This document shows positions 1 through 64,000 of a stretch of 64,000 bases of DNA, one piece after another. Position 1 is the stretch's first letter, and each line of letters opens with the position of its first letter. Source of the DNA: Ignavibacteria bacterium (GTDB lineage Bacteria; Bacteroidota; Ignavibacteria; Tepidaquicellales; OLB5); contig JAUQWQ010000158.1 of NCBI GenBank assembly GCA_030835085.1, positions 65,125-129,124 of the forward strand. The letters run 5' to 3'. A program made the translations under genes and the position numbers. Below the pieces are notes generated by a model. That model saw only the letters and a list, made by a program, of their open reading frames with translations, was not told the DNA's origin and ran no database searches.

Positions 1-2541
1 CTGTTCAACCCCACAAATGAGATGTACCTTTTTTCGGCATATGATGAAGGCTCAAATGCCTTCCGTTATAATCCCGCAGTGCTTGGACTCGGACACCGGC
101 TGAATTTTTCCATCAGCGCGCTGATGCATATAGCTAAATTCAATGGTTTAAATGAGCTTGATGTATCAATTAATGCAGGCTTCCTTGGGCTGGCTTACAG
201 GAAATACACCGGCTATACTGAATTCATAAGGAATTATGAAATAAACAATAATAGTGAACTTATTGAATATACCGGAACCGGATTTACACAGAATTATAAT
301 GTCAGTACGTTTTCTCTTGGCTTTGGTGCCGGCAATAAAACAATAACAGCCGGAATATTGTTTGAAATGCTGCAAAGAGATAACACACACTCACCGGCGA
401 ATCAATATTCCAACTTCCCGAGCTTCAGGATGGGACTCGGATTGTTATTCCGCCCACTTCAATTTGCTTCATTTTCATTTGTATATAAAAATGATGAGTC
501 AGCGAGCGTTGAATATTATGCAACGGATAAATTTACATTCGGCACAGCTATCAGACCTTTGAAAAGCGACAGGATCACATTGATGGCAGATTTTTCAATG
601 TTCCGGTATCATGATAACTTTTTTGATAATAACCAGTTCAAAGCCGGCGTTGATCTTAAGCTGTTAAACGGTCTTTACCTGAACGTTAATTATACACGAA
701 ATGAAGAACGAGACAAAAATGAATATATTGGAGCCGGTTTAAGGTTTGATATGCCCAATGGAAGCTTCAGGTATAATCATTTCTTCAATAACAGCAGGAC
801 CAGGCTTTACTTCAGCGACGGGTTCAACCGTGATTATGATGTTTACCGTAAAACAGGCGGGCATAATTACGGGTACATTGGTTCGCAATTTACACTCTCA
901 TACAATCTTGAGCGCCGAAAGAGCGTTATACCCGAAAGAAAAAAAGTGATCGAAATAACACTATCGGGCTCATTACAGGATTACAACACAGAGGACATTT
1001 TCTTCGGTCTGCTTGGTAAAGGCAAGCGCAGCATTCACGAGGTAATTTCTGATATCGACTACGCAGCCGCTGACCCTTCAGTTAGAGGCATGTTACTCAA
1101 GATCTATCCTATAGCATCAGGCAGATTTGAGGTCAACGCAGCCATAGAAGAACTCACTGCTTCTATGTCACGCTTCCGCGCTAAGAACAAGAACATTACG
1201 GTTTACTTTCCGCAGGATGTGGGTCCGGGAGGATATTATATTTCCACATTCGCAGATGACATAATTATGCCGCCAGAGGCAATATTTTTCTATGGACTCA
1301 GCATAAACGTTTTCAATTACAATTCACTGCTCGAAAAATACGGCATTGATCTTCAAACATTCTACGCAGGAAAATACAAACTCACATTCCAGGGTTTGCT
1401 TGACTCTACAACGGAAGAAGGCAAGGAAGTAATTAACCGCGTCCTTGATATTGTATATGAAAAAATGCTTTCGCGGATAGTCACAGGCAGAAACCTTACT
1501 CTTGATGATTACCTGAAAACAAAACTATCTCAGCCGCTTACGGGAACTGAGGCTTTAAGGCTTGGTCTTGTTGATAAATTGGGCTGGTATGAAGATGCTA
1601 AAGAAATATCCGGCAAAAACTCGAAGACATCGAACATTGTAAGGAATTTTAACCGCTCTCAGTGGGATAATGACTGGGGTGAGCCATCGCAAATAGCTAT
1701 AATTGGAGTGTATGCAAGCATTACCACAGGTGAGAGCGAAGCTCCGCCGCCTGTATCACTGCCGATACCGTTTGTTGGCGGCAGCCGCTCAACCGGCAGT
1801 GAGACTGTTGTAAGACAGCTTGAAGAGGCATTTGCTAACCCTAAAGTTAAGGCAATTGTGCTTAGGGTTGATTCCGGCGGCGGTTCTGCACTTGGCTCAG
1901 CCGAAATTAACTCCGCAATCATCAGGCTCAAGAAAAAATATAAAAAACCGTTTATCGTTTCAATGGGCGGAGCTGCTGCATCCGGCGGGTATTATGTTTC
2001 AACTAGTGCAGATAAAATCTTTTCAGATGAGCTCACCATAACAGGCAGCATTGGTGTATTTACTGCAAGACCCAACCTTGATAGCCTGCTGAAAGGTCAG
2101 AAGGTAAAAGTAGAAAATTTCAAGCGCGGCGATAATTCCGATATCGGTTCGTTTTATAAAGAGCTTGATGCAGCAGAAATTGAGATAATTCAGGGCATCA
2201 TAGATTATTATTATGACCGCTTTACATCTGCTGTTTCAGAAGGCAGAAATCTGACAAGAGATGAAGTTGAACAAATTGCGCAGGGCAGAGTTTGGCTTGG
2301 CTCTGATGCTTACAACAAAAAGCTGGTTGATGAAATTGGCGGACTATATGAAGCCTTAAAATATGCGAAAAAGAAATCAGGCTTAAGCGGCCGCTACAAG
2401 ATAGTTTACTATGCAGTTCCGGGCGGAAATAAAATGAATGAAATAATGACCTCCTCGGTTATTGGTTACTTCCAGTCGCATTTAATAGATATGCTCGGAA
2501 TTGATGAGACCAACAGTGACGGTCTTGAAATAAAATATTGA
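1..2541 (+). CDS. sppA: Signal peptide peptidase SppA with beta-barrel-like N-terminal region (5'-incomplete)
   Basis: S49-family serine protease that degrades leftover signal peptides at the membrane. Numbering is from the first in-window ATG (base 22). Residues about 310-560 and 570-800 are the two tandem SppA modules. The catalytic Lys/Ser dyad is visible: Lys453 in GKYKLTFQG of the first module and Ser654 in GGAAASGGYYVS of the second, preceded by LRVDSGGGSA. Residues 1-305 are not SppA: they read as short alternating strands rich in Tyr, Phe, Asn and Gly, like an outer-membrane beta-barrel. The frame is open to base 1, so the real start and any signal peptide lie outside the window. A 13-bp hairpin follows the stop. 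The SppA call is firm; the barrel call is inference from composition. Confidence 0.9.
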   Translation: MFNPTNEMYLFSAYDEGSNAFRYNPAVLGLGHRLNFSISALMHIAKFNGLNELDVSINAGFLGLAYRKYTGYTEFIRNYEINNNSELIEYTGTGFTQNYNVSTFSLGFGAGNKTITAGILFEMLQRDNTHSPANQYSNFPSFRMGLGLLFRPLQFASFSFVYKNDESASVEYYATDKFTFGTAIRPLKSDRITLMADFSMFRYHDNFFDNNQFKAGVDLKLLNGLYLNVNYTRNEERDKNEYIGAGLRFDMPNGSFRYNHFFNNSRTRLYFSDGFNRDYDVYRKTGGHNYGYIGSQFTLSYNLERRKSVIPERKKVIEITLSGSLQDYNTEDIFFGLLGKGKRSIHEVISDIDYAAADPSVRGMLLKIYPIASGRFEVNAAIEELTASMSRFRAKNKNITVYFPQDVGPGGYYISTFADDIIMPPEAIFFYGLSINVFNYNSLLEKYGIDLQTFYAGKYKLTFQGLLDSTTEEGKEVINRVLDIVYEKMLSRIVTGRNLTLDDYLKTKLSQPLTGTEALRLGLVDKLGWYEDAKEISGKNSKTSNIVRNFNRSQWDNDWGEPSQIAIIGVYASITTGESEAPPPVSLPIPFVGGSRSTGSETVVRQLEEAFANPKVKAIVLRVDSGGGSALGSAEINSAIIRLKKKYKKPFIVSMGGAAASGGYYVSTSADKIFSDELTITGSIGVFTARPNLDSLLKGQKVKVENFKRGDNSDIGSFYKELDAAEIEIIQGIIDYYYDRFTSAVSEGRNLTRDEVEQIAQGRVWLGSDAYNKKLVDEIGGLYEALKYAKKKSGLSGRYKIVYYAVPGGNKMNEIMTSSVIGYFQSHLIDMLGIDETNSDGLEIKY

Positions 2542-2551
2542 TCTGGTTCAT

Positions 2552-2589
2552 TTTTCGCAGAGTCCCCTATTCGGAAGACTCTGCGAAAA
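2552..2589 (+). terminator. Hairpin after sppA
   Basis: Perfect 13-bp inverted repeat TTTTCGCAGAGTC / GACTCTGCGAAAA with a 12-nt loop, 10 bp after the sppA stop. The outer A/T pairs would give a short U run on either strand, so it can act as a terminator although no long T tract follows. Confidence 0.6.
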
Positions 2590-2600
2590 CGTAAACTCTT

Positions 2601-2642
2601 TTGGCGAGGAGAATTGGCGGAGCAAATTCGACGCGGCAATCT
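2601..2642. repeat. Degenerate GC-rich intergenic repeat
   Basis: Between sppA and the first BNR gene lies a GC-rich patch with GGCGAGGAG, GGCGGAGCAAA and CGACGCGGCAAT. Its composition differs from the AT-rich flanks. It resembles the widespread class of small intergenic repeats containing GCGAGGAG...GACGCGGCAATC. No second copy is seen in this window, so the call is tentative. Confidence 0.3.
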
Positions 2643-2727
2643 TTTTAAACCGGCATCAAATCTTCACCGGAACTTTCCTTTATTAAATGCTGTATAAACC
2701 AATAATACATAAATCATTGCCGCAAAC

Positions 2728-4026
2728 ATGAAAAAACTTGCAATTTTAACAGCTCTATTATTCTGTGTGTCTGCTTTCACGCAATCACCATATAAAAATA
2801 TCAAAATAACAGATGAAAACACACCCAGCGAAGTTACAATTTCATTTAACCCTATAAATCCGCTTAACCTGGTTGCTGCAGCAAATATTGAAACATACTT
2901 CTACAGCTTTGATGGCGGATATACATGGTCTGCCAGAAAGCTCACATCAACATATGGTGTATATGGTGACCCCTGTATTGTTGCTGATCTGCGCGGAAAT
3001 TTTTATTACTTCCATCTATCCAATTCATATGAAGAAGGCGCAAGATGGCTGGACAGGATCGTATGCCAGAAATCAGATGATGGCGGTATTACATGGAGCA
3101 ACGGCTCGTATGCCGGAGCAAATCCTCCTCACCTGCAGGATAAGGAATGGGCGGCGGTAGATCACTCATTTTCTCCCTACAGAAATAATATCTATGTTGC
3201 ATGGACACAGTGCGGACAGAACAAATATTCCGAAGAGGGATCAGCTTTAAATCCAATGGACAGCGCATCTAATATTATTTTCAGCTTTTCAAGTAATGGC
3301 GGTGATACATGGTCAGATAGAAAACGCGTTAATGAACTTTCCGGTGCTGATTGTTCCGATGCCGGCTCAACCGTGCTTGGCGTCGTACCCTGTGTCGGCC
3401 TTAATGGTGAGGTTTACTTAACGTGGTGCTCCCCATTTGGCATAATGCTTGACCGCTCAACAGATGGCGGATTGACGTTTTTTGATAAAGATATAAAAGT
3501 AGCTGACCTGCCCGGAACATTTAAGATGACAGTACCGGGTGTTTACAGAACCTTCGGGTTTCCTTCAATGGCGTGTGATATGAGCAGCAGCAAATACAGA
3601 GGCACATTGTATATAAGCTGGGCTGACCAGAAGAATGGTTATAATAATACCGATATATGGATAAGCAATTCTACAAATGAAGGCATAACATGGAGCACTC
3701 CTTCACGTGTTAACGATGACAACGGGAGCAATCATCAGTTCTATAACTGGCTTACAGTTGACCAGGAAACAGGGATTATTTATGTTGTATTTTACGACAG
3801 AAGAAATTATGATGATGAACAGACTGATGTATATCTTGCTTCATCCACTGATGGCGGAAGAACTTTCTTTAATGAGCGTATAAGTGAAAAGCCCTTCTAC
3901 CCTCTTTCAGAAACATTCATGGGTGATTATACAAATATAGTAGCTGTAAACGGAATGATCAGACCTATCTGGACAAGGCTTGACAGTAATTCATTAAGCA
4001 TATGGAGCGCTATTATAGATAAGTGA
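2728..4026 (+). CDS. Secreted BNR/sialidase-like beta-propeller protein, paralog 1 of 3
   Basis: 432 aa with a Sec signal peptide (MKKLAILTALLFCVSAFTQS). The rest carries about six Asp-box (BNR) motifs of the S-x-D-G-G-x-T-W type, such as SFDGGYTWS, SSNGGDTWS and SSTDGGRTFF, which mark a six-bladed sialidase-like propeller. A conserved FYDRRNYDDEQTDVY block near the end is shared with the next two genes. The protein stops right after the propeller and has no T9SS sorting domain, unlike its neighbour at 4208. Exo-sialidase or another glycan-binding or hydrolysing role is possible, but catalytic residues could not be assigned by eye. The three same-strand genes are spaced 181 and 43 bp apart. 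Confidence 0.8.
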   Translation: MKKLAILTALLFCVSAFTQSPYKNIKITDENTPSEVTISFNPINPLNLVAAANIETYFYSFDGGYTWSARKLTSTYGVYGDPCIVADLRGNFYYFHLSNSYEEGARWLDRIVCQKSDDGGITWSNGSYAGANPPHLQDKEWAAVDHSFSPYRNNIYVAWTQCGQNKYSEEGSALNPMDSASNIIFSFSSNGGDTWSDRKRVNELSGADCSDAGSTVLGVVPCVGLNGEVYLTWCSPFGIMLDRSTDGGLTFFDKDIKVADLPGTFKMTVPGVYRTFGFPSMACDMSSSKYRGTLYISWADQKNGYNNTDIWISNSTNEGITWSTPSRVNDDNGSNHQFYNWLTVDQETGIIYVVFYDRRNYDDEQTDVYLASSTDGGRTFFNERISEKPFYPLSETFMGDYTNIVAVNGMIRPIWTRLDSNSLSIWSAIIDK

Positions 4027-4029
4027 TCG

Positions 4030-4080
4030 GGGCTAAAGCCCAATTTTCTTTATTCAATCCCCAGCTCTAAAGAGCGGAGC
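4030..4080. repeat. Intergenic palindromes GGGCTAAAGCCC and AGCTCTAAAGAGC
   Basis: Directly after the stop of the first BNR gene: GGGCTAAAGCCC (4030-4041), then about 20 bp later AGCTCTAAAGAGCGGAGCT (4063-4081). The first palindrome recurs exactly at 53140-53151, again just after a plus-strand stop and again followed by a second hairpin, so it is a dispersed element that may help end transcription. Confidence 0.55.
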
Positions 4081-4207
4081 TACTCATTTCTTATAAGTGG
4101 AAAGACAACATTTTAAGGAAATGAATTTACAGAGTATTTCTCGAAAATTCTCCCTTTAAAATCACAACAAAATTAGGTATTTTACAGCCTAATCATAAAA
4201 AACACAA

Positions 4208-5791
4208 ATGAAAACTACAGTATTTACACTATTGTTAATCCTCACTTCATCCATATATTCACAATCATCCTATACAAATATTACAATCAGCGCATCCGGC
4301 GGTCCAAATGAACCTTCAATTTGTGTAAACCCCAAAAATACCAGCCAAATAGTAGCAGGCGCAAACACCGATAAAGTTTACCGCTCATCCGATGGCGGAC
4401 AAACCTGGATAAGCAGCATTTTAACCGGAACATACACAGTATGGGGTGACCCCTGTATAATTACTGATACACTTGGTAACTTCTATTATTTTCATCTTGT
4501 CAACGGCGCAAGCTTTATTGACAGAATGGGAGTAAATAAATCAACCAATGCAGGCGCAACATGGAATGCCGGAACATACTGGCAGTTCAATGGAAAGCAG
4601 CAGGATAAAGAGTGGGCTATTACAGATTTTACCCACGGTCCACGCGGAAACTGGATATATGTTGCCTGGACAGAGTTCGATGATTATGGGGTCCCAACTC
4701 CATCGGATAGCTCAAGAATATTATTCGCCCGTTCAACTGATATGGGTGCGACATTTACGGGCATTAAAAGATTAAGCAGGTACGGCGGGAACTGTGTTGA
4801 TGAAGATTATACTACTGAAGGCTCTGTTCCTGCAGTTGGACCCAACGGTGAAGTTTATGTAGCATGGTCAGGTCCGCTTGGAATAAATAATTTCAAACTA
4901 TTCTTTGATAAGTCCACCGATGGCGGTACTACATGGCTTGAAAACGACATAATTGCAGGTACGCAGCGCGGCGGATGGGATTATGTTATTTCAGGTATCA
5001 ATCGTTCGAATGGTTTACCGATCACACTCTGTGATATCAGTAATTCACCATACCGCGGTACGATATACATAAATTATACTGATAGCGCCGGTCCTTCAGA
5101 TCATGACGTAATGTTAATAAAATCAACCGATGGCGGAAATACATGGAGCGCTCCTATCAGAATTAACGACGACCCGGCAGGAAAAGAACAGTTCTTCACC
5201 TGGATGTCAATTGACCAGGTAACAGGATATCTTTATTGTGTATTCTATGACAGAAGAAATTACACCAATACGCAGACAGATGTATACATTGCCCGCTCAA
5301 CCAATGGCGGTACAACATGGATCAACGAAAGGATCAGTGCAGCGCCTTTCACTCCTCAATCAAATATCTTCTTTGGTGATTATACCAACATATCATCACA
5401 CAACGGAGTAGTAAGACCAATTTGGATAAGACTTGTTTCGGGTACGTTAAGTGTTCTGACCGCTATCATGAATTTCCCAGTTGGCATTGAACCTGTTTCT
5501 TCCGAAGTACCGGCATCATTCAGCCTGAAGCAGAATTATCCAAATCCGTTCAATCCAAACACTACATTTGAATTTGATATTCCGGCATTTACCGTCAGCG
5601 GCTCGCAGGATGTATCGATCAAGGTATATGATATTCTTGGTAATGAAACAGCAGTAATTGTGAACGGGAAACTCGCACCGGGCTCATACAAATATGAATG
5701 GGATGCCTCATTACAGCCAAGCGGTGTTTACTTCTATAAAATGCAGTCGGGCAGTTATTCAGAAACTAAAAAAATGATCCTGGCAAAGTAA
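4208..5791 (+). CDS. Secreted BNR/sialidase-like propeller protein with T9SS sorting domain, paralog 2 of 3
   Basis: 527 aa: signal peptide (MKTTVFTLLLILTSSIYSQS), a propeller with Asp-boxes (RSSDGGQTW, KSTDGGNTW, RSTNGGTTW) colinear with the genes on both sides, then from about residue 430 a T9SS type A C-terminal domain beginning [13 protein letters not shown] and ending TKKMILAK. In known T9SS systems such a domain directs export across the outer membrane and is removed on release or anchoring. This is the only one of the three paralogs with that tail, so the three products probably end up in different places. The substrate is not readable from the sequence. Confidence 0.82.
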   Translation: MKTTVFTLLLILTSSIYSQSSYTNITISASGGPNEPSICVNPKNTSQIVAGANTDKVYRSSDGGQTWISSILTGTYTVWGDPCIITDTLGNFYYFHLVNGASFIDRMGVNKSTNAGATWNAGTYWQFNGKQQDKEWAITDFTHGPRGNWIYVAWTEFDDYGVPTPSDSSRILFARSTDMGATFTGIKRLSRYGGNCVDEDYTTEGSVPAVGPNGEVYVAWSGPLGINNFKLFFDKSTDGGTTWLENDIIAGTQRGGWDYVISGINRSNGLPITLCDISNSPYRGTIYINYTDSAGPSDHDVMLIKSTDGGNTWSAPIRINDDPAGKEQFFTWMSIDQVTGYLYCVFYDRRNYTNTQTDVYIARSTNGGTTWINERISAAPFTPQSNIFFGDYTNISSHNGVVRPIWIRLVSGTLSVLTAIMNFPVGIEPVSSEVPASFSLKQNYPNPFNPNTTFEFDIPAFTVSGSQDVSIKVYDILGNETAVIVNGKLAPGSYKYEWDASLQPSGVYFYKMQSGSYSETKKMILAK

Positions 5792-5834
5792 CATTTTTCA
5801 TTAAAAGAATACAAAATTTAATCAGGAAAAATAG

Positions 5835-7112
5835 ATGATAAAAAACTTAATTTTAGTATTACTAATATTGCCCTCAATAGCTGTATCGCAGTATAAAAAT
5901 ATTAAAGTTAACTCTATTAACAACAATCCTGAAGAAGTTTCTATTGCAATTAACCCCCGGCATCCCAATAACCTGGTTGCCGGGGCTAATATTAATAATT
6001 ACTACTATTCATTTGATGGCGGCATCACGTGGGTTAACAAAGAAATTTCAGACAGCAAAAACGGTGTATGGGGTGACCCGGTTCTGATCTTTGATAATAA
6101 CGGCGCAGCTTATTTCTTCCACCTTTCAAGACCATCTAACAGCCAGTGGATAGACAGAATTGTCTGCCAGAAATCAATCGATGGCGGAATGACTTACGGG
6201 GATCCCGGAACATATATGGGGCTAAATCCCCCGAAAAAACAGGATAAACCCTGGGCATGCGTTGATAACACTGAAAGCAAATGGCGGAATAACATTTATG
6301 TTACATGGACCCAGTTTGATGCATATGACAGCCACAGGCCGGAGGATCTTTCCAATATATTGTTTTCTTTCAGCTCAGATGCAGGCGGCTCCTGGAGTAA
6401 TGCATTAAGGATAAATAAAATATCCGGTGACTGCGTTGACTCATCAAACACCACAGAAGGCGCTGTTCCCTGTGTTGGTCCAAACGGTGAGATATTTGTA
6501 AGCTGGTCTGCTCATGATAAGCTGTATTTCGATAGATCACTTGATGGCGGCGCAACATGGCTTGATGATGATATTGTTGCAGGCTCACAATACGGAGGAT
6601 GGGTTTACGATATTGAAGGTATATTCAGGTGTAACGGTCTGCCGATTACACAGTGTGATATCAGCAATTCACCTCATAAAGGAACTATATATATCAATTA
6701 TTCCGATAAAACTAACGGCGAAAAGGATGTTGATATTTTTGTAATTAAATCTACAGATGCCGGAAATACATGGAGCAGTCCGATTCGTGTGAATGATGAC
6801 CCTGTTGGAAACGGCAAACACCAATTTATGAGCTGGATGACGGTTGATCCCATTACTGGTTCGGTTAACATAATCTATTATGATAGAAGAAATTACGATG
6901 ACTCTAGCACAGATGTTTACCTTGCAAGATCAACTGATGGCGGCACAACATTTGAGAACGTAAGGATTTCGGAATCACCTTTCACACCTGTGAAGAGTGT
7001 ATTCTTCGGTGACTATATCGGCGTTAATTCATACAATGATTTTACCGCCTGCATCTGGCAAAGGCTTGATAAAGGCAAACTGAGTGTTATATACGCCGGC
7101 AACAAATATTAA
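5835..7112 (+). CDS. Secreted BNR/sialidase-like propeller protein, paralog 3 of 3
   Basis: 425 aa with signal peptide (MIKNLILVLLILPSIAVSQ) and the same Asp-box propeller as the two upstream genes (SFDGGITWV, RSLDGGATW, KSTDAGNTW, RSTDGGTTF). It is closer to paralog 2 in several blocks (ITQCDISNSPHKGTIYINY against ITLCDISNSPYRGTIYINY), which suggests successive tandem duplications. It ends after the propeller with no sorting domain. It starts 43 bp after paralog 2 and stops 35 bp before dnaX, so it may share transcription with either. Function beyond a BNR propeller is unknown. Confidence 0.8.
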   Translation: MIKNLILVLLILPSIAVSQYKNIKVNSINNNPEEVSIAINPRHPNNLVAGANINNYYYSFDGGITWVNKEISDSKNGVWGDPVLIFDNNGAAYFFHLSRPSNSQWIDRIVCQKSIDGGMTYGDPGTYMGLNPPKKQDKPWACVDNTESKWRNNIYVTWTQFDAYDSHRPEDLSNILFSFSSDAGGSWSNALRINKISGDCVDSSNTTEGAVPCVGPNGEIFVSWSAHDKLYFDRSLDGGATWLDDDIVAGSQYGGWVYDIEGIFRCNGLPITQCDISNSPHKGTIYINYSDKTNGEKDVDIFVIKSTDAGNTWSSPIRVNDDPVGNGKHQFMSWMTVDPITGSVNIIYYDRRNYDDSSTDVYLARSTDGGTTFENVRISESPFTPVKSVFFGDYIGVNSYNDFTACIWQRLDKGKLSVIYAGNKY

Positions 7113-7147
7113 TTACATTTTACTCAATAAGTACTAAAACTTTATAA

Positions 7148-8929
7148 ATGGCAGAAGAACTTTTTCCTGAACATGATGGCTTCCTTGTAACAGCAAGAAA
7201 ATGGAGACCCGGACAGTTTGATGATGTAACTTCACAGGAATTCATCACCAAAACGCTGCGCAATGCGATAAAAAATAACAGGATATCGCATGCGTACCTG
7301 TTTTCAGGTCCAAGAGGCGTTGGTAAAACCACCGTTGCCAGGCTTCTGGCGAAATCACTGAACTGCACCGACCGCCAGCCCAACGGCGAGCCATGCAATA
7401 AGTGTGATAGCTGCAGGGAAATTACCAATGATAACCGCAATCACCCCGATGTATTCGAAATTGACGGCGCTTCTAACAGGAATATTGAAGACGTACGTGA
7501 GCTTAAGGAAAAAGTAAAATACGGACCGGTTCGGTCTAAGTACAAAATATTCATTATAGATGAAGTGCATATGTTAACCGGTGCCTCTTTTAACGCACTG
7601 TTAAAGACGCTTGAAGAACCGCCGCCGTATGTTGTGTTCATTTTCGCCACCACTTCACCTGAGAAAGTACCGCTTACAATTCTTGGCAGGTGTCAGAAAT
7701 TCGATTTCAAAAGGCTTACAATTGATGAAATTTCATCCAGGTTAAAATTCATCGCAGGTGAAGAGAAAATAAAAGTTGATAACGAATCACTTTTTTTCAT
7801 AGCAAAAAAAGGCGATGGCTCAATGCGCGACGCACAGGGATTATTTGATATGTCAGCCGCTTACTGCGATAATGATATATCATTTGAAAAACTAAAATCC
7901 TTCTTTAATCTCGCACAAAGCGACGTTTACTTTACTATCTCAGACCTGGTTAAAATTAAGGACGCTAAAGGGTTACTGAATTACTTCGACAGCCTTATGG
8001 ATAAAGGCTACGATATGCAGATATTCCTTGACGGTCTTACCGAACATTACAGGAATCTGCTTATAGTATGTTCAACAGGTTCCGCGGAGCTTATAATAGA
8101 ATCAGAATCCGTAAAGCAGAAGTACTCGGAAAATATCAGCAAGTTTACACAGCTTGAGATAATAAACTCATTGAAGCTTATTCTGCAAACTGAATACACC
8201 TTCAAGTATTCCTCCAATCAGCGTACACTGATAGAAGCCCTGCTTGTTGAGCTCATTAAATTCACGGATACCCGCGATATTTCGCAGATACTAGAAGAAC
8301 TTAAGGAACTTGGCTCAGGCAGTTATACCGGCGGCAGCAAAAATACAGGCACTATACAGTCCGCCAGCCGTGTAAGCACTCCGCTGAAGAATGAAACTAA
8401 GGTACAGGTAACTTATGAACAATCCGCCCCTAAACAGGCTGCCGGTAAAACCGAACCGGTGAGTATTTTGCAGGCAGTAAACGAAAACCCGGCCCCTGCA
8501 GTAAACTTTGAAAGTGCCGAAGGCGACCTGAACACGCACTGGCTGAGCATTAAGGACCAGATAAAGACAGAACGCAAATGGGTATACAGCATTATTAAGG
8601 ATACTACATTTGAACAGGATGAAAAACGGAACTTGCTTATACGCGTTGATGATACTTCCTTCGAGCTGATTGACGGTTACAGGGATTACCTTGCGGGAAA
8701 GATATCGAAATATTTCGGGCAATCACTGAGTGTAGGGCTTGTTAAAAGTTCCGAGTTCATATCAAGTCATTCCGGAACACATTATGAAGAAAGTGAAACA
8801 CATCAACCGGAAGAATTCGAAGCCGGAGAATCAAGGAAAGCTGCGCAACCGGATAATTTCGATAAGATCAGAAGCATATTAATCAAAGATTTCCACGGAA
8901 AAGAAATTAACACAAAAGATATCAACTGA
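7148..8929 (+). CDS. dnaX: DNA polymerase III subunit gamma/tau
   Basis: Clamp-loader ATPase of the replicative polymerase; it opens the sliding clamp and links polymerase cores. In 593 aa, a normal length, one sees: Walker A GPRGVGKTT at residues 54-62; the DnaX zinc-binding cysteines 73, 83, 86 and 89 (PCNKCDSC); Walker B IIDEVHM; the SRC-like motif LGRCQKF; a polar linker from about 370; and a C-terminal region that would bind polymerase and helicase. The stop overlaps the next ATG by one base (TGATG), indicating translational coupling with the agmatinase-family gene. No obvious frameshift site for a shorter gamma form was noticed. Confidence 0.95.
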   Translation: MAEELFPEHDGFLVTARKWRPGQFDDVTSQEFITKTLRNAIKNNRISHAYLFSGPRGVGKTTVARLLAKSLNCTDRQPNGEPCNKCDSCREITNDNRNHPDVFEIDGASNRNIEDVRELKEKVKYGPVRSKYKIFIIDEVHMLTGASFNALLKTLEEPPPYVVFIFATTSPEKVPLTILGRCQKFDFKRLTIDEISSRLKFIAGEEKIKVDNESLFFIAKKGDGSMRDAQGLFDMSAAYCDNDISFEKLKSFFNLAQSDVYFTISDLVKIKDAKGLLNYFDSLMDKGYDMQIFLDGLTEHYRNLLIVCSTGSAELIIESESVKQKYSENISKFTQLEIINSLKLILQTEYTFKYSSNQRTLIEALLVELIKFTDTRDISQILEELKELGSGSYTGGSKNTGTIQSASRVSTPLKNETKVQVTYEQSAPKQAAGKTEPVSILQAVNENPAPAVNFESAEGDLNTHWLSIKDQIKTERKWVYSIIKDTTFEQDEKRNLLIRVDDTSFELIDGYRDYLAGKISKYFGQSLSVGLVKSSEFISSHSGTHYEESETHQPEEFEAGESRKAAQPDNFDKIRSILIKDFHGKEINTKDIN

Positions 8930-9825
8930 TGTCAAATAACCAACACAAAACTCTGCCTTTAAAAAAGAACTTTCTTGCAATTGAAAAGGAATTTTCATCT
9001 TATGATAACTCCAATGTAGTGATACTTTCTGCACCATATGAGAAAACCACATCATATGGTAAGGGTACCGCAAAAGGTCCCGGTGCGATACTTGAAGCAT
9101 CACACTACGTGGAATTTTTTGATGAGGAGACCGAAAAAGAGGTGTGTTTTGATATAGGCATTGCCGCTATAGAACCTATGAAATTCGGCAAACTAAGCGG
9201 AAAAAAGGCACTGGAGCTCATATACCACCATGTGAATAAACACATTAAGAACGGTAAATTTGTAATTACTCTTGGCGGCGAGCATTCCATAAGCACCGCG
9301 CCTATAAAAGCACATTTTGATAATTACCAGGAGTTGTCAATCCTCCATTTTGATGCGCATTCAGACTTACGCGAACAATACGAAGGCTCGAAGTACTCAC
9401 ATGCCTCATTTGCAGCCCGAGTCTCGGAATTCACAACCAATATTACACAGGTGGGTATTCGTGCACAGTGTAAAGAAGAATTTGAGTTCATTAAAGCAAA
9501 AGGCATAAACACATTTTACGCCTTCCAAATGCGAAATGAAGGGTTTGATCATAATCTTATTGAGAAAATCCTTGGGACACTTAAGAAAAATGTTTACATA
9601 ACATTTGATGTTGATTACTTTGATCCTTCAATAATGCCCTCAACCGGTACCCCCGAGCCCAACGGTTTTTATTGGGATGAGACAATGCGTCTGCTGAAGA
9701 AAGTCTGTGCTGAGAGAAATCTGGTAGGATTTGATGTAGTTGAATTAGCTCCCCAAAAGAATTATACATTCCCTGATTTCCTCACTGCAAAATTGATATA
9801 CAAGATATTAAATTATAAGTTTTAG
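8929..9825 (+). CDS. speB: Agmatinase / ureohydrolase family protein
   Basis: 298-aa binuclear manganese hydrolase of the arginase/agmatinase family, most likely converting agmatine to putrescine and urea. All metal ligands are present: His119 in GGEHS, Asp142/His144/Asp146 in DAHSD, and Asp227/Asp229 in FDVDYFDP. The sequence YSHASFAAR after the second motif favours agmatinase over arginase, but related guanidino hydrolases cannot be excluded. It is coupled to dnaX by a one-base overlap and ends at a strong bidirectional terminator. Confidence 0.88.
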   Translation: MSNNQHKTLPLKKNFLAIEKEFSSYDNSNVVILSAPYEKTTSYGKGTAKGPGAILEASHYVEFFDEETEKEVCFDIGIAAIEPMKFGKLSGKKALELIYHHVNKHIKNGKFVITLGGEHSISTAPIKAHFDNYQELSILHFDAHSDLREQYEGSKYSHASFAARVSEFTTNITQVGIRAQCKEEFEFIKAKGINTFYAFQMRNEGFDHNLIEKILGTLKKNVYITFDVDYFDPSIMPSTGTPEPNGFYWDETMRLLKKVCAERNLVGFDVVELAPQKNYTFPDFLTAKLIYKILNYKF

Positions 9826-9851
9826 AATTTATGTAAAACAGAGTTATAAAG

Positions 9852-9878
9852 AACAAGGGGCTTTGAGCCCCTTGTTTT
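9852..9878. terminator. Bidirectional terminator between speB and the TPR gene
   Basis: Perfect 11-bp stem AACAAGGGGCT / AGCCCCTTGTT with TTG loop and a T run on both strands, in the convergent gap between the plus-strand speB and the minus-strand TPR gene. The same CAAGGGGC...GCCCCTTG core recurs at 11610-11633. Confidence 0.85.
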
Positions 9879-9909
9879 GCTGAAATACGTCCACTTCTTC
9901 AAACTTTCC

Positions 9910-11484
9910 TTACCAGCTATACCCATTTGATTTAAGCCACTCCTTAGCATCATTATCACCCAGTCTTGCAGCACTTTGGAAGCTCCCTGCTGCCTTTTCC
10001 TTGCTGCCTGAACCAACGAATGCTACACCCATATTATAGAACCCAAATGCAGAATTCGGATTTATCTCCACAGCCTTCTGGAAATCAATGATCGCTCGTG
10101 AGTAATCTTTCATTTCATTATAAATATATCCCCTGTTAACCAGCGCTTTTTCAAATGCGGGATTCAGCTCAATTGCTTTTGTGTATTCTTTTATAGCTGA
10201 CTTATACTCATTAATTTCAGTGTAAGCCCTCCCCCGCTGGTAATAAGCTTCCGCAGAAGATGGATCCAGTTCAACTGCCCTGTTAAATTGCTCCAGGGCT
10301 GCTGAAAAACTTTTATTATCATATTCAACGAGACCTTTATTAATAAAATCTTCCGCAGTTGGTTGATAGACCGGTTGTTTAATTTCTTCCGGTATCAGCT
10401 CTTCCTTTTTAATTTCCTGAACCGGCTCTTCTTTAATATCAACCGCAACAGTTTCTTCCGTTTTAGCCTCAGGCAGGGGTTCTTCAATTTTTGTTTCCGG
10501 TATGAACTCCTCTTTCTTTACTTGGGCAACCGGTTCTTCCGGCTGTACCTCTGTTATATTTACTTCACTCTTAACTTCAGTTGCCGTTTCTTCTGTTTTG
10601 AGCTCAGGAGTCTGTTCGTTTTTTGATACTTCCGGCATGGGTTCTTTTCGTATCTCTTTGCCGGGGACATCAAATTTAACATTTGCAATCGGCTCTTCAG
10701 TCTTTACTTCTGTTGCCTGCTCTTCCTTTTTAACTTCAATTATAGGTTCTTCTTTCTTAACTTCCGTTACCGGTGCTTCCGTCTTTACTTCGGTTACAGG
10801 TTCTTCCTTTTTGATTTCAGTTACAGGTACCTCAGTTACAGGTATTTCCGATTTAACTTCAGTAATTGGTTCTTCCTTCTTAACTTCTGTTACGGGTAAG
10901 TCAGATTTAATTTCAGTTACAGGTTCTTCTTTTTTGACTTCCTGTGATATTTCTAATTTGTTCTCACTTTTCAGCTTATCAAGTCTTTCAGTTGCATCGG
11001 CAAAATCGGGTTTTAGCTCAAGCGTCTTTTTATAATCATTTGCTGCATTAGTAAAATCATCTTTTGCCAGATAACCATTACCTCTCAGATAATAAGCTTC
11101 ATAGCCGGCAGGGTTCAGTTCAGTAACCTTTGTGAAATTCTCAATAGCCGCAGCATAATCTTTCAATTCATAATTCACCTGTCCAAGGTTCATATATGAG
11201 ACTTCACTTTTTGGATTAAGTTTAATAGTTTTTAAATAATCGTTTTTCGCCATGCCAAGATTATTCAGCTTCCTGTAAACATTCCCCCTTTTCAAATACG
11301 CGTCAGCATATTTTGCATCTACTCCTATTGCCAGAGTATAATATGTTATTGCCTCATCATAGCTGTTCGATTTCTCAGATTCCATGCCGGAATTGTAAAA
11401 CATAACCGCGTCTTTATCCTGAGAAAAAAGATAATTAAATGGAATAATACAAATAGCGAAAATAACCAGTATAGTCTTTTTCAT
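9910..11484 (-). CDS. Periplasmic TPR protein with Glu/Lys/Val repeat linker
   Basis: 524 aa, signal peptide (MKKTILVIFAICIIPFNYLFSQ). Residues about 28-165 hold four tetratricopeptide repeats (e.g. AYLKRGNVYRKLNNLGMAK). Residues 182-372 are a low-complexity linker of about 10-11-residue units of the type PVTEVKKEE. Residues about 376-510 hold further TPRs (AYYQRGRAYTEINEYKSAIK). TPRs are protein-interaction scaffolds; the charged linker would act as an extended spacer between two TPR bundles. It stands alone on the minus strand between two terminators. A specific partner cannot be named. Confidence 0.82.
   Translation of the reverse strand: MKKTILVIFAICIIPFNYLFSQDKDAVMFYNSGMESEKSNSYDEAITYYTLAIGVDAKYADAYLKRGNVYRKLNNLGMAKNDYLKTIKLNPKSEVSYMNLGQVNYELKDYAAAIENFTKVTELNPAGYEAYYLRGNGYLAKDDFTNAANDYKKTLELKPDFADATERLDKLKSENKLEISQEVKKEEPVTEIKSDLPVTEVKKEEPITEVKSEIPVTEVPVTEIKKEEPVTEVKTEAPVTEVKKEEPIIEVKKEEQATEVKTEEPIANVKFDVPGKEIRKEPMPEVSKNEQTPELKTEETATEVKSEVNITEVQPEEPVAQVKKEEFIPETKIEEPLPEAKTEETVAVDIKEEPVQEIKKEELIPEEIKQPVYQPTAEDFINKGLVEYDNKSFSAALEQFNRAVELDPSSAEAYYQRGRAYTEINEYKSAIKEYTKAIELNPAFEKALVNRGYIYNEMKDYSRAIIDFQKAVEINPNSAFGFYNMGVAFVGSGSKEKAAGSFQSAARLGDNDAKEWLKSNGYSW
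10369..10941 (-). repeat. Coding tandem repeat (TEVKKEEP-type) inside the TPR gene
   Basis: About 570 bp of imperfect tandem units of 30-36 bp encode roughly 18 copies of xVTEVKxEEP. The most regular copies lie near residues 185-265 and decay towards the C-terminal side, suggesting growth by slippage or unequal crossing-over. Confidence 0.75.
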
Positions 11485-11609
11485 AGCCCCGTCAGTTTTT
11501 GATTTATACTAAATTAATATATAATTGCTAAAACTGCACTACCAGAAATAGGTTTACGGTTGGGATATCTTAGCTAAATAAAGGTCTGATTGTTAGAGCC
11601 GTATAAACA

Positions 11610-11633
11610 AACAAGGGGCAACAGCCCCTTGTT
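11610..11633. terminator. Hairpin AACAAGGGGC-AACA-GCCCCTTGTT
   Basis: Perfect 10-bp stem with a 4-nt loop, next to the damaged tRNA-Ser copy and on its 3' side when read on the minus strand. It probably terminated that tRNA transcript. It shares its core with the terminator at 9852. Confidence 0.6.
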
Positions 11634-11642
11634 CTAACTTCT

Positions 11643-11721
11643 GCGGAGAGGGAGGGATTCCTCCGAAAGGAGTCCCTTTGGGAGAACCCTCGATAGAAGG
11701 TGACCTCCTATGAAGGTTTTG
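11643..11721 (-). pseudogene. Degenerate tRNA-Ser copy interrupted in the T arm
   Basis: The 18 bases GCGGAGAGGGAGGGATTC (11643-11660) are identical to the 3' end of the intact tRNA-Ser at 11791. A 24-base palindrome-rich block (11661-11684, CTCCgaaaGGAG then CCCtttGGG) replaces the single T-loop base at 11809. Homology then resumes for 37 bases with five mismatches through the variable arm and the 3' side of the anticodon arm. The 5' half (bases up to about 11750) is replaced by unrelated sequence. The variable arm still pairs (ATAGGAGG / CCTTCTAT). It cannot fold as a tRNA now, so it is a remnant. Confidence 0.7.
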
Positions 11722-11752
11722 TCCCGATGTCCCGGGTTTGCTTTGGTCCAAT

Positions 11753-11778
11753 AAAAAAGCAAGTATTTGCATACTTGC
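11753..11778 (-). terminator. Rho-independent terminator of tRNA-Ser
   Basis: On the minus strand GCAAGTAT-GCAA-ATACTTGC is followed by six Ts, 13 bases downstream of the tRNA-Ser 3' end. Textbook form. Confidence 0.85.
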
Positions 11779-11791
11779 CTTAAAATGCTTG

Positions 11792-11881
11792 CGGAGAGGG
11801 AGGGATTCGAACCCTCGATAGAGGTTGACCCCCTATGACGGTTTAGCAAACCGTTGGTTTGAGCCACTCACCCACCTCTCC
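11792..11881 (-). tRNA. tRNA-Ser(GCT)
   Basis: 90-nt class II tRNA. Acceptor stem GGAGAGG / CCTCTCC with discriminator G; anticodon arm ACGGT-TTGCTAA-ACCGT gives anticodon GCT (Ser, AGC/AGU codons). A long variable arm (ATAGGGG...CCTCTAT) and the T arm GAGGG-TTCGAAT-CCCTC are present. CCA is not encoded (the next bases are CAA). A clear terminator follows, and a broken partial copy lies 70 bp further downstream. Confidence 0.95.
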
Positions 11882-11937
11882 GAGTTTGTATTTGGCTCAA
11901 TAGACTGCAAATTTACAAATTATATTGATTTTAATAA

Positions 11938-12007
11938 AGGGTAAGATTTTTCCAAAATTCAGGGATAATAAGTGTCAGGTCAGAGACCTGACACTACAGG
12001 GTAAGAT
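11938..12007. repeat. 11-bp hairpin flanked by 10-bp direct repeats
   Basis: AGTGTCAGGTC-AGA-GACCTGACACT (11971-11995) lies between two copies of AGGGTAAGAT (11938-11947 and 11998-12007). The second copy touches the stop codon of the aspartyl protease gene. The hairpin may terminate that minus-strand gene; the direct repeats suggest an inserted small element with a target-site-like duplication. Confidence 0.5.
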
Positions 12008-13297
12008 CTACTTCTTAAAATCTACATACATATCCTCAAAATTGAGTATCATTTCCGAAAATTCGCCCATGTAATCCTGTCCAAGGTTGCCAAAATAGCC
12101 TTTATCGTGATCTTTAATATTCTCAGCTATAACCCGCACTTCGCTTAGCTTTAGTTTAGAGTTTCCGATCTTAAGCAGGAGTTCTTCGATCCTGAATCCC
12201 TTAACTTTTACTGTACCTCCGGCGCCGCCAAATTCAATATCCTCTGCTTCATATTTGCTTTCTATCTTCGCCTTGTTTCGCAGGTAATATGATGAGTAAA
12301 GCATGGTTGCCTTGGCGCCTGTATCAAAAGTAAATGCAAGTGAATCACTTCCGTCAATAACTTCAATCGAGGGAATGAATCCATCTATCAGCATGTTGAC
12401 AAGTGTTCCCGGTGTTTTTTGTTTGGGAATAAATATCTTTTCACTTCTAATATGAACTTCCTTCATTTCTTTTATCACCGGTAGTCCGATAATACCGTTT
12501 ATCACATATAGTCCGCCTGCAAAACTTAATGATTCATCCGGCATTACAAGGAACAGTACATTGCTTAATTTTACACTGCCAATTTCAAGCAGTTCCGCGT
12601 ACGCAAGCCGTGATTTTATCATTTTTCCGGTAACCGAACCCACCTCGATTTTTCCTTCAAGCATTTTTAGCTTCATCTTTTTCGCATAAGTATCGTTCAC
12701 CACCGAAAAATTCGCACCTGTATCAAAAATGAACTCCTCATTTACTCCCCCGCATTTAACGGGAATATTTATCAGCCCTGCCAGGTCTTTTTTAAAAGGG
12801 ATCTTTGAGTCCCCCTTAAATTCTGCACCCTGTTTTTGAATATTCTCAGCAGCCTTCCATATCACCATTGAATTCCTGGTATCAACATCTTCTGCGGAAT
12901 CAAGCAATGATGCGTAGTTCTGCAGTATATATTCCGTACAGAAAAGTGCATCTTTATAATCAAACATGTTGACTGAATTCTTTATTCTGGTTTCATAAAG
13001 CAGCAACTTCAGTGAATCCAAAATGCTCTCTGAATGTTTTTCAATCAGCTGGTTAATAACAGTATTTGATTCAGCATTTTTGTGTCTCAGATTCAGTATC
13101 AGAGCATTTAAATACAGTTTTTCCCACTCACTCAGCACCGGGTTATCATAATTATCAGCAAACCTGAACAGGTCCTTGTTCTCGTGCAGCATCAGTATTG
13201 TGTTGAACTCCCCGCCAGCAGAGTGTTTAGCTGAAAAAGCATTTTCGGAAAGAATGCTGCCCGTTAAAACTACCATCAATATAATTGTTAGTTTCAT
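12008..13297 (-). CDS. Secreted retropepsin-like aspartyl protease with two DTG lobes
   Basis: The ORF track starts at 13396, but the ATG at 13297 begins a proper signal peptide (MKLTIILMVVLTGSILSENAFS), so 13297 is preferred, giving 429 aa. After a helical region of about 150 residues come two retropepsin-type active-site motifs, FIFDTGANFSVV and FTFDTGAKATML, each followed by hydrophobic flap-like strands. A single chain therefore carries both catalytic aspartates, as in bacterial pepsin/retropepsin-like families. Likely periplasmic or surface protease; substrates unknown. An AraC regulator lies immediately upstream (82 bp). Confidence 0.78.
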   Translation of the reverse strand: MKLTIILMVVLTGSILSENAFSAKHSAGGEFNTILMLHENKDLFRFADNYDNPVLSEWEKLYLNALILNLRHKNAESNTVINQLIEKHSESILDSLKLLLYETRIKNSVNMFDYKDALFCTEYILQNYASLLDSAEDVDTRNSMVIWKAAENIQKQGAEFKGDSKIPFKKDLAGLINIPVKCGGVNEEFIFDTGANFSVVNDTYAKKMKLKMLEGKIEVGSVTGKMIKSRLAYAELLEIGSVKLSNVLFLVMPDESLSFAGGLYVINGIIGLPVIKEMKEVHIRSEKIFIPKQKTPGTLVNMLIDGFIPSIEVIDGSDSLAFTFDTGAKATMLYSSYYLRNKAKIESKYEAEDIEFGGAGGTVKVKGFRIEELLLKIGNSKLKLSEVRVIAENIKDHDKGYFGNLGQDYMGEFSEMILNFEDMYVDFKK

Positions 13298-13379
13298 AGT
13301 ATTATTATTTATATGTACAAAGTTAATTAATTGATAAGGGTAAGTATTGTAAAAAAACGACACTGCCTGAAAAAAACAT

Positions 13380-14192
13380 TCAGATAAGTTTTTCAAGATT
13401 AATTTTCTTCTGCCTGGTTACATACTTACAGGGAAGCATCCCTGTAAATTCTTTGAATTCGCGGTAATAATGCGACTGGTCGTAGTAGCCTGATTCAACC
13501 AGAACATCAAAATGACGAAAGTCGTTTTTCATCAGTTTCCTGGTTACGTTATGAAATCTCACAATTCTGCAGAATTCCTTCGGTGAAAGTCCTGTCCTCA
13601 TATGGAATTTTCGCTGGAACTGCCTGGGGCTGATATCCAGACACGGGTAAAAATCTTCAAGCTTGATATTACCTTTGCTCGATATCATTTTTCCTATCAT
13701 ATCAGAAATTTCATCTTCCGCAGGCGGGCATTTCGCTTCATACTTTGCTCTCAGGAATTCATTAATAATACTGATCCTATCCTTAATACTATTACTGTTT
13801 TTGGTTTCTGATCTTATTTTATTGAACAATGGAACTGGAAAAAGATCTCTCAGATTCACGCCCTTATTTATAGTCAATTCACAATCTATACCAAACAAGT
13901 GCTGTCCTGCAGCAGTAACAAATCTATATCCAATTACTGTGAGATGAGGAGATATTTTGAAAGGAACATTCTGCGTATTTGGGCCTGAAAGGAAAATTGC
14001 TGTATTTTTTAAATTGCGCGGGAAAATAAATATGAGGGTGGTTGTAAAATCAGTAGTTAAATGGAAGTGTTTATCATTACCTGAAATGGATGCTGTTCCA
14101 AAAATCCATATCTTATCAACAACATGCTTCAAATCAACGGGCGGCGTTAACTCTTTGTATCTATAGCTTGTTTTAGGATTGATATCTGTCAT
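13380..14192 (-). CDS. AraC-family transcriptional regulator
   Basis: 270 aa. The C-terminal third has the double helix-turn-helix of AraC/XylS proteins: ISPRQFQRKFHMRTGLSPKE for the first helix pair and the signature ESGYYDQSHYYREFKEFTG for the second. The N-terminal 150 residues form a beta-rich domain (HFHLTTDFTTTLIFIFP) typical of the ligand-sensing part of regulators in this group. It lies upstream of the aspartyl protease gene on the same strand, which is a plausible target, though no operator was identified. Confidence 0.9.
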   Translation of the reverse strand: MTDINPKTSYRYKELTPPVDLKHVVDKIWIFGTASISGNDKHFHLTTDFTTTLIFIFPRNLKNTAIFLSGPNTQNVPFKISPHLTVIGYRFVTAAGQHLFGIDCELTINKGVNLRDLFPVPLFNKIRSETKNSNSIKDRISIINEFLRAKYEAKCPPAEDEISDMIGKMISSKGNIKLEDFYPCLDISPRQFQRKFHMRTGLSPKEFCRIVRFHNVTRKLMKNDFRHFDVLVESGYYDQSHYYREFKEFTGMLPCKYVTRQKKINLEKLI

Positions 14193-14244
14193 TTGCCCAA
14201 ATTAGCAATAAGGGCAAACAAAAAAAATGTAAAGGTTATTACAG

Positions 14245-14481
14245 TTAATAATCCATGAACCGGAATCGTTTTTCAAGTAAAACAGGATCTGCAATTTCAG
14301 AAACAGGGTCATTATCCATTGCTGAATCAAAATTATGTATCATTTTCTCCATATGTAAGCTGTTATCCCTTGGTCTGCGAATCTTACTGATCTCTTTTTC
14401 AAGAGCATTTAATCTGTTTTCAAGTTCTTCAAGAAAAGATATTTCTTCCATTTTCGTAAAAGTATTATTTTTGAATAACAT
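14245..14481 (-). CDS. Small coiled-coil hypothetical protein
   Basis: The ORF track start (14511) is a TTG; the first ATG is at 14481 (78 aa) and another at 14451 (68 aa). Neither has a clear ribosome site, so the start is uncertain. Residues after MEEISF form an acidic/basic heptad-like helix (LEELENRLNALEKEISKIRR), then a polar tail. No family recognised. It lies between the AraC gene and the histidine kinase cluster on the same strand. Confidence 0.5.
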   Translation of the reverse strand: MLFKNNTFTKMEEISFLEELENRLNALEKEISKIRRPRDNSLHMEKMIHNFDSAMDNDPVSEIADPVLLEKRFRFMDY

Positions 14482-14574
14482 TAATTTTAAATTTCCGGGT
14501 AATAATATCAAACCTATCTTCGCAAGAGCTGAACTGCTATAAATTACTGCTATATTAAATGTGGGGACAATTAA

Positions 14575-16122
14575 TCAGGAGTAAACAAACCTCGTTTGAT
14601 AATTACTTCCCCGGAAATTAATTTTATAATTAGTGCCGTTTGAGGGTAAAAGTTCAATAGTGCCTTCAAGCTGGTTTACCAGCATTTCGATAAGATGCAT
14701 CCCGAAACTTACGACATGTCCGTTTACAATATTCATCGGGATACCTATACCGTCATCAAAATAATTCAGCTCATATTCTTCGTTACCGGTGCTTTTTAAA
14801 TTGATCTCAATTTTACCATTTTTTCTTCCCCTGAATCCATGTTTCAGCGAATTTGTTGTTATCTCATTTACCAGCAGTCCGAATGGAACAGCAGTTTCTA
14901 TTGAAAAATTAATGTCCTTTGCGTTTACTGATATTTTAACATGATCTTTTTGTTCGCTGTAGCTTGAAAGCAGCTGACTTGAAAGCCCGAGTAGATAATC
15001 TTCCATATTTATTTTTGTAAGATCGGTAGACCTGTATAGGTGCTGGTGAATAAGCGCCATAGACCTTACCCTGTTTTGACTGATGGTTAACTGGTTTTTC
15101 AGTTTAACATCATCAACAGCTGTTGACTGTAGATTTAGCAGGCTGATAACCAGCTGAAGATTATTCTTAACCCTGTGGTGAATCTCTTTGAGCATAATTT
15201 CTTTTTCTTTCAGACTATGCTCCAGTCTTTCAGCTATATTCTTTTCAACGGTAATATCATCTTTTATAGCAATAAAATTCGTGATAAAATCATTATCATC
15301 TACAACTGGTGTTATTTTGATACGCTCCCAATAAAGCTCACCTGACTTTTTCCTGTTTTTAATTTCACCCTGCCAGACCTTTCCTGTCAATATTGTGGTC
15401 CAAAGGTCTTTGTATTGCTCACCTGAAGTAGCACCGGATTTTAACAGACTGGGGTCTCCGCCGATTGCTTCATCCCTGCTATACCCAGTAAGATCAGCAA
15501 ACTTTTTATTAACGTATTCAATCCTGCCGTTAATATCTGTTATAACTATTGTATTCGAAGACTGCTCAACAGCGGCTGTCAGACGTTTTAAATTTCTTTC
15601 AGATTCTATCCTGGAGGTCATATCCCTTGATATAATTACAAGGTTTTTTATGCCTTCATTTTTATATTTTGCTCCGGCTGATTCAAGATAAATATAACTG
15701 CCGTCTGCTTTCCTGAAACGATATGTACTGATAATTGATTTACCCGGAGATTTAAGACCGTTAATAAAATCGTTATAAACACGGTTCAGGTCATCTTTAT
15801 GAATAAATTCAAAAGCATTTTTCCCAACCAGTTCATCATTTGTATAACCCAATAAATCCACTATTGAATTGCTCTCATACAAAATTGTTCCGTCAGGAGT
15901 AAGCACCGTAATTATATCTGTTGAAAGATTAATAAGAGATTTCAGAACTTCATCGGTAACCGGATTAAAATTTCCATCGATGAACCGGGGATTTTCATTT
16001 GAATAATTTTCAACACTCTCAGCTGCATCTTTTAGAACAGAGCTTTCGTATGATGAGTTTTCATCAAGGTAAATTATTTTATTTAGCGCTTGCTGCATCA
16101 GCTTTTTCTTTTGATCTTTCAT
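14575..16122 (-). CDS. PAS-PAS sensor histidine kinase, HisKA_2 type
   Basis: 515 aa, no membrane segment, so probably cytosolic. Two PAS domains at about 50-175 (ITVLTPDGTILYESNS, FRKADGSYIYLESAG) and 180-300 (VITDINGRIEYVNKKF) are followed by the HisKA_2 dimerisation helix with [18 protein letters not shown] and a HATPase with NEITTNSLKHGF and DDGIGIP. Such kinases autophosphorylate on the His of HHRVKNN. The start lies inside the 3' end of the receiver gene upstream (44-bp overlap), so the two are almost certainly co-translated and form a signalling pair. Confidence 0.9.
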   Translation of the reverse strand: MKDQKKKLMQQALNKIIYLDENSSYESSVLKDAAESVENYSNENPRFIDGNFNPVTDEVLKSLINLSTDIITVLTPDGTILYESNSIVDLLGYTNDELVGKNAFEFIHKDDLNRVYNDFINGLKSPGKSIISTYRFRKADGSYIYLESAGAKYKNEGIKNLVIISRDMTSRIESERNLKRLTAAVEQSSNTIVITDINGRIEYVNKKFADLTGYSRDEAIGGDPSLLKSGATSGEQYKDLWTTILTGKVWQGEIKNRKKSGELYWERIKITPVVDDNDFITNFIAIKDDITVEKNIAERLEHSLKEKEIMLKEIHHRVKNNLQLVISLLNLQSTAVDDVKLKNQLTISQNRVRSMALIHQHLYRSTDLTKINMEDYLLGLSSQLLSSYSEQKDHVKISVNAKDINFSIETAVPFGLLVNEITTNSLKHGFRGRKNGKIEINLKSTGNEEYELNYFDDGIGIPMNIVNGHVVSFGMHLIEMLVNQLEGTIELLPSNGTNYKINFRGSNYQTRFVYS

Positions 16123-16471
16123 TTAATACGTCGTACACTTTCTCAAACTCCATTGCTTTATCGAAAAAATGCTTTGCACCCAGATTTTTGCATTTATCCC
16201 TGTAGTATTGGTAGTTTAGATTGGAAAGTACAATTACATAGGGCTTGAAATCAAATTGGGCAATTTCTTCAAGCACTTTGATACCGTGACCGTATTTAAG
16301 TGAAATATCCAGGATAACATAATCCGGATGCAGTTCCTTTATGAGCTTCACGGCTGTATATCCATCTGAAGCCCGGCCTTCTATCCTGATATTTTCAAGA
16401 GGTTCCAGCAATTTAGTCAGTTTTTGAACAACCAGATCAGAATCTTCGACAATTAGCATGTTGTAAGGCAT
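16079..16471 (-). CDS. Single-domain response regulator (receiver only)
   Basis: 130 aa, a CheY-like receiver with no output domain: acidic pocket VEDSD, phosphoacceptor Asp55 in YVILDIS, conserved Ser in VLSN and Lys in FFDKAM. It overlaps the HisKA_2 kinase downstream by 44 bp, so it is likely a phosphate relay or interaction partner for that kinase. The last residues (ADAASAK) fall within the overlap. Confidence 0.88.
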   Translation of the reverse strand: MPYNMLIVEDSDLVVQKLTKLLEPLENIRIEGRASDGYTAVKLIKELHPDYVILDISLKYGHGIKVLEEIAQFDFKPYVIVLSNLNYQYYRDKCKNLGAKHFFDKAMEFEKVYDVLNERSKEKADAASAK

Positions 16472-16589
16472 TTAATTATAAATTTCTTACAACAAATATA
16501 TCTTAAAATGAGAGATATTAGTAAGAGCAGAAAAAATGAATTCAGTGTAGTTAATTATGTTACATTATACTATTTCAAATTACTGTGTT

Positions 16590-17234
16590 TTAGTCAATTA
16601 AGTTATTATGCATAGCATACTGTGTTAGTTCAACATTAGAGTTCATACTGAGTTTTTCAAGTATCCTTGCCCGGTAGGTGTTTACAGTATGTACACTTAT
16701 GGAAATTTCTGCGGCAATATCTGTGGCTTTTTTACCTGATGCGATCTTAATGAATACTTCGTATTCCCGGTCAGAAAGATGTTCATGAGGCAGTTTATCC
16801 ATATCATCTGAAAGTATATCAGCCAGCTTTTCGGCAAGGGCTTTGCTTACGTACTTTCTTCCTGTTAGTACCGTGCGTATTGCTTTTACAAGTTCATCCG
16901 GAGCGCTTTCTTTGGTTAAATAGCCTGATGCACCTGCTTTTAAAGCCCGTATAGCAAAGCGGTCTTCAGGATGCATACTTAAGATCAGTATCCGGTACTT
17001 CTTTTTCATTACCTTAAGGTCTTTCAGAACATCAAGCCCGCTTTTACCGGGCATAGAAATATCCATTATCACTACATCAGGATCAAGTTCCTTAATGATG
17101 TTTAAAGCTTCATTGGCATTCGAAGCTTCACCAACAATTTTCATGTCAATTTCATCCTGAATGGTTTTCTTGATCCCCTCCCGCAAAAATGCATGATCAT
17201 CAGCTATAATGATCCTGATTATTTTTTCGTCCAT
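16590..17234 (-). CDS. NarL/FixJ-family response regulator
   Basis: 214 aa: receiver with IADDHAFLREG and phosphoacceptor Asp58 (VVIMDISMPG), Thr/Ser and Lys positions present (ILSMH, YLTKES), then a LuxR-type helix-turn-helix at about 150-210 (LSDREYEVFIKIASGKKATD, SVHTVNTYRARILEKL). DNA-binding transcription regulator. Its ATG overlaps the stop of the 1100-residue histidine kinase by one base (TAATG on the minus strand), marking that kinase as its cognate partner. Confidence 0.93.
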   Translation of the reverse strand: MDEKIIRIIIADDHAFLREGIKKTIQDEIDMKIVGEASNANEALNIIKELDPDVVIMDISMPGKSGLDVLKDLKVMKKKYRILILSMHPEDRFAIRALKAGASGYLTKESAPDELVKAIRTVLTGRKYVSKALAEKLADILSDDMDKLPHEHLSDREYEVFIKIASGKKATDIAAEISISVHTVNTYRARILEKLSMNSNVELTQYAMHNNLID

Positions 17235-20200
17235 TATTGTTCTGCCGGAATAATTATTTTTAAAATTGTACCTTTATTTTTTTCACCTTCAATAGTCAGT
17301 TTACCTTTAACAGAATATACACGTTCCTTTATTCCAACCAAGCCTAAAGACTTTGCATGCTGAATTTCATCTTCTGTAATTCCACGCCCGTTATCTTCAA
17401 TAGTAAGATAGATATTATTTCCGATTACTGAAAGACCAACTTTTGACCTTGCTGCACCTGAATGCCGGGCAACGTTAGTTAACGATTCCTGTATAATTCT
17501 GAAAATAGTATTTTCAAGCTGGTGGTTAAAATTAAGCTCATTTTTTGAAATTGAAACAATGCAGTCAATTCCGGTTCTTTTGGTAAACTCCTCTGCCTGC
17601 CATTCAATAGCATCTTTTAGACCCAGCTTATCCAGAACATCGGGTCTTAATTCCCGTGCTATTCTTCTTACTGAATTGATCGTCTGGTCAGTAATATCAG
17701 ACATAGATTTAAGTCCGTTTTGAAGATCATTCCAGTCCGGTTTGCCGCTTAACTTGATTTTTTCTATCTGCCTTGAAAGAAATGCGATATCCATTTTTAA
17801 AGCAGTAAGCTCCTGTCCCAGCTGGTCATGTATTTCCCTTGAGATCATGGTTCTTTCTTCTTCCCTGATAGTCTGTAAATGGGCAGCAAGCGCATGCAAT
17901 CTTTGATTTGATTCCTTTAAACGCTCTTCAGCCATTATCTTATCAGTAATATCAGTTGCTATAACTGTAAGACCTTCAGAGGAATTATTTTTTAAATATG
18001 GTATTGCCTGTACAGAATAGAATTTACCCTGCTCTGATTCAGAGCTTCTGACCGTAAAACTTTCAGCCTGTTTATCTGTAAATACTCTCTCTAAAATTTC
18101 TACAACCCTGTTCTGTTCGTCATCATGTACCAGTTTCAAACAGCTTAAACCGATTATTTCAGTCCTATCGTAATTATTATTAAACGACCTGTTTATACCG
18201 GTTACCAGATAATTGTTATCAATTGTAAATATAATACTTGGACTGTTTTCAAAAAGTGACCGCCATTTTTCTTCGCTTTCTTTCAGTTCATTTTCCATTT
18301 TACGCCTGAAAGAAATATCTATCATACTGCCAACCATCCTGTAAGGCTTGCCTGCTGTATTTTTAAGAATATATGCCCTGTCAAAAACATAGGCATAAGT
18401 GCCGTCTTTTTTAAGAAATGAATATTCATCAAACCAGAATTCATGGCCGGAATTAACGGCATTTTTAAGACCTTCAACAATTCTTTCCTTATCATCTTTG
18501 TGAATACGATCCTCCCATGAACCGATCTTTTCACCGATTTCATTATCATTATATCCAAAAAGATCTTTAAAACCATCATTCCACCAAACATTATCTGTAA
18601 CCAGGTCCCAATCCCACAATGCGTCATTGGTAGCTTTTGTAATTAATTTGAAGCGTTCATTAGTTTCATTTATTTCGCGCTCAGCCTTTTTTTGTCCGGT
18701 AAGATCCCTGAAAAAAACCTGGGCTCCTTTTTTACCGTCCTGGAAATAAGGAATGGCAGATACCATAACTTCGACTTCTTCACCATTGGTTTTCAAAAAT
18801 TTTTCTTCCATTTCAGCGGCCGGTATACCAAGTGCTATTTGTTCCTGCCTTTTCTGTACAACCGTCTTATAATCAGGATGGATCAGCTCGTAAATATTCC
18901 TTCCGGTTATACCTTTATACGAATCAGCTCCCAGAATTTTAAAACCTTCTGGATTAATATATGTAATATTGTTATCCAGATGCACAAAGATCCCGATCGG
19001 GGCTTTTTCTACGATATTCTTATATCGCTTCTCAATAAGATGCCTTTCATTTTCAAGCTCGATATATTCCAAAGCAAATGATATGTCTTCTGATAATTCA
19101 AGCAATAATTCAGTTTCTGTTTTGCCGAAGAAGTTCTTTTTATCAGAATAAATATTATATACTGCAACAACATTGTTCCTTACTTCAATAGGGAAAGTTG
19201 CAAAAGATCTGAAACCTTTTAAAAGAGTTTCAGCTTTCCATTTCATCAGTAATGGGTCATTTTCCACATCATTGCTTACATAATATATATTCTCTTTAAA
19301 AGCCCTTACGATCGGTCCCCTTATATTATCCGGCTCATAAATAGAAATATCCAGCTTTTCAGTATAATTTTCAGAATTACCGAATTGGTACGCTGAATAA
19401 ATTTTACCGGTTTCTTTTTCCGCTAGTCCTATCCAAGCAAGACGGAACATTCCAAATTCTACGGCAAGGCGGCATGCATCTTTCAATATCTGTTCTTTAT
19501 TATTAGCTCTCAATATAAGCTGATTCATGTTTGTCATCAGCGAATAGATCCGGTTGTGATACTTTATTCTCTCACCAGATTCAAATCTTTCAGTTATATC
19601 AAGTGATGTCCCGAACATACCGGTTAATTTACCTGATGAATCTTTATTAATAATACAGTTTGTGAGAAGGTATTTTTCCTTTCCGGCAGAATCAGTTATC
19701 CTGCTTTCATATTGCAAAAATTCATTTCCCTGTTTAATTGCTTCCCTGATAGCTTTTACATCAATTTCAATTTGTTCATTTGTCGCAAAATCGGTAAATT
19801 TTTTCCCTATCATATCCTCGGGCGCTAAGCCGTATATTTCTCTGGAAGCATTGTTTACAAATGATATAATATTTTTTTCATCAGTAGCCCAGATAAGTTC
19901 ATGGGAAGCTTCGACTAAGGTCCGGTATTTGCTTTCGCTGCTGATAAGCTTCTTTTCAATAATCTTCCTTGAAGATAGATCGTGAATAATATGTATAAAT
20001 TCTACATTATTATTTCTGACTACAGCCCTTGTACTTATTTCAACCGGTATAATTTCACCGTTTTTCTTCCTGTGATTTATCTCAAATTCTGTCCCGGTAT
20101 TATTTATAACATCATTCATTTGCTTCCGTATAAAGTCAATATCATTATATTCATGAATATCTTTAATGGACAGTTTCATGAACTCACCCTGCGAATAACC

Positions 20201-20536
20201 ATATAATGCACATGCTTTGGTATTTGCTTCTATTATTCTGTAATCTTTATCCAGAATTAAAATAGGATCATTTGCGCTGTTAAATATATTTTTCCATTTA
20301 GCTTCAGATTCAGAAATATCCGTTTCAAGTTTTTCTCTCAGTCTTTCACGTCTTTTTATAACAAAATACAACAGCAAAGATGTTGAAAGAATAAAGAAGA
20401 TTCCTTTGTAAAATTCAAACCTGAGGCTTAATTCAGCACCTTTCGTAATATACCTGACAACTTCACCTGAAACCGTAATCCATAAAATACCGAACACAAG
20501 ATAGACTAAAGTAACAAAAAGAGCAGAAGATCTCAT
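17234..20536 (-). CDS. Membrane multi-PAS/GAF histidine kinase, NarX/DegS type (HisKA_3)
   Basis: The track start (20560) is TTG; the ATG at 20536 (MRSSALFVTLVYLVFG) is preferred, giving 1100 aa. Two membrane helices near the N-terminus (ALFVTLVYLVFGILWITV and IFFILSTSLLLYFVI) are followed by PAS domains, a GAF-like domain at about 340-510, three more PAS domains to about 880, then HisKA_3 with EERTMISREIHDQLGQELTA and a HATPase (NVARHSGAAR, IEDNGRGI). HisKA_3 kinases signal to LuxR-type regulators, and the gene just downstream, overlapping by one base, is one. The many PAS domains suggest sensing of several cues; none is identifiable. Confidence 0.92.
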   Translation of the reverse strand: MRSSALFVTLVYLVFGILWITVSGEVVRYITKGAELSLRFEFYKGIFFILSTSLLLYFVIKRRERLREKLETDISESEAKWKNIFNSANDPILILDKDYRIIEANTKACALYGYSQGEFMKLSIKDIHEYNDIDFIRKQMNDVINNTGTEFEINHRKKNGEIIPVEISTRAVVRNNNVEFIHIIHDLSSRKIIEKKLISSESKYRTLVEASHELIWATDEKNIISFVNNASREIYGLAPEDMIGKKFTDFATNEQIEIDVKAIREAIKQGNEFLQYESRITDSAGKEKYLLTNCIINKDSSGKLTGMFGTSLDITERFESGERIKYHNRIYSLMTNMNQLILRANNKEQILKDACRLAVEFGMFRLAWIGLAEKETGKIYSAYQFGNSENYTEKLDISIYEPDNIRGPIVRAFKENIYYVSNDVENDPLLMKWKAETLLKGFRSFATFPIEVRNNVVAVYNIYSDKKNFFGKTETELLLELSEDISFALEYIELENERHLIEKRYKNIVEKAPIGIFVHLDNNITYINPEGFKILGADSYKGITGRNIYELIHPDYKTVVQKRQEQIALGIPAAEMEEKFLKTNGEEVEVMVSAIPYFQDGKKGAQVFFRDLTGQKKAEREINETNERFKLITKATNDALWDWDLVTDNVWWNDGFKDLFGYNDNEIGEKIGSWEDRIHKDDKERIVEGLKNAVNSGHEFWFDEYSFLKKDGTYAYVFDRAYILKNTAGKPYRMVGSMIDISFRRKMENELKESEEKWRSLFENSPSIIFTIDNNYLVTGINRSFNNNYDRTEIIGLSCLKLVHDDEQNRVVEILERVFTDKQAESFTVRSSESEQGKFYSVQAIPYLKNNSSEGLTVIATDITDKIMAEERLKESNQRLHALAAHLQTIREEERTMISREIHDQLGQELTALKMDIAFLSRQIEKIKLSGKPDWNDLQNGLKSMSDITDQTINSVRRIARELRPDVLDKLGLKDAIEWQAEEFTKRTGIDCIVSISKNELNFNHQLENTIFRIIQESLTNVARHSGAARSKVGLSVIGNNIYLTIEDNGRGITEDEIQHAKSLGLVGIKERVYSVKGKLTIEGEKNKGTILKIIIPAEQ

Positions 20537-20832
20537 TTTATTTTGTTTTGCAGGATTCAAATAATTAGTTTAAAACAAAATTTAAAAAATCAGTTAGATA
20601 AATAAATTTAAAAAGTGGGGTAACATTAAAATTATACTTATTTGCAGGGAATATTGTAGTTTTTTTTGCCTGAGTTAAACAATCCTGCAAAATATTTAAT
20701 TATAATATAAATAATAATTTAATCATAAAATATGCTATACAGGGAAAGCGTGAGAATAATTACGGCAATAAAATCCTTTAAATTGTAAAAATTTCCTTAT
20801 TTCCTTAAATTATGACTATGCTATATAAAAAA

Positions 20833-22122
20833 TCAGGAATTCATTAAATCCTCTATTTCATCAGCTTCTGACGGAACACCGGCCATAAAATCAACATTTC
20901 CTTTTTTAGTTATCAGAATATCGTTTTCAATTCTGATACCAAGTTTTTCCTCCCTGATATAAATACCGGGCTCACAGGTTAAAACCATTCCCGGCTTAAC
21001 AGGTACATCAAACTCACCGACATCATGTACACCAAGACCAAGAAAATGTGAAACATCATGCGGGTAATATTTCTTAAATTCAGCAGATTTTATTTTAATA
21101 TCTTTAACATCACCCGTTTTTACAAGTTTAAGATCTAGCAGTTCTTTGGCTATCAGCTCTCTTGTGACCATAATAATATCTCTTACAGATTTACCGGGTT
21201 TCATTTCCTTTATAGTGCCTTTCATAGCACGAAGTACCCCGTTATATACTTCTTTTTGCCGTTTGGTAAATTTGCCGTTTACAGGGATAGATCTTGTCAT
21301 ATCTGCATTATAATTTGCCCACCCAGCTGCAACATCAAGAAGCAATACATCACCGGAATTACAGGGATCATCATTCTTTACATAATGCAAAAAGCAGGCA
21401 TTTTCTCCGGATGCAATAATAGGTTCATAATCGGCAAAGCTTGCTCCTTGTTTAATATATTCATGTGCGAGCTCAGCTTCAACTTCATACTCCATAACAC
21501 CGGGTTTCACAAATTTAAGCAGTCTTCTGAATCCATCGCCTGTAATATTGCAGGCATTTTGCAGCAATTCAATTTCCGTATCAGATTTTATTACCCTTAA
21601 ACTGTAAATCAGAGGTGATATCCTGTGATATGAATGAAGTGGGTAATATTTTTTACAATGATTAATGAACCTGATATCCCGGCTTTCTACAATATTTTTA
21701 GACCTGTCATGGTCATTGGTATTCATGTAAATATTATCAGTGCTGCACATCAGGTCATGCAATGCATCTTCAAATCTTGAAAGTTCAAATACAGTTTTAA
21801 TTCCGGAAATTTCAGAAGCATGCTGAACAGAAAGCTTTTTGCCTTCCCATACTTCAAGGTCAGGATTGTAATCTCTGATAAACAGAATTTCTTTGTGTTC
21901 TTTTGTTTTACTCCCGGGGTTAAGGATCAAAATTGTTTCTTCCTGCATTATACCGGTTAGATAGAACAGATCACTGTTTTGAATAAATTTAACGGTGCCA
22001 TCTGCATTAGAAGGCAGTATATCATTAGAATTAATAATTGCTGCAGAATCCTTCATCATTAATGAAGAAAGTTTTTTACGGTTTTCTGTGAAAAAAGAGC
22101 TATTTATTGATATTTTTTTCAT
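20833..22122 (-). CDS. pepP: Xaa-Pro aminopeptidase (M24, PepP type)
   Basis: Cytosolic dinuclear-metal peptidase removing an N-terminal residue ahead of proline. The track start at 22146 is a TTG; the ATG at 22122 (MKKISINSSFF) is preferred (429 aa). An aminopeptidase-P N-terminal domain (about 1-150) precedes the pita-bread fold with its ligands: Asp in LLLDVAAGW and NADMTRS, His in HDVSHFLGLGVHD, Glu in TCEPGIYI and RIENDILI. It sits between two histidine kinase genes on the same strand but is separated by gaps of 68-300 bp, so it is probably its own unit. Confidence 0.93.
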   Translation of the reverse strand: MKKISINSSFFTENRKKLSSLMMKDSAAIINSNDILPSNADGTVKFIQNSDLFYLTGIMQEETILILNPGSKTKEHKEILFIRDYNPDLEVWEGKKLSVQHASEISGIKTVFELSRFEDALHDLMCSTDNIYMNTNDHDRSKNIVESRDIRFINHCKKYYPLHSYHRISPLIYSLRVIKSDTEIELLQNACNITGDGFRRLLKFVKPGVMEYEVEAELAHEYIKQGASFADYEPIIASGENACFLHYVKNDDPCNSGDVLLLDVAAGWANYNADMTRSIPVNGKFTKRQKEVYNGVLRAMKGTIKEMKPGKSVRDIIMVTRELIAKELLDLKLVKTGDVKDIKIKSAEFKKYYPHDVSHFLGLGVHDVGEFDVPVKPGMVLTCEPGIYIREEKLGIRIENDILITKKGNVDFMAGVPSEADEIEDLMNS

Positions 22123-22214
22123 AATTGCCTGCTTAGGGTCTCCCAAAAAATACTAAATTTATAAGTTAAATTATTAAATTTATGCAATATATTAAGAATA
22201 TACTTAAATATTAA

Positions 22215-25200
22215 TTAAGAATTTCGTTCTTTATAATCTGCGCTTCTGAAATGTATCCTGAATTCAGAACCACCTGAAGTTACTATTTCAATTATCCCGC
22301 CAAGCTGTTTTACAAGTGTATGTACCAGTTTAAGACCAAAAGAGCCGGAGTTTTCTATATCTGGTTTAACTTTCATCCCGATACCGTCATCTCTTATCAG
22401 CAGCCAGTATTCTTTGTTATATTCATCATATGCTGCGTTAATATATACATTTCCCTTTCTGCTCTCCGGAAAAGCATGTTTCAGAGAATTGGATACAAGT
22501 TCATTAACTATTAATCCGGCAGGAATTGCATTATCAATAGACATGATCATATTCCTGACATCGGTATGGATCTTTACCCTGTCTTCAAGTATTCCATATG
22601 AATGCTGAAGGTGTGTTGTTACAGTTTCAATATAATCTTTAAAATCGATATGAGCCAGGTCCCTTGTCTGATATAATTTCTGATGTATCAGAGACATTGA
22701 CTGTACTCTGTTCTGGCTTTCCCTGAAAAGCTGTTTGATCTTCTCGTCATGTACATATCCAGCCTGCAGCTTAAGAAGACTGGTAACGATCTGCAGATTA
22801 TTTTTTACCCTGTGATGAATTTCTTTGAGAAGTATATCTTTTTCGATCAATGAACGCTTAAGCGCTTCTTCAGACCTTTTCTTTTCTGTAATATCTCTCT
22901 GAACTCCCCAGATGTTAGTTAAAAAACCGCTTTCTACCACACCTGAAATATTTACAATAAAGAATTTTTCCCTGCCCGATTCATCATACTCAACAGTTTC
23001 ATCTTCTATAACACTGTATTCCTGCGTAACGAATTTTAGAATTCTGGAATTATAATCAGGGTTCTGAAATTTTAATTTCGTAACATTTTTGCCTATAATT
23101 TTTTCAGGTCTGTCTTCATCATACATTCTTGCAAATACATTATTGCATTCAGCAATATAAACGTTTTTCCGGATCAGCTGGACCTGCTCATCTGCAGCCA
23201 GATCAATTGATACTGGTTTCTTGAATTCCAGCCTGAAGATTCCTTCGGAACTGTGCTCAACAAAATTCCTGTACTTTTCTTCGCTTAACCTGATTTTCTC
23301 CTGGTTCCTTATACTTTCGGTAATATCAGTAGCTATTCCTAATACAGCTTTTTTACCATTATACTGAATGACCCTGGCGCTGTAATTAAGCCATTTAGTT
23401 TCTTTATTTTTTGTGATTATCTTCATTTCATAATTATCAGGTACATTTTCACCTTTTTGGCGTTTTTCACCCCGGGTTTTAACAGTATCCCTGAAATCTT
23501 CATGTAATAAATCCCAAAAATTCATCTTTAAGATCTCCTGAGTATTATATCCGGTAATAATTTCTGAATAAGGGTTAGCATAAACAAACTTGTCATCCTG
23601 AAATATTACTACCTGTGCCGGCATCGATTCTGCAACAGCCCGGAATTTCTCTTCACTTAGCTTTAAAATTTCTTCAGAATACTTACGGTCCGTCATATCA
23701 CGCTGAATGCCGATATAACCTGTAAAATTCTTTTTACTGTCATAAAGGCAGTAGTAATCACCTTCTATGAAAATACTGCTTCCATCTGCTTTTGTGAAAT
23801 ATTCCTTTACATGAGAAGAACCTTCATCAAGAAATGACTTCCATCTTTTCCTGCCGTCAGCTCCTTTTTTACTATAATAACCATAAACTTCTGCTTTCAT
23901 AACTTCATCAGCAGCAAAGCCAAACTGCATAGCAAAAGGTTCATTTGCCCTGATAATTTTTATATTCTTAATAATGCTTTCAAGCTGTTTATCATTACTT
24001 TTGCCTTTATCCCATTTAACCGGTACATCCAATTTGGCAATAAAAATACCGTCGGTTGACTGCATGAAGAAAGCATCGAGATATTGTTTCGATTCTATTA
24101 GAATCTCTTCATACTCTTTTTGTTTGTTAATATTCAGGTATATCTGGTTCACTGCTTCAATCGTACCGTCAGGCAAGTGATCAGCATAATGATAACTATC
24201 TAACCAGATCATCTCATTGTCCTTGTTCTTTATCCTGTACACAAGGTTTTTGATATCCTTACAGCCGTTTTTGATCCAGCCGGTATATTTTTTTATTACA
24301 TCAACCCTGTCTTCAGGATGTATCATATTGAAGTATTCTTCATTGGAAAGGGCATTGAATTCTTCAAGTGAGTAACCGGATTGACGTACAAATTCATCGT
24401 TGACAAATTCATACAGATTGGTTTTAATCAATAACCTGGTAATCGCAAACGGAGAGTTTTTGATCAGGTTCCTGTATTTATTCTCGCTACCCAGCAGAGC
24501 CCGCTGATAATCGGTACCAGAAGTAATGTTAATAAAAACTGCAAGAACTTCCGAGGCCGAATATTTGTAAAATTTGGTTTCATACCTGAATTTATTTTCA
24601 TTTACCTTAATAATATGCTCAAACGAATTTTCATTACCGGTATTAAGCGTATCTTCGATCAGAAGTGAAAACTTGTTCCCGGTTCTGCCGGGAAAAACCT
24701 TGCGAATATCTGAATTAACAAAATGAACAGCAGGAAATTTTTCATCAACAGCTATGCTGTTTACGGCTGAAATAATACCATTGCTGCTTATAATAAATGC
24801 GGTATTTTCAAGTGAGTTGAAAAGAACGTCATTATTTTTTTTGGATACTGATAATTGCTCCTCGATCTCTTTAAAGTTTTTTTCTGATTCATGCCTGTAT
24901 AAAGCCATCCTGATACATGAATTAAGATCACGATCATTGAGTGGCTTTAGTAAAAAGCCGTAAGGATTTGTAGTTTTGCTTCTTTCGATTGTTTCATCAT
25001 CATAATGTGCGGTTAAATATACCACAGGAATTTTATTCTGAATATTCAGAAGTCTTGCGGTTTCTATGCCGTCAAGCTCTCCTTTTAACGAAATATCCAT
25101 TAAGACAATATCCGGGTTTGCCTGATTAATGACCTTTAATGCTTCTTCTCCGCGGTCATTTATACCAACAATTTCATAGTTCAGCTTCTCAAGAGTTTTC

Positions 25201-25259
25201 TTGATATCCAGCGCTGTAATGGATTCATCTTCAATTATAAAAACTCTTGCTATAGGCAT
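22215..25259 (-). CDS. Hybrid sensor kinase: N-terminal receiver, multiple PAS, HisKA_2
   Basis: 1014 aa. Residues 1-120 are a receiver ([11 protein letters not shown], phosphoacceptor Asp55 in [18 protein letters not shown]). About five PAS domains follow (e.g. [48 protein letters not shown]), then the HisKA_2 helix [20 protein letters not shown] at about 815 and a HATPase ([21 protein letters not shown]). No membrane segment. The C-terminal kinase is a close relative of the one at 14575. With the receiver at the front, it could accept phosphate from another kinase in this island. Confidence 0.92.
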
Positions 25260-25436
25260 AGTTTAAAATAAACAGGAAAGTTTAAAAAGCCGGGAATTGA
25301 ATATAATTATAATAGTGCTTTTTAGTTCTATCTAATAAATACGTTTGGATAGCAAAATTAACTACATTTTTATTTAAAAAAAGCCGATTTATTTGTATTT
25401 TCAGCTATTGCAGTATAAAAATGCCATTTTTAATAC

Positions 25437-25463
25437 AAAAACCCGTCAAATTGACGGGTTTTT
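25437..25463 (-). terminator. Terminator of tRNA-Thr
   Basis: ACCCGTC-AAATT-GACGGGT with A/T runs on both sides; on the minus strand it ends in TTTTT a few bases after the tRNA-Thr CCA end. Confidence 0.85.
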
Positions 25464-25466
25464 ATT

Positions 25467-25541
25467 TGGAGCTGGCGAAGGGAGTTGAACCCCCGACCTG
25501 CGCATTACAAGTGCGCTGCTCTACCACTGAGCTACGCCAGC
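25467..25541 (-). tRNA. tRNA-Thr(TGT)
   Basis: Cloverleaf with acceptor GCTGGCG / CGCCAGC, D arm GCTCAGTGGTAGAGC, anticodon arm GCGCA-CTTGTAA-TGCGC (anticodon TGT, Thr ACA), and T arm CGGGGG-TTCAACT-CCC. The CCA end is encoded (TCCA), unlike the tRNA-Ser in this window. A terminator follows at once. Confidence 0.96.
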
Positions 25542-25609
25542 ATTTTAATACTATTCAAAACAGATTACAAACATAAAAATTTAATCAAACACCTTCAATA
25601 CTGAAAATA

Positions 25610-26206
25610 TTACATAGTATTTTCAAGTTCTAGGAACTTTACAAGGCTTTTAAGCGCTTTTCCACGGTGCGAAATTTCGTTTTTTATATCGTTGCCAAGT
25701 TCAGCAAAGGTCTTTGTATAACCAACCGGCATAAATAACGGGTCATATCCAAAACCCCGGTTCCCCCTAGGTTGAAAAATTATAATACCTTCACATTCAC
25801 CTTCAAATACTCTGTTATTCAATCCATCATGCATAACAATAACACATTTAAATCTTGCGGTTCTTTTATTTAATTCAGTTTCACCAAGTTCTGCAAGCAG
25901 CATTGTATTATTTTTTTCATCATTTGCACCAATACCGCTATACCTGGCTGAAAAAACGCCGGGTCTGCCTTCCAACAAGTCAACTTCCAGTCCGGAATCA
26001 TCTGCTAAAACCGGTATTTTAATAATATCAAATACAGCTTTCGCTTTGATCTTTGCATTTTCTTCAAAAGTTGTGCCGGTTTCTTCAATTTCTGGTATAC
26101 CCGGTGTATCAAGTAACGAAAATATTTCAAATCCCAATGGAGAAAGATAAGATTTTATCTCACTGATCTTTCCTTTATTTTTTGAAGCAACAAATATTTT
26201 TTTCAT
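25610..26206 (-). CDS. rdgB: XTP/dITP pyrophosphatase (RdgB/HAM1)
   Basis: 198-aa house-cleaning enzyme that hydrolyses non-canonical purine triphosphates (ITP, XTP, dITP) to monophosphates. Family motifs are complete: FVASKNKGKISEIKSYL at the start, LADDSGLEVDLLEGRPGVFS in the middle, GNRGFGYDPLFMP and SHRGKALKSL towards the end. It starts 9 bp after the stop of the ABC exporter subunit upstream and is the last gene of that apparent operon. Confidence 0.95.
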   Translation of the reverse strand: MKKIFVASKNKGKISEIKSYLSPLGFEIFSLLDTPGIPEIEETGTTFEENAKIKAKAVFDIIKIPVLADDSGLEVDLLEGRPGVFSARYSGIGANDEKNNTMLLAELGETELNKRTARFKCVIVMHDGLNNRVFEGECEGIIIFQPRGNRGFGYDPLFMPVGYTKTFAELGNDIKNEISHRGKALKSLVKFLELENTM

Positions 26207-26215
26207 ATAGAAAAA

Positions 26216-28024
26216 TTAAACAAATGAATCTTTATACTGCAGCTGGTACAGCCTGGAATAGATTCCGCCAAGCTCAAGAAGCTGCTGATGGGTACCAGTT
26301 TCCCTGATTTCTCCTTTATGCATAACAATTATTTTGTCGCATTTCTGGATTGTTGAAAGTCTGTGTGCAATAATTATTGAAGTTCTGCCATCCATAAGCT
26401 TGTCAATTGCGTTCTGTATCAATATTTCACTGTGTGTATCTACGCTTGAGGTAGCTTCATCAAGTATAAGAATTTTGGGATCATATGCCAGTGCCCTTGC
26501 GAAAGTTATTAGCTGCCGCTCACCCTGTGAGAGCGTCACACCCCGTTCTTTCACATTCTGACCATAACCGAGGGGAAGCTTGCTTATAAAATGATCAATA
26601 CCGATAACTAATGCTGCTTCTTTTATCCTGCTTTCAGGAATTGAATTATTATTGAGGCTTATATTATTTGAGATCGAATCAGAAAAAAGGAATATATCCT
26701 GTACAACAAGTCCTATATTTTTTCTGAGCTCGCTTTGTTTAATATCTTTTATGTTTATACCGTCAACGGTAATTTCACCAGCTTGTGCATCATAAAACCG
26801 GCACAGCAGGTTCATTATAGATGACTTCCCTGCTCCTGTTGCTCCTACGAATGCAACTTTTTCTCCCTGTTTGATATTAAATGAAATGTCTTTAAGGACA
26901 TAATCTTGTTTTATATATGCGAAAGAAACGTTTTTAAACTCAATGTTTCCTTTGCAATTATTCAGCGGAATTGGTTTTTCGGAGTCTTTGATAACAGCCT
27001 GGCGGTCAAGAAGTTTAAATATCCTTTCAGATGAAGCCATTGCTGTCTGCATGATATTATATTTTTCTGAAAGGTCCCTGATTGGCCTGAAAAACATTTC
27101 GGAATATTGAATGAACGATATAAGTATTCCGATAGTTAAAGCCCCTTTGATTGCTTCACCTCCGCCATACCAGATAATAAGGGCACCTGATACAGCGCCG
27201 ATAAGCTCTACAACAGGGAAAAATATTGAATAATAGAAAACAGATTTTTTATTGGCTTTGGTATGATCGTAATTAATTTTTTTAAAATCTTCAAGAGTTC
27301 TTTTTTCTTTGCTGAAAATTTTTACAACAAGTATACCGCTGATATGTTCCTGCAGGAATGAATTCATCTTAGCAAGGTAGAATCTGACATCCCGGAAAGC
27401 TGTACGCACTTTGCGCCTGAATATTACAGTTGCGTAAATAAGGGGAAATACTACCGATAAAGCAATCAGGGTTAATTGCCAGCTTAAACTGAACATAAAA
27501 AATAAGATCCCGCCGATTATGAATACATCAGCAAAGACCATTACAATACCGCTTGAAAACATTTCATTCAGAACTTCTATATCATTTGTAAGCCTGGTAA
27601 CAAGCCTTCCAACCGGATTTTTATCAAAAAAACTCATGGATAGTTTCTGGATATGCTCAAAAAGCTCCATTCTCAGGTCATATATGGTTTTTTGCCCTAT
27701 CCATTGGGTTAGATAAGTCATTGTATACTGAAGCAGTCCCTGGAAAATCAATGTAGCTAGTAATATAAGAATTATTTTTGTAAGTCCGGCAGAATCTTTA
27801 TTAACAATATAATTATCAATAGCAATTTTTGTTAAATATGGTCTGATAGTACTTAACATTGCAACGCCAATTGTGAGAATTATGGCAATAATTACCCACT
27901 TAGTATAAGGTTTAAGGTACCTTATAAGCCGTTTCATTAAACGGGCATCATAAGCTTTACCAAGAACTTCTTCCTGCTCGTTATCTTCGTGTTCAACGGT
28001 ATTTTTTTTCTTTTCTTCTGCCAA
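26216..28024 (-). CDS. ABC exporter half-transporter, subunit with canonical Walker B
   Basis: 602 aa; TTG start (LAEEKKKN...), no good ATG before the first membrane helix. A charged N-terminal tail and six membrane helices (about 35-320) precede an ATPase domain: Walker A GATGAGKSS, signature LSQGE (non-canonical), Walker B ILILDEATSSVD with the catalytic Glu, switch His in IIIAHRLST. Together with the gene upstream it should form a heterodimeric type IV exporter of lipids, peptides or drugs. Its canonical Walker B would pair with the LSGGQ of the partner to form the active ATP site, while its LSQGE faces the partner's degenerate site. Confidence 0.9.
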   Translation of the reverse strand: MAEEKKKNTVEHEDNEQEEVLGKAYDARLMKRLIRYLKPYTKWVIIAIILTIGVAMLSTIRPYLTKIAIDNYIVNKDSAGLTKIILILLATLIFQGLLQYTMTYLTQWIGQKTIYDLRMELFEHIQKLSMSFFDKNPVGRLVTRLTNDIEVLNEMFSSGIVMVFADVFIIGGILFFMFSLSWQLTLIALSVVFPLIYATVIFRRKVRTAFRDVRFYLAKMNSFLQEHISGILVVKIFSKEKRTLEDFKKINYDHTKANKKSVFYYSIFFPVVELIGAVSGALIIWYGGGEAIKGALTIGILISFIQYSEMFFRPIRDLSEKYNIMQTAMASSERIFKLLDRQAVIKDSEKPIPLNNCKGNIEFKNVSFAYIKQDYVLKDISFNIKQGEKVAFVGATGAGKSSIMNLLCRFYDAQAGEITVDGINIKDIKQSELRKNIGLVVQDIFLFSDSISNNISLNNNSIPESRIKEAALVIGIDHFISKLPLGYGQNVKERGVTLSQGERQLITFARALAYDPKILILDEATSSVDTHSEILIQNAIDKLMDGRTSIIIAHRLSTIQKCDKIIVMHKGEIRETGTHQQLLELGGIYSRLYQLQYKDSFV

Positions 28025-28048
28025 GCTAATAATTATTCCGGGAAATTT

Positions 28049-29818
28049 TCATTCAAGTTCTTTAAGTTCATCTTCAAGCAGCTGCTTCAGGTAAATATCA
28101 GCATATATTCCTTCTTTCTGAACCAATTCCTCATGGGTACCTTCTTCAGCAACAGTGCCTTCTTTAAGTACAATTATCCTGTCCGCGTTCTTAAGAGTGG
28201 AAATTCTATGGCTGATAAGTATTGTTGTTCTGCCCCGCATAACATCTTTCAAGCCTTTCAGGATCTCTTCTTCCGTATATGTATCCACCGCGGAAAATGC
28301 GTCATCCAGAATCAGGATTTCAGGGTCAGCGGTTATTGCCCGGGCAATTGAAGTTCTTTGTTTCTGCCCTCCGGATAGATTTATACCGCGCTCACCAAGC
28401 ATTGTATCAAATCTTTTGGGGAAATTATCAACATCTTTATATATCTGCGATATTTTTGCCGCTGAAATAATTTTTTCTTTATCAAAAATATTTTCGGCAT
28501 AAGCTATATTATTTTCTATAGTATCACTGAAAAGAAAAGTTTCCTGGGGCACAGCCCCTATGGAGGTTCTTAATTCATTTAAGCCGTATGACTTTACATT
28601 TCTGCCATCTATTAACAGTTCACCGTCTTCTATATCAAATAATCTTGAAATAAGATTAGCAAAAGTCGTTTTGCCTGAACCTGTGTGCCCTATTATACCG
28701 ATAGTTTCACCGGCTTTTATTTTAACATTTACATTTTTCAAAACATAAGGAAAGTTATGGTGATACCTGAAATTAACGTTCCGGAACTCAATTTCACCTT
28801 TAATTTTTCTCAGTTCACCGGGTTTCCCGTTTGTATTCTCACCGGCTTCAAGCGGACTTTCAATACCCGGTTTACTGTCAAAAACTTCACAAAGCCGTTT
28901 CATGGATGCTTCGGCACGTTGCGTGAGGTTTATTATCCATCCAAGAGAAATGATGGGCCATGTAAGCAGGCCGAGATAAATAATAAAGGCAGTAAGCTCT
29001 CCAATAGTGAGCTCTCCGTCAATTATTTTATTTCCTCCTGCATATAACACTACTATAATTGAAAAGCCTGTTAAAAGGAACATTATCGGATATGAAAACG
29101 ACTGAACTTTAGCAAGTTCCAGGTTCTTTTTCATATATTCAGCTGACATTTTTTTAAACCCGTCGGTTTCGCTGCTTTCCCGCACATATGCTTTTACTAC
29201 TTTTATACCTGAAAGATTTTCCTGAACTTTTGTAGTAAGATCAGAAAACTGTTCCTGAACTTTTTCAAATTTATAATTTATACTCTTGCCTATTCTGTAT
29301 ACTACATATGAAATGAGAGGTATTGGTACAATAGCAATTAGTGTAAGTTCTGCATTGAACGAGAACATAAGCGATATTGCCATAGAAAAGTTTATAAAGG
29401 TTTCAGCGGTATACATAATACCGGGTCCCAGGAAATTCCTGACAGCTGAAATATCGTTAGTAGCTAATGCCATTATATCACCTGTCGGGTGGAAATGAAA
29501 ATACTGCTGATCCTGCTGAAGGATATGCGCGAAAAAATCATTCCTGAGGTCATTTTCAATTTCCCGGGAAACTACTATAATCATTTGACGGGTAAGATAA
29601 AGGAAAACACCGCTTATTATTGCAAATCCGACAGTAAGCAAAGCATAATTCAGAAGGGATGTTCCTTCAGTATGATCTTTGATCCTGTCAATAGCTTTGG
29701 AAATAACAAACGGGATAAGATTTGTGAAAACCGCGCTCAGGGTAATTACAACAAACCCTATAATGAGCATTTTCCTGTATCTTTTCAGATATGGTAAAAG
29801 ACGCCTGAGATAAATCAT
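28049..29818 (-). CDS. ABC exporter half-transporter, subunit with Glu-to-Asp Walker B
   Basis: 589 aa, six membrane helices (about 15-310) and an ATPase domain: Walker A GHTGSGKTT, signature LSGGQ, but Walker B reads ILILDDAFSAVD, with Asp where the catalytic Glu is expected. This is the pattern of asymmetric heterodimeric exporters (TM287/288, LmrCD, BmrCD), in which one ATP site is degenerate. It lies 24 bp upstream of the partner subunit, in the same operon as rdgB. Substrate unknown. Confidence 0.9.
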   Translation of the reverse strand: MIYLRRLLPYLKRYRKMLIIGFVVITLSAVFTNLIPFVISKAIDRIKDHTEGTSLLNYALLTVGFAIISGVFLYLTRQMIIVVSREIENDLRNDFFAHILQQDQQYFHFHPTGDIMALATNDISAVRNFLGPGIMYTAETFINFSMAISLMFSFNAELTLIAIVPIPLISYVVYRIGKSINYKFEKVQEQFSDLTTKVQENLSGIKVVKAYVRESSETDGFKKMSAEYMKKNLELAKVQSFSYPIMFLLTGFSIIVVLYAGGNKIIDGELTIGELTAFIIYLGLLTWPIISLGWIINLTQRAEASMKRLCEVFDSKPGIESPLEAGENTNGKPGELRKIKGEIEFRNVNFRYHHNFPYVLKNVNVKIKAGETIGIIGHTGSGKTTFANLISRLFDIEDGELLIDGRNVKSYGLNELRTSIGAVPQETFLFSDTIENNIAYAENIFDKEKIISAAKISQIYKDVDNFPKRFDTMLGERGINLSGGQKQRTSIARAITADPEILILDDAFSAVDTYTEEEILKGLKDVMRGRTTILISHRISTLKNADRIIVLKEGTVAEEGTHEELVQKEGIYADIYLKQLLEDELKELE

Positions 29819-29866
29819 TGGTACAAAATTAGGGTAAATGTAAAATTGTTGCTATACTAAAAAACA

Positions 29867-29898
29867 AGCCCTGCCGGTGTTAAATCCCGGGCAGGGCT
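29867..29898 (-). terminator. GC-rich hairpin after the first arylsulfotransferase-like gene
   Basis: AGCCCTGCC ... GGCAGGGCT, 9-bp stem with a 14-nt loop, between the stop of the 29979 gene and the start of the ABC gene. On the minus strand it is followed by TTGTTTTTT, consistent with termination of the sulfotransferase-like gene. Confidence 0.75.
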
Positions 29899-29978
29899 GC
29901 TCAATTAACGGGAAACCTAACAGTGGTACCCTGATGAAACAAAAAATCATAATTCAGATAATTATATTCGTGAAAATG

Positions 29979-31811
29979 TTATTTAACCAGGATCATTTTT
30001 TTCATCTCAGTAAAATCACCGGCGGTTAATTTATAAAAATAAATACCGCTGGAAAGACCATCTGCCTGAAAATCCGTTTCATAACTGCCCGGTTTTAACT
30101 GACCTGATAGCAGTATTTTGACTTCTTTACCCAGCACGTCATATACTGTAAGCATAGTTGAAACCAAACCTGTGCTGTTTCCTTGTGCCGGTATGCTGAA
30201 CCTGATATTTGTTACAGGGTTAAACGGGTTAGGATAGTTTTGGTGTAATATAAAACCAGCGGGTATTTCATTATTGACTGGCTGAATTCCTGTAACATTG
30301 CTGCCGAAATTGTATTTAAATACTCTGTATGAAAATACACCAGTTGAAAATGATATTTCCAGGGCTTTGGAACCGTCAGGTTTCACCTCAGTAAAAGTTG
30401 GATTGGTTGAGCCCCAGCTGATCAAGGTATTACCGTTTTCCAGTCTTTGGGCAAATCCCATTGCATTACCATAAATAAAAGGGGTATTTTTGTACTCCCA
30501 TACTTTTGTTGCTATTTTATTTGATTCATCAAGGATATACTCAACTGCACGTGAATTCTGCGGTATATGATAATTGCCATTATCAAATAATATAATGTTC
30601 CCGTTCATTAATCTTCGTATACCGTGCTGGTGTGAGAACCTAAATGGATCATTGGGGAACTGAAACTCATTTTTTTTACCGCCTAATCTCCAAATAATTT
30701 CTCCGGTGCTCCTGCTGATTTTTGTAATTTCATCAAGATGCCTGGAGGAAAGGAGTATATTTCCGTCATTATCCATTTCCAATGCATTGCCGTGAATGTA
30801 ATCTATCTCTTCAGCAGTAAAATCTTCGTGTGTTGCATCAAGTATGGGTATATGATCCCAGCTTCTCCACTGAAAAACAACATTTTTATTTTCGTCAATT
30901 TCCTGAATGATAAGGCCGGTTACCAGCGCATTTGGGTTGCCCCCGGGATACAGCAGTGACATATCGATAACCTGTTTATCATAGCTTATAAGCAAAGCAT
31001 GCCTGTTTGGAAGGACCCTGAGCTCATGAATATCTGTTAAATACCCGTTACCGGTATAAAAACTGTCTGTTATAATATAGCTGGTATCCATTTCAAAATA
31101 TTTTCCTCTTACCCGGCTGAAATAAGTGAACCTTCCGTTAGGCTGCTGGTTAAAATCGAAGATCTGTCCTCCCATCTGCCTTGAAAAAACAACAGATGCG
31201 TCATTATTCATAATAATCAGATGCGGTGTATTGGGTATTTGAACATTAAATACAATATTACTAAATAAAATTTTACCGGGAGCGGGGTTATCTGAATAAT
31301 TTACGGTTATTACAGGAAATGCTTCTGATTCATTTATTGAATTATCATTTAACTTTTTAAGCTGCTCAGAAGGTATTTCATTAACAAAACCCGAAAGCGG
31401 ATCCTGGGGTAAGGATTCCTTTTGAATACGAAATGTATGTTTGAATGGTTTTATACTGCTGCCGTTGTTATATTTTATACCGCTTAGAAAATGTATAGTA
31501 ATTACTTCATCATTTTTAAAATTTTCTGTTGGTTTAATTACAAATAAATTTTCTTTATTTATATAAATATGTTCGTATTGATATTTACCGCTGAAGCTTC
31601 CTGTAATTTCAATTGCTGAGTTTTTTATAAGTGAAGTGATATCAATATTTCCATCTACTTTAAACGATATAGTAGAATTATTTTTTACAAATTGTGCATT
31701 TGATTTTGGCTCAATGTAAGAAAAAATTCCATTTTGAGAATAGTTATCAGTTGCAAGGGTTAAAAAAACAATGCTGAAAAAAATTGCAGAAAATTTTAAA
31801 ATATTTTTCAT
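29979..31811 (-). CDS. Arylsulfotransferase-family secreted protein with T9SS sorting domain, paralog 1
   Basis: The ATG at 31811 (MKNILKFSAIFFSIVFL) gives a normal signal peptide and is preferred over the upstream ATG at 31838; 610 aa. After a 100-residue Ig-like N-terminal region comes a six-bladed propeller of the arylsulfotransferase (ASST) type: ILFSNIVF, VVFQWRSWDHI, YIHGNALEMDNDGNILLSSR, TGEIIWRLGG, FSHQHGIRRLMNGNIILFDN. The last 90 residues are a T9SS sorting domain ([13 protein letters not shown] ... KKMILVK). ASST enzymes move sulfate between aryl groups; whether this protein is catalytic is not certain. A close paralog lies upstream. Confidence 0.83.
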   Translation of the reverse strand: MKNILKFSAIFFSIVFLTLATDNYSQNGIFSYIEPKSNAQFVKNNSTISFKVDGNIDITSLIKNSAIEITGSFSGKYQYEHIYINKENLFVIKPTENFKNDEVITIHFLSGIKYNNGSSIKPFKHTFRIQKESLPQDPLSGFVNEIPSEQLKKLNDNSINESEAFPVITVNYSDNPAPGKILFSNIVFNVQIPNTPHLIIMNNDASVVFSRQMGGQIFDFNQQPNGRFTYFSRVRGKYFEMDTSYIITDSFYTGNGYLTDIHELRVLPNRHALLISYDKQVIDMSLLYPGGNPNALVTGLIIQEIDENKNVVFQWRSWDHIPILDATHEDFTAEEIDYIHGNALEMDNDGNILLSSRHLDEITKISRSTGEIIWRLGGKKNEFQFPNDPFRFSHQHGIRRLMNGNIILFDNGNYHIPQNSRAVEYILDESNKIATKVWEYKNTPFIYGNAMGFAQRLENGNTLISWGSTNPTFTEVKPDGSKALEISFSTGVFSYRVFKYNFGSNVTGIQPVNNEIPAGFILHQNYPNPFNPVTNIRFSIPAQGNSTGLVSTMLTVYDVLGKEVKILLSGQLKPGSYETDFQADGLSSGIYFYKLTAGDFTEMKKMILVK

Positions 31812-32148
31812 AGATAAATTAATGTTAATAAAAGGCATAAAGCAATCTACGTTTTTATTGCGATTCTAACAATATATAATATTTCAGAAAAGTTAATTAA
31901 AAAGGTTAATGCTATTTTGATAAAAATACTAAAATGTATTGAAAGATAGTAGAAGAAAAAGTTAGACTATGCAGTATTATTTACCTTTTTAAAATGTTAT
32001 AAGAATATTTGTAGGAAAATGCTTACATGATATTATGTTTTCAGAGAAAAAAACCGGAATTAAATCAGGTACTAAAAAAATATTCAAGCAAGCAGTAAGT
32101 GATTTAAGCTGTAACTGATTGATATTATCAAATAGATACAATAAAACT
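31812..32148. other. 337-bp AT-rich gap
   Basis: Between the two arylsulfotransferase-like paralogs. It is strongly AT-rich and presumably holds the promoter of the downstream copy; no convincing promoter match, hairpin, repeat or ORF was seen. Confidence 0.5.
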
Positions 32149-33948
32149 TTATTTCACAAGTATCATTTTTTTTGTATCACTAAAATTTCCCATTTTTACC
32201 GTATAGAAATAAATACCGCTTGCTAAATTACTTCCATCAAATTTTACACTGTATGTTCCGGTTGAATAATTATCATTTAAAAGGTTCTTAACATATGAGC
32301 CTTTAACATCATAAATATCAATAATAACATTTTGAACTGCGCTTTCATTAGCAAGGGCCGGTATTGTAAATTTTATGGTAGTTACAGGGTTAAACGGATT
32401 AGGATAATTCTGGATCAGACTGTATGCAGAAGGAAGTATTTCGCTGTTTGGAAGTTCCTTCCATGGGTATTTAAAAGCCCTGTAACTGAAGACGCCCTGC
32501 GGCATTGTCATCTCAAGAACCTTTGTGCCGTCATAACGTACCTCGCACAGAGTTGGATTGGTTAAGCCCCAGCAGATCAGGGTATTATTATTTTCAAGTC
32601 TCTGAACAAAACCTGTAGCAGGCGCATAAATATCCGGATCATTCCTGTATTGCCATACCAGGGTTGCGGTTTTATTTACTTCATCCAGTTTATATTCAAC
32701 AGCCCGTGAATAGGGCGGATTATGAAAATTTCCGTTGTCAAATAAAGTAATGTTTCCGTTTTTGATCCTTCGGATAGCATGCTGATGGCTGAAACCGTCG
32801 GGATCGTTAATGAAAGTAAATTGATTATTTTCGCCTCCAAATCTCCATATAATCCTGCCGGTTTTCCGGTCAATTTTTGTTATCTCATCCATATTACGGG
32901 AGGAAATAAGCAAGTTTCCGTCATTATCAAGCTCAATAGCATTTGAATGGCAATAATCAATATTTGATAATGCTAAATTTTCATGTGTCGCATCTGTAAT
33001 TAAAAAATGGTCCCAGCTTCTGAACTGGAAAACAACATCTTTGTTTTCATCAAGTTCCTGGATAATTATTCCGATCACGTTGACATTCATAGGAAATTCA
33101 CCGCCAATATTAGCAATTGCCCTGTTATCATAGCTCATAAGCAAAAAATGACCATTATCCAGAATTCTTAACTCATGAAGATCTGTTGAGTAACCGTTGC
33201 CGCAATAAAAACTGTCAATAATTTCATAATTACCGTTCATAGCATAATACTTGCCCCTGGAATCGTCATAGTATGTTAACATACCATTTGGCTGAATATT
33301 CAGATCAAAACATTCTTCAGGCATTTCCTTTGCAAAAACCAAATTTCCGTCATTATCCGCAATTAACAAACACGGCGTATTACCAGGATCCGGCATCCTG
33401 GTGAGATTATTAAAAAATATTTTACCGGGTGAAGGATTATCTGAGTATGTTACCGTTAAAACCGGAATACCTGATGTTGAAGATGAAGACTGGTTTATTA
33501 ACGAACGTGATTCTTCATTGATTATTGACCTGTAATAATCAGAAAAAATATCTTTATTAATGGAGTTTCCTGTAACATAAAATTTATAAAAAAAGGGTTC
33601 AATTGAAGTACCATCGGTTTTTTTTACCAGGTTTGTAAAATACACATAAATACTATCAGGTGCTCTGAAATTGTTAATGGTTTTCAGAATAACCACCCTG
33701 CCGCCATCGCTTATTTTATATGAAAATGAATTTTCAATAATATTATTTGTCAGAATTTTTATTGCACCTGTTTGAGATAAAGAAGAGATATTAATATCCG
33801 GTTTTGGTCTGATAATGATTGTTGTTTCTTCATTAATATATTTAGAACCGGGTAAAGGATCCAGATAATCAAAATTGCGATAAGGGTCCTGGGCAAAAAC
33901 AACTGAAAATTGTAAAGATAACAGAATAATACAATAAAATAATTTCAT
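32149..33948 (-). CDS. Arylsulfotransferase-family secreted protein with T9SS sorting domain, paralog 2
   Basis: 599 aa, signal peptide MKLFYCIILLSLQFSVVFAQ, same layout as the gene at 29979: an Ig-like N-terminal region (GAIKILTNNI), ASST-type propeller blocks (VVFQFRSWDHF, YCHSNAIELDNDGNLLISSR, TGRIIWRFGG, FSHQHAIRRIKNGNITLFDN) and a T9SS tail ([13 protein letters not shown] ... KKMILVK). The two copies align from end to end, so they arose by tandem duplication. The His in SHQH is conserved in both. Predicted cell-surface or secreted product of unknown substrate. Confidence 0.83.
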   Translation of the reverse strand: MKLFYCIILLSLQFSVVFAQDPYRNFDYLDPLPGSKYINEETTIIIRPKPDINISSLSQTGAIKILTNNIIENSFSYKISDGGRVVILKTINNFRAPDSIYVYFTNLVKKTDGTSIEPFFYKFYVTGNSINKDIFSDYYRSIINEESRSLINQSSSSTSGIPVLTVTYSDNPSPGKIFFNNLTRMPDPGNTPCLLIADNDGNLVFAKEMPEECFDLNIQPNGMLTYYDDSRGKYYAMNGNYEIIDSFYCGNGYSTDLHELRILDNGHFLLMSYDNRAIANIGGEFPMNVNVIGIIIQELDENKDVVFQFRSWDHFLITDATHENLALSNIDYCHSNAIELDNDGNLLISSRNMDEITKIDRKTGRIIWRFGGENNQFTFINDPDGFSHQHAIRRIKNGNITLFDNGNFHNPPYSRAVEYKLDEVNKTATLVWQYRNDPDIYAPATGFVQRLENNNTLICWGLTNPTLCEVRYDGTKVLEMTMPQGVFSYRAFKYPWKELPNSEILPSAYSLIQNYPNPFNPVTTIKFTIPALANESAVQNVIIDIYDVKGSYVKNLLNDNYSTGTYSVKFDGSNLASGIYFYTVKMGNFSDTKKMILVK

Positions 33949-34170
33949 TTAAAAGTAGTATAATATAGAAATAATTAAACCAAAGTAGTAAAATTTAAAT
34001 CATCATTCAACAGTGAAACTAATAATACATGCAGAATTTTAGATTAATCAAAAATCACTATCCATTATTAAAATAACAATAGATTATACTACCTGATTTA
34101 GTTAAAATAAGAATTTTTTTTTGACCTGAATATAAGGTTTTTTAAACATTACTGTTAAATATCAGTTTTA

Positions 34171-35493
34171 TTATTTAATCAAAACCATTTTCCTTGTATC
34201 TGCGTAACTGCCGCTTTCAAGCCTGTAATAATACACGCCGCTTGGGTATGCAGATGCATTCCAATCCGCTTCATAAGTGCCCGGCGGCAATTGCTTATTG
34301 ACAAGTACAGATACTTCCCGCCCCAGTATATCGTACACAGAAAGGATCGTCTGTGCAGCCGGATTTCCGTTAATTGCAAATTTTATTTTTGTTACAGGGT
34401 TGAACGGATTCGGGTAATTCTGAGAAAGAGAAAATCTTTCAGACACAGTATTTATATTATTTACACGTATTGGATCAAGGGTATTAAGCACATAAAATCC
34501 GTCATAAATATCAGATGCTATAATTTTGCCGGAAGGGAAAAAATATACCTGCCAGCAGGCAGTAGTTTTAAATGAGGCAATTTCCACAGGATGAACAGGG
34601 TCCCTGATATCCAGAACAATAGCTCCTTCACCATAATACGAAAGGAAAGCATAGTTGCCAAAAATTTCCACGTTATGAACTGATTCAGAAGTACCGTTTA
34701 CTTTCCATTCACTCGCAAAAATAATGTCATTTTTATCGGTAATATTCCAGATTTTTAATTTACCCGGAACATTAAAATTTTCATCACAAACAAAAAGATA
34801 TTTATGGTCTTCAGTAAGAGCACAATTGTGCGGAACAGGGTACAAACCATTTACCCATGATGTAATTGTTCGCAGGCTGCTTTTATCAACAGCATCTATC
34901 ACACTAATTTTACCTGTTAAAGGATTGCAGGCCCAAATAGTATCATTTACAACCCTGCAGTCATGTACATAATCTTCCTGCCACTCACCAAGTTTTAAAG
35001 GTCTCTCAGGATCAGCTCCGGCATCCAGTACAACAATTCCGCCTTCCCTGTAATTTCCGCCGTTGATATAAAGATACCTTCCGTTTTGTGAAATTGTATG
35101 CGCCCTTCTGAAACCGTTAAAAAAATATGTATTGACCGGATCAACAGTATTGGGAAGTCCTGAAAGATCAACCACCTGCATTCCGCTGCTGTCTGCTTCT
35201 GATACTATATAAAGGTAATTTTTGTAGATCTTCATTTCCCGCCAGCCGCTCAAGCGGCCAGGAAGAAATACCACTTCTTCGATGTTATTTTCATCGGTTA
35301 TATCAACTATTGAAGTACCTTCATACCATCCGTATATTGCATACTCTCTTCCGCCTGCTTCATATCCCCAGCAGGATGAATGATATGTATTATGATTAAA
35401 ATGCGCAAGCACTCTTATGTTATGACTTTGCTGAGCAGTAACATTACATTCCCAAAGTAATAATACAGCAATTATTTTTAACAAACTTCTCAC
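34171..35493 (-). CDS. Choice-of-anchor B / LVIVD-repeat secreted protein with T9SS sorting domain
   Basis: 440 aa starting at GTG, which overlaps the upstream stop by 4 bp (GTGA). Signal peptide MRSLLKIIAVLLLWECNVTAQ, then LVIVD-type propeller repeats (GTSIVDITDENNIEEV, MQVVDLSGLPN, ISVIDAVDKSS, IVLDIRDPVHPVEIAS) with the HSSCWGYEAGGREYA start typical of choice-of-anchor B proteins. The T9SS tail runs [15 protein letters not shown] to TRKMVLIK. It is the last gene of the cargo operon. Likely a surface propeller; role unknown. Confidence 0.82.
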   Translation of the reverse strand: MRSLLKIIAVLLLWECNVTAQQSHNIRVLAHFNHNTYHSSCWGYEAGGREYAIYGWYEGTSIVDITDENNIEEVVFLPGRLSGWREMKIYKNYLYIVSEADSSGMQVVDLSGLPNTVDPVNTYFFNGFRRAHTISQNGRYLYINGGNYREGGIVVLDAGADPERPLKLGEWQEDYVHDCRVVNDTIWACNPLTGKISVIDAVDKSSLRTITSWVNGLYPVPHNCALTEDHKYLFVCDENFNVPGKLKIWNITDKNDIIFASEWKVNGTSESVHNVEIFGNYAFLSYYGEGAIVLDIRDPVHPVEIASFKTTACWQVYFFPSGKIIASDIYDGFYVLNTLDPIRVNNINTVSERFSLSQNYPNPFNPVTKIKFAINGNPAAQTILSVYDILGREVSVLVNKQLPPGTYEADWNASAYPSGVYYYRLESGSYADTRKMVLIK

Positions 35494-36434
35494 TTTAGGT
35501 AAATCATTTTCCTGGTTTCACTGAAAATTCCGCTTTCCAGCCTGTAATAATACACTCCGCTTGGGCATGTTGATGCGTCCCAATCAGCTTCATAACTGCC
35601 GGGCTGGAGCTGCTCATTCACAAGCACTTGTACTTCTTTGCCAAGTGCATCATACACTGTAAGTTTTACCAATCCGTATTCGGCAACCCGAAATCCGAAA
35701 TGAGTAACAGGGTTAAACGGGTTAGGATAATTTTGTGACAATGAAAAATTTTCCGGGATTTCAGTGCTAAGCTGGTTAATACCAACAAGTATGCTTGTAT
35801 CACCGTAAGTAACACCATTTATGATACAGCCCCGCAGCGTATCATATGATTGATTCATTTGGTAACCATAACTGCTGAAAACAATTCCGATCCCCTTTAC
35901 ATAAATTGTACCATACCCGGGTCCAAAGAATTCAGCATAATTTTTTGAAGGGTACGATGTTCCAAATAAAGTATAATTTGAAGTATCAGCGCATACGCTG
36001 TTTGCTGTGTAGAATTCAAACGGACATATTTTTAATGTATCATTTTTTTTGGCTTTTAAGCTGTCGATCACCCATTCATTCCGGCTGCAATATGACTGTA
36101 GCTTATATATATTCATTGATGATGAATCAATCCTGATGTATCGGTCAAACTGCATTACACCCGATGACAATGTGCCGCTTATCATATGTAAACTTACCGA
36201 TACTTCATAATATCTGTGTCCAAGTGTATCTTTAGTACCAGTAATAGTATATACCTGATAAGACCTGCCGTATGCTGTATACCCTGAAGCTGTGCCCCTG
36301 TATACCCATTTATTCCCCACCTGCAATGGAAAATATTTTGCTGTTTCCCCATCCCAGGCAGATCTTACCACATTGCTCTGAAAGAGGAAACAAGCTGCAC
36401 TAATTATTAATAATATTATATAAATTCTTTTCAT
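35490..36434 (-). CDS. T9SS cargo protein of the PLQVGN / GCxINGxxYGD family, member 1
   Basis: 314 aa, signal peptide, a unique domain of about 200 residues, then a T9SS tail ([14 protein letters not shown] ... TRKMIYLK). Blocks shared with five other genes in this run: YFPLQVGNKWVYRG near the start, RIDSSSMNIYKL, NEWVIDSLKAKKNDT, YVKGIGIV, LRGCIINGVTYGDTS. Cysteines in SVCADTS and RGCI recur. Its sorting domain is the variant with GLVKLTVYDALGKE, found only here and in the gene at 37749. Overlaps both neighbours by 4 bp. Family not recognised; no enzymatic motif seen. Confidence 0.75.
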   Translation of the reverse strand: MKRIYIILLIISAACFLFQSNVVRSAWDGETAKYFPLQVGNKWVYRGTASGYTAYGRSYQVYTITGTKDTLGHRYYEVSVSLHMISGTLSSGVMQFDRYIRIDSSSMNIYKLQSYCSRNEWVIDSLKAKKNDTLKICPFEFYTANSVCADTSNYTLFGTSYPSKNYAEFFGPGYGTIYVKGIGIVFSSYGYQMNQSYDTLRGCIINGVTYGDTSILVGINQLSTEIPENFSLSQNYPNPFNPVTHFGFRVAEYGLVKLTVYDALGKEVQVLVNEQLQPGSYEADWDASTCPSGVYYYRLESGIFSETRKMIYLK

Positions 36435-37741
36435 TTAATTAACACCATTTTTTTAGTTTCCTTGAAATCACCGCTTTCAAGTTTGTAATAATACACACCG
36501 CTTGGGTATGCTGATGCATCCCAGTCAGCTTCGTAGGTTCCCGGCTGCAATTGCTGATTAACAAGTTTGGTTATTTCCCTACCTACTGCGTCGTACACAG
36601 TAAGGAATGTCTGTACTGCTGATGTACCGCTTACAGAAAATTTTATTATTGTAAACGGATTGAATGGGTTAGGGTAATTTTGTGATAAGCTGAATTTTTC
36701 AGGAGTATTAGAGCCTGTCTGCGTTATTCCGGAGAAGAAATAATTGCAGCGTGTTATACCTCCGTTTGACCTGACACCAAAGCAAACTGTACCATTCCTT
36801 ACATTGGTAAAGTGCCTGTAGTTACCAGCAGGCGCTGTATATTCAATTGCCCAATTCGCCCCGCCTGAGCCTTTATATATGCTGGTTGTATTCCTTGTAT
36901 ACCAGCTGTAACCATAATCTACCGGAGCCGGGAACAAAACGAATCCCGAAAAATTTCCTGTACCAACTGAGGTCTGTGAAGTCCAGTTCATTCCGTAATT
37001 CGACGTTTTCATTAATGATGTACCCCCTGCCAAACCATTTCCTTCCCCATAATACAAAAAACCCAGGGCATATGTATTAACTTCAGGAGCTGTTGATTGA
37101 GCTGTCCAGGTTGTGCCGAAATTTGTTGAGTGATAAACCCTTGTATTGTTTGTACCGAACCATAACAGTGAATCCGATTCTGTAAAAAGTGACTGTGAAG
37201 CTATAAAAATAGAATTATTCCATCCTGCTTCAGCACCCGCCTGGGGAAGGTACATTCCGGTTGAATCCCAGTTTATTCCCCCGTTTAATGTTTTCCAAAG
37301 TGACCATCTGCCGCCAACAGGATCACCCTGAATAAATCCATGCAAAGGCTGATTCTTTTTCATTACAATACCGTTTATGAATCCGCCCGGCTGTGAAAAA
37401 ACCTGTACCCAGTTCGCACCGGCATTAGAAGTACGCCATACCCAGGTATCTGTACCTACATAACCGGCTGTTAGGGCAGTGACTGCATCTATTCCCCAAA
37501 TGCTCACCAGTGAAACTGTATTTGGAATGCCGCCGCCGCTGACATTCAGCCAGTTAGTTCCGCCATTTGTTGTCCTCAGGACAGTTCCGCTGTAACCGCA
37601 TACCCATACGTTTTGAGGTGAAATGGGCGAAACCGAGGTCAATTGAACTGTAACACCTGAAGTCTGTTCAACCCAATATTGGGAATCTGCTGAAGAACTT
37701 ATGAATAAAATTAAAAATGAAATGTAAATTAATTTTTTCAT
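36431..37741 (-). CDS. Ycf48/BNR-like secreted propeller with T9SS sorting domain
   Basis: 436 aa, signal peptide MKKLIYISFLILFISSSADSQ, then propeller repeats of the T-x-N-G-G-x-N-W type (RTTNGGTNWLNV, RTSNAGANWVQV, KTLNGGINWDST, HSTNFGTTWTAQ, KTSNYGMNWTSQ), as in Ycf48-like photosynthesis-assembly folds and other bacterial BNR proteins. It ends in a T9SS tail ([14 protein letters not shown] ... KKMVLIK) nearly identical to those of its unrelated neighbours, so the tail has been shuffled or homogenised. Its stop overlaps the next ATG (ATGA). Probably extracellular; role unknown. Confidence 0.82.
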   Translation of the reverse strand: MKKLIYISFLILFISSSADSQYWVEQTSGVTVQLTSVSPISPQNVWVCGYSGTVLRTTNGGTNWLNVSGGGIPNTVSLVSIWGIDAVTALTAGYVGTDTWVWRTSNAGANWVQVFSQPGGFINGIVMKKNQPLHGFIQGDPVGGRWSLWKTLNGGINWDSTGMYLPQAGAEAGWNNSIFIASQSLFTESDSLLWFGTNNTRVYHSTNFGTTWTAQSTAPEVNTYALGFLYYGEGNGLAGGTSLMKTSNYGMNWTSQTSVGTGNFSGFVLFPAPVDYGYSWYTRNTTSIYKGSGGANWAIEYTAPAGNYRHFTNVRNGTVCFGVRSNGGITRCNYFFSGITQTGSNTPEKFSLSQNYPNPFNPFTIIKFSVSGTSAVQTFLTVYDAVGREITKLVNQQLQPGTYEADWDASAYPSGVYYYKLESGDFKETKKMVLIK

Positions 37742-37748
37742 AGTATAT

Positions 37749-38606
37749 TTATTTAATTAATATCATTTTTTTAGTTTCAGTGAAGTTTATTGTTTCAAGT
37801 TTATAATAATATACACCGCTTGGATAAGCGGATGCATCCCAATCTGCTTCGTAAGTACCGGGCTGAAGCTGCTTATTAACAAGCAAAACCACTTCTTCAC
37901 CAAGCGCATTGTAAACCGTTAATTTCACCAATCCGAAATATGCGATCTGAAATCCGAAATGCGTAAGCGGGTTGAACGGGTTTGGATAATTTTGGAAGAG
38001 TTCAAACTCCTCCGGGATTTGAGTGCTGATTTGGTTAATACCGGTTAGCATGGAAGTATCACCATAAACCACACCATTCAGGACGCACCCGAGCAACGTT
38101 TCAGAAAATAGATTTATGCCGCTGCCGCCATAAGTTTCATATAATCCTATATCTTTTACATAAAGTTTACCGCCACCCATATATACAAAATGTTTAGAAC
38201 TCCTGTTAACACCGAAAATATTCCTTATATTCGTATCTAAACATCTTCTAACTGAATTGCCGCAGTCATTTCTTACGGTATCATTAAGTCTTGCACTTAA
38301 ACTATCTATCATCCTTTCGTTTGCAGACCACGGGCATCCGCCGGAAGAGTAATACTGGTATACGTTTGCATTCGATGAATCAGTTCTAATATAAACTTCG
38401 CCAATTTTGTAATATTTATGCCCGTTCACTATCTGTGTTGCACTTACTGTTTTTCTTACTTTTGCAGTAGTTCCCCATTGTGTATTATATAAGGAATAAA
38501 CCCAGACATTTCCTTCCTTAAGCGGATAGAAATAATACTCATTAACCTGGGCTTTCAGATCACAGAAATAAACTGATAGGATCAAAACAAAAATAATTTT
38601 TTTCAT
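37749..38606 (-). CDS. T9SS cargo protein of the PLQVGN / GCxINGxxYGD family, member 2
   Basis: 285 aa: signal peptide (MKKIIFVLILSVYFCDLKAQ), the shared family domain ([76 protein letters not shown]) and a T9SS tail ([13 protein letters not shown] ... KKMILIK) with the GLVKLTVYNALGEE variant. It is 7 bp from the gene downstream of it. Function unknown. Confidence 0.75.
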   Translation of the reverse strand: MKKIIFVLILSVYFCDLKAQVNEYYFYPLKEGNVWVYSLYNTQWGTTAKVRKTVSATQIVNGHKYYKIGEVYIRTDSSNANVYQYYSSGGCPWSANERMIDSLSARLNDTVRNDCGNSVRRCLDTNIRNIFGVNRSSKHFVYMGGGKLYVKDIGLYETYGGSGINLFSETLLGCVLNGVVYGDTSMLTGINQISTQIPEEFELFQNYPNPFNPLTHFGFQIAYFGLVKLTVYNALGEEVVLLVNKQLQPGTYEADWDASAYPSGVYYYKLETINFTETKKMILIK

Positions 38607-38613
38607 ATGCGTT

Positions 38614-39507
38614 TTATTTTATTAAAACCATTTTTTTAGTTTGTGTAAAATTACCTGATTCAAGTTTATAATAATATACCCCGCTGGGTAAATTACTGCC
38701 GTCAAAATCAACTTCATACGTTCCGGGCTGCAATTGGTGATTTACAAGTACCGTGACTTCACGCCCGTTTAAATCATACACATAGAGGAATGTCTGTACT
38801 ACTGATTTGCCGCTTATTGCAAACTTTATCTTTGTTTCCGGATTGAATGGGTTTGGATAGTTTTGGGATAAAGAAAAATTTTCAGGTAAGATCGTTCCCG
38901 TGTTTACAATACCTGAAATTGCACCATACTGCACTCCATTTATAATACAACCTAAAAGTACATCTTTGTGGCCATACTGAAAACATCTGAACATAGAAGT
39001 AACACCGATACCGTTCAAAAGATAGTACTCATTTGTTCCGTTACCGGAGACCGTAATTTTTCTGGCACTTCCTGAGTGACCTGCAAAATTTCCCTGAAAA
39101 GTATCTGCTACTGTACAATATATATCAAAAAAATCCAGCCTTATGCCGTAATAATGATCATTTTTCTTTGCATACAAACTATCCAGCATTTGATCAAAAG
39201 CACCATTATACCTGTATACATTCATAGTTAATGAATCTATTCTTTCTTTATATCCATTTGAAAACACAAAATATTTTTTGTTGTTTATTATGGTCTCTCC
39301 CGTTATTGTAATAGTATATTCAGTAGGATTTGGAAGCTGAAGGCACATACTGTTACCATATTGTATAGTTTGATAGCGCCAGGAATTCCCAATCTGTAAC
39401 GGGTAATATTTTGCAATTATTGAATCCCAAGCTGCTTCATTCTCATTTATTCCAAAAAGAACGAAAGCAGACACCAATATTAGAAATATTTTAAAAATTT
39501 TATTCAT
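38614..39507 (-). CDS. T9SS cargo protein of the PLQVGN / GCxINGxxYGD family, member 3
   Basis: 297 aa: signal peptide, family blocks [63 protein letters not shown], and a T9SS tail ([14 protein letters not shown] ... KKMVLIK) of the VVQTFLYVYDLNGRE variant. The middle part (FAGHSGSARKITVSG) diverges from the others. 7 bp separate it from the next gene. Function unknown. Confidence 0.75.
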   Translation of the reverse strand: MNKIFKIFLILVSAFVLFGINENEAAWDSIIAKYYPLQIGNSWRYQTIQYGNSMCLQLPNPTEYTITITGETIINNKKYFVFSNGYKERIDSLTMNVYRYNGAFDQMLDSLYAKKNDHYYGIRLDFFDIYCTVADTFQGNFAGHSGSARKITVSGNGTNEYYLLNGIGVTSMFRCFQYGHKDVLLGCIINGVQYGAISGIVNTGTILPENFSLSQNYPNPFNPETKIKFAISGKSVVQTFLYVYDLNGREVTVLVNHQLQPGTYEVDFDGSNLPSGVYYYKLESGNFTQTKKMVLIK

Positions 39508-39547
39508 ATAATTGATCAGTTAAAACCTGATTTCAAAAGTGAATACA

Positions 39548-40471
39548 TCACTTTATCAAAACCATTTTTTTGGTATCTGTAAAACTTCCGCTTTCAAGTT
39601 TATAATAATATACTCCGCTGGGTAAATTACTGCCGTCAAAATCAACCTCATATGTTCCGGGTTTGAGGTGTTGGTTCACTAGCACAGTGATTTCACGACC
39701 TAGTAAATCAAACACAGACAGGAATGTCTGTGCTGCCGATGAACCACTTATAGCAAATTTTATCTTTGTAACCGGGTTAAAAGGATTCGGATAGTTCTGA
39801 GTGAGTTCAGACCTTTCCGCGATTTCAGCGCTGATTTGGTTAATACCGACTGTTATAGATGTATCACCATAAACATTTCCGCTAATTACACAGCCGGTCA
39901 AATTTGTAAAACACCAGTTTCCCGCTTCACCCCAGAAAACATTTGAGGGACCAATTGATTTAATATACCTAATTGATGAATTACCTCTTTCATTTGTAAA
40001 CAGCTTTGAAGCAAACAAGCTTCCAAAAATATTATATGAAGTGGTATCGACGCATATTTTGAATGTATTCAAACACTTTATTGCTGTATCGTTTTTTTGT
40101 GAATTTAAACTGTCTATAATAAATTCATTTGAATAACATGTGAATCCGGGACTGCATAAGTTCATTGTCAAAGAATCAATTCTTATCAAAAGCGGCAACA
40201 AACCACAACCTCCCCCATTACCCGTAATAATAGAATTAACCTGAGTCAACCGGTAATACTGTTTTTCAAGAGTATCCAGAACCCCAACTACTTTTAATCT
40301 GATTTTTGAACTTCCTGTATAAAATTGCTGATGAGACTCTCCGTAATAAACCCATACATTCCCTACCTGCAAAGGCATAAACTTTGCAGCGGTTGAATCC
40401 CAGGCAAAGGACCTTACTGAACTGAATAAGATCAAACATCCTGTAAACAATATTAATAATAAGAACTTCAT
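39548..40471 (-). CDS. T9SS cargo protein of the PLQVGN / GCxINGxxYGD family, member 4
   Basis: 307 aa: signal peptide ([20 protein letters not shown]), family blocks [75 protein letters not shown]9SS tail ([14 protein letters not shown] ... KKMVLIK) with [15 protein letters not shown]. Overlaps the stop of member 5 by 4 bp (ATGA). Its tail contains a perfect 8-bp DNA inverted repeat (39713-39732). Function unknown. Confidence 0.75.
39713..39732. repeat. 8-bp inverted repeat inside the T9SS tail coding sequence (member 4)
   Basis: CACAGACA-GGAA-TGTCTGTG, perfect stem with tetraloop, coding AQTFLSV on the minus strand. The same 20 bases recur at 40633-40652, and decayed versions occur at the same codon position at 36596-36615 and 38779-38798. 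Confidence 0.7.
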
Positions 40472-41430
40472 CTAATCAAAACCATTTTTTTAGTTTCTGT
40501 GAATGAACCTGATTCCAGCTTATAATAATAAACACCGCTTGGATATGCTGATGCGTCCCATTCTGTTTCATATGTGCCGGGCTGCAATTGCTGATCTACA
40601 AGCACAGCGATCTCATGACCAAGTAAATCATACACAGACAGGAATGTCTGTGCTACCGAAATACCGCCTATATCAAATTTAATTTTTGTTGTTGGGTTGA
40701 ATGGGTTTGGATAGTTTTGTGAAAGCGAAAATTCAGCAGGTATCTCAGAAGATATCTGGTTCAAACCAACAACAAAACCGGTATCACCATAAACAACGCC
40801 ATTAATAACACAGCCTTGCAATTCCGTAAAACCGTTACAGCTAACAGCATAACAATTGTTTCTGATCAATCCTATTCCTTTAAGATAAGTTCTGGTCCAT
40901 CCTCCTTCAAATCCCAGAACACTGAAAATTCGTGCCTGCCTGCTTGAACCAAAGAAAGTAATATTATTGGTATCAGAACAAACATAAGTTAGATACCAGA
41001 TTGGCGGCTGGCAGTACACCCTTATTGTATCATTTTTCCGTGACTTTAAGCTATCCAGCATTAATTCATTTGCGGTTAAACAACCAGCGCCGGGAGCATA
41101 CCTTAGAACTTTGCCGGAAGCAGTATCAACTCTTATCAGTGAATCATACGGCAAAAATCCCGTGATGCATGAACGGGGACATGAAATGATCTGGTAAGAT
41201 AGCTGGTTTTGGAAATATGTCTTACCATTATAAACAGTTGTGCCCGTTACCTTTACCCTTATCTTTTGACTGCAATAACATGGCGGAGAGCCGTAAGTGG
41301 AATGCTGGTAAACCCAAACATTTCCAACCTGCAAAGGCAAATAATCAGCAATGTTCCCGCTTTGTGAAAAAATATTAGAAACTAAATATAACAAAGCTGA
41401 AAAAACAAATTTAAATTTATTTTGTTTCAT
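40468..41430 (-). CDS. T9SS cargo protein of the PLQVGN / GCxINGxxYGD family, member 5
   Basis: 320 aa: signal peptide ([23 protein letters not shown]), family blocks [85 protein letters not shown], and a T9SS tail ([14 protein letters not shown] ... KKMVLIR). It is richer in Cys than the other members ([16 protein letters not shown]), pointing to disulfides. Tail DNA is nearly the same as in member 6. Function unknown. Confidence 0.75.
40633..40652. repeat. 8-bp inverted repeat inside the T9SS tail coding sequence (member 5)
   Basis: Second exact copy of CACAGACA-GGAA-TGTCTGTG, at the same codon position of the sorting domain as in the gene at 39548. Confidence 0.7.
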
Positions 41431-41485
41431 TTTTAAATTTCTGCTTATTAAGAATATGTCAATAAAACAATGATCAACTACCTGG

Positions 41486-42448
41486 TTATTTAATCAAAAC
41501 CATTTTTTTAGTTTCTGTGAATGAACCTGATTCCAGTTTATAATAATATACACCACTGGGATATGCCGATGCGTCCCAATCAGCTTCGTAAGTGCCAGGC
41601 TGCAATTGCTGATCTACAAGCACAGCGACTTCATGTCCCAAAACATCATACACGGAAAGGATTGTCTCTGTTGATGCTGTACCGCCTATATCGAATTTAA
41701 TTTTTGTTGTTGGGTTGAATGGATTAGGATAGTTTTGTGAAAGCGAAAAGTTTTCGGGAATTTCTGAGCTGACTTCTTTTACACCTAGAATAAAATTTGT
41801 ATCTCCGTACAGAGTATTGTTTATGAAGCAGCCTCTTAGAGTAATTTCCGTATAACTCATCATACCCTGTCCTCTTGAATAGACTTTTCCTAAGTTAACT
41901 GCGTATCTGTGAATACTCCATGCTTCAAAATAGTTTGTCCAGCCAAAATCTTCCGATAAAAAGCTCTGATTAAAAATATTATATGTACTCCTTGTATGAT
42001 GGATCCACTGACCATTACCGCTTTCGCAGTATATATATGCTGAATCGTTCAATGGAGTGTTCAAACTATCAATTATACATTCATTAGTATCATTACCGGA
42101 TATATTCAGACTATATAAATTACCAGTTGTTGAATCTATTCTGAGATAACTAAAACCAGAAGAATATTGATTCGTATAGATTGTATATGTATCCCATCTG
42201 GTCTTGTAATACTTATGATTCCGGATAACGTGTGATGATGTTATCAAAGCAGATTCATATCCCAATCCCGGATTGAAATTTCGATATACATTCCATGTCC
42301 ACTTATTACCAACACTTAATGGAAAGCACTTGAATATGTTACTGTCAAGCATATTCAAACTACTTGGTCCATTTTTTTCTGTTGCATACGTATCCGATGT
42401 ATTACCATAAAGGGCAATGCCAAGTAAAATGATAACAAGGAATTTCAT
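41486..42448 (-). CDS. T9SS cargo protein of the PLQVGN / GCxINGxxYGD family, member 6 (first gene of the operon)
   Basis: 320 aa: signal peptide (MKFLVIILLGIALYGNTSDTY), family blocks CFPLSVGNKWTWNV, RIDSTTGNLYSL, NECIIDSLNTPLNDS, TYNIFNQSFLSEDF, LRGCFINNTLYGDTN, T9SS tail ([14 protein letters not shown] ... KKMVLIK). A near-perfect ribosome site, AAGGAGGTGAG, sits directly before the ATG and is stronger than at the downstream genes, so this is probably the operon's leading cistron. It is transcribed divergently from groES across a 196-bp gap. Function unknown. Confidence 0.76.
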   Translation of the reverse strand: MKFLVIILLGIALYGNTSDTYATEKNGPSSLNMLDSNIFKCFPLSVGNKWTWNVYRNFNPGLGYESALITSSHVIRNHKYYKTRWDTYTIYTNQYSSGFSYLRIDSTTGNLYSLNISGNDTNECIIDSLNTPLNDSAYIYCESGNGQWIHHTRSTYNIFNQSFLSEDFGWTNYFEAWSIHRYAVNLGKVYSRGQGMMSYTEITLRGCFINNTLYGDTNFILGVKEVSSEIPENFSLSQNYPNPFNPTTKIKFDIGGTASTETILSVYDVLGHEVAVLVDQQLQPGTYEADWDASAYPSGVYYYKLESGSFTETKKMVLIK

Positions 42449-42534
42449 CTCACCTCCTTACTTTGGTGTGATTAAGTAAATATAATCATTAATTTAAAAA
42501 ATTATCATTCTATATTAGGGCACTCTGGGAACCA

Positions 42535-42565
42535 TTGACTTACAAAAGTTATTATATTATTTTAG
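42535..42565 (+). promoter_or_regulatory. Bacteroidota-type promoter of groESL
   Basis: TTG at 42535-42537, 20 bp spacer, TATTTTAG at 42558-42565 (consensus TAnnTTTG, one mismatch). The -7 box overlaps the left arm of the CIRCE operator, the expected layout for repression by HrcA. Confidence 0.6.
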
Positions 42566-42588
42566 CACTCACAGTTAGCGAGTGCTAA
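42562..42588. promoter_or_regulatory. CIRCE operator (HrcA binding site)
   Basis: TTAGCACTC-N9-GAGTGCTAA, a perfect match to the CIRCE consensus, 57 bp before groES. In known systems HrcA binds here and represses groESL until heat shock titrates GroEL. hrcA itself is not in the window. Confidence 0.97.
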
Positions 42589-42644
42589 CTAATACCTGAC
42601 AATCACAATTTTATAAATAACAATAATTTAGGAGGATTCTAAAA

Positions 42645-42932
42645 ATGAATTTAAAGCCACTTGGAGACAGGGTAATTGTAAAACCTAAAGCTCCCGCAGA
42701 AGTTACAAAAGGCGGTATTATTTTACCTGATACAGCACAGGAAAAACCAATGGAAGGTGAAGTAGTAGCAGTTGGTAACGGCAAATCAGATGATAACGGC
42801 AAAAAAGTCGCTATGGATCTGAAAGTAGGAGATAAAGTTTTATACGGCAAATACAGCGGCACCGAAGTAAAAGTTAACGATGAAGAATATTTGATAATGC
42901 GTGAAAGCGATGTTTATGCTGTTATCGGGTAA
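42645..42932 (+). CDS. groES: Co-chaperonin GroES
   Basis: 95-aa 10-kDa chaperonin forming the heptameric lid of GroEL. Start [16 protein letters not shown], mobile loop [44 protein letters not shown] and the end [14 protein letters not shown] are typical. Ribosome site TAGGAGG lies 8 bp before the ATG. Controlled by the upstream CIRCE element and co-transcribed with groEL 39 bp downstream. Confidence 0.97.
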
Positions 42933-42956
42933 CACTAAAACAAACAAAAAATTTAG

Positions 42957-44621
<1,665 letters not shown>

Positions 44622-44645
44622 TTCAGTTAGGAATTACGGATTACG

Positions 44646-44675
44646 AAAAAGCCTCAACAAAAGTTGGGGCTTTTT
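44646..44675 (+). terminator. groESL terminator
   Basis: AAAAAGCCTCAAC-AAAA-GTTGGGGCTTTTT, 13-bp stem with one T-G pair and a T run, 25 bp after the groEL stop. Confidence 0.9.
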
Positions 44676-44695
44676 ATTTATTAACTTTGATCATG

Positions 44696-44744
44696 TATGT
44701 CGAATCGCTGATTCGACATATATACGCGAAACAGGCGTTTCGCG
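44696..44744. repeat. Twin intergenic hairpins (TCGAATC...GATTCGA and CGCGAAAC...GTTTCGCG)
   Basis: TATGTCGAATC-GCT-GATTCGACATA (44696-44720, 11 bp) followed 4 bp later by CGCGAAAC-AGGC-GTTTCGCG (44725-44744, 8 bp). A related pair in the same order is at 51365-51421, and a single copy of the second type is at 54008-54026. Confidence 0.7.
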
Positions 44745-44770
44745 TTACAAAATATCATACTTAAATCAGG

Positions 44771-46009
44771 CTAATCATGGTTCCGTTTCCTTGGTAAATA
44801 CTCTCCGGTTGATTCAATCGGGTGAGCATATTCGCTATTCCAGCTTTTATAAAAGATATCACGTACTCTCTGCGTAAACTTTTCACTTTCCACAACCAAT
44901 CCAACATTACGTGATTCATAAAAATAATCATAGCTCATGTTGCTTGTGCCTATCCATGTAACTGAATCAGCCGTAATGAATTTACAATGCTCAACCCGTG
45001 CAAATGGAATAAAACCGCCGGAATGATCAGGAATTTCAGTATATCTCACTTCAAAATTGGGGTATTGGATAAGCTCTTTAAAATGTTCGACGGCAGTTTT
45101 ACCAAGATTCCAGTCAGATACAATTAATTTAACCTTTACTCCCCTTTTTGAAGCACTGATAAGTGCTGCATCCACTTCATCCCAGTAGCCATCTTTTGTA
45201 ACCGGATTGTATGAAAGAAACTGCAGAGTGATTTCTGTGGTGGAATATTTTATCATAAACATGATCTCATCAAGATCTTTATCACCGTTGATATGGTAAA
45301 ACTCTTTGGGACTGATTGTTGGTTTTACGTGAATTGAATCTCCATAAATACTTTTGTATATCATGAAGTCAGGTCCGCTTATAGTGTAAATCGGCAGGCT
45401 CCATGTCTTACCGTCATTTATCTCTGAATATTTCCAATCCTCATTAAATATATCTGAATATATCCGGATTAGATCCCAATCTCCTGAGATCCTCACTCCT
45501 AGCTCATGGATATGCTTCAAAGCACGCCAGTCAAAATTCTGCGAACCAAAAAATAATTCTTTACCATCAACAATAAAGAATTTTGCATGCTGAATCCCCC
45601 CGGCAAGTGATTTAAAATCGATTACATGTTTGGAGATATTTGAACTCTGCAGTTCCATCCATGTTACATCATCAGGGTATGTTCTGTACATTTCTCCATC
45701 AACAATGATGCGGACTATCACTCCCCTTTTTGCCGCTGCAACAATTGCATTTAAGACTGTATCAAGCGGTTCACCCTTCTCATTGGATATGTAGAACTGT
45801 TCTATTTCAAGGGTTTTTTGTGCGGAGTTAATCATCTCAAGCCAAACTCCCAGGGTGTTGCGAATATCGGGATTATCAAGGGTAGTTTCAACGGGAATAC
45901 TTTCAACAAGCTCAACGTTTTGAGAGTAAGAAAAAACAGGAATTAATAAAAAAACTACAAATGTTTTCAAAAAAAACAGTTTCCAATTTATAACTTTTTT
46001 GAGCTTCAT
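44771..46009 (-). CDS. Secreted phospholipase D-like protein with two HKD motifs
   Basis: 412 aa, N-terminal hydrophobic segment LFFLKTFVVFLLIPVFSYS ending in a signal-peptidase-like site. Two PLD catalytic motifs: HAKFFIVDGKELFFGSQNFD in the first half and HCKFITADSVTWIGTSNMSYD in the second, so a complete active site can form in one chain. The family includes phospholipases, cardiolipin synthases and nucleases; export favours a lipid or extracellular substrate. Its ATG overlaps the stop of the regulator-like gene upstream (TAATG), so the two are translationally coupled. Confidence 0.88.
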   Translation of the reverse strand: MKLKKVINWKLFFLKTFVVFLLIPVFSYSQNVELVESIPVETTLDNPDIRNTLGVWLEMINSAQKTLEIEQFYISNEKGEPLDTVLNAIVAAAKRGVIVRIIVDGEMYRTYPDDVTWMELQSSNISKHVIDFKSLAGGIQHAKFFIVDGKELFFGSQNFDWRALKHIHELGVRISGDWDLIRIYSDIFNEDWKYSEINDGKTWSLPIYTISGPDFMIYKSIYGDSIHVKPTISPKEFYHINGDKDLDEIMFMIKYSTTEITLQFLSYNPVTKDGYWDEVDAALISASKRGVKVKLIVSDWNLGKTAVEHFKELIQYPNFEVRYTEIPDHSGGFIPFARVEHCKFITADSVTWIGTSNMSYDYFYESRNVGLVVESEKFTQRVRDIFYKSWNSEYAHPIESTGEYLPRKRNHD

Positions 46010-47067
46010 TATTTCTTATTCCAGAGATCGTTTACCAATGCTCTTCTGATCATAAATTCAATATTTTCATTTGCATTGATAAATTCAATTAATTTATCCG
46101 GTTGAGCTCTTTTATATATTCTAAATATTTCATCCGAAAATGCCTGCCCGATTTCATCAATATCTTTAAAATCAATAATTATGGTCTTAAATTTTTCAAG
46201 TCCTGCAAGAATTCTTCTTGCCTGCGACCTCGATAGAAATTCTGACCCATATTTATATAACTTTACGTGAACTTTAGTCTTACTGAAACGGAAATCTTCA
46301 TCCGTATATTCGTCAAATATATCCTTTAGCACCTTTTTTGATCTGGAGGAAATTGTAAAAGTAATCTTTGTTCCTTTTTTTATTCTTGAATTTCCCAGTG
46401 AAACATCATTTATCAGGTTATTTACAAATAGTTTTTTTTCTGAACTTTGGATTATGAATGTATCGCCTGACTTTGAAGTGAAAAAGATCCCTTCTCCTGA
46501 ATGAGCCTCCGGCATTGTAGTTTTTTTTCCCTTTAATAGCTCTTGTACTGCTTCAAGGATATTATTTAGGTGAAATTTTCTTATCAGATTATTAAATAAT
46601 CCGATACCTGTATCCGTAATATCAAATCTTACAATTCCATTACTGTTTTCGGCATCAATAATAATATTTTTACTCTGAGAATGTTCAATAGCATTATTCA
46701 GCATTTCCGTAAACGCATAATCAACAATACTTTTCACATTTTCTTTGATCCCCTTAAATACACCAGACTGGTTATTTATATCATTCAGAATGTCAGATTC
46801 ACTAAGACCTTTATTAGTGAGTCTGATCTTAATTTTTTTTATACTTTTAAATATGCTGCTTCCAGGTCTGCTGTATACTGTACTTCTGCCTTTACCTGAC
46901 TTTACAATCAAACCGGTTTCAATCAATCCTGTTATTATTTTATGAATATAAGGCTGTGATAAATTGGTTAAAGCAATAACATCTTTCACTGTAAAACTAT
47001 CCTTTTTTTTCAAAAGGTCACTAATTAATCGGCTTACGACCATTCGCTTATCGGTTATACTTTGCAT
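46009..47067 (-). CDS. HTH - HATPase - DUF4325 regulatory protein
   Basis: 352 aa in three parts: a winged helix-turn-helix at about 10-70 (FTVKDVIALTNLSQPYIHKI), a GHKL ATPase domain at about 105-240 (FTEMLNNAIEHSQSKN, DITDTGIGLFNN, HSGEGIFFTSK) without a histidine phosphorylation domain, and a C-terminal STAS-like DUF4325 segment (FKTIIIDFKDIDEIGQAFSDEIFRI). The ATPase plus STAS-like pairing recalls anti-sigma/anti-anti-sigma switches joined in one chain. It is coupled to the PLD-like gene, suggesting it controls that gene, though no operator is known. Confidence 0.8.
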   Translation of the reverse strand: MQSITDKRMVVSRLISDLLKKKDSFTVKDVIALTNLSQPYIHKIITGLIETGLIVKSGKGRSTVYSRPGSSIFKSIKKIKIRLTNKGLSESDILNDINNQSGVFKGIKENVKSIVDYAFTEMLNNAIEHSQSKNIIIDAENSNGIVRFDITDTGIGLFNNLIRKFHLNNILEAVQELLKGKKTTMPEAHSGEGIFFTSKSGDTFIIQSSEKKLFVNNLINDVSLGNSRIKKGTKITFTISSRSKKVLKDIFDEYTDEDFRFSKTKVHVKLYKYGSEFLSRSQARRILAGLEKFKTIIIDFKDIDEIGQAFSDEIFRIYKRAQPDKLIEFINANENIEFMIRRALVNDLWNKK

Positions 47068-47183
47068 AATTATATATTTTCAATTTATCTATAACCAATA
47101 TACATCAATTTGTTATAGATTGCAATAGATATTTATCCCGGATTTTCTATAACTATTCTATTACTTTACCTGTTTAAAACTGT

Positions 47184-47909
47184 TTATTTCCTAGGATTTG
47201 TAGGTCTTATCTCAATTTCACCAATCATTGCGTTACCGGGCAGCGAAGCTGCCAGCAGAATGGTTTCGGCAATTTCCTCTGCCTGCAGCACGGATTCTTT
47301 GCTTGATGAAAGCGTAGTTTGTGAATCTGCCCTGAAAAAATCAGTAGCAACACTTCCCGGGCATATTGCGCAAACTCTTATGTTATACTGCCTCACTTCA
47401 AGCATCAATGCGCGGCTTAGCCCCATAACAGCATGTTTGGATGCGCAGTAAATTGAGCCGGTCGCGAATCCCTGTTTACCTGCGACAGATGCAATGTTTA
47501 TTATAGTGCCTGATTGTTCTTTTATCATATGCGGCAGAAATCCTTTAGTAATAAGGTATAATGAACGGACGTTTGTATTGAATACTGCGTCAAAATCATC
47601 TAGTTTTGAATCAACCATATTATCAAATATACCAAACCCAGCATTGTTAATTAAAATATCTATCTTACCATATTTTCCAATAGTTTCATCAATTACTCTT
47701 TTTATGGTTTCTTCTTTGGAAATATCCCCGGCTAATATAGTAATGTTATCTTTTTCGCTTTCATTTTCAGCAATGATCTTTTCAAGGTCACTCTTATTCC
47801 TTGATGTAAGCACAACTTTAGCGCCTTCTTTAAGGAACAGCTCAGCGGTAGCTTTGCCAATACCTTTACCCGCTCCTGTGATTACTGCTATTTTGTTGAT
47901 TAGTTTCAT
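47184..47909 (-). CDS. Short-chain dehydrogenase/reductase
   Basis: The ATG at 47909 (MKLINKIAVITGAGKGIG) fits the fold; the track start at 47966 would add 19 residues coded by an intergenic repeat. 241 aa. Classical SDR marks: TGAGKGIG cofactor loop, NNAGFGIF, the catalytic Ser in NIASVAGKQGF and YCASK with Tyr/Lys. The oxidised substrate cannot be predicted. The last residues read EIEIRPTNPRK, an ending common in SDR family C1 proteins. Confidence 0.88.
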   Translation of the reverse strand: MKLINKIAVITGAGKGIGKATAELFLKEGAKVVLTSRNKSDLEKIIAENESEKDNITILAGDISKEETIKRVIDETIGKYGKIDILINNAGFGIFDNMVDSKLDDFDAVFNTNVRSLYLITKGFLPHMIKEQSGTIINIASVAGKQGFATGSIYCASKHAVMGLSRALMLEVRQYNIRVCAICPGSVATDFFRADSQTTLSSSKESVLQAEEIAETILLAASLPGNAMIGEIEIRPTNPRK

Positions 47910-48045
47910 TAAGTATGTTAGATTACTGTTTCCCAATCCGCCCTGGCGTACCAGTTTGGGAAACACTGGATATGATCTGAATTATGAATTTATTTTTACG
48001 AATTCTAAAATGCCTTTAAGGAATCAGTTACCAGCATAAAAAGAG

Positions 48046-48065
48046 ATCCCCGCTTTCGCGGGGAT
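48046..48065. terminator. Hairpin between the two SDR genes
   Basis: ATCCCCGC-TTTC-GCGGGGAT, perfect 8-bp stem, on the 3' side of the SDR at 48074 (minus strand). Its minus-strand 3' side has CTTTTTATG, giving a weak U run. Confidence 0.6.
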
Positions 48066-48073
48066 AAGAATCA

Positions 48074-48781
48074 TCACAAATCCCCTTTTATAGGCTTGAT
48101 GACAACATCCTCGATCACAACCTTTTTCGGCTGGTTGGCAATTTGTATGGTAATTTCAGAAACTTCCCTGGGAGTCATCATTCTTGAAGAATATTTCTGC
48201 CTGGTCGCCGGACTCCACATTGGCGTATCAGTTGCTCCCGGCATAATATTAGAAATTTTGATATTAAACTTCCTTACCTCTGCCCTTAAGCCGTTGAACA
48301 TTGCGAGCATCCCCGCTTTTGATGCCGCATATGCCGAGCTGTTTGTAAATACAGTATGCGCTGCAACTGAAAGAATATTGATAATATGCCCGCGTTTTTT
48401 CTTCATCATAATCGGCAGCACAGTGCGCGCCATCAAATAACTTCCTCTAAGGTTGGTTTCTATAATATCATCAAATTCGGGCGGCTTGGTATCAATAAAG
48501 GATTTAAATGCTGTAATTGAAGCATTATTGATAAGTATATCAATAGTTCCGCATTTTTCGAGAATTTTCTTCTTGGTGCTGATAATACTCCGTTCTGAGC
48601 GGACATCACATACAAAGGCGTATGCTTCATGTCCCGCAAAACGTATTTCATTTACAAGACTAACAAGTCTTGATTTTCTTCTGGCAGTAGCAATAATAGT
48701 ATAACCTGATTTCGCAAATACTTTGGCAAGCTCAAACCCTATTCCGGTCGAAGCTCCGGTGATCCATACTACCCGGTTCAT
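48074..48781 (-). CDS. Short-chain dehydrogenase/reductase
   Basis: 235 aa. TGASTGIGFELAKVF cofactor motif, NNASIT, LSVAAHTVFTNSSAYAASK with the Ser/Tyr/Lys triad, and a C-terminus (IEDVVIKPIKGDL) close in style to the SDR just downstream. The two SDRs diverge strongly in between, so they are old paralogs. Substrate unknown. Confidence 0.88.
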   Translation of the reverse strand: MNRVVWITGASTGIGFELAKVFAKSGYTIIATARRKSRLVSLVNEIRFAGHEAYAFVCDVRSERSIISTKKKILEKCGTIDILINNASITAFKSFIDTKPPEFDDIIETNLRGSYLMARTVLPIMMKKKRGHIINILSVAAHTVFTNSSAYAASKAGMLAMFNGLRAEVRKFNIKISNIMPGATDTPMWSPATRQKYSSRMMTPREVSEITIQIANQPKKVVIEDVVIKPIKGDL

Positions 48782-48827
48782 AAATTATAATTTAGTTCGA
48801 CTTATTGCTTTTTGCTGATATTTTATT

Positions 48828-50408
48828 CTAATACTCGCCCCATACACCTCGAAGCGTGTTGGATATTTCGCCAATAGAACAATAACTTTCAACACATTTC
48901 AGAATATACGGCAGCAAGTTATCTGTTCCTTCAGCAGCATTTTTAAGCGCTTCAAGATCACGTTTCACTTCCTCGTTATTTCTTTCAGCTTTAACTTTTT
49001 TCAGTTTTTCAATCTGCTGTCTGCCTATCGCTTCATCAATATGCATCAGGTCAAGCTTTTCGGGGTGATCTTCATCAACAAACTTATTTACACCAACAAT
49101 TACACGCTCACCTGATTCAATTTCCTTCTCAAATTCATACGCACTTACTGCAATTTCATCCTGCTGATAATTAAGTTCAATGCATTTAACTGCCCCGCCC
49201 AGTTCATCAATTTTGTTCAGGTATGCCCATGCGCCTTTTTCTATCTGGTCTGTAAGATACTCAATGTAATATGAACCTGCAAATGCATCGACAGTATCCG
49301 CTATTCCGCTTTCATATGCAATTACCTGCTGGGTCCTTAAAGCTGTTGTTACTGAATCCTCAGTTGGAAGCGCAAGCGCTTCATCCTTTGAATTTGTGTG
49401 CAGTGACTGGCATCCGCCCATTACAGCACCCATTGCTTCTATGGTTGTACGGATAACGTTATTTTCAACCTGCTGAGCTGTGAGCGATGAACCCGCTGTC
49501 TGGCAGTGGAAACGAAGCATCATGCTTTTTTCACTCTTTGCATTAAAGCGTTCCTTCATTATCTTGGCATAAATTCTTCTTGCAGCGCGGTATTTTGCAA
49601 TTTCCTCAAGGAAGTTTATCTGCCCGTTGAAGAAGAATGAAAGCCGTGATGCGAATTTATCTACGTCAAGTCCCGCTTTTTGTGCTGATTCGATATAAGC
49701 GATAGCATCAGCCAAAGTGAATGCAACTTCCTGGATTGCATTACTGCCGGCTTCGCGGATATGGTACCCACTGATAGAAATAGTATTCCAGCTCGGAAGG
49801 TTCTGGTTACACCATGCGAATATATCGGTGATAAGTCTCATCGAATGTTTTGGCGGATAAATATATGTTCCCCTGGCGATGTATTCTTTAAGTACGTCAT
49901 TCTGTATTGTACCGCTTATTTTTTTCAGGTCAGCACCCTGTTTTTTGGCAATAGCAACATACATACAAAGCAGCACTGCTGCCGTTGCGTTGATCGTCAT
50001 GGAAGTAGTAATTTTATCCAGTGTGATACCGTCAAATAGTATTTCCATATCTTTGAGAGTATCTATGGCCACACCTACTTTTCCAATTTCGCCTTCGGCG
50101 ATTGGTTCATCACTATCATAGCCGATTTGCGTCGGCAGGTCAAAAGCAATACTTAGACCAGTTGTTCCCTGCTCCAGAAGAAATTTATACCGCTTGTTTG
50201 ATTCTTCTGCTGAGCCGAATCCGGCATACTGCCTCATTGTCCAGAACCTGCTGCGGTACATTTGCTCATGCACACCGCGGGTGAAGGGATATGAACCGGG
50301 ATCGCCTAACTTGGTCTTATATTCTTCAGTATTCTGGTTTATAAAAGCCGGGATCTCGATGCCTGAATCTGTAACGAATTTTGCTTTTCTATTCTTGAAT
50401 TCTTTCAT
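48828..50408 (-). CDS. Methylmalonyl-CoA mutase large subunit (catalytic domain only)
   Basis: 526 aa. Shows the acyl-CoA mutase barrel with [31 protein letters not shown] at the substrate end (the Tyr in MYRS matches the methylmalonyl-CoA-type position), [27 protein letters not shown] and [20 protein letters not shown]. It lacks the C-terminal B12-binding domain (no DxHxxG region), so it needs a separate small subunit, which is not in this window. Interconverts methylmalonyl-CoA and succinyl-CoA; related isobutyryl-CoA mutases cannot be fully excluded. Confidence 0.88.
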
Positions 50409-50534
50409 AATGATTCCAAATTTCCTTACGGGTATAATTCATAAATTTACATGACAAAAATAGGTAAAATAGCCCTAAAATAATATGATTAAGATTAGGT
50501 TTTAACTGTACTTATGAAATTGGTTTTTTGCAAC

Positions 50535-50567
50535 TGTTGTTTAAACAACAAAAAATCTCTATCTTTG
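50535..50567 (+). promoter_or_regulatory. Promoter with 16-bp palindromic operator
   Basis: Perfect Bacteroidota-type promoter: TTG at 50537-50539, 20 bp, TATCTTTG at 50560-50567. The TTG box is embedded in the perfect palindrome TGTTGTTTAAACAACA (50535-50550), so a dimeric repressor bound there would block the promoter. It drives the Cys-rich gene at 50606. Confidence 0.7.
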
Positions 50568-50605
50568 CCTTAATTATCCATAACATAAACCTAAAATTTA
50601 AAGCT

Positions 50606-51178
50606 ATGAACAAAAAATTTCTCGGAGCAGCGGCAATTGTTGTAATTTTTGCTTTCGGTTTTCTGTATCTTAACCAGTCTTATTTAATAGCTAATGATAA
50701 AGACGGCAAAGATTGCAGCAAAGAGTGCACTCAAAATGCAGGCAAAACAGGCTGCGATAAAACAGCGGCTACAGAAACATCCGGCGATAAATCAGGTTGT
50801 GATAAATCAAGCTGCGATAAATCAAAATGCGGCGATAATAATGTAAAAGCAGGCGGCGAGTATTCAAGCTACCAGTTTGTTACAGATAAGGTTACCTGCG
50901 AAGATTCAAAAGCTGACCTGCAGAAAAATATTTTAAGTATAGCAGGTGTAAAAGAAGTTAATTTCGGTTCAACCTGCAATGTTTCAAAAATGACAAGCGT
51001 TACAATAATGTATTCAGCAGGCGAAACCAGCGAAGAGAACATAGCTGCATCATTAAAAGAAAAGAACATGGATTGCTCAGGCAAATCAGGCTGCGATAAA
51101 GACGGTAAAAATTCCGGTGATGTAAATAAGGAATGCCCAGGCAAGAACAAAAAATCAAACTATTCAAAACAGCTGTAA
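50606..51178 (+). CDS. Cys-rich exported protein with heavy-metal-associated-like domain
   Basis: The ATG at 50606 (MNKKFLGAAAIVVIFAFGFLYL) is preferred; the track start at 50528 precedes the promoter. 190 aa. An N-terminal membrane anchor or signal is followed by a Cys/Lys/Asp-rich stretch (GCDK, SSCDKSKCGD). Then comes an HMA-like fold of about 70 residues (YQFVTDKVTCEDSKADLQ ... NIAASLKEKNMDC) in which the usual CxxC is reduced to one Cys. A second Cys cluster ends the protein. The repeated CDKS units look like metal ligands. Probably periplasmic metal binding or delivery; inference only. A strong terminator follows. Confidence 0.7.
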   Translation: MNKKFLGAAAIVVIFAFGFLYLNQSYLIANDKDGKDCSKECTQNAGKTGCDKTAATETSGDKSGCDKSSCDKSKCGDNNVKAGGEYSSYQFVTDKVTCEDSKADLQKNILSIAGVKEVNFGSTCNVSKMTSVTIMYSAGETSEENIAASLKEKNMDCSGKSGCDKDGKNSGDVNKECPGKNKKSNYSKQL

Positions 51179-51200
51179 TTCTTAAGCTTCGTAGATTTTT

Positions 51201-51231
51201 AAAAGGAGATTGGAAACAATCTCCTTTTTTT
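51201..51231 (+). terminator. Terminator of the Cys-rich gene
   Basis: AAAAGGAGATTG-GAAA-CAATCTCCTTTT followed by more Ts; 12-bp stem with GAAA tetraloop. Confidence 0.95.
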
Positions 51232-51364
51232 ATATGCTGATTTAAACACAGATAACACTCATTGAGGAATGTACCTTTGTAGGCGTCGTGGCTTGCCCGA
51301 CGCCCTTTTTAATTCTCCCTGTTCAAGTGGGCTTATTCATTTTTCTACCACCACCTATTGTATA

Positions 51365-51421
51365 TCGAATAGCCGATTCGACTTTTGTTCAATTACCTGA
51401 ACTCGAACGGCGTTTCGAGTT
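51365..51421. repeat. Twin intergenic hairpins, second copy
   Basis: TCGAAT-AGCCG-ATTCGA (51365-51381) then AACTCGAA-CGGCG-TTTCGAGTT (51400-51421). Same order and core sequences as at 44696-44744. Confidence 0.65.
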
Positions 51422-51480
51422 ACAATTGTGGCTCATACTTTTCTCTTTTAACCCTATCATAATTTACCCCTGTTTCCTAA

Positions 51481-51494
51481 TCCGCCGAGGCGGA
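51481..51494. repeat. TCCGCC-GA-GGCGGA palindrome
   Basis: Part of a dispersed short element reading about CCGsCgaGGCGgAC followed by kTTTGrgAAAc. Similar copies occur at 53224-53250 and, more decayed, at 47937-47965. Confidence 0.5.
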
Positions 51495-51539
51495 CTGGTT
51501 TGAAAAACTTTTTTAACCAATGAACCACCGATAGGGTCC

Positions 51540-51567
51540 TGTGTCCCAAACTCAAGTTTGGGACACA
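51540..51567. repeat. 13-bp palindrome with CCCAAACT core
   Basis: TGTGTCCCAAACT-CA-AGTTTGGGACACA. A sister element with the same inner core is at 51619-51646. Confidence 0.65.
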
Positions 51568-51618
51568 TTGCAGCATTTTTCATTTTAACCCTCTTCATAT
51601 TTCATTAACTTTGTATAT

Positions 51619-51646
51619 TGATTCCCAAACTGGAGTTTGGGAATCA
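51619..51646. repeat. 13-bp palindrome with CCCAAACT core, upstream of the aldehyde dehydrogenase
   Basis: TGATTCCCAAACT-GG-AGTTTGGGAATCA, 26 bp before the ATG of the dehydrogenase gene. It lies close enough to affect translation or act as an operator, but its similarity to 51540 suggests a mobile repeat. Confidence 0.6.
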
Positions 51647-51672
51647 GAGTATTTATATAAAAAAATTAAATT

Positions 51673-53094
51673 ATGCCAGAAAAAATATTAATAGGCAGTG
51701 AATTCATCTCCACTGCTGAAGTAAGACCCGTAATAAATCCCTATACAAATAAAACCGTTGGAGAAGTTTACATTGCAGGTGATGCGGAGTTCAACGCCTC
51801 TGCGGATTACCTCACTTTGATTGCAAAGGAATATGCAAACCTGCCAACTTATAAAAAACAGGAACTGCTTTATAACATATCGGTCAGAGTTAAAGCTCAG
51901 AAAAACGAGCTTGCTAAACTCATTACCGATGAGACGGGCAAACCCATAAAATTTTCAACGATAGAAGTTGACCGAGCAATTTTTACTTTCAGACTTGGCG
52001 CCGAAGAATGCTCGCGCATTTATGGTGAAGTATTGCCACTCGATCTGCTTCCCGGTTCAGAAAATAAAACCGGAATAGTACGCAGATTCCCTGTAGGATT
52101 AATACTCGGTATAACTCCATGGAACTTCCCGATAAACCTTGTTGCTCATAAAATTTCACCCGCACTCGCAAGTGGAAATGTAATACTAATAAAACCGGCA
52201 TCAAGCTCAATGTTATCCGCCATAGCTTTGGGTAAAATAGTTTACGATGCATGCAAAGAGCTTGGTTTCAATTCAATTCCATTGAATATTTTACCAATTT
52301 CCGGCAGTAAGATGGATGAACACATAGCCGACAGCAGGATAAAGCTTATCAGCTTTACAGGCTCAGGTGATGTTGGCTGGGGAATTAAGAAAAAATCCGA
52401 TAGACAGAAAGTATCGCTAGAGCTTGGCGGCAATGCGGGAGTAATTGTAAATTATGATGCTGATATTGATTCCGCAGTTGCCAAAATTACAGTTGGGGGA
52501 TTCTCACAAGCCGGGCAAAGCTGTATATCCGTGCAGCGGGTTTACATTCACAGAAATATTTATGAGGAGTTCAAAAAAAGATTAATTGCAGCGGCTAAAA
52601 AAATTGAATATGGCGACCCGTATGAACCTGATACAATAACCGGACCAATGATAAATGAAGATGAAGCTTTAAGAGCTGAGAAATGGATAAATGAAGCTAA
52701 ACAAAGCGGAGCTTTGATACTTACAGGAGGCTCCAGAAATGGCGCCGTAGTTGAGCCGACAGTGATAGAAAACGCTCCGGATACCGCAAATGTTAAGTGC
52801 GCTGAAGTATTCGCTCCGATAATAACAATTGAGCAGTTCACTGATTTTAGAGACGCTGTAAACAAGGTTAATGATTCACGTTTTGGGCTGCAGGCTGGAT
52901 TATTTACTGATAATATGACCGATATTATGTATGCATACAATAATATTCACACTGGTGGTGTGATTATCAACGAAGCTTCAGCCTACAGAATGGATGCAAT
53001 GCCTTACGGCGGTGTTAAAGATTCAGGTAACACCCGCGAGGGTGTGCGATATTCGATTAATGAGATGACTGAAGAAAAGATATTGGTGATGTAG
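51673..53094 (+). CDS. NAD(P)-dependent aldehyde dehydrogenase
   Basis: 473-aa ALDH superfamily enzyme oxidising an aldehyde to the acid. Catalytic residues: Asn151 in TPWNFPINL, Glu250 in LELGGNAG, nucleophile Cys284 in AGQSCISVQRV; Rossmann motif FTGSGDVGWGI. The overall pattern fits the succinate-semialdehyde / lactaldehyde / glycolaldehyde branch, but the substrate cannot be fixed. It is preceded by a 494-bp gap packed with palindromes and followed by two hairpins. Confidence 0.92.
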   Translation: MPEKILIGSEFISTAEVRPVINPYTNKTVGEVYIAGDAEFNASADYLTLIAKEYANLPTYKKQELLYNISVRVKAQKNELAKLITDETGKPIKFSTIEVDRAIFTFRLGAEECSRIYGEVLPLDLLPGSENKTGIVRRFPVGLILGITPWNFPINLVAHKISPALASGNVILIKPASSSMLSAIALGKIVYDACKELGFNSIPLNILPISGSKMDEHIADSRIKLISFTGSGDVGWGIKKKSDRQKVSLELGGNAGVIVNYDADIDSAVAKITVGGFSQAGQSCISVQRVYIHRNIYEEFKKRLIAAAKKIEYGDPYEPDTITGPMINEDEALRAEKWINEAKQSGALILTGGSRNGAVVEPTVIENAPDTANVKCAEVFAPIITIEQFTDFRDAVNKVNDSRFGLQAGLFTDNMTDIMYAYNNIHTGGVIINEASAYRMDAMPYGGVKDSGNTREGVRYSINEMTEEKILVM

Positions 53095-53139
53095 GTTTCC
53101 TATTCGTCCGATGAATCAAAGTCAATTAATGAATGTTAA

Positions 53140-53197
53140 GGGCTAAAGCCCGGATTTCCCTAAAATTGTATACCACGACCTGAAGGTCGTGGCTATT
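53140..53197 (+). terminator. Two hairpins after the aldehyde dehydrogenase gene
   Basis: GGGCTAAAGCCC (53140-53151, same as at 4030) then CCACGACC-TGAA-GGTCGTGG (53173-53192) followed by CTATTTTT. The second has terminator form; the first is a dispersed palindrome. Confidence 0.7.
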
Positions 53198-53223
53198 TTT
53201 ATAAAAATCAAAATTTTTTCCAT

Positions 53224-53250
53224 TCCGGCGAGGCGGACCATTTTGGGAAA
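53224..53250. repeat. CCGGCGAGGCGGACC element
   Basis: CCGGCGAGGCGGACCATTTTGGGAAACC; matches the element at 51481 (CCGCCGAGGCGGACTGGTTTGAAAAAC) and the more decayed copy at 47937 before the SDR gene. Confidence 0.45.
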
Positions 53251-53327
53251 CCATTTATTGAATTGTATTACAAAAATGCGAAGTTTATTTTTATATTATT
53301 CTAAGTAATAATTCCAGATGATCTGTC

Positions 53328-53981
53328 ATGAAACTCCCTTTTACAGCAGAGCAATTTCTTCAGGTATTTACAAACTATAACCAATCCATATGGCCGTTGC
53401 AGATTTTTTTTATTCTGCTTGCTGTGATTTGTGTGATTTTAATCTTTCGCAATTCAGTTTACACAAATGTAATAGTACCCGCTATTCTTGCCTTCTTTTG
53501 GTTGTGGATGGGTGTAATTTATCACATTATTTACTTTTCGAAAATAAATCCGGCTGCATATCTTTTTGGAGCATTATTCATATTAGAATCAATACTCTTG
53601 CTCCACTATGGTAACATAAGAAAAGAAATCAAGCTTTTTTACAATAAGGACATCTATTCTTATTCAGGAATCGTAATTATCATCTTTGCATTAGCAATTT
53701 ACCCGCTAATCGGTTATTTCTTCGGGCATATTTATCCGGCTTCGCCAACATTTGGTTTACCGTGCCCCACGACAATTTTTACTTTAGGAATACTCTTGTT
53801 CAATAAAGGGAAACTTCCTGTTGGATTAATCATAATACCACTGATCTGGTCATTAATTGGCTTTACGGCAGCATTAAAGCTGGGAATCTATGAAGATACG
53901 GGCTTGCTGATTGCAGGGATAGTAACTGTAATTCTGGCTTTTTACAGAAGGAAGAATTTTCAATCTATGAACTTATCGTAG
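53328..53981 (+). CDS. DUF6064-family integral membrane protein
   Basis: 217 aa beginning MKLPFTAEQFLQVFTNYNQSIWPLQ, the characteristic opening of DUF6064 proteins, followed by about seven hydrophobic helices (e.g. IFFILLAVICVILIF, LIIIPLIWSLIGFTAALKLG) and a basic tail. Conserved GLPCPTTIFTLGILL lies between helices. The biochemical role of the family is not known. It stands alone between two repeat-containing gaps. Confidence 0.8.
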   Translation: MKLPFTAEQFLQVFTNYNQSIWPLQIFFILLAVICVILIFRNSVYTNVIVPAILAFFWLWMGVIYHIIYFSKINPAAYLFGALFILESILLLHYGNIRKEIKLFYNKDIYSYSGIVIIIFALAIYPLIGYFFGHIYPASPTFGLPCPTTIFTLGILLFNKGKLPVGLIIIPLIWSLIGFTAALKLGIYEDTGLLIAGIVTVILAFYRRKNFQSMNLS

Positions 53982-54007
53982 ATCCATTCGCTGTTTCTAT
54001 AATTTTT

Positions 54008-54026
54008 CCCGAAACGGCGTTTCGGG
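54008..54026. repeat. CCCGAAAC-GGC-GTTTCGGG hairpin
   Basis: Perfect 8-bp stem in the gap after the DUF6064 gene; same CGAAAC(r)GGCGTTTCG core as at 44725 and 51401. About 100 bp on, CCGC-TTAA-GCGG (54125-54136) lies near the stop of the zinc-ribbon gene. Confidence 0.65.
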
Positions 54027-54152
54027 TTATCCGAATTCTTAAACTTTACGACTTTGCGCCTTTGCGTGAAATAGATTCTGCCCCACTTCAATTTATTCTT
54101 CCTCTCCGAATGAGATCCTTCACCCCGCTTAAGCGGTGCTCAGGATTGATGG

Positions 54153-55073
54153 TCAACCAAACAATCTCTGTATCAGCCTGTTTTCAACACCGCAGAATTC
54201 GCAGTCAATTGGCTTTGCCGGGAATTCAGGTACTTTATTATCTGCACCGCAGGACATGCACTTAAACTGCTGCTGAACCTTGGTATTCTTGTGGCAGCTT
54301 TCGCAATGCACTTTGTATGAGCCTTCAGGGATATAAATTTCCGCTTTGCAGTGCTCGCACTCACCTGTTCTGCCTGCGGGTCTTTCAATATCAACATACT
54401 GCATACTGAATCCTGTCATTTTAAGAAATCTCTCCTGGTCAGCATCAGTTAAGTACGGAATCCACACCTGTACAAACATTGACATCTTCATTTTCATATG
54501 CACCTGCTCAGGGATAAGGTCGTGCATTATTGCATACTTCGGATTTTCATAGAAAACACGCATACCGTCCTTTGTCATTCCAATAAAGAATTCCGCCAGC
54601 CGGAAAAATCCGGTGCTTTCAACTTTATTGCCTGTGCCGTCATTGTAATACGTCAATGAATGCTGAAGCTGCTGCTGCTTCACACCGTATTCCTGCCACT
54701 TGGGGTCAAATCCATACTCAGCACTTGATTCTGCGCACACTTCAAGGTAATCTCTGTATTTATACCCGTCATCAATTGATGGCGGCAGGTATGCCGGGAA
54801 TGTACGGTAATAATAATCCCAGAAATCTTTTTGCAGGCTGAAATACTGCTCCTTATCTCCGCGCTGCAGGGCAGCCTGTATTTTATTCATAAGCGCAATT
54901 TTGGTTGCCTGGTAATTCAGGGTTTTCACTGTTGATTCATTCCACTTATCGAGCCCCAAAGTATAATCAATATCAGTAAAAGAACCGCAGTAATCACACA
55001 TAATGTAAGGTGATTTGTACTCATTCACTTTCGGCGCACCGCAGTTAACACAGGTAAATTTCTTAATTTTCAT
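54153..55073 (-). CDS. Hypothetical protein with three zinc-ribbon-like Cys clusters
   Basis: 306 aa. An N-terminal ribbon (CVNCGAPK ... MCDYCGSF) and two C-terminal ones (CEHCKAEIYIPEGS ... CESCHKN and CMSCGADNKVPE ... CEFCGVEN) flank a helical middle of about 180 residues rich in Tyr and Trp (YFSLQKDFWDYYYRTFPAYLP). All cysteine pairs are of the CxxC type, so three zinc sites are likely. No signal peptide. The family looks like one of the uncharacterised cytosolic zinc-ribbon proteins; no function can be assigned. Confidence 0.75.
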   Translation of the reverse strand: MKIKKFTCVNCGAPKVNEYKSPYIMCDYCGSFTDIDYTLGLDKWNESTVKTLNYQATKIALMNKIQAALQRGDKEQYFSLQKDFWDYYYRTFPAYLPPSIDDGYKYRDYLEVCAESSAEYGFDPKWQEYGVKQQQLQHSLTYYNDGTGNKVESTGFFRLAEFFIGMTKDGMRVFYENPKYAIMHDLIPEQVHMKMKMSMFVQVWIPYLTDADQERFLKMTGFSMQYVDIERPAGRTGECEHCKAEIYIPEGSYKVHCESCHKNTKVQQQFKCMSCGADNKVPEFPAKPIDCEFCGVENRLIQRLFG

Positions 55074-55187
55074 AAAATTCCTTAATAATTAAGCATTCTA
55101 AAAGTTATGTTTAAACAATTTAAACACAATTTCTGTGATTTACAAAGAAAACAAATCTCATTTGTTTGTGAATTATGACTAATATCA

Positions 55188-55219
55188 TTGTTTAAAGTTG
55201 TAAAAAAACGGTATTTTTG
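55188..55219 (+). promoter_or_regulatory. Bacteroidota-type promoter of gdhA
   Basis: TTG at 55188-55190, 21 bp spacer, TATTTTTG at 55212-55219 matching TAnnTTTG exactly, 74 bp before the gdhA ATG. AAGGAG at 55281-55286 is the ribosome site. Confidence 0.65.
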
Positions 55220-55254
55220 TATATGAAAACAGGGAATTTTTTCAAATATCCTGA

Positions 55255-56661
<1,407 letters not shown>

Positions 56662-56697
56662 TACAATGTGCAATTAACAATGAGCTATGAACAATAG

Positions 56698-56717
56698 GGC
56701 GCTTAAGCGCCTTTTTT
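56698..56717 (+). terminator. gdhA terminator
   Basis: GGCGC-TTAA-GCGCC followed by TTTTTT, 37 bp after the gdhA stop. It also lies just before the stop of the convergent DUF1801 gene. Confidence 0.9.
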
Positions 56718-56724
56718 ATTGCTT

Positions 56725-57147
56725 TTACATGTTCTCAAAGCCAAATTTTACTGCCGCTTCAAGAATATCAATGTTTATATCCTTAAGATTTTTGAACTTA
56801 ATGCAATATCCGGTTACGCTTGCCTTGCCGAGTTTTTTTCCAAATGTTTTGGCTAAGTATTTTTTATCTTTAATACCCATTATATAAACTGAGATACCTG
56901 CAGTATTTGCACTCAGACCAATTTGATAGAACTCCCTTGTTTTTCCGTCAGCATATTCTATGTTTTGCAGTCCATATCCGATATTTGGATTAGAAACTAC
57001 TTTTCCATTACTATCTTTACCATCCAGGAACCATAATTTACATTTTGGTTTCAACTTCAGAAATCTTTTGTGCAGTTCCTGCATATCGCCCTGTTTTGAT
57101 TCAGGCTGGCTTGAAATATACTCTTTTATCTGTTCTTTAATATTCAT
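56725..57147 (-). CDS. DUF1801 / YdhG-like protein
   Basis: 140 aa with the DUF1801 pattern: LKPKCKLWFLDGKDSNGKV, GYGLQNIEYADGKTREFYQIGL, YIMGIKDKKYLAKTF and FKNLKDINIDILEAAVK. Cytosolic alpha/beta protein of unknown biochemical role, related to frataxin-like folds. It follows the VOC gene by 5 bp on the same strand, so the two are co-transcribed. Confidence 0.78.
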   Translation of the reverse strand: MNIKEQIKEYISSQPESKQGDMQELHKRFLKLKPKCKLWFLDGKDSNGKVVSNPNIGYGLQNIEYADGKTREFYQIGLSANTAGISVYIMGIKDKKYLAKTFGKKLGKASVTGYCIKFKNLKDINIDILEAAVKFGFENM

Positions 57148-57152
57148 ATATA

Positions 57153-57602
57153 TTATTTTTTAAGTTCCTCTGCAAGACCTATCAGCAGCCCGTCCGCTGA
57201 ACGAATGTAACAAAGCCGGTATGAGTTCTCATACTGAACGACCTCCCCCTCCAGTTTAGCGCCAAGTTTGGTTAATCTTGTTACCATTTCATCAATATCT
57301 TCCACTGCGAACATGACCCGAAGATAACCAAGGGAGTTTACTGGCGCATTCCGGTGGTCTGATACTACAGGAGGAGTGAAAAATTTCGAAAGTTCGATCC
57401 TGCTGTGTCCATCGGGCGTAACCATCATGGCAATTTCTACATTCTGGTTACCAAGTCCGGTTACACGTCCTGCCCACTCTCCTTCAATTTTCGCTCTGCC
57501 TTCAAGCTTCAGACCAATTTCTGTAAAAAAAGAAACTGCATCATCAAGTGATTCCACCACAATGCTGATATTGTCCATTCGAAGTAATTTATTTTTTGTC
57601 AT
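57153..57602 (-). CDS. VOC-family (glyoxalase/dioxygenase-fold) protein
   Basis: 149 aa with two beta-alpha-beta-beta-beta modules: MDNISIVVESLDDAVSFFTEIGLKLEGRA and LRVMFAVEDIDEMVTRLTKLGAKLEGEV, plus SADGLLIGLAEEL at the end. The fold covers glyoxalase I, dioxygenases and antibiotic-resistance proteins; metal ligands could not be assigned. Likely operon with the DUF1801 gene 5 bp downstream. Confidence 0.82.
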   Translation of the reverse strand: MTKNKLLRMDNISIVVESLDDAVSFFTEIGLKLEGRAKIEGEWAGRVTGLGNQNVEIAMMVTPDGHSRIELSKFFTPPVVSDHRNAPVNSLGYLRVMFAVEDIDEMVTRLTKLGAKLEGEVVQYENSYRLCYIRSADGLLIGLAEELKK

Positions 57603-57730
57603 TGGTATTATCCCTATGAAATTAATTTCAATTGCGTATTCAATTGGCCGGAAACCGCTTGTAAATGACAGGGTGAAGTCAAATCACGGCCGAAAAGTTT
57701 TGCGGGTATATGAAGTACTTTATCGGCAGT

Positions 57731-58717
57731 TCACCGCAATTTCTTCATTTGAGCCATGAAAAATTTTATAACCTCTAAATTCACTTCTGCTGTAGTCCAA
57801 TGTCCCACTTTTTCATATGTTTTGAAGACTGCATTAATATTTTTCTTCGTGTAGATCTTCTGACATTCCAGATATCTCGCCTGCACATTACTTCCAAGAT
57901 TTTCATTGATTATTTTGCGTTCCTCTTCGGTATAAGCATCATCAAACTGAACTGCGTCATTATCATCCAAAGCCCCCATATATATGAATTGAGGAATTTC
58001 TTTATATGAATCCAGATCAAATTTATCACCGAAAATCTCTTTGAAATCGTTGATACCGATAGGGTAGTCAATTGCAATTCCGTTTAAGTTGTTTTGGGGC
58101 AGCATAAGTTTTCCGTTAAATCCGCCTATTGCCAATGCCTGTATTTTATCAGGATGAATAAAGCTAAAACGATTGGTAAACGTACCGGAAGCCGAAAATC
58201 CATTCATAAAAAATTTAGGTTCAACCTGAATATCCATAGACTTCAAAAGAATTCCGGCATCACTAATCATTTCCAATAATTGGAGGTCAAGCCTCCTCAA
58301 GGCTTGTGTTTTTTCTAAAATTATATCTCTATCCAACGCATGGATATACATCAAAGGCTGAGATTCAGGCCGTGGAAAAACGGGAACGAGCAAGGGTATT
58401 TTTAATTCAGTAGAAATATTATTGCCAACTGATCTTACTGCGGCCAAATTAACTGCATATTTTTTGTGAACTTCTATGCTATCAGTTATTTTCCCTGTGT
58501 TGTTGGGTTCTACAAGCAGGAATAACTTCTTATTCAAGGGAGTCCCTTTAGGAATAAACAAAATGTAATTATGATAAAATCCCTTTTCGGGATCCATATT
58601 AACAATAATCAGACTATCGCTTTTGATAGTGGTCGTTTCTGAATTTTGAGCAAATGAAGCAATATGAGTGAATACAAGAAACAAAAAAAGGATGCAACTT
58701 ATAACTAGTGATCTCAT
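57731..58717 (-). CDS. Secreted alpha/beta-hydrolase-like protein
   Basis: 328 aa, signal peptide MRSLVISCILFLFLVFTHIASFAQ. A short beta-rich N-terminal part (NYILFIPKGTP, LFLLVEPNNTGK) leads into an alpha/beta-hydrolase core with nucleophile elbow GFSASG (in FFMNGFSASGTFTNRF), FIYMGALDDND at the acid position and a C-terminal His in YEKVGHWTTAE. The architecture resembles esterase/PHB-depolymerase-like proteins. Substrate unknown. Confidence 0.8.
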   Translation of the reverse strand: MRSLVISCILFLFLVFTHIASFAQNSETTTIKSDSLIIVNMDPEKGFYHNYILFIPKGTPLNKKLFLLVEPNNTGKITDSIEVHKKYAVNLAAVRSVGNNISTELKIPLLVPVFPRPESQPLMYIHALDRDIILEKTQALRRLDLQLLEMISDAGILLKSMDIQVEPKFFMNGFSASGTFTNRFSFIHPDKIQALAIGGFNGKLMLPQNNLNGIAIDYPIGINDFKEIFGDKFDLDSYKEIPQFIYMGALDDNDAVQFDDAYTEEERKIINENLGSNVQARYLECQKIYTKKNINAVFKTYEKVGHWTTAEVNLEVIKFFMAQMKKLR

Positions 58718-58731
58718 ATAATTTTACAAAG

Positions 58732-59223
58732 TTAAAATTTTAGATTAACCAATAACGCGAATAAATATAATCCAGCGCCAAATGCGGCGTGATTCATAAG
58801 GCTGCGGAGCCTTGCCTGGTTGGGGTTAGGAGTCTTTGATGCCGCAAATCCAAATCCAAATGCCGGCTGCATAATGAACAATGGAGCAATTACTGATGCA
58901 ATCCCGAAAACAACCGCCGGAAGAATTGTCGGATCAAGAAGCCAGCTCTTACCCATTATTAGAATGAAAATGGCAGCAAGCGAAATACCAATCATATAAT
59001 GAGTAATCCAGCCAGCAATACACTCTCCTCTTTTGGGAGTTACTTTAGTGATATTTGCATGTTTGAAGATCCCCTGAGACATATAAAGTACCCATCGCCC
59101 TACTATGCATATATTTGACGGGGTTATCCTGAAGGTAAGCTTCAGAAGCTGAGCCCAAAGATCAAAAGTGAGTGTTGCTCCAACGCCAATTATAGCAATC
59201 TTTACAATTAATAAGTTAATCAT
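58732..59223 (-). CDS. DUF2938 membrane protein
   Basis: 163 aa with four to five hydrophobic helices (LLIVKIAIIGVGATLTFDLWAQ, HYMIGISLAAIFILIMG, ILPAVVFGIASVIAPLFIMQPAFGFGFAASKTPNP). The MQPAFGFGFAASKTPNP block is typical of DUF2938. Function unknown. Its ATG lies 8 bp inside the end of the DUF2200 gene, so the two are coupled. Confidence 0.8.
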   Translation of the reverse strand: MINLLIVKIAIIGVGATLTFDLWAQLLKLTFRITPSNICIVGRWVLYMSQGIFKHANITKVTPKRGECIAGWITHYMIGISLAAIFILIMGKSWLLDPTILPAVVFGIASVIAPLFIMQPAFGFGFAASKTPNPNQARLRSLMNHAAFGAGLYLFALLVNLKF

Positions 59224-59584
59224 TGCTTCGAATTATCTTCTCCATTTTCCTGCCTTTGGCAAGTTCATCTACAAGTTTATCCAGGTAACGGGCTTTCTGA
59301 GTCAAAGGATTTTCGATATCCTCTACACGGTAACCGCAAATTGTTCCGGTGATGAGGTGCGCATTCTTATTCAGTTTTGCCCTTTTGAAAAATTCCTCAA
59401 AAGTGACTTTATCTTTTATCAACTCCTGCAGCTTTTTATTATCAAAGCCTGTGAGCCATTGTATGACCTCGTGCAGTTCTTTTTTTGTTCTACCCTTGCT
59501 TTCAACCTTTGTAACATAGTGGGGATACACGGAGGCAAAGCTCATTTTTGCGATACGCTCATCATGATTTGCAGTTGTCTTCAT
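59216..59584 (-). CDS. DUF2200 protein
   Basis: 122 aa matching the DUF2200 pattern from end to end: MSFASVYPHYVTKVESKGRTKKEL, IQWLTGFDNKKLQELI, VTFEEFFKRAKLNKNAHLITG, CGYRVEDIENPLTQKARYLDKLVDEL. Small cytosolic helical protein of unknown function, first gene of a two-gene unit with the DUF2938 membrane protein. Confidence 0.82.
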   Translation of the reverse strand: MKTTANHDERIAKMSFASVYPHYVTKVESKGRTKKELHEVIQWLTGFDNKKLQELIKDKVTFEEFFKRAKLNKNAHLITGTICGYRVEDIENPLTQKARYLDKLVDELAKGRKMEKIIRSND

Positions 59585-59793
59585 GCTTTATTTGGTGTTT
59601 AAATTATAATTTTTCAAAATTTACTCAATGCGCAAGTTTTTTTCAATGTATCAAAAATTAACCTGAGAGTATTTAGAAACATATAGGGTAATATAGATAT
59701 ATATTGAAGTTAATTTTACCGGAAATTTGCCTGATTATTAAGCCATTTTACTCTTATACTTGCATTAATAATTTAAATATTAAGGAGTTTTAT

Positions 59794-60498
59794 ATGGATC
59801 TTAAAAACGCAAAAGTGCTTGTCACAGGTGGAAGTATGGGAATAGGCTATGCAGCTGCAAAAACATTGATTGATGCCGGCGCGAAAGTTGTAATTTGCGG
59901 CAGAGATACAAAAAGACTGGAAGCCTCAGCTAAAGAACTTGGAGCAATTCCGGTTTTAGCCGACGTTGCAATAGAAAGCGATGTAATTTCGCTTATAGCA
60001 AAAACCATTGAAGCGATGGATGGATACAATGTGCTGATAAATAACGCAGCTTACGGATATTTCAGCCCGCTAACAGGTATTGATACAGCAAAGTTTAACG
60101 ATGTATTAATGACAAATATTACAGGTGCTATGATGTGCGGAAGAGAATCAGCCAAATATTTCACAGAAAAAAGCTATGGCAATATAGTAAATATCGCATC
60201 AAGTGCAGGTACGGGCGGATTCGCAAACGGCTCACCTTACTGCGCAACTAAATTCGCTCTAAGGGGCATGAACGAATGCTGGCGCGCGGAACTAAGAAAA
60301 CATAACATAAGGGTGATGCTGGTTAATCCAAGTGAAGTACAGACTAACTTCGGCATAAATGCCGGCGGCAAGCCTCGTGATTTCAATCCGACCAAGCTCG
60401 AAGGCGCACAGATCGCGCATTTAATTAAATCTATGCTTGAAATGGATGATAAGGGTTTTATTCCCGAAGCCGGTGTTTGGGCAACAAACCCGCAATAG
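59794..60498 (+). CDS. Short-chain dehydrogenase/reductase
   Basis: The ATG at 59794 (MDLKNAKVLVTGGSMGIG) has the ribosome site AAGGAG 6 bp upstream and is preferred over the track start at 59704. 234 aa. Cofactor motif TGGSMGIG, NNAAYGY, catalytic SSAGTGGFANGSPYCATK with Tyr/Lys. It is a different SDR subtype from the pair at 47-49 kb. Substrate unknown; no neighbour points to a pathway. Confidence 0.9.
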   Translation: MDLKNAKVLVTGGSMGIGYAAAKTLIDAGAKVVICGRDTKRLEASAKELGAIPVLADVAIESDVISLIAKTIEAMDGYNVLINNAAYGYFSPLTGIDTAKFNDVLMTNITGAMMCGRESAKYFTEKSYGNIVNIASSAGTGGFANGSPYCATKFALRGMNECWRAELRKHNIRVMLVNPSEVQTNFGINAGGKPRDFNPTKLEGAQIAHLIKSMLEMDDKGFIPEAGVWATNPQ

Positions 60499-60560
60499 CA
60501 AGGTAAATTCTTAAAATTTAAGAATTATTTTTTGATGGATAACTAATAAACAACAAATAT

Positions 60561-62033
60561 CTATTTTCCTAAACATGATGTAACTTTAGATAACAACCAA
60601 TCTTTATAAGAGATTTGATTTTCTGATTCAATTCTACGTCTCAAATATTCAATTTCATTTTTATTATTTTCAATTTTTAAGATTATGAATTTCTCGAAAT
60701 ATTTTAAATAATTACCGATACGGATTTTCCTATGTTCTGATACCAGGGTATTGTTCCTTAAAAATTCCTTAAAACTTTTAATTTCACAAATAGCTTCTTC
60801 ATAGTAATTTAGTTCATAATACATTTTTATAACTATATTTTTAATATCGTATTTATATACAAAATTATTCATGATGATCTTATTGTAATGATGAAGCGCT
60901 TTCGGGTAGTTACCAGTGTGACTATAGAAGTATGTATAGCTAAAATTCAGTAAATTTTCCTTGTTTGTTGGATTTACATCTTTAATATGTTTATTAATAA
61001 AATTTAGAGTCCAGTCATATTCTTTCAGAAAAAGGCCGTGAATCATTATATCTCTATACAAATCATCCGACAAGTATTTATTTTTTCTGTCTTTATAATA
61101 TTTATTGTTCAATAAAACAGTGTATAGTCTGAACAACTCATAATTAATACTTTTGGGAGTGTTAGCCGACCTTTTTCTTAAGATACAATAATTGATCATC
61201 CAGTTATAATGGAATGCTATTTCATCTGGACTAAATGATTTTACATTTTTCTCAAAAAATTCCTTATATCGGAAATAATAATCTTCTTTTTCTAAAAAAT
61301 TAAATGTTTGAATAAGAAATTTGTATAAGGTGATAATTATTGACCCATGTTCGCTTTTATAAACTTTCAATAAATTATCAAGATCCAGGTTTTTAATTAA
61401 GGTATTAATAGGGTTGAATGAACTGGTTATATTATATTTTTCAGCAAAAATTCTGGAATTGAGATATAGGGAAATTATTTCAGAAATATAGAAATTTAAT
61501 AGATCAAAACTAATTGATTTTATTTGATTTAATCTATCAATCGCATCTTTAGAATGTAAAATATTCTTTTGTTTATGTGCAAAATTAAAGAGTAACGTAT
61601 TATGCCAATACTTATTATAAAGGTTTCTTGCATCTATAGTTGAATCTGTTATTAAATTCTTTCTTACTCTATTACGGATTAATTTATCTGACTTTCGATG
61701 GAGCAAATCATCTAAAAGAAAATTTTCTACTTCAAACTCATTTTTTTCAAAATTACTAATTGATAGAAACCTTAATGCTAATTTTAGCAGTTCAGAAAGA
61801 GCATCTCTAAAAGTAGAATCATTATACCTACCACTTTGAGTGCTTCTGGTTGCTATAATTTTTTTATTGAAATCCTTATGGTCAAATTCAGGATAATAAG
61901 CAACAATTTCGCTAAAAAGTTTCAGCATTTTTTCGCTGTTATTAAAATAGGGAGATTTAAGAAATCGTTCAAATTTCTTTATTTCATCATTTGAAAATGA
62001 TTTGAATAAGTCAATAAGGTTGTGGTTCAGCAT
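60561..62033 (-). CDS. Hypothetical all-helical protein, about 490 aa
   Basis: 490 aa, no signal peptide, very rich in Lys, Asn, Tyr, Phe and Leu and poor in Gly/Pro. It starts MLNHNLIDLFKSFSNDEIKKFERFLKSPYFNN, and the middle and end look like irregular helical hairpins (YFYSHTGNYPKALHHYNKII, MYYELNYYEEAICEIKSF) that recall degenerate TPRs. No catalytic motif. The AT-rich codon use resembles the RiPP genes to its right and differs from the genes to its left, so it may belong to the same acquired segment. Function unknown. Confidence 0.7.
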   Translation of the reverse strand: MLNHNLIDLFKSFSNDEIKKFERFLKSPYFNNSEKMLKLFSEIVAYYPEFDHKDFNKKIIATRSTQSGRYNDSTFRDALSELLKLALRFLSISNFEKNEFEVENFLLDDLLHRKSDKLIRNRVRKNLITDSTIDARNLYNKYWHNTLLFNFAHKQKNILHSKDAIDRLNQIKSISFDLLNFYISEIISLYLNSRIFAEKYNITSSFNPINTLIKNLDLDNLLKVYKSEHGSIIITLYKFLIQTFNFLEKEDYYFRYKEFFEKNVKSFSPDEIAFHYNWMINYCILRKRSANTPKSINYELFRLYTVLLNNKYYKDRKNKYLSDDLYRDIMIHGLFLKEYDWTLNFINKHIKDVNPTNKENLLNFSYTYFYSHTGNYPKALHHYNKIIMNNFVYKYDIKNIVIKMYYELNYYEEAICEIKSFKEFLRNNTLVSEHRKIRIGNYLKYFEKFIILKIENNKNEIEYLRRRIESENQISYKDWLLSKVTSCLGK

Positions 62034-62232
62034 ACAATATTTTCAATTCTCCGTCAAATTTATCAGCAATTAATGTCAAATATATAGATTATAGTACAAA
62101 AAAGCAAAATATTACAGTAGTAATTTCAGTTACTATTTAGTAATAACCGTCAATCAGAAAAAACTTTGTTTTACTTTTTTTACAATAGCAATTATGTTAT
62201 AATTAACAAACCTAAGGAGAAATAATCTTAAT

Positions 62233-62442
62233 ATGAAAAGAATACTAATTTATTCATTTGTAGCTGCTATTTTCTTTTTGATCAGCCCTTTTGGAGTATT
62301 TTCAAATACTCAATTAAAATCACAATATTCTTCAACTTTTTCAACTGATTATACAGTACGAGTTAATATCGATGGGAAATGGTATTTAGTAACGTATAAC
62401 AGTGATGGTTACATCATAAACATGATAGAAGATGACGAATAA
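62233..62442 (+). CDS. Small secreted hypothetical protein
   Basis: 69 aa: signal peptide MKRILIYSFVAAIFFLISPFGVFS, then a mature part of about 45 residues with a strand pair (YTVRVNIDGKWYLVTYNSDG) and an acidic end (MIEDDE). AAGGAGA lies 13 bp upstream of the ATG. It precedes the two RiPP precursors on the same strand by 62 bp, so it may be part of the same transcript, for example as an immunity or exported accessory protein; this is inference from position only. Confidence 0.6.
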   Translation: MKRILIYSFVAAIFFLISPFGVFSNTQLKSQYSSTFSTDYTVRVNIDGKWYLVTYNSDGYIINMIEDDE

Positions 62443-62504
62443 TATCATATCTGCAGATATGCAAACAAATTAATTCATAAACTAAACAAACAAGGAGCAG
62501 AGTT

Positions 62505-62699
62505 ATGCCAAAAAAACTGAAATTAAAACTCGAGGACCTGAAAATCCAAAGTTTTGTTACTCTTTTAACAGAAGACGAAAAAAAGAAATTTAAAGGCGGG
62601 GGTTCTGTGGATTGCGACTCAACTCACTATCCATGTTGCCATACTACTTTTGAACCAACTTGTCGGCCATCATATTGTTCAGGGGAAGTTTGTTGTTAA
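62505..62699 (+). CDS. RiPP precursor peptide A (pinensin-like lanthipeptide leader, seven-Cys core)
   Basis: 64 aa, ribosome site AAGGAG before the ATG. The leader MPKKLKLKLEDLKIQSFV with TLLTEDEKKKFKGGG matches the Bacteroidota class I / pinensin-type leader style (LxLxxLxVxSF ... GG). A double-Gly-type cleavage site is followed by a core of about 32 residues beginning SVDCDSTHYPCC and ending SYCSGEVCC, with 7 Cys and 8 Ser/Thr. Such Ser/Thr can be dehydrated and joined to Cys as lanthionine rings. The convergent LanC/LanM-like gene 0.4 kb away supports a lanthipeptide. A disulfide or metal-binding peptide is the alternative. Confidence 0.75.
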   Translation: MPKKLKLKLEDLKIQSFVTLLTEDEKKKFKGGGSVDCDSTHYPCCHTTFEPTCRPSYCSGEVCC

Positions 62700-62709
62700 A
62701 ATTACAAAG

Positions 62710-62743
62710 AATGTACCTTGAATTGCAGAATTCAGGGTACATT
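62710..62743 (+). terminator. Hairpin after RiPP precursor A
   Basis: AATGTACCTTGAATT-GCAG-AATTCAGGGTACATT, 15-bp stem with one G-T pair, then CAATTTT. Inner part TTGAATTGCAGAATTCA is shared with the hairpin after precursor B. Confidence 0.8.
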
Positions 62744-62782
62744 CAATTTTAATTCAAATAGTATTCTAAAAGGAACTTAGTT

Positions 62783-62980
62783 ATGCCAAAAAAACTGAAA
62801 CTAAAACTCGAGGATCTGAAGATCCAAAGTTTTGTAACTCTTTTAACAGAAGACGAAAAAAAGCAATTTAAAGGCGGTGGTACTGTGGATTGTGCTCCAA
62901 CATACCAACTACCTTGTCACTCAGCAACATGTCAAATGACATGTCCAAATTCTTATTGTTCAGGTTTTGAATGCTGTTGA
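62783..62980 (+). CDS. RiPP precursor peptide B (duplicate of A with a different core)
   Basis: 65 aa. The leader is the same as in precursor A except Lys to Gln two residues before KGGG. The core beginning TVDCAPTYQLPC and ending SYCSGFECC again has 7 Cys and here 7 Ser/Thr. Start motif (T/S)VDC and end motif SYCSGxxCC are kept while the middle differs, the pattern expected for duplicated precursors whose products diversify under a fixed leader. 83 bp downstream of A; a related hairpin follows it. Confidence 0.75.
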   Translation: MPKKLKLKLEDLKIQSFVTLLTEDEKKQFKGGGTVDCAPTYQLPCHSATCQMTCPNSYCSGFECC

Positions 62981-62992
62981 TTAATAATTTAA

Positions 62993-63019
62993 TCCCTTGA
63001 ATTGCAGAAATTCAAGGGA
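62993..63019 (+). terminator. Hairpin after RiPP precursor B
   Basis: TCCCTTGAATT-GCAGA-AATTCAAGGGA, 11-bp perfect stem 12 bp after the stop; core shared with the hairpin after precursor A. Confidence 0.75.
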
Positions 63020-63080
63020 CTAAAATTAAAATGCCATCCAAGCAAATAATTATGGATATTAAATTTAATAAAATCAAATT

Positions 63081-64000
63081 TCACACTAAGTAACAAGAAC
63101 CTGCTAATTCCTTTATTTGAATTAATAATATTTTTTCTGCTTCCTCTTTTTCCTTTATTGAATTTACATCAAAACAAATTAACAATTCTTTTATTACTTT
63201 ATTAACTGTTTTTTCTGTCTGAAAACTATTCAATATTATATTTACAAGTTGGGATATTTTTTTTATGATTGTCTTATTAGCATTTTGTTTCAATACAAAA
63301 TAAATTTCTCCGGCAGGGGTATTCATCATGTTAAATAATGTTTCGTTATTATTGCTCCAATCCCACTTTGAATTAAGTATATAAATAGAATTATTTAACT
63401 TCAAACTTTGCTTTAAAAATACAGGATCATCAAATTTTAAAAACTTTTTGGCATTTTCGTTTTCAATGATCCTTTTTATATCAAGATATGCAAAACTCAT
63501 TATAGAATGATCAAACTGAATATACTTTGTTTCATATTTAAACAGATCCGATAATCTTTCCGAAATATCCTTATTTTGAATACACTTCTTATATTTTGAA
63601 TAAAAAACGTTAAAGTTTTTTGTATAATCGGGACTTACTCCAAATTCATCAAATTTAATCGGTTTTTGGAATGTTTGGAATAGATAGGAAATTGTTTTTG
63701 GATAAAGTTTTTTGTAAAGTATTTCAGAAATTTCATTAATATTAATGTTTATATGTTTATATTTTTTTGAAAGAGTTTCACGTTTTGTTTTACTATCCAG
63801 CTTTGGCATTAACATTGAAGAAATTTTTTTTGGGGAAAGCAGCCTTGTAAAAAAATGACCAATTCCGCTCATTCCCATTAGCATACTTTTATCATCCACA
63901 TTCTGATCGATGAACACCCCATACCCTGATTTATAATATCCTATTTGTTGCTTCTGAATTAACACCTTTTCACCAACAATTTCTGCATACTTTAAATATT
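63081..64000 (-). CDS. C-terminal part of a LanC/LanM-like lanthipeptide cyclase with C-terminal extension (5'-incomplete)
   Basis: The frame is open past the listed start (a GTG at 63965) to the window edge (YLKYAEIVGEKVLIQ...), so the gene begins outside. The visible N-terminal part, MLMGMSGIGHFFTRLLSPKK, is the closing helix of LanC-type domains (MTGLAGIGYFLLRL.. in LanM/LanC). The zinc ligands of LanC would lie upstream, out of view. After it come about 230 extra residues not usual for LanM, with KLNNSIYILNSKWDWS and a final 90-residue helical part (TPAGEIYFVLKQNANK ... ELAGSCYLV) that looks like a small winged-helix or RRE-type domain. It converges on the two precursor genes. The LanC call is by motif only. 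Confidence 0.6.
   Translation of the reverse strand, partial: YLKYAEIVGEKVLIQKQQIGYYKSGYGVFIDQNVDDKSMLMGMSGIGHFFTRLLSPKKISSMLMPKLDSKTKRETLSKKYKHINININEISEILYKKLYPKTISYLFQTFQKPIKFDEFGVSPDYTKNFNVFYSKYKKCIQNKDISERLSDLFKYETKYIQFDHSIMSFAYLDIKRIIENENAKKFLKFDDPVFLKQSLKLNNSIYILNSKWDWSNNNETLFNMMNTPAGEIYFVLKQNANKTIIKKISQLVNIILNSFQTEKTVNKVIKELLICFDVNSIKEKEEAEKILLIQIKELAGSCYLV

Follow-up and report, generated by a model that had tools for sequence, protein, structure and literature searches.

A cysteine-rich, HMA-like and probably exported protein of Ignavibacteria, with an ordinary Bacteroidota-type promoter and an unconserved palindrome

The closest described relative of the protein studied here is the HMA domain (PF00403), known from MerP, CopZ, CopP and ATP7A/ATP7B, which is its best match both by fold and by profile. 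The two share a beta-alpha-beta-beta-alpha core and a Cys at the first position of the CxxC motif. The differences are that our protein has a Ser in place of the second CxxC Cys, carries a Cys-bearing insertion between beta2 and beta3, lacks a clear fourth strand in its structure model, and scores under the Pfam cut-off. It also resembles the periplasmic MerP-type mercury-binding proteins, being small and HMA-like with an export-like N-terminus, and 1osd and 1afi are among its top Foldseek matches; however, no mer genes are adjacent to its gene, its CxxC is broken, and it has long, Cys-rich, disordered arms. Our literature searches returned nothing on Ignavibacteria together with HMA, and nothing relevant on third-Cys HMA sites. 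As for transcription, the consensus of Bacteroidota housekeeping sigma promoters is TTTG near -33 and TAnnTTTG at -7 (PMC7366714). The promoter of the gene fits this consensus with no notable difference, except that a palindrome peculiar to this genome is superimposed on it.

The features of the locus are listed below; the window designates the whole 64-kb stretch of DNA that was analysed.

50455-50504, minus strand: promoter region of the divergently transcribed methylmalonyl-CoA mutase gene (mcm), made of a -7-like box TATTTTTG (50455-50462) and a conserved upstream block
50485-50504: the conserved block, ATGATTAAGATTAGGTTTTA on the plus strand, 19 of its 20 positions invariant in 9 genomes
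50535-50550, no strand assigned: palindrome TGTTGTTTAAACAACA, which overlaps the -33 box and is not conserved
50537-50567, plus strand: Bacteroidota-type promoter, TTG (50537-50539), 20 nt, then TATCTTTG (50560-50567); boxes and spacing conserved
50606-51178, plus strand: gene for a 190-aa Cys-rich (11 Cys), HMA-like, probably exported protein, supported by the ORF (ATG at 50606, stop at 51178) and by orthologs
50606-50692, plus strand: N-terminal signal-like segment, residues 1-29, a basic MNKK followed by a hydrophobic stretch, with an invariant Ala29
50693-50860, plus strand: linker (residues 30-85) of low complexity, made of Cys/Lys/Asp/Ser and holding the CDKS/CDK units, modelled with low confidence, as for disorder
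50861-51076, plus strand: HMA-like domain, residues 86-157, beta-alpha-beta-beta-alpha by model, Foldseek and hhalign
50897-50899, plus strand: codon of Cys98 in loop 1, at the first-Cys position of CxxC by alignment to CDGCK of the sister family
50975-50977, plus strand: codon of Cys124, a residue kept by 20 of 20 orthologs and carried by the TCNVSKMT insertion between beta2 and beta3
51201-51235, plus strand: intrinsic terminator-like hairpin followed by a T-run, with a perfect 12-bp stem and a fold z-score of -3.85

Since the gene starts at 50606, positions 50535-50605 were taken as its upstream region. The TTG, the TATCTTTG -7 box and the spacing between them were kept in all 9 genus members that were aligned, the window genome included, and the orthologous promoters also conserve an A-run. 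The arrangement sought for a promoter of this type, a TTG or TTTG some 20 nt ahead of TAnnTTTG and preserved in orthologs, is therefore present at this gene.

The protein begins with a segment that is modelled as a helix over residues 8-22. Its Ala29 is invariant in 20 orthologs, and a probable cleavage after this residue (LIA/NDKDG) would fit a signal peptidase site. The CDKS and CDK units reported by the initial annotation are indeed found in the linker of the ORF. The linker length, the number of repeats and the Cys count (2 to 7) nevertheless differ between orthologs. Because the number of CDKS units varies and several orthologs have none, these repeats are not the conserved feature of the family. 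Across the 20 orthologs, which are 36-96% identical, the invariant residues are rather Cys37, Cys124 and Cys163, Cys98 being nearly so, and the C-terminal tail also carries Cys.

The likeness to HMA was examined at the levels of profile and structure. The Pfam HMA model gave 14.6 bits (E 0.045) with the window protein, below the cut-off of 24.8, and no Pfam or NCBIfam model passed its own cut-off with this protein. The best of 20 family members reached E 0.0038 with the same HMA model, and several members had weak CopZ or MerP profile matches. The structure model has a mean pLDDT of 58, with values of about 76-88 over most of the HMA-like domain. At this moderate confidence, it predicts the first five elements of the HMA fold. 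Its top Foldseek matches were mostly HMA domains (MerP, ATP7B, CopP, CsoZ), with E values of 0.017-0.1 and probabilities of 0.96-1.00. An hhalign comparison with five canonical HMA proteins encoded in the same genome gave 94%, and its alignment placed a five-residue insertion, the one bearing Cys124, between beta2 and beta3. A PDB search with the single sequence found no match, and with the family profile only weak matches, mostly to copper-chaperone and HMA chains.

Loop 1 of HMA metallochaperones holds a CxxC, where the window protein reads CEDS (TCEDSK, the second Cys position being Ser101), so that the initial description of an HMA-like domain missing one Cys of the motif is borne out. Because the score stays under the curated cut-off and the CxxC is incomplete, we do not class the protein as an HMA metallochaperone. 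In the host's family, the motif is CxxS in seven aligned genus members and CCxxM or CFxxM in the others, and it is intact (CDGC and the like) in the 7 aligned members of the sister family.

Orthologs were found in 12 of the 13 genomes of the genus, the window genome included (the exception is a genome that is 64% complete), as well as in 2 other genera of the host's family; the sister family has them in 9 genomes. Named records place the orthologs in Ignavibacteria, including 'Chlorobi bacterium OLB5'. When 294 genomes of the class were searched, strong matches were confined to the host's order, with one weak match in another family. By these sequence searches, the protein family is specific to one lineage, a single order of uncultured Ignavibacteria. 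Throughout the host's family, the gene lies between the divergent mcm and an aldehyde dehydrogenase gene. According to a reading of the translations, its neighbours in the sister family are an M48-type peptidase, an uncharacterised protein, a PP2C-like phosphatase and DnaB. No metal transporter, other metal gene or metalloregulator was found beside the gene in either family. At least 8 further HMA matches, all elsewhere in the window genome, exceed the Pfam cut-off, and canonical metal handling is therefore independent of this gene.

Two minor observations were made on these relatives. In G003 (OLB5), an apparent frameshift, either a sequencing error or a real break, divides the ortholog (L040:2185-2752) within its Cys-rich linker. 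In the sister family, the gene is immediately preceded by that of an uncharacterised protein of low complexity (L047:6132-6944, with counterparts in L048, L050, L051 and L053), about 250-305 aa long and with an N-terminal membrane segment, LSSVIVSLLAGFIYY.

The reading we favour, with moderate confidence, is that the gene encodes an exported, Cys-rich, HMA-like thiol protein that binds a soft metal or is redox-active, expressed from an ordinary promoter on which the palindrome is fortuitous. The gene, its promoter, the orthology, the domain resemblance, the conservation of Cys and the non-conservation of the palindrome are observed; export, metal binding, ligand geometry and constitutive expression are inferred. 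The gene would be transcribed, presumably constitutively, from its housekeeping-type Bacteroidota promoter, and the product would be a secreted or periplasmic protein with a folded HMA-like core held between disordered Cys/Lys/Asp/Ser-rich arms. Once exported, the thiols of Cys98 in loop 1, of Cys124 in the insertion and of the tail may bind or buffer a soft metal, for instance Cu(I); alternatively, the same thiols may form a redox-active site. The initial proposal of an exported, possibly metal-binding HMA-like protein is in this respect supported by the fold, the profile and the conserved Cys, with export being deduced from the N-terminus.

A more precise version of this proposal concerns the metal site itself. 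The HMA fold places the beta2-beta3 hairpin and the metal loop at one and the same end, and Cys124 could for this reason be a ligand. It may compensate, in the host's lineage, for the lost second Cys of CxxC. That a variant HMA site exists within this exported, Cys-rich family of one order of Ignavibacteria, an invariant Cys of the beta2-beta3 insertion having taken over from the lost second Cys of CxxC, is put forward tentatively. The relatives preserve a natural series, CxxC, CCxxM and CxxS; if the ligand has truly been relocated, these grades would allow a natural test of how HMA ligands move while the fold is retained.

Conversely, the HMA-like domain could be a degenerate scaffold that binds no metal, with Cys residues forming periplasmic disulfides in a structural role. 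The replacement of the second CxxC Cys, by Ser101 here and in the CCxxM or CFxxM of other members of the family, would agree with such a decay, as would the lack of any metal gene in the neighbourhood. We hold this to be doubtful, as Cys98, Cys124 and the Cys of the tail have been kept, and the sister family retains an intact CxxC.

The strongest conservation upstream of the gene is found in the ATGATTAAGATTAGGTTTTA block, and not in the palindrome. This block is located between the HMA-like gene and mcm (48828-50408, minus strand), two genes that remain neighbours, together with that of the aldehyde dehydrogenase, throughout the host's family. A co-regulation of both genes through the block 50485-50504, with the protein having a cell-envelope role unrelated to metals, could thus be envisaged, all the more so given its conservation across 9 genomes. 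On the minus strand, however, its AATCAT core is found 22 nt ahead of TATTTTTG in all nine genomes and in G011, and a like core with the same 22-nt spacing, counted by hand, precedes slightly altered -7-like boxes in G006, G010, G013 and G014, whereas the block ends some 55 nt short of the -7 box of the HMA-like gene. Moreover, the HMA-like gene is located elsewhere in the sister family. Co-regulation with mcm therefore appears improbable. Given the fixed spacing of the core to the mcm -7 box, the block most likely belongs to the mcm gene. It was also considered as an operator of the HMA-like gene itself, and rejected: no other copy exists in the window genome, and its core keeps to the spacing of the mcm -7 box. 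Upstream of mcm in the sister family, no such block was seen. Upstream of mcm, the block 50485-50504 may be the site of a regulator.

The palindrome that had drawn attention to the locus is real: TGTTGTTTAAACAACA is a perfect 16-bp palindrome, it encloses the -33 TTG, and the spacing of 20 nt to TATCTTTG is that of a consensus promoter, as first described. The 64-kb window contains 4 perfect palindromes of at least 16 bp, whereas sequences simulated with the same dinucleotide composition contained 2.08 on average and 5 at most; this is not clearly an excess over chance. In an AT-rich intergenic region of 197 bp such as this one, about 0.018 of them would be expected; the palindrome is therefore a mild coincidence for a single promoter, and unremarkable across all the promoters of the genome. 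The genome-wide search that the initial annotation had suggested, for copies upstream of other metal genes, yielded in 4.05 Mb this exact site alone, none at one mismatch and 2 further sites at two mismatches, fewer than the matches of a reversed control pattern. As a regulon motif, this unique palindrome was accordingly ruled out.

The palindrome was equally absent from all eight of the aligned orthologous promoters of the genus, the very outcome that the initial annotation had named as contradicting its proposal. Among the 16 aligned bases, where the window sequence forms 8 pairs out of 8, G005 forms 6, G002 and G001 form 4, G008 and G003 form 3, and G012, G009 and G004 form 2. G012 is the closest ortholog, with a protein 96% identical, and yet has only 2 of the 8 pairs. 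The best counterpart, TGTTGGATAAACAACA in G005, is two bases away from the palindrome, which means that a few changes suffice to make it. We conclude that the palindrome is probably the fortuitous outcome of a few base changes in one genome, and no operator, although comparison by itself could miss an operator specific to this species. More generally, a perfect palindrome on a promoter box in AT-rich DNA, when not conserved, is no evidence of an operator. Although a repressor bound at the palindrome would be well placed to block RNA polymerase, and the product is Cys-rich with an HMA-like domain, the initial proposal, a metal-inducible gene controlled by its own repressor at the -33 box, is highly improbable, with 8 of 8 same-genus promoters lacking the palindrome, a single copy in the genome, a number of palindromes in the window near chance, and no metal gene or neighbouring regulator linked to it.

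Other small palindromes are present downstream. Between the HMA-like and the aldehyde dehydrogenase genes, positions 51540-51567 and 51619-51646 hold short, dispersed palindromes with the form CCCAAACTNNAGTTTGGG. This form has 24 exact copies in the genome, compared to 0 for a control pattern, and by their sequence these palindromes look like REP-type elements. Further small palindromes lie at 51365-51381 (TCGAATAGCCGATTCGA) and 51400-51421 (AACTCGAA...TTCGAGTT), and similar ones, TCGAATCAGCGATTCGA and CTCGAAACGCCGTTTCGAG, are found 3′ of the orthologous gene in relatives.
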